Positions 1-6,706 of a DNA stretch of 6,706 bases are shown one piece after another; positions within the stretch are counted from its first letter, which is position 1; every line of letters starts with the position of its first letter. Under the pieces are notes generated by a model. It was not told the origin of the DNA. It was given only the letters and a program-made list of their open reading frames with translations, and ran no database searches. Made by a program: the position numbers and the translations under genes. Source of the DNA: Sediminibacterium sp. (GTDB lineage Bacteria > Bacteroidota > Bacteroidia > Chitinophagales > Chitinophagaceae); NCBI GenBank assembly GCA_023263235.1, contig JALQXE010000069.1, positions 1-6,706 of the forward strand, given 5' to 3'.

Positions 1-46
1 TATTTGAATTCATCAAATTTGCTGCCATTATTCCCCCATTTGCGCT

Positions 47-54
47 TAGCTTTG
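47..54 (+). promoter_or_regulatory. Candidate -7 promoter element for the tRNA-Ala / beta-barrel transcript
   Basis: TAGCTTTG fits the Bacteroidota -7 consensus TAnnTTTG exactly and lies 10 bases before the tRNA. This would put the transcription start a few bases upstream of the mature tRNA 5' end. The nearest upstream TTTG (18-21) is 25 bp away, longer than the usual 19-21 bp, so the -33 part is weak. No other promoter is evident before the protein gene at 141, so this one may serve both. Confidence 0.4.
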
Positions 55-64
55 CATCCTTTAA

Positions 65-137
65 GGGGAATTAGCTCAGTTGGTCGAGCGCTTGCATGGC
101 ATGCAAGAGGTCAGCGGTTCGAACCCGCTATTCTCCA
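65..137 (+). tRNA. tRNA-Ala, anticodon GGC
   Basis: A full cloverleaf can be folded by eye. The acceptor stem pairs 65-71 with 130-136, the D-stem pairs GCTC (74-77) with GAGC (86-89), the anticodon stem pairs CTTGC (91-95) with GCAAG (103-107), and the T-stem pairs AGCGG (113-117) with CCGCT (125-129) around TTCGAAC. The seven-base loop ATGGCAT places GGC (98-100) as anticodon, which reads GCC/GCU alanine codons. The third acceptor pair is G67:T134, the G3:U70 wobble that is the classic alanine identity element, and A137 is the discriminator. The bases after it are CAT, so the CCA tail is not encoded and must be added after processing. The next gene's ATG begins at 141, only three bases after the discriminator. 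Confidence 0.97.
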
Positions 138-140
138 CAT

Positions 141-2552
141 ATGAGGTATTTAAAGATTTGGTTGTTTTTCATTGGCTGTGTTCTATGTTTTAACCATGGG
201 TTTGCTCAATCCATTGCAGTTAAGGTGAAAGTGACAGATAAGTCGAATAAGCCTTTTAAAAATGCGGTGGTCATGTATCAGCAAAAAAATACAACTACTG
301 ATATTTTTACACCGCAAAAAGCTAGAAAAGTTTTAACTGATACTTTTGGATTTGCTAGCTTGCCCGTAGACAGTACAAAAAGTTATTTTATTAGAATTAC
401 TTGGGTAGGATACCAAAATTTTGATACCACAATTCAGTTTACTCAATTACAAGATCAAGGATTTATTTTAAAAGAAGCAGCTACGATGTTGAATGAAGTA
501 GTTGTAAAATCATCTAAGCCATTAATTCGTCAAGAAGATGATAAATCTATAGTGGATCCTGAGCCATTGGCCGCAAGTAGTACCAATGCTTTTGAAACCA
601 TTGAGAAAACACCTGGTATATTTACGGACCAGGATGGAAATATTTATTTAAATGGTTTGTCTCCTGCTGCGATACAAATTAATGGACGAGATTTAAAAAT
701 GAGTCCTACAGATATTGCTATTCTTTTAAAAAGTTTACCCCCTAATGCAATTCAAAAAATTGAATTAATAAGAACACCTTCTGCTAAATATGATGCATCT
801 GGTGGTGGGGGTGTGGTTAATATTGTATTAATGAAAGGTATTAAGTTAGGGGTAAATGGCTCAGTGAATACGGGTTTTGCACAAGGCTTATATGGAAATC
901 AGTTTATTGGTTTTAATTTGGCCAATAACAATGATAAGCTTAATTCTTATGTGAATGCACAATATAGCAATAACAACGGGTATACTATATTAAACTCCGA
1001 CCGTAGTGTTACTTTGGATACTTTGTTAAGGCAAAATGCAAGAACTGTTTCTCCGAACACTTCCATTAATATAGGGTATGGCTTTGGTAAAACATTTGGT
1101 GAAAATTGGGAATTGAATTATGATGGAAGATTGAGTCAAAATAAGTCTGATAACAATACAGTAAATGCTTCTATTGTTAAAGTGTTATCGCTCAATAAAA
1201 ATTTAAGTGAATTAAATTCATTGGTTCACAATAATGCCAATAATAAATTCATAAATCAATCCTTTAGGGCTAAATATAAATTGGACACTGTTGGAGGGGA
1301 ATGGACAAATGATTTATCATTCAATTTTTCGAATAGTAATACCAATCAAGATTATACAAATACAATTATAGGTAATACAGGTTTATTTGGTGGCAATGGA
1401 ACATTTGGAACCGACCGTAGTTATTTTACTTATCAAACAGATTTTAAAAAAAGATGGTTAGGACTAAGTACAGAAGCAGGATTAAAAACTTCCACCTTAT
1501 ATTTTGAAAACCAATCAAATTATACAAAGACGGTACAGAATGTAATAAGTCCCGATCCCTTTAGAACCAATAGCTTTACCTATACCGAGCAAATAAATGC
1601 TGCTTATGTGCAAGGTGCAAAAACATGGGGCCCTGTTATTTTAAAAGTAGGTACAAGGTTTGAACAAACCATTATGCAAGGGCATCAATTAGTGCCTAAG
1701 GACACTACATTTTCTTTAAATAGAACCGATGCTTTCCCATATGTTTATTTAAGTAGGAAATTATTTAAGATAATGGAATATGAAATGCGTGCCTTTTTGG
1801 TATATCGAAAAACCATTAGTCGTCCTTCCTATGATTTTTTAAATCCCTTTGCAAAGTATATTGATCCATTTCTTTATGAAGTAGGTAATCCAAATTTAAA
1901 GCCTCAGTTTACCAATAATTATGAGGTAAATGTAAGTGTTGATGACAAACCTATATTTGCATATGGCGTGAATGAAACAAAAGATATATTTACCAATGTG
2001 GTATATCAATCTCCCACCAATAAGCAAGTGAGTTATAGGACCTATGATAATTTAGGAAAAAGTAGAGAAACCTATTTTAGAATTATTGGAGTTATTCCTC
2101 CCGGTAAAAAGTTCTTTGCTGTATTAGGCACTCAGTATAACAGAAATGAGTACAACGGTTTTTATGAAGGGAAGCCTATTGCATTTAATAAGGGCACATG
2201 GACTTTTTTTACATTTCAATCTCTTAAATTAGGCAGCCTTTCAACTTTAACATTAAATGGTTTTTGGAGATTAAGTGGGCAACAGCAGTTTTATGAATTG
2301 TCTAATTTCGGATCTTTAAACACGTCTATCAATCGTCAATTCTTGAATAAGAAATTAGTTCTTACAGCAAGTTATAATGACTTTCTGTTTACCAATAAAA
2401 ATAATTTCACATTAAAGCAGGGTTCTCAAAATGCGGTGGGCTTTAGAGAAAATGATACGCGAAGGTGGGGTTTGTCCTTAAGGTATAATTTTGGTTTTAA
2501 ACCCAAAGAGAACAAAATGGATATGTTGGAAATGGACAATGATAAAAACTAA
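141..2552 (+). CDS. Outer membrane beta-barrel family protein (TonB-dependent-receptor-like)
   Basis: This 803-residue protein is predicted to sit in the outer membrane. An N-terminal signal peptide (MRYLK, hydrophobic core to about residue 18, then GFAQ; probable cleavage near 22/23) is followed by a carboxypeptidase-regulatory-like beta-sandwich at about 25-110. A receptor plug-like region spans about 118-235: it starts at LNEVVVKS and contains a TPGIFTDQDGNIYLNG stretch, the QINGRDLKMSP motif, and YDASGGGGVVNIVL at the end. The rest is rich in alternating aromatic/polar beta strands with Asn-rich loops. The last strand-like segment, LSLRYNFGF (about 778-786), is followed by a 17-residue charged tail. 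This order matches the OMP_b-brl_3 type of barrel protein common in Bacteroidota; the ligand cannot be read from sequence. The open frame extends upstream to an ATG at 96, but that part is tRNA; the ATG at 141 sits directly before the signal peptide and is preferred. No Shine-Dalgarno sequence is visible. The gene ends against the transporter gene with overlapping stops. Confidence 0.9.
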   Translation: MRYLKIWLFFIGCVLCFNHGFAQSIAVKVKVTDKSNKPFKNAVVMYQQKNTTTDIFTPQKARKVLTDTFGFASLPVDSTKSYFIRITWVGYQNFDTTIQFTQLQDQGFILKEAATMLNEVVVKSSKPLIRQEDDKSIVDPEPLAASSTNAFETIEKTPGIFTDQDGNIYLNGLSPAAIQINGRDLKMSPTDIAILLKSLPPNAIQKIELIRTPSAKYDASGGGGVVNIVLMKGIKLGVNGSVNTGFAQGLYGNQFIGFNLANNNDKLNSYVNAQYSNNNGYTILNSDRSVTLDTLLRQNARTVSPNTSINIGYGFGKTFGENWELNYDGRLSQNKSDNNTVNASIVKVLSLNKNLSELNSLVHNNANNKFINQSFRAKYKLDTVGGEWTNDLSFNFSNSNTNQDYTNTIIGNTGLFGGNGTFGTDRSYFTYQTDFKKRWLGLSTEAGLKTSTLYFENQSNYTKTVQNVISPDPFRTNSFTYTEQINAAYVQGAKTWGPVILKVGTRFEQTIMQGHQLVPKDTTFSLNRTDAFPYVYLSRKLFKIMEYEMRAFLVYRKTISRPSYDFLNPFAKYIDPFLYEVGNPNLKPQFTNNYEVNVSVDDKPIFAYGVNETKDIFTNVVYQSPTNKQVSYRTYDNLGKSRETYFRIIGVIPPGKKFFAVLGTQYNRNEYNGFYEGKPIAFNKGTWTFFTFQSLKLGSLSTLTLNGFWRLSGQQQFYELSNFGSLNTSINRQFLNKKLVLTASYNDFLFTNKNNFTLKQGSQNAVGFRENDTRRWGLSLRYNFGFKPKENKMDMLEMDNDKN

Positions 2553-3757
2553 GCAGTTATTTTTTCAATCACTGCAAATACACTCATGGTTCCCATGAGT
2601 AATACAACCAGCCATCCACAAATTTGAATCCAATAAGGGTATGCGTACTGTTTAAGTATAGGCAATTTACGGCTCGCAATAAGCATTATGGCTAATGCAA
2701 ATGGTAAAATAAACCCGTTTACCAATCCAGCTAACAAAAGTAATTCTTTAGGCTTTCCCAATAATACAAATAATAGGGTTGTGAAAATGATAAAGCCACT
2801 GATAATAAATCTTTCTTGTTGAATAAACTTGAATTGTAAGTGTTTCATAAAACTAAAGGAAGTGTAGGATGCCCCAATTACAGAAGAAATGGCAGCACTC
2901 CATAAAACAATGCCAAAAATAAATAAACCCCATCTTCCACCTGCCGATTCAAAAATGGTAGCTGCTGGATTATTTTTATCTAGATGAATTCCTTTGGTAA
3001 CTATTCCAACTGCAGCTAAAAATAAAATATAGCGCATTGCCGATGAAATAATGATACCAATGCTTGCACTCTTGGTTACAAATGGAATTTGTTCAGGCCC
3101 CGAAATGCCAGCATCAATTAAACGATGAGCCCCCGAAAAGGTGATATAACCACCCACTGTTCCACCCACAATGGTAACAATAGCAAGCAAAGAAATTTTT
3201 TCAGGGACAAATGTATGATGTACTGCATCTAAAATAGGTGGATGTGCAGCGTATACAATTATTAAAGTGAGTCCAATTTTAATGATGCCTAAATATTTTG
3301 TGATGATGTCCAACATTTTTCCAATTTCTTGTATCCAAAAAATAAGAATGGCAATGACGCCACTAATCATAGCGCCTTTTGCAAAAGAAATGCCAGTTAA
3401 AATATTTAATGCCAATCCGCAGCCTGCAATATTTCCAATATTAAAAGCCAAACCGCCTAATACTACTAAAAGTGAAAGTGAATTTCCTAAACCTGGTAAT
3501 AATTCGTTGGCTATTTCTTGAGCACGCATACCGCTTAGTGTAATGCAACGCCAAATATTAATTTGAGCGCCTAAATCCAATAATATTGAAATAAGAATTA
3601 CAAAGCCAAAGCTGGTTAATAGTTGTTCAGTATAAACTGAGGTTTGTGTCAAAAAGCCTGGACCAATAGAAGAATTTGCCATCAGGAATGCAGCACCTAT
3701 ACTTACTCCTGTTAAAGAGGGGAGTGCGCCAACTTTACTTGTATTTTTTAATTTCAA
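2549..3757 (-). CDS. Nramp-superfamily transporter of the YcsG type, last gene of the 5-oxoprolinase operon
   Basis: This is a 402-residue integral inner-membrane protein with about 11 hydrophobic segments (roughly 16-38, 47-66, 93-120, 127-146, 153-172, 188-210, 230-255, 276-300, 317-335, 338-362, 376-397). The TM1 segment with IGPGFLTQTS (31-40), TM3 LAFNIGNIAG (103-112), TM6 GGTVGGYITFSGAHR (198-212) and TM10 LVNGFILPF (345-353) resemble Nramp relatives such as Bacillus subtilis YcsG, also encoded beside pxpA-type genes. The metal-binding DPGN and MPH motifs of true Nramp proteins are replaced by GPGF (32-35) and GGY (202-204), so transport of Mn or Fe is doubtful; 5-oxoproline or a related compound is an inference. 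The start is TTG at 3757, inside the end of pxpA. The frame is closed by TAA shortly upstream, and the first ATG (codon 26) would cut into TM1. The 23-base overlap with pxpA suggests translational coupling. Confidence 0.88.
   Translation of the reverse strand: MKLKNTSKVGALPSLTGVSIGAAFLMANSSIGPGFLTQTSVYTEQLLTSFGFVILISILLDLGAQINIWRCITLSGMRAQEIANELLPGLGNSLSLLVVLGGLAFNIGNIAGCGLALNILTGISFAKGAMISGVIAILIFWIQEIGKMLDIITKYLGIIKIGLTLIIVYAAHPPILDAVHHTFVPEKISLLAIVTIVGGTVGGYITFSGAHRLIDAGISGPEQIPFVTKSASIGIIISSAMRYILFLAAVGIVTKGIHLDKNNPAATIFESAGGRWGLFIFGIVLWSAAISSVIGASYTSFSFMKHLQFKFIQQERFIISGFIIFTTLLFVLLGKPKELLLLAGLVNGFILPFALAIMLIASRKLPILKQYAYPYWIQICGWLVVLLMGTMSVFAVIEKITA
2582..2600. repeat. Perfect 8-bp hairpin near the convergent gene ends
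   Basis: ACTCATGG (2582-2589) and CCATGAGT (2593-2600) are exact inverted arms around a three-base loop. The hairpin lies 30 bases after the plus-strand beta-barrel stop and inside the last codons of the minus-strand transporter (Met-Gly-Thr-Met-Ser). There is no T-run directly after it on the plus strand, so it is not a textbook intrinsic terminator. It could still slow or protect the 3' end of the plus-strand transcript, as the two genes leave no intergenic space for a terminator. It may equally be a coincidence of codon choice. Confidence 0.35.
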
Positions 3758-4484
3758 TATGATGTGTATTTAATGCTTCATGAATCGCCTCAGAAAATTC
3801 AATAGCGTTAGGGCCATCTCCATGAATACAAATGGTATCCACTTTTAAATCAATGATTGCTCCTTGAAGGGTAGTAACTTTATTTTCTTTAATAACTTGA
3901 ATTACTTGTTTTTTTACTTCTTCCACATCTTCAATCATGGAGTGATCTAAATGTCTTGCACTAAGTTGTCCGTTGTTTTGATAGGTTCTATCTGCAAATG
4001 CTTCTCTTGCAAAAGGTTGCCCTGCCATGATGGCTTCATGTATGGTATGACTTCCACTTAATCCATAAATAATTAAAGTAGGGTCAATAGCTTGAATGGT
4101 TTGAATGTAGGTTTTACTTAGAAAAGCATCTTTTGCACAATCGTTGTATAATGCACCGTGTAATTTTACGTGATGAATTTTCACTCCCATTTGAATTGCA
4201 ACTTTTTCAAATTGATAATATTGCTCTGCAATGAGTTCAGCCAATTCAAGTACCGAAACAAATTGTGATACCCTTCCAAAATTTTCTCTATCATTATAAC
4301 TTGGATGCGCACCAATGGCTACATTATTTTGTAATGCTATTTCTATTGTTCTTTTAATTGAATCTGCATTTCCAGCATGTCCACCACATGCAATATTAGC
4401 ACTACTAATATAGGGCATGATATAGGTTTCATTACCCATGCCTTCTCCCATATCACAGTTAATATCAATACTTAAATGTTGCAT
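3735..4484 (-). CDS. pxpA: 5-oxoprolinase subunit PxpA (LamB/YcsF family)
   Basis: This cytoplasmic 249-residue protein is the A subunit of the ATP-dependent prokaryotic 5-oxoprolinase (5-oxo-L-proline + ATP + 2 H2O to L-glutamate + ADP + Pi), acting with PxpB and PxpC. The length is typical of the family, and its motifs occur in order: IDINCDMGE (6-14), SANIACGGHAGN (28-39), GAHPSYNDRENFGR (58-71), VKLHGALYN (106-114), REAFADR (160-166) and ICIHGD (218-223). The Asp, His and Glu residues in these blocks are the ones expected to form the active site. One small departure is Leu108, where the family usually has Pro (VKPHGALYN). The ATG at 4484 starts right before the first conserved block and overlaps the end of pxpC by 20 bases; the 3' end overlaps the transporter start by 23 bases. 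These overlaps indicate one polycistronic, translationally coupled unit. Confidence 0.96.
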   Translation of the reverse strand: MQHLSIDINCDMGEGMGNETYIMPYISSANIACGGHAGNADSIKRTIEIALQNNVAIGAHPSYNDRENFGRVSQFVSVLELAELIAEQYYQFEKVAIQMGVKIHHVKLHGALYNDCAKDAFLSKTYIQTIQAIDPTLIIYGLSGSHTIHEAIMAGQPFAREAFADRTYQNNGQLSARHLDHSMIEDVEEVKKQVIQVIKENKVTTLQGAIIDLKVDTICIHGDGPNAIEFSEAIHEALNTHHIEIKKYK

Positions 4485-5391
4485 ACATTTCTTTGTACAA
4501 TGTTTGTGCAGTTTCTAAATTGGTTATGTTAAATTTAAATGAAACACCTGATTTCATTTGTGCAAACCTTGGTAAATCTACCAAAATTATTTGACCCAAA
4601 TTTGCATACCCCCCAATGGTTTGGTGATCGGCCATTAATACAATTATACTTCCATTAGGCAGCAATTGAAGGGTCCCCATAGTTACAGCGCTGGATAAGT
4701 TAGTATTAGGTTTACTTAAATGAAGTAAAGGGCCGGATAAATGATAACCCATTCTGTTTCTTTGTCCCGAAATGGTAAAGGATGCGTTGATTAAATCATA
4801 TAAAGCAGTTTGAGATAGGTCCTTCCATGCGGGTCCCGGTAAAATTCTTAAAGGGGTATTGTTGCTAAAAACATTGCTTTGAATTTTATCAATAAGTGTA
4901 TGATTCAATTGTTCATTTATATTTTTCACTTTGTTTAAATCATTTGGATAAAGTGATGAAAAAGATAAAGTATCATTTGTATTTAAACGCTTTCCATTAT
5001 ATGCATGGCTGTTTAACCAGTCTAGAGCTAAATAGGACCCTTTTATACCCAAATAGGCAACGCTTCCTTCCAATGGTTGCAACATGGTAAGCACATCGTT
5101 TTTATTTACCAATATAGGCGTATGCAAAGCAATGCTTTTTTCATTGACCAAGGGGACAAAGTTTGCACCTGTAATACATATTATTGAATCTTGTAAAAAT
5201 TGAATTTTACTACTCGGAAAATGCAATTCAATTACGGGGGTGTTATCGTTATTTTGTAAAATGTAATTTGCTAATGAAGCGGATAAATTATCCATGCAAC
5301 CATTAGGAGGTATTCCTAAATGTTGGTAACCATATCTGCCGTTATCTTGTAATGAGTCGGCTAAGCCTTTATGTAATATTTTAACTGACAT
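4465..5391 (-). CDS. pxpC: 5-oxoprolinase subunit PxpC (KipA / biotin-dependent carboxyltransferase-like family)
   Basis: This 308-residue cytoplasmic protein is one of the two KipI/KipA-like subunits that make up 5-oxoprolinase with PxpA. The N-terminal part has the family signature KGLADSLQDNGRYGYQHLGI followed by PPNGCMDN (8-35), then ITGANF (73-78). The C-terminal half has LPGPAW (184-189), SGQRNRMGYHLSGP (208-221), VLMADHQTIGGY (251-262) and the Asp-Leu-Pro-Arg block DLPRFAQ (272-278). The name KipA comes from the Bacillus sporulation-kinase regulator, and older annotation may call it allophanate hydrolase subunit 2 or urea amidolyase-like. It is much shorter than a urea amidolyase, and the pxpA/pxpB context settles the role. 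The ATG at 5391 follows the pxpB stop by only five bases, and the end overlaps pxpA by 20 bases. The region around 150-180 is Asn/Lys-rich and poorly conserved. Confidence 0.95.
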   Translation of the reverse strand: MSVKILHKGLADSLQDNGRYGYQHLGIPPNGCMDNLSASLANYILQNNDNTPVIELHFPSSKIQFLQDSIICITGANFVPLVNEKSIALHTPILVNKNDVLTMLQPLEGSVAYLGIKGSYLALDWLNSHAYNGKRLNTNDTLSFSSLYPNDLNKVKNINEQLNHTLIDKIQSNVFSNNTPLRILPGPAWKDLSQTALYDLINASFTISGQRNRMGYHLSGPLLHLSKPNTNLSSAVTMGTLQLLPNGSIIVLMADHQTIGGYANLGQIILVDLPRFAQMKSGVSFKFNITNLETAQTLYKEMYATFKY

Positions 5392-5396
5392 ATTTT

Positions 5397-6131
5397 TTAT
5401 GCATACTCATTTAAATAATCAAATTCATGTTTACTAATCTTACAAAATTGAATACGATCTCCTACTTTAAATTTTGTTAAAGTATCTGATTGTGGATCAA
5501 ATATCTTCCAAGGTGTTCTTCCAATAATTTGCCAACCCCCGGGGCAATCACTGGGGTAAATGCCTGTTTGAAAACCAGCAATACCAACACTTCCCGCAGG
5601 TACTATTTTGCGGGGTACACTATGTCTGGCAATATTTATTTTTTCATCTACCATTCCCATGTAGGTAAAGCCTGGTAAAAATCCAATACTATAAACATCA
5701 TAAATTTTTGATGTGTGCATTTGTATAATTTCTTCTGCACTAATTTTATTTTGTTTACTTATGTTTTCAATATCTAAAGCAAAAATGTTTTCGTAACAAA
5801 CAGGAACCTCATAAAGTATAGTATCATTTATAATTTCTTTTGAAATTGTATTTTCAAATTCACTTAATATTTCCTTGCTAAATAATGCTAATTGTTCATT
5901 TGCATTTTTTGTATTTGAAAAAAAAGTTGTGATATCGTATACAAGCGTAAGTGTGTGATAGGAGGGAATGATGTCTAAAATTCCTTTTATTTTTTTCGCA
6001 GAAACAAATGCAGTCAATTGTTTTAATTTATTTAAAATCAAAACATCCATTTTAGCCTCTAATGCAAACACAATTGCATGATCTCCTAAATTAAAAATGG
6101 TCCAATCTTTAAATTTATTATGCATGTTCAT
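5397..6131 (-). CDS. pxpB: 5-oxoprolinase subunit PxpB (KipI / allophanate hydrolase subunit 1-like family)
   Basis: This is the first gene of the operon, 244 residues from the chosen ATG. PxpB pairs with PxpC, and the complex works with PxpA to open 5-oxoproline to glutamate at the cost of ATP. Family blocks are present: FNLGDHAIVF near the N-terminus, PVCY (110-113), SIGFLPGFTYMG (148-159), VPRKIVPAGSVGIAG (172-186) with QTGIYP next, CPGGWQIIGRTP (196-207), and GDRIQF (224-229) near the end, all expected of the cyclophilin-like fold of KipI proteins. The open frame extends to a TTG at 6143, but two ATG codons lie downstream at 6131 and 6125. Either ATG keeps the whole conserved domain, and a possible promoter at 6145-6152 would start transcription after the TTG, so 6131 was chosen; 6125 is nearly as likely. 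The gene is divergent from the SusC-family gene. Confidence 0.93.
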   Translation of the reverse strand: MNMHNKFKDWTIFNLGDHAIVFALEAKMDVLILNKLKQLTAFVSAKKIKGILDIIPSYHTLTLVYDITTFFSNTKNANEQLALFSKEILSEFENTISKEIINDTILYEVPVCYENIFALDIENISKQNKISAEEIIQMHTSKIYDVYSIGFLPGFTYMGMVDEKINIARHSVPRKIVPAGSVGIAGFQTGIYPSDCPGGWQIIGRTPWKIFDPQSDTLTKFKVGDRIQFCKISKHEFDYLNEYA

Positions 6132-6144
6132 TTTGTTATCCAAA

Positions 6145-6152
6145 CAAAAGTT
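6145..6152 (-). promoter_or_regulatory. Possible weak promoter element for the pxpB-pxpC-pxpA-transporter operon
   Basis: Read on the minus strand this is AACTTTTG, one base off the Bacteroidota -7 consensus TAnnTTTG, within the context ATAACTTTTG. A TTA-like -33 lies 19 bases upstream. A start about six bases downstream would leave an mRNA leader of roughly 8 bases before the ATG at 6131. The match is imperfect and the surroundings are A/T-rich, so this is a tentative call; it was searched for because the operon needs a promoter somewhere in 6132-6365. Confidence 0.25.
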
Positions 6153-6175
6153 ATGTTATTTTTTTTCGATTTAAC

Positions 6176-6238
6176 ACGCAGATAATGAACAAAATGCGTT
6201 TTTGTATGTGTAATAAATACACAATAACTAATCTGCGT
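6176..6238. repeat. Nested inverted repeats in the divergent intergenic region
   Basis: Outer arms ACGCAGAT (6176-6183) and ATCTGCGT (6231-6238) are exact reverse complements, 47 bases apart. Inside them a second hairpin is formed by TGTGTA (6207-6212) and TACACA (6218-6223) around ATAAA. The arms are the GC-richer parts of an otherwise AT-rich stretch. They lie between the pxp operon start and the SusC-family promoter, where a regulator's binding sites might be expected. No known operator consensus is recognised, and short repeats like these can arise by chance. Confidence 0.35.
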
Positions 6239-6286
6239 TCGCGTATATCGTACACAATAAAAATAAATGTTATAAAAAAATTGCGT

Positions 6287-6300
6287 AATCGTTTGCGATT
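6287..6300. promoter_or_regulatory. Short palindrome centred on the -33 element of the SusC-family promoter
   Basis: AATCG (6287-6291) and CGATT (6296-6300) flank TTTG (6292-6295), which is the proposed -33 box. A dyad placed here could be a repressor or activator site overlapping RNA polymerase contacts, but the arms are only five bases long. This is an inference from position and symmetry. Confidence 0.25.
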
Positions 6301-6323
6301 GTTAAGAAACTGTTATATAATTG
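6292..6323 (+). promoter_or_regulatory. Bacteroidota-type promoter for the SusC/RagA-family gene
   Basis: TTTG (6292-6295) is followed, after exactly 20 bases, by TATAATTG (6316-6323), which differs by one base from the -7 consensus TAnnTTTG. The spacing is within the 19-21 bp reported for Bacteroidota housekeeping sigma promoters. Transcription would begin near 6329-6331, giving a leader of about 36 bases before the ATG at 6366. The leader is A/T-rich and has no Shine-Dalgarno sequence, as is usual in this phylum. Confidence 0.6.
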
Positions 6324-6365
6324 AGGTACGATTGTATTAATATTTTAAAATCAAACCCGAACACT

Positions 6366-6706
6366 ATGCGAAAATTCCTACGTTTAATTACGGTTCCTTT
6401 GCTACTATTGGGTCTTGTTGCTAACGCACAAACAAGAACAATAAAAGGACAGGTAGTTTCAGCTACAGACGGTAAAGCCGTTGCTGGTGCTACTATTTCA
6501 GTTAATGGATCAAAAGTCTCTGCTATTACTAGCGAAGATGGTTCATTTGCTGTAAACGTTTCTGGAACAGTTACTCTATCTGTAAAGTCAGTTGGCTTTT
6601 CAGCTAAAACAGTTTCTGTTGCCGGAGATCAAAACACTGTTAAAGTTTCTTTGACAGAAGAATCATCACAATTAAATGAAATTGTGGTAACTGGTTACAC
6701 TGCTCA
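6366..6706 (+). CDS. SusC/RagA-family TonB-linked outer membrane protein, N-terminal part (cut by window end)
   Basis: The first 113 codons are visible and the frame is still open at the last base. The product starts with a clear signal peptide (MRKFLRL, a Leu/Val-rich core, then VANAQ; cleavage expected after ANA at residue 21). A carboxypeptidase-regulatory-like domain follows at about 25-100 (IKGQVVSATDGKAVAGATIS, then SEDGSFAV and a VGF segment). The last residues, LNEIVVTGYTA, match the start of the plug domain in SusC/RagA proteins (consensus LDEVVVTGYG). Such proteins normally run to about 1000 residues and import glycans, peptides or other nutrients with a SusD-like lipoprotein partner, usually encoded just downstream; that part lies outside the window. 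The gene is divergent from the pxp operon and has a good promoter of its own. Its codons (many GCT, GTT, ACT, TCT) look more biased than those of its neighbours, which may point to high expression. Confidence 0.9.
   Translation, partial: MRKFLRLITVPLLLLGLVANAQTRTIKGQVVSATDGKAVAGATISVNGSKVSAITSEDGSFAVNVSGTVTLSVKSVGFSAKTVSVAGDQNTVKVSLTEESSQLNEIVVTGYTA

What the first reader, a model, noticed from the sequence alone, without database searches (positions are those of the whole stretch)
2549..3757. Nramp relative in the 5-oxoprolinase operon that lacks both canonical metal-binding motifs
Seen in the sequence: TM1 has GPGF (residues 32-35) where true Nramp metal transporters have DPGN, and TM6 has GGY (202-204) where they have MPH, so the Asp, Asn and Met metal ligands are all missing. 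Known: the Nramp fold belongs to the LeuT/APC superfamily, many members of which carry amino acids, and a YcsG-type relative sits beside pxpA-type genes in Bacillus subtilis. Inference: this subfamily carries an organic substrate tied to the operon, such as 5-oxoproline, rather than Mn or Fe. Automatic annotation as a divalent metal transporter would then be misleading.
Basis: partly seen in the sequence, partly recalled or inferred. Interest (0 to 1): 0.7.

Follow-up and report, generated by a model that had tools for sequence, protein, structure and literature searches.

The report
Nramp-like transporter likely carrying 5-oxoproline
This gene is labelled a metal transporter, but it has lost the residues that hold the metal and travels with enzymes that break open the small ring molecule 5-oxoproline, so it most likely imports that nutrient instead of manganese or iron.

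Summary
The 402-aa minus-strand protein (2549-3757) ends a pxpB-pxpC-pxpA-transporter operon and has GPGF in TM1 and GGY in TM6 where metal Nramps have DPGN and MPH; the TM3 acids are Asn too. It belongs to the YcsG/PxpT subfamily, whose substrate is disputed in print: C. glutamicum PxpT is needed for growth on 5-oxoproline, while YcsG and MumT were reported as Mn importers. Two comparative results favour 5-oxoproline. (1) In 41 genomes of the Dyadobacter genus group none has PxpA, yet 38 keep the transporter, all 38 directly beside a different enzyme type (fused hydantoinase/oxoprolinase A-B). (2) A second Nramp-related subfamily (GPGT, VPY), also without these ligands, sits beside pxpABC in flavobacteria and Bacillota. 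In 148 Bacteroidota genomes one or other subfamily occurs in 29 of 34 PxpA-positive and 0 of 114 other genomes; high-scoring canonical Nramps show no such link. Of 45 Nramp-type neighbours in 104 pxpA loci none was canonical. Limits: no transport assay, 20 Acidobacteriota pxpA loci had no such neighbour, and one origin of the two subfamilies is not ruled out. The 5-oxoproline role of the window's own subfamily is already published.

The parts
2549..3757 (-). Nramp-like transporter, YcsG/PxpT subfamily, 402 aa (TTG start)
   Evidence: (PF01566, 77.9 bits)
3653..3664 (-). TM1 unwound-region codons G32-P33-G34-F35 (DPGN in metal Nramps)
3431..3442 (-). TM3 codons N106-I-G-N109 (D131 and E134 columns of DraNramp)
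3146..3154 (-). TM6 unwound-region codons G202-G203-Y204 (MPH in metal Nramps)
3735..4484 (-). pxpA, 5-oxoprolinase subunit A (LamB/YcsF)
4465..5391 (-). pxpC (CT_A_B domain; below the NCBIfam PxpC equivalog cut-off)
5397..6143 (-). pxpB (CT_C_D domain)

Best explanation
The gene encodes a LeuT-fold secondary transporter of the YcsG/PxpT subfamily that brings 5-oxoproline (or a very close small lactam acid) into the cell, where PxpABC of the same operon opens the ring to glutamate with ATP. Shown here: sequence, fold model, lost ligand columns, genomic linkage. Inferred: the substrate, and that the glycine-rich breaks of TM1 (GPGF) and TM6 (GGY), with N106, N109, Y204 and N347 nearby, form an uncharged pocket in which backbone amides hold the carboxylate as in APC amino-acid carriers (recalled). 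The coupling ion is unknown, since the TM3 acids of the Nramp proton path are gone.
Against: No transport assay. Two papers report Mn effects for members (PMC10448178, PMC5050338). Loss of the Met alone barely affects Mn transport, and DraNramp D56A still binds Mn (PMC10185341, passages), so lost ligands do not exclude some metal binding. 10 of 90 loci show no Pxp gene: L024, L033 and L046 lie at contig ends and L067 is the swap, but Runella (L061, L084), Acidobacteria (L039, L087), L045 and Ilyobacter (L006) show no lactam enzyme that I could recognise or from the ORF starts. In 20 Acidobacteriota pxpA loci no Nramp-type neighbour was found, and 31 of 50 Bacillota and 8 of 34 Bacteroidota loci have none. 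Whether the Dyadobacter A-B enzyme acts on 5-oxoproline is not shown (nearest solved chain is called N-methylhydantoinase).
Confidence: 0.82

Rival explanations
1. It is a Mn2+ importer with an unusual site, as claimed for YcsG (MntG) and MumT, and sits in the operon to supply metal to the enzyme.
For: [quoted passage not shown] Delta-mumT: less Mn by ICP-MS, complemented; grows in 3 mM Mn (PMC5050338, section 6).
Against: All side-chain ligands of the known site absent, columns neutral and nearly invariant. Canonical DPGN/MPH proteins are present separately in the window's close relative and in Bacillus tequilensis. The partners are enzymes of two unrelated families. Deletion of pxpT blocks growth on 5-OP but not on glucose (PMC13274462, passages).
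Confidence: 0.08
2. It moves 5-oxoproline, and Mn (or a Mn-5-oxoproline complex) as well, so both sets of published phenotypes are direct.
For: Would reconcile PMC13274462 with PMC10448178 and PMC5050338. NRMT moves Mg2+ and Mn2+ with an altered site (PMC8806188, passages).
Against: EleNRMT keeps the TM1 Asp; this subfamily does not. No known site for a second ion.
Confidence: 0.07
3. It carries another small lactam, hydantoin or glutamate-derived compound (such as 5-oxo-D-proline), or exports 5-oxoproline for detoxification.
For: 24 of 90 loci also hold a D-glutamate cyclase family gene (family name); the Dyadobacter partner is nearest to N-methylhydantoinase and caprolactamase entries.
Against: C. 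glutamicum growth data fit import of 5-oxo-L-proline. No cyclase gene is in the window.
Confidence: 0.12

Closest known systems
PxpT (Cg1142) of Corynebacterium glutamicum and YcsG/MntG of Bacillus subtilis
   Same: Same subfamily by sequence: the Bacillus tequilensis protein in L044 (taken as the YcsG orthologue by gene order and kinship) is 56% identical to the window protein and has GPGF/GGY; the YcsG model 9a52 is 54-55% identical. Same operon partners.
   Different: The window shows no D-glutamate cyclase or regulator gene beside the operon and has the order pxpB-pxpC-pxpA-transporter. The C. glutamicum and B. subtilis sequences themselves were not fetched.
MumT of Acinetobacter baumannii (mum operon)
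   Same: Same subfamily: L004 protein 44-45% identical, GPGF/GGY; neighbours are PxpA, D-glutamate cyclase family, fused PxpB-C and biotin carboxylase.
   Different: Reported as a Mn importer in a urea-carboxylase operon; no biotin carboxylase is in the window. That L004 is the mum locus is inferred from gene order.
EleNRMT (Mg2+/Mn2+ Nramp-related transporter)
   Same: Same LeuT fold, among the closest solved structures (Foldseek TM 0.83); also without the Nramp proton path (PMC8806188, passages).
   Different: Keeps the TM1 Asp (DAGG) and the TM3 Glu; 16-17% identity (PMC8806188).
Canonical MntH/DraNramp
   Different: DPGN, MPH, D131 and E134 all replaced; far below the NCBIfam MntH cut-off (44.6 against 430).

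Membership tests
Canonical Nramp/MntH metal transporter (SLC11) | TM1 DPGN | tested here: not met
   GPGF in the window and in 104 of 104 sequences with TM6 GGY and a readable TM1
Canonical Nramp/MntH metal transporter (SLC11) | TM6 MPH | tested here: not met
   GGY, 104 of 104 GPGF sequences with letters there
Canonical Nramp/MntH metal transporter (SLC11) | TM3 acids D131 and E134 (proton path) | tested here: not met
   N106 (103 of 105, S in 2) and N109 (105 of 105)
Canonical Nramp/MntH metal transporter (SLC11) | LeuT fold of the Nramp type | tested here: met
   (predicted model)
Canonical Nramp/MntH metal transporter (SLC11) | Transport of Mn2+/Fe2+ | not testable with these tools
   needs an assay; the Mn claims I saw for relatives are whole-cell data
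NRMT (Nramp-related Mg transporter) | TM1 DxxG with TM6 TxxA/T (PMC8806188, passages) | tested here: not met
   G-P-G-F and T200-V-G-G203
YcsG/PxpT subfamily | Monophyletic sequence group with GPGF/GGY | tested here: met
   window inside a group of 20 rows with 100/100 support, motif columns left out of the tree
YcsG/PxpT subfamily | Gene next to pxpABC | tested here: met
   window operon; relatives L010-L016
YcsG/PxpT subfamily | Needed for growth on or uptake of 5-oxoproline | not testable with these tools
   shown with complementation for C. glutamicum PxpT (PMC13274462, passages); for ycsG a polar effect was not excluded (PMC10448178, passages)

The most novel reading that the evidence does not exclude
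5-Oxoproline uptake is a job taken by two separate Nramp-related subfamilies (GPGF/GGY and GPGT/VPY), possibly independently, each with the metal Asp replaced by Gly, the TM6 His by Tyr and the TM3 Glu by Asn, and each a genomic partner of 5-oxoprolinase. The first was kept while its enzyme partner changed from PxpABC to an unrelated A-B hydantoinase/oxoprolinase in the Dyadobacter group. Many proteins now named Mn/Fe transporters (including the published MntG and MumT) would be lactam-acid importers whose Mn phenotypes are indirect.
Probability: 0.5. Interest if true: 0.72.

Novelty: new member of a known kind. Interest (0 to 1): 0.58.

Why it matters
The substrate of this widespread group is disputed in print (Mn or 5-oxoproline). 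The columns, the partner swap and the second subfamily give evidence that does not depend on whole-cell Mn readings, and they point to clean tests in harmless strains. If right, many annotations as Mn/Fe or divalent metal transporters are misleading (for example 'NRAMP family divalent metal transporter' in plasmid records), and the Nramp fold would hold a substrate switch between metal ions and an organic acid whose determinants can be read from sequence.

Tried and rejected
Shifted ligands: rejected; whole-protein alignments keep the columns in register and no Asp, Asn or Met stands within the TM1 GPGF or TM6 GGY stretches. Independent origin of the two subfamilies: not shown. Holding GPGF and GPGT together costs 3.6 log units, p-AU 0.143; holding GPGT with DPGN costs 1.0, p-AU 0.383. 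The GPGF stem is very long (3.41), so its place is unsure.

AF2 model of the GPGT subfamily: pLDDT 72, not used. Regulator palindrome upstream of pxpB: no repeats found, and promoter-like matches no better than shuffles. Other transporters at pxp loci without an Nramp: TRAP parts (clusters of 3 loci), an MFS cluster of 8 loci and ABC parts (4 and 6 loci) recur; fits replacement of the transporter but was not counted further. Fisher values ignore kinship among genomes; its Bacillota line is circular, because those 14 genomes were picked from the pxpA side, and is not used.

Gaps. No GPGF or GPGT profile search was answered for Bacillota; in the PF01566 list the 14 genomes whose matches I read as GPGF by score and profile range are the 14 found at pxpA loci, and two weak groups (G227, G234) were not classified. 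PF01566 in Acidobacteriota did not complete. In the Bacteroidota PF01566 search the list of matches was cut; the canonical set (47 genomes) is the rows above 370 bits, of which 31 were read and all have DPGN. Two small PxpA fragments were not examined.

Papers. Judging by their listings, searches showed nothing on the second subfamily or the Dyadobacter arrangement (one search listed 20 of 30 papers); I did not open every paper listed, and the library lacks most subscription journals. The paper cited by others for the first ycsG test and the 2025 C. difficile pxp paper are not held (the ids in 12 and 124 were recalled) and are known to me only through passages of other papers.
Full report
Observation. 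The window holds a minus-strand run pxpB (5397-6143), pxpC (4465-5391), pxpA (3735-4484) and a 402-aa Nramp-family protein (2549-3757). The Pfam match to Nramp is real but modest (77.9 bits), and the score to the NCBIfam MntH model is a tenth of the cut-off (44.6 against 430).

Columns. A joint alignment of 178 Nramp-type proteins from fetched loci puts these residues in the DPGN and MPH columns. With later additions and identical sequences removed there are 188: GGY goes with GPGF in all 104 that show both stretches, MPH with DPGN in 35, VPY with GPGT in 28. In the 105 GPGF sequences (grouped by those letters) the M230 and H232 columns are G and Y in all 104 with letters there, D131 is N in 103 and S in 2, E134 is N in 105, and Q378 is G in 103 of 103. 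The DraNramp numbers and roles are from PMC10185341 (passages): D56, N59, M230 and two backbone carbonyls bind Mn, Q378 through water; D56A transports neither metal although it still binds Mn, and M230A hardly affects Mn transport. EleNRMT keeps the Asp and the Glu (PMC8806188, passages). So this subfamily is more stripped of metal ligands than NRMT.

What is in print. PMC13274462 (abstract and passages): C. glutamicum pxpT, 50% identical to YcsG, is required for growth on 5-oxoproline and complements; the authors do not exclude metal transport. PMC10448178 (passages): YcsG renamed MntG, a third Mn importer. PMC5050338 (passages, sections 6 and 7): MumT needed for Mn accumulation, in a 'urea carboxylase' operon, with urea use dependent on mumC. 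PMC12873925 (passages): Nramp-related proteins lack DPGN/MPH; a 'G-motif 3' group holds MntG, the NRMT-like group holds EleNRMT, and the rest are 'entirely uncharacterized'. So for the window's own subfamily both the motif loss and the 5-oxoproline role are already published, and the substrate is disputed.

Linkage, transporter side. In 90 loci (window, 9 plasmid-collection loci, 80 loci from the species collection) PxpA, PxpB or PxpC is present in 80; PxpA in 74, D-glutamate cyclase family in 24, biotin carboxylase in 8 (the cyclase name is). The 80 loci were found with a motif-based scan and are the best of 571. Organisms include Bacteroidota, Bacillota, Acidobacteriota, Pseudomonadota and a Deinococcus. 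The ten without any are L006, L024, L033, L039, L045, L046, L061, L067, L084 and L087; L024, L033 and L046 lie at contig ends.

Linkage, enzyme side. PxpA searches: 34 of 148 Bacteroidota genomes over the cut-off, 48 of 149 Bacillota genomes with 50 matches, 20 of 99 Acidobacteriota genomes with 22 matches. I examined 34, 50 and 20 loci, mostly about 5 kb each side where the contig allowed. Nramp-type neighbours: Bacteroidota 26 (20 GPGT, 6 GPGF), Bacillota 19 (14 GPGF, five of them fragments or cut, and 5 GPGT), Acidobacteriota 0, although one search had brought Acidobacteriota loci with both genes (for example L041, L049, L089). The other 59 loci have none. Of the 45 neighbours none is canonical by profile.

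Second subfamily. The GPGT type (TM1 GPGT, TM6 V-P-Y; TM3 E in 23 or Q in 5, and N in 28; TM10 Q kept in 28) is nearer in sequence to NRMT and canonical Nramps (141 bits to EleNRMT; in five Bacillota members 212-221 bits to the DPGN profile against 78-94 to the GPGF profile) and is often named a divalent metal transporter. In the 20 flavobacterial-type loci that I took because the gene was adjacent, the order is transporter-pxpA-pxpB-pxpC throughout; the organism names rest on protein hits such as Maribacter and Zeaxanthinibacter. In Bacillota it sits in differently ordered clusters. A profile search (E <= 1e-100) of the same 148 Bacteroidota genomes finds it in 23, all PxpA-positive, 20 adjacent. 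GPGF (E <= 1e-60) is in 6, all PxpA-positive and adjacent, and no genome has both. Either type: 29 of 34 PxpA-positive, 0 of 114 others; Nramps above 370 bits: 6 of 34 against 41 of 114. These counts ignore kinship; many of the 23 are related. With motif columns left out, each subfamily is one group (99-100% support), but one common origin of the two is not rejected (p-AU 0.143), so convergence is not shown.

Partner swap. In Dyadobacter sp. CY356 (L067) the GPGF transporter follows a 1255-aa protein with hydantoinase/oxoprolinase A and B domains, nearest in the PDB to a 1288-aa N-methylhydantoinase and to chains of 6yra named 5-oxoprolinase and hydantoinase (NCBIfam points to caprolactamase far below cut-off). 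In 41 genomes drawn from that genus: PxpA in 0, transporter in 38, A-B enzyme in 39. In 30 loci read, all 30 have the enzyme's end upstream on the same strand and none a Pxp gene within the flank of at most about 1.5 kb. By coordinates all 38 pairs lie on one strand with the transporter 2-808 bases downstream. G468 and G493 lack both; G494 has the enzyme only. The transporter keeps GPGF and GGY (39 of 39 loci). In a tree of 40 members the six Dyadobacter-group rows are one clade next to Runella-type rows with neither enzyme nearby, and these lie among pxp-linked members. A Mn role tied to PxpABC does not predict this; a lactam-acid substrate does, provided the A-B enzyme acts on such a compound, which is not shown.

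MumT. L004 (A. baumannii) has GPGF/GGY and the order transporter, PxpA, D-glutamate cyclase family, fused PxpB-C, biotin carboxylase. This fits the mum order T-L-U-H-C, and no amidase domain shows in the H-position gene, so I read it as a biotin-linked relative of the pxp cluster (inference). Against this, PMC5050338 reports that urea use depends on mumC and that delta-mumT lowers Mn.

Verdict. Best explanation: 5-oxoproline importer, 0.82. The window itself is an ordinary member of a subfamily whose role is published but disputed. The partner swap and the second subfamily are what I did not find in print (listings of searches).

Noticed in passing
L139-L158 and L191, L193, L196, L199, L206: A second Nramp-related subfamily (TM1 GPGT, TM6 VPY) beside pxpABC in flavobacterial-type and Bacillota genomes; relatives are named metal transporters.
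   Followed up: yes
L067:6070-11131 and 38 genomes of the genus of G006: The PxpT-type transporter stands beside a fused hydantoinase/oxoprolinase A-B protein, with no PxpA in any of 41 genomes searched.
   Followed up: yes
L004:5920-12121: The A. baumannii locus matching the mum operon looks like a pxp-type cluster with a biotin carboxylase and a D-glutamate cyclase family gene rather than a urea amidolyase locus.
   Followed up: partly
L052, L055, L057, L058, L060, L063: Rossellomorea and Fictibacillus loci have pxpB-pxpC-transporter without a pxpA found in the locus.
   Followed up: partly
L290, L293, L294: Loci with PxpA and the transporter where no PxpB or PxpC was found with the window's proteins as query.
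   Followed up: no
L166-L170 (GVSH), L164-L165 (GAGD), L176, L177, L107, L099: Further divergent Nramp-family proteins of Bacteroidota without DPGN/MPH; no pxp neighbours where flanks were checked (L164-L170, L176, L177). Function unknown.
   Followed up: no
window 65-138 (+) and 141-2552 (+): A tRNA-Ala(GGC) lies largely inside the mechanical ORF 96-2552; the outer-membrane beta-barrel/TonB-type gene therefore more likely starts at ATG 141.
   Followed up: partly
pxpA loci without an Nramp, e.g. L195, L207, L271: TRAP and MFS transporter genes recur near pxpA where no Nramp-like gene is found, a possible alternative uptake route.
   Followed up: partly
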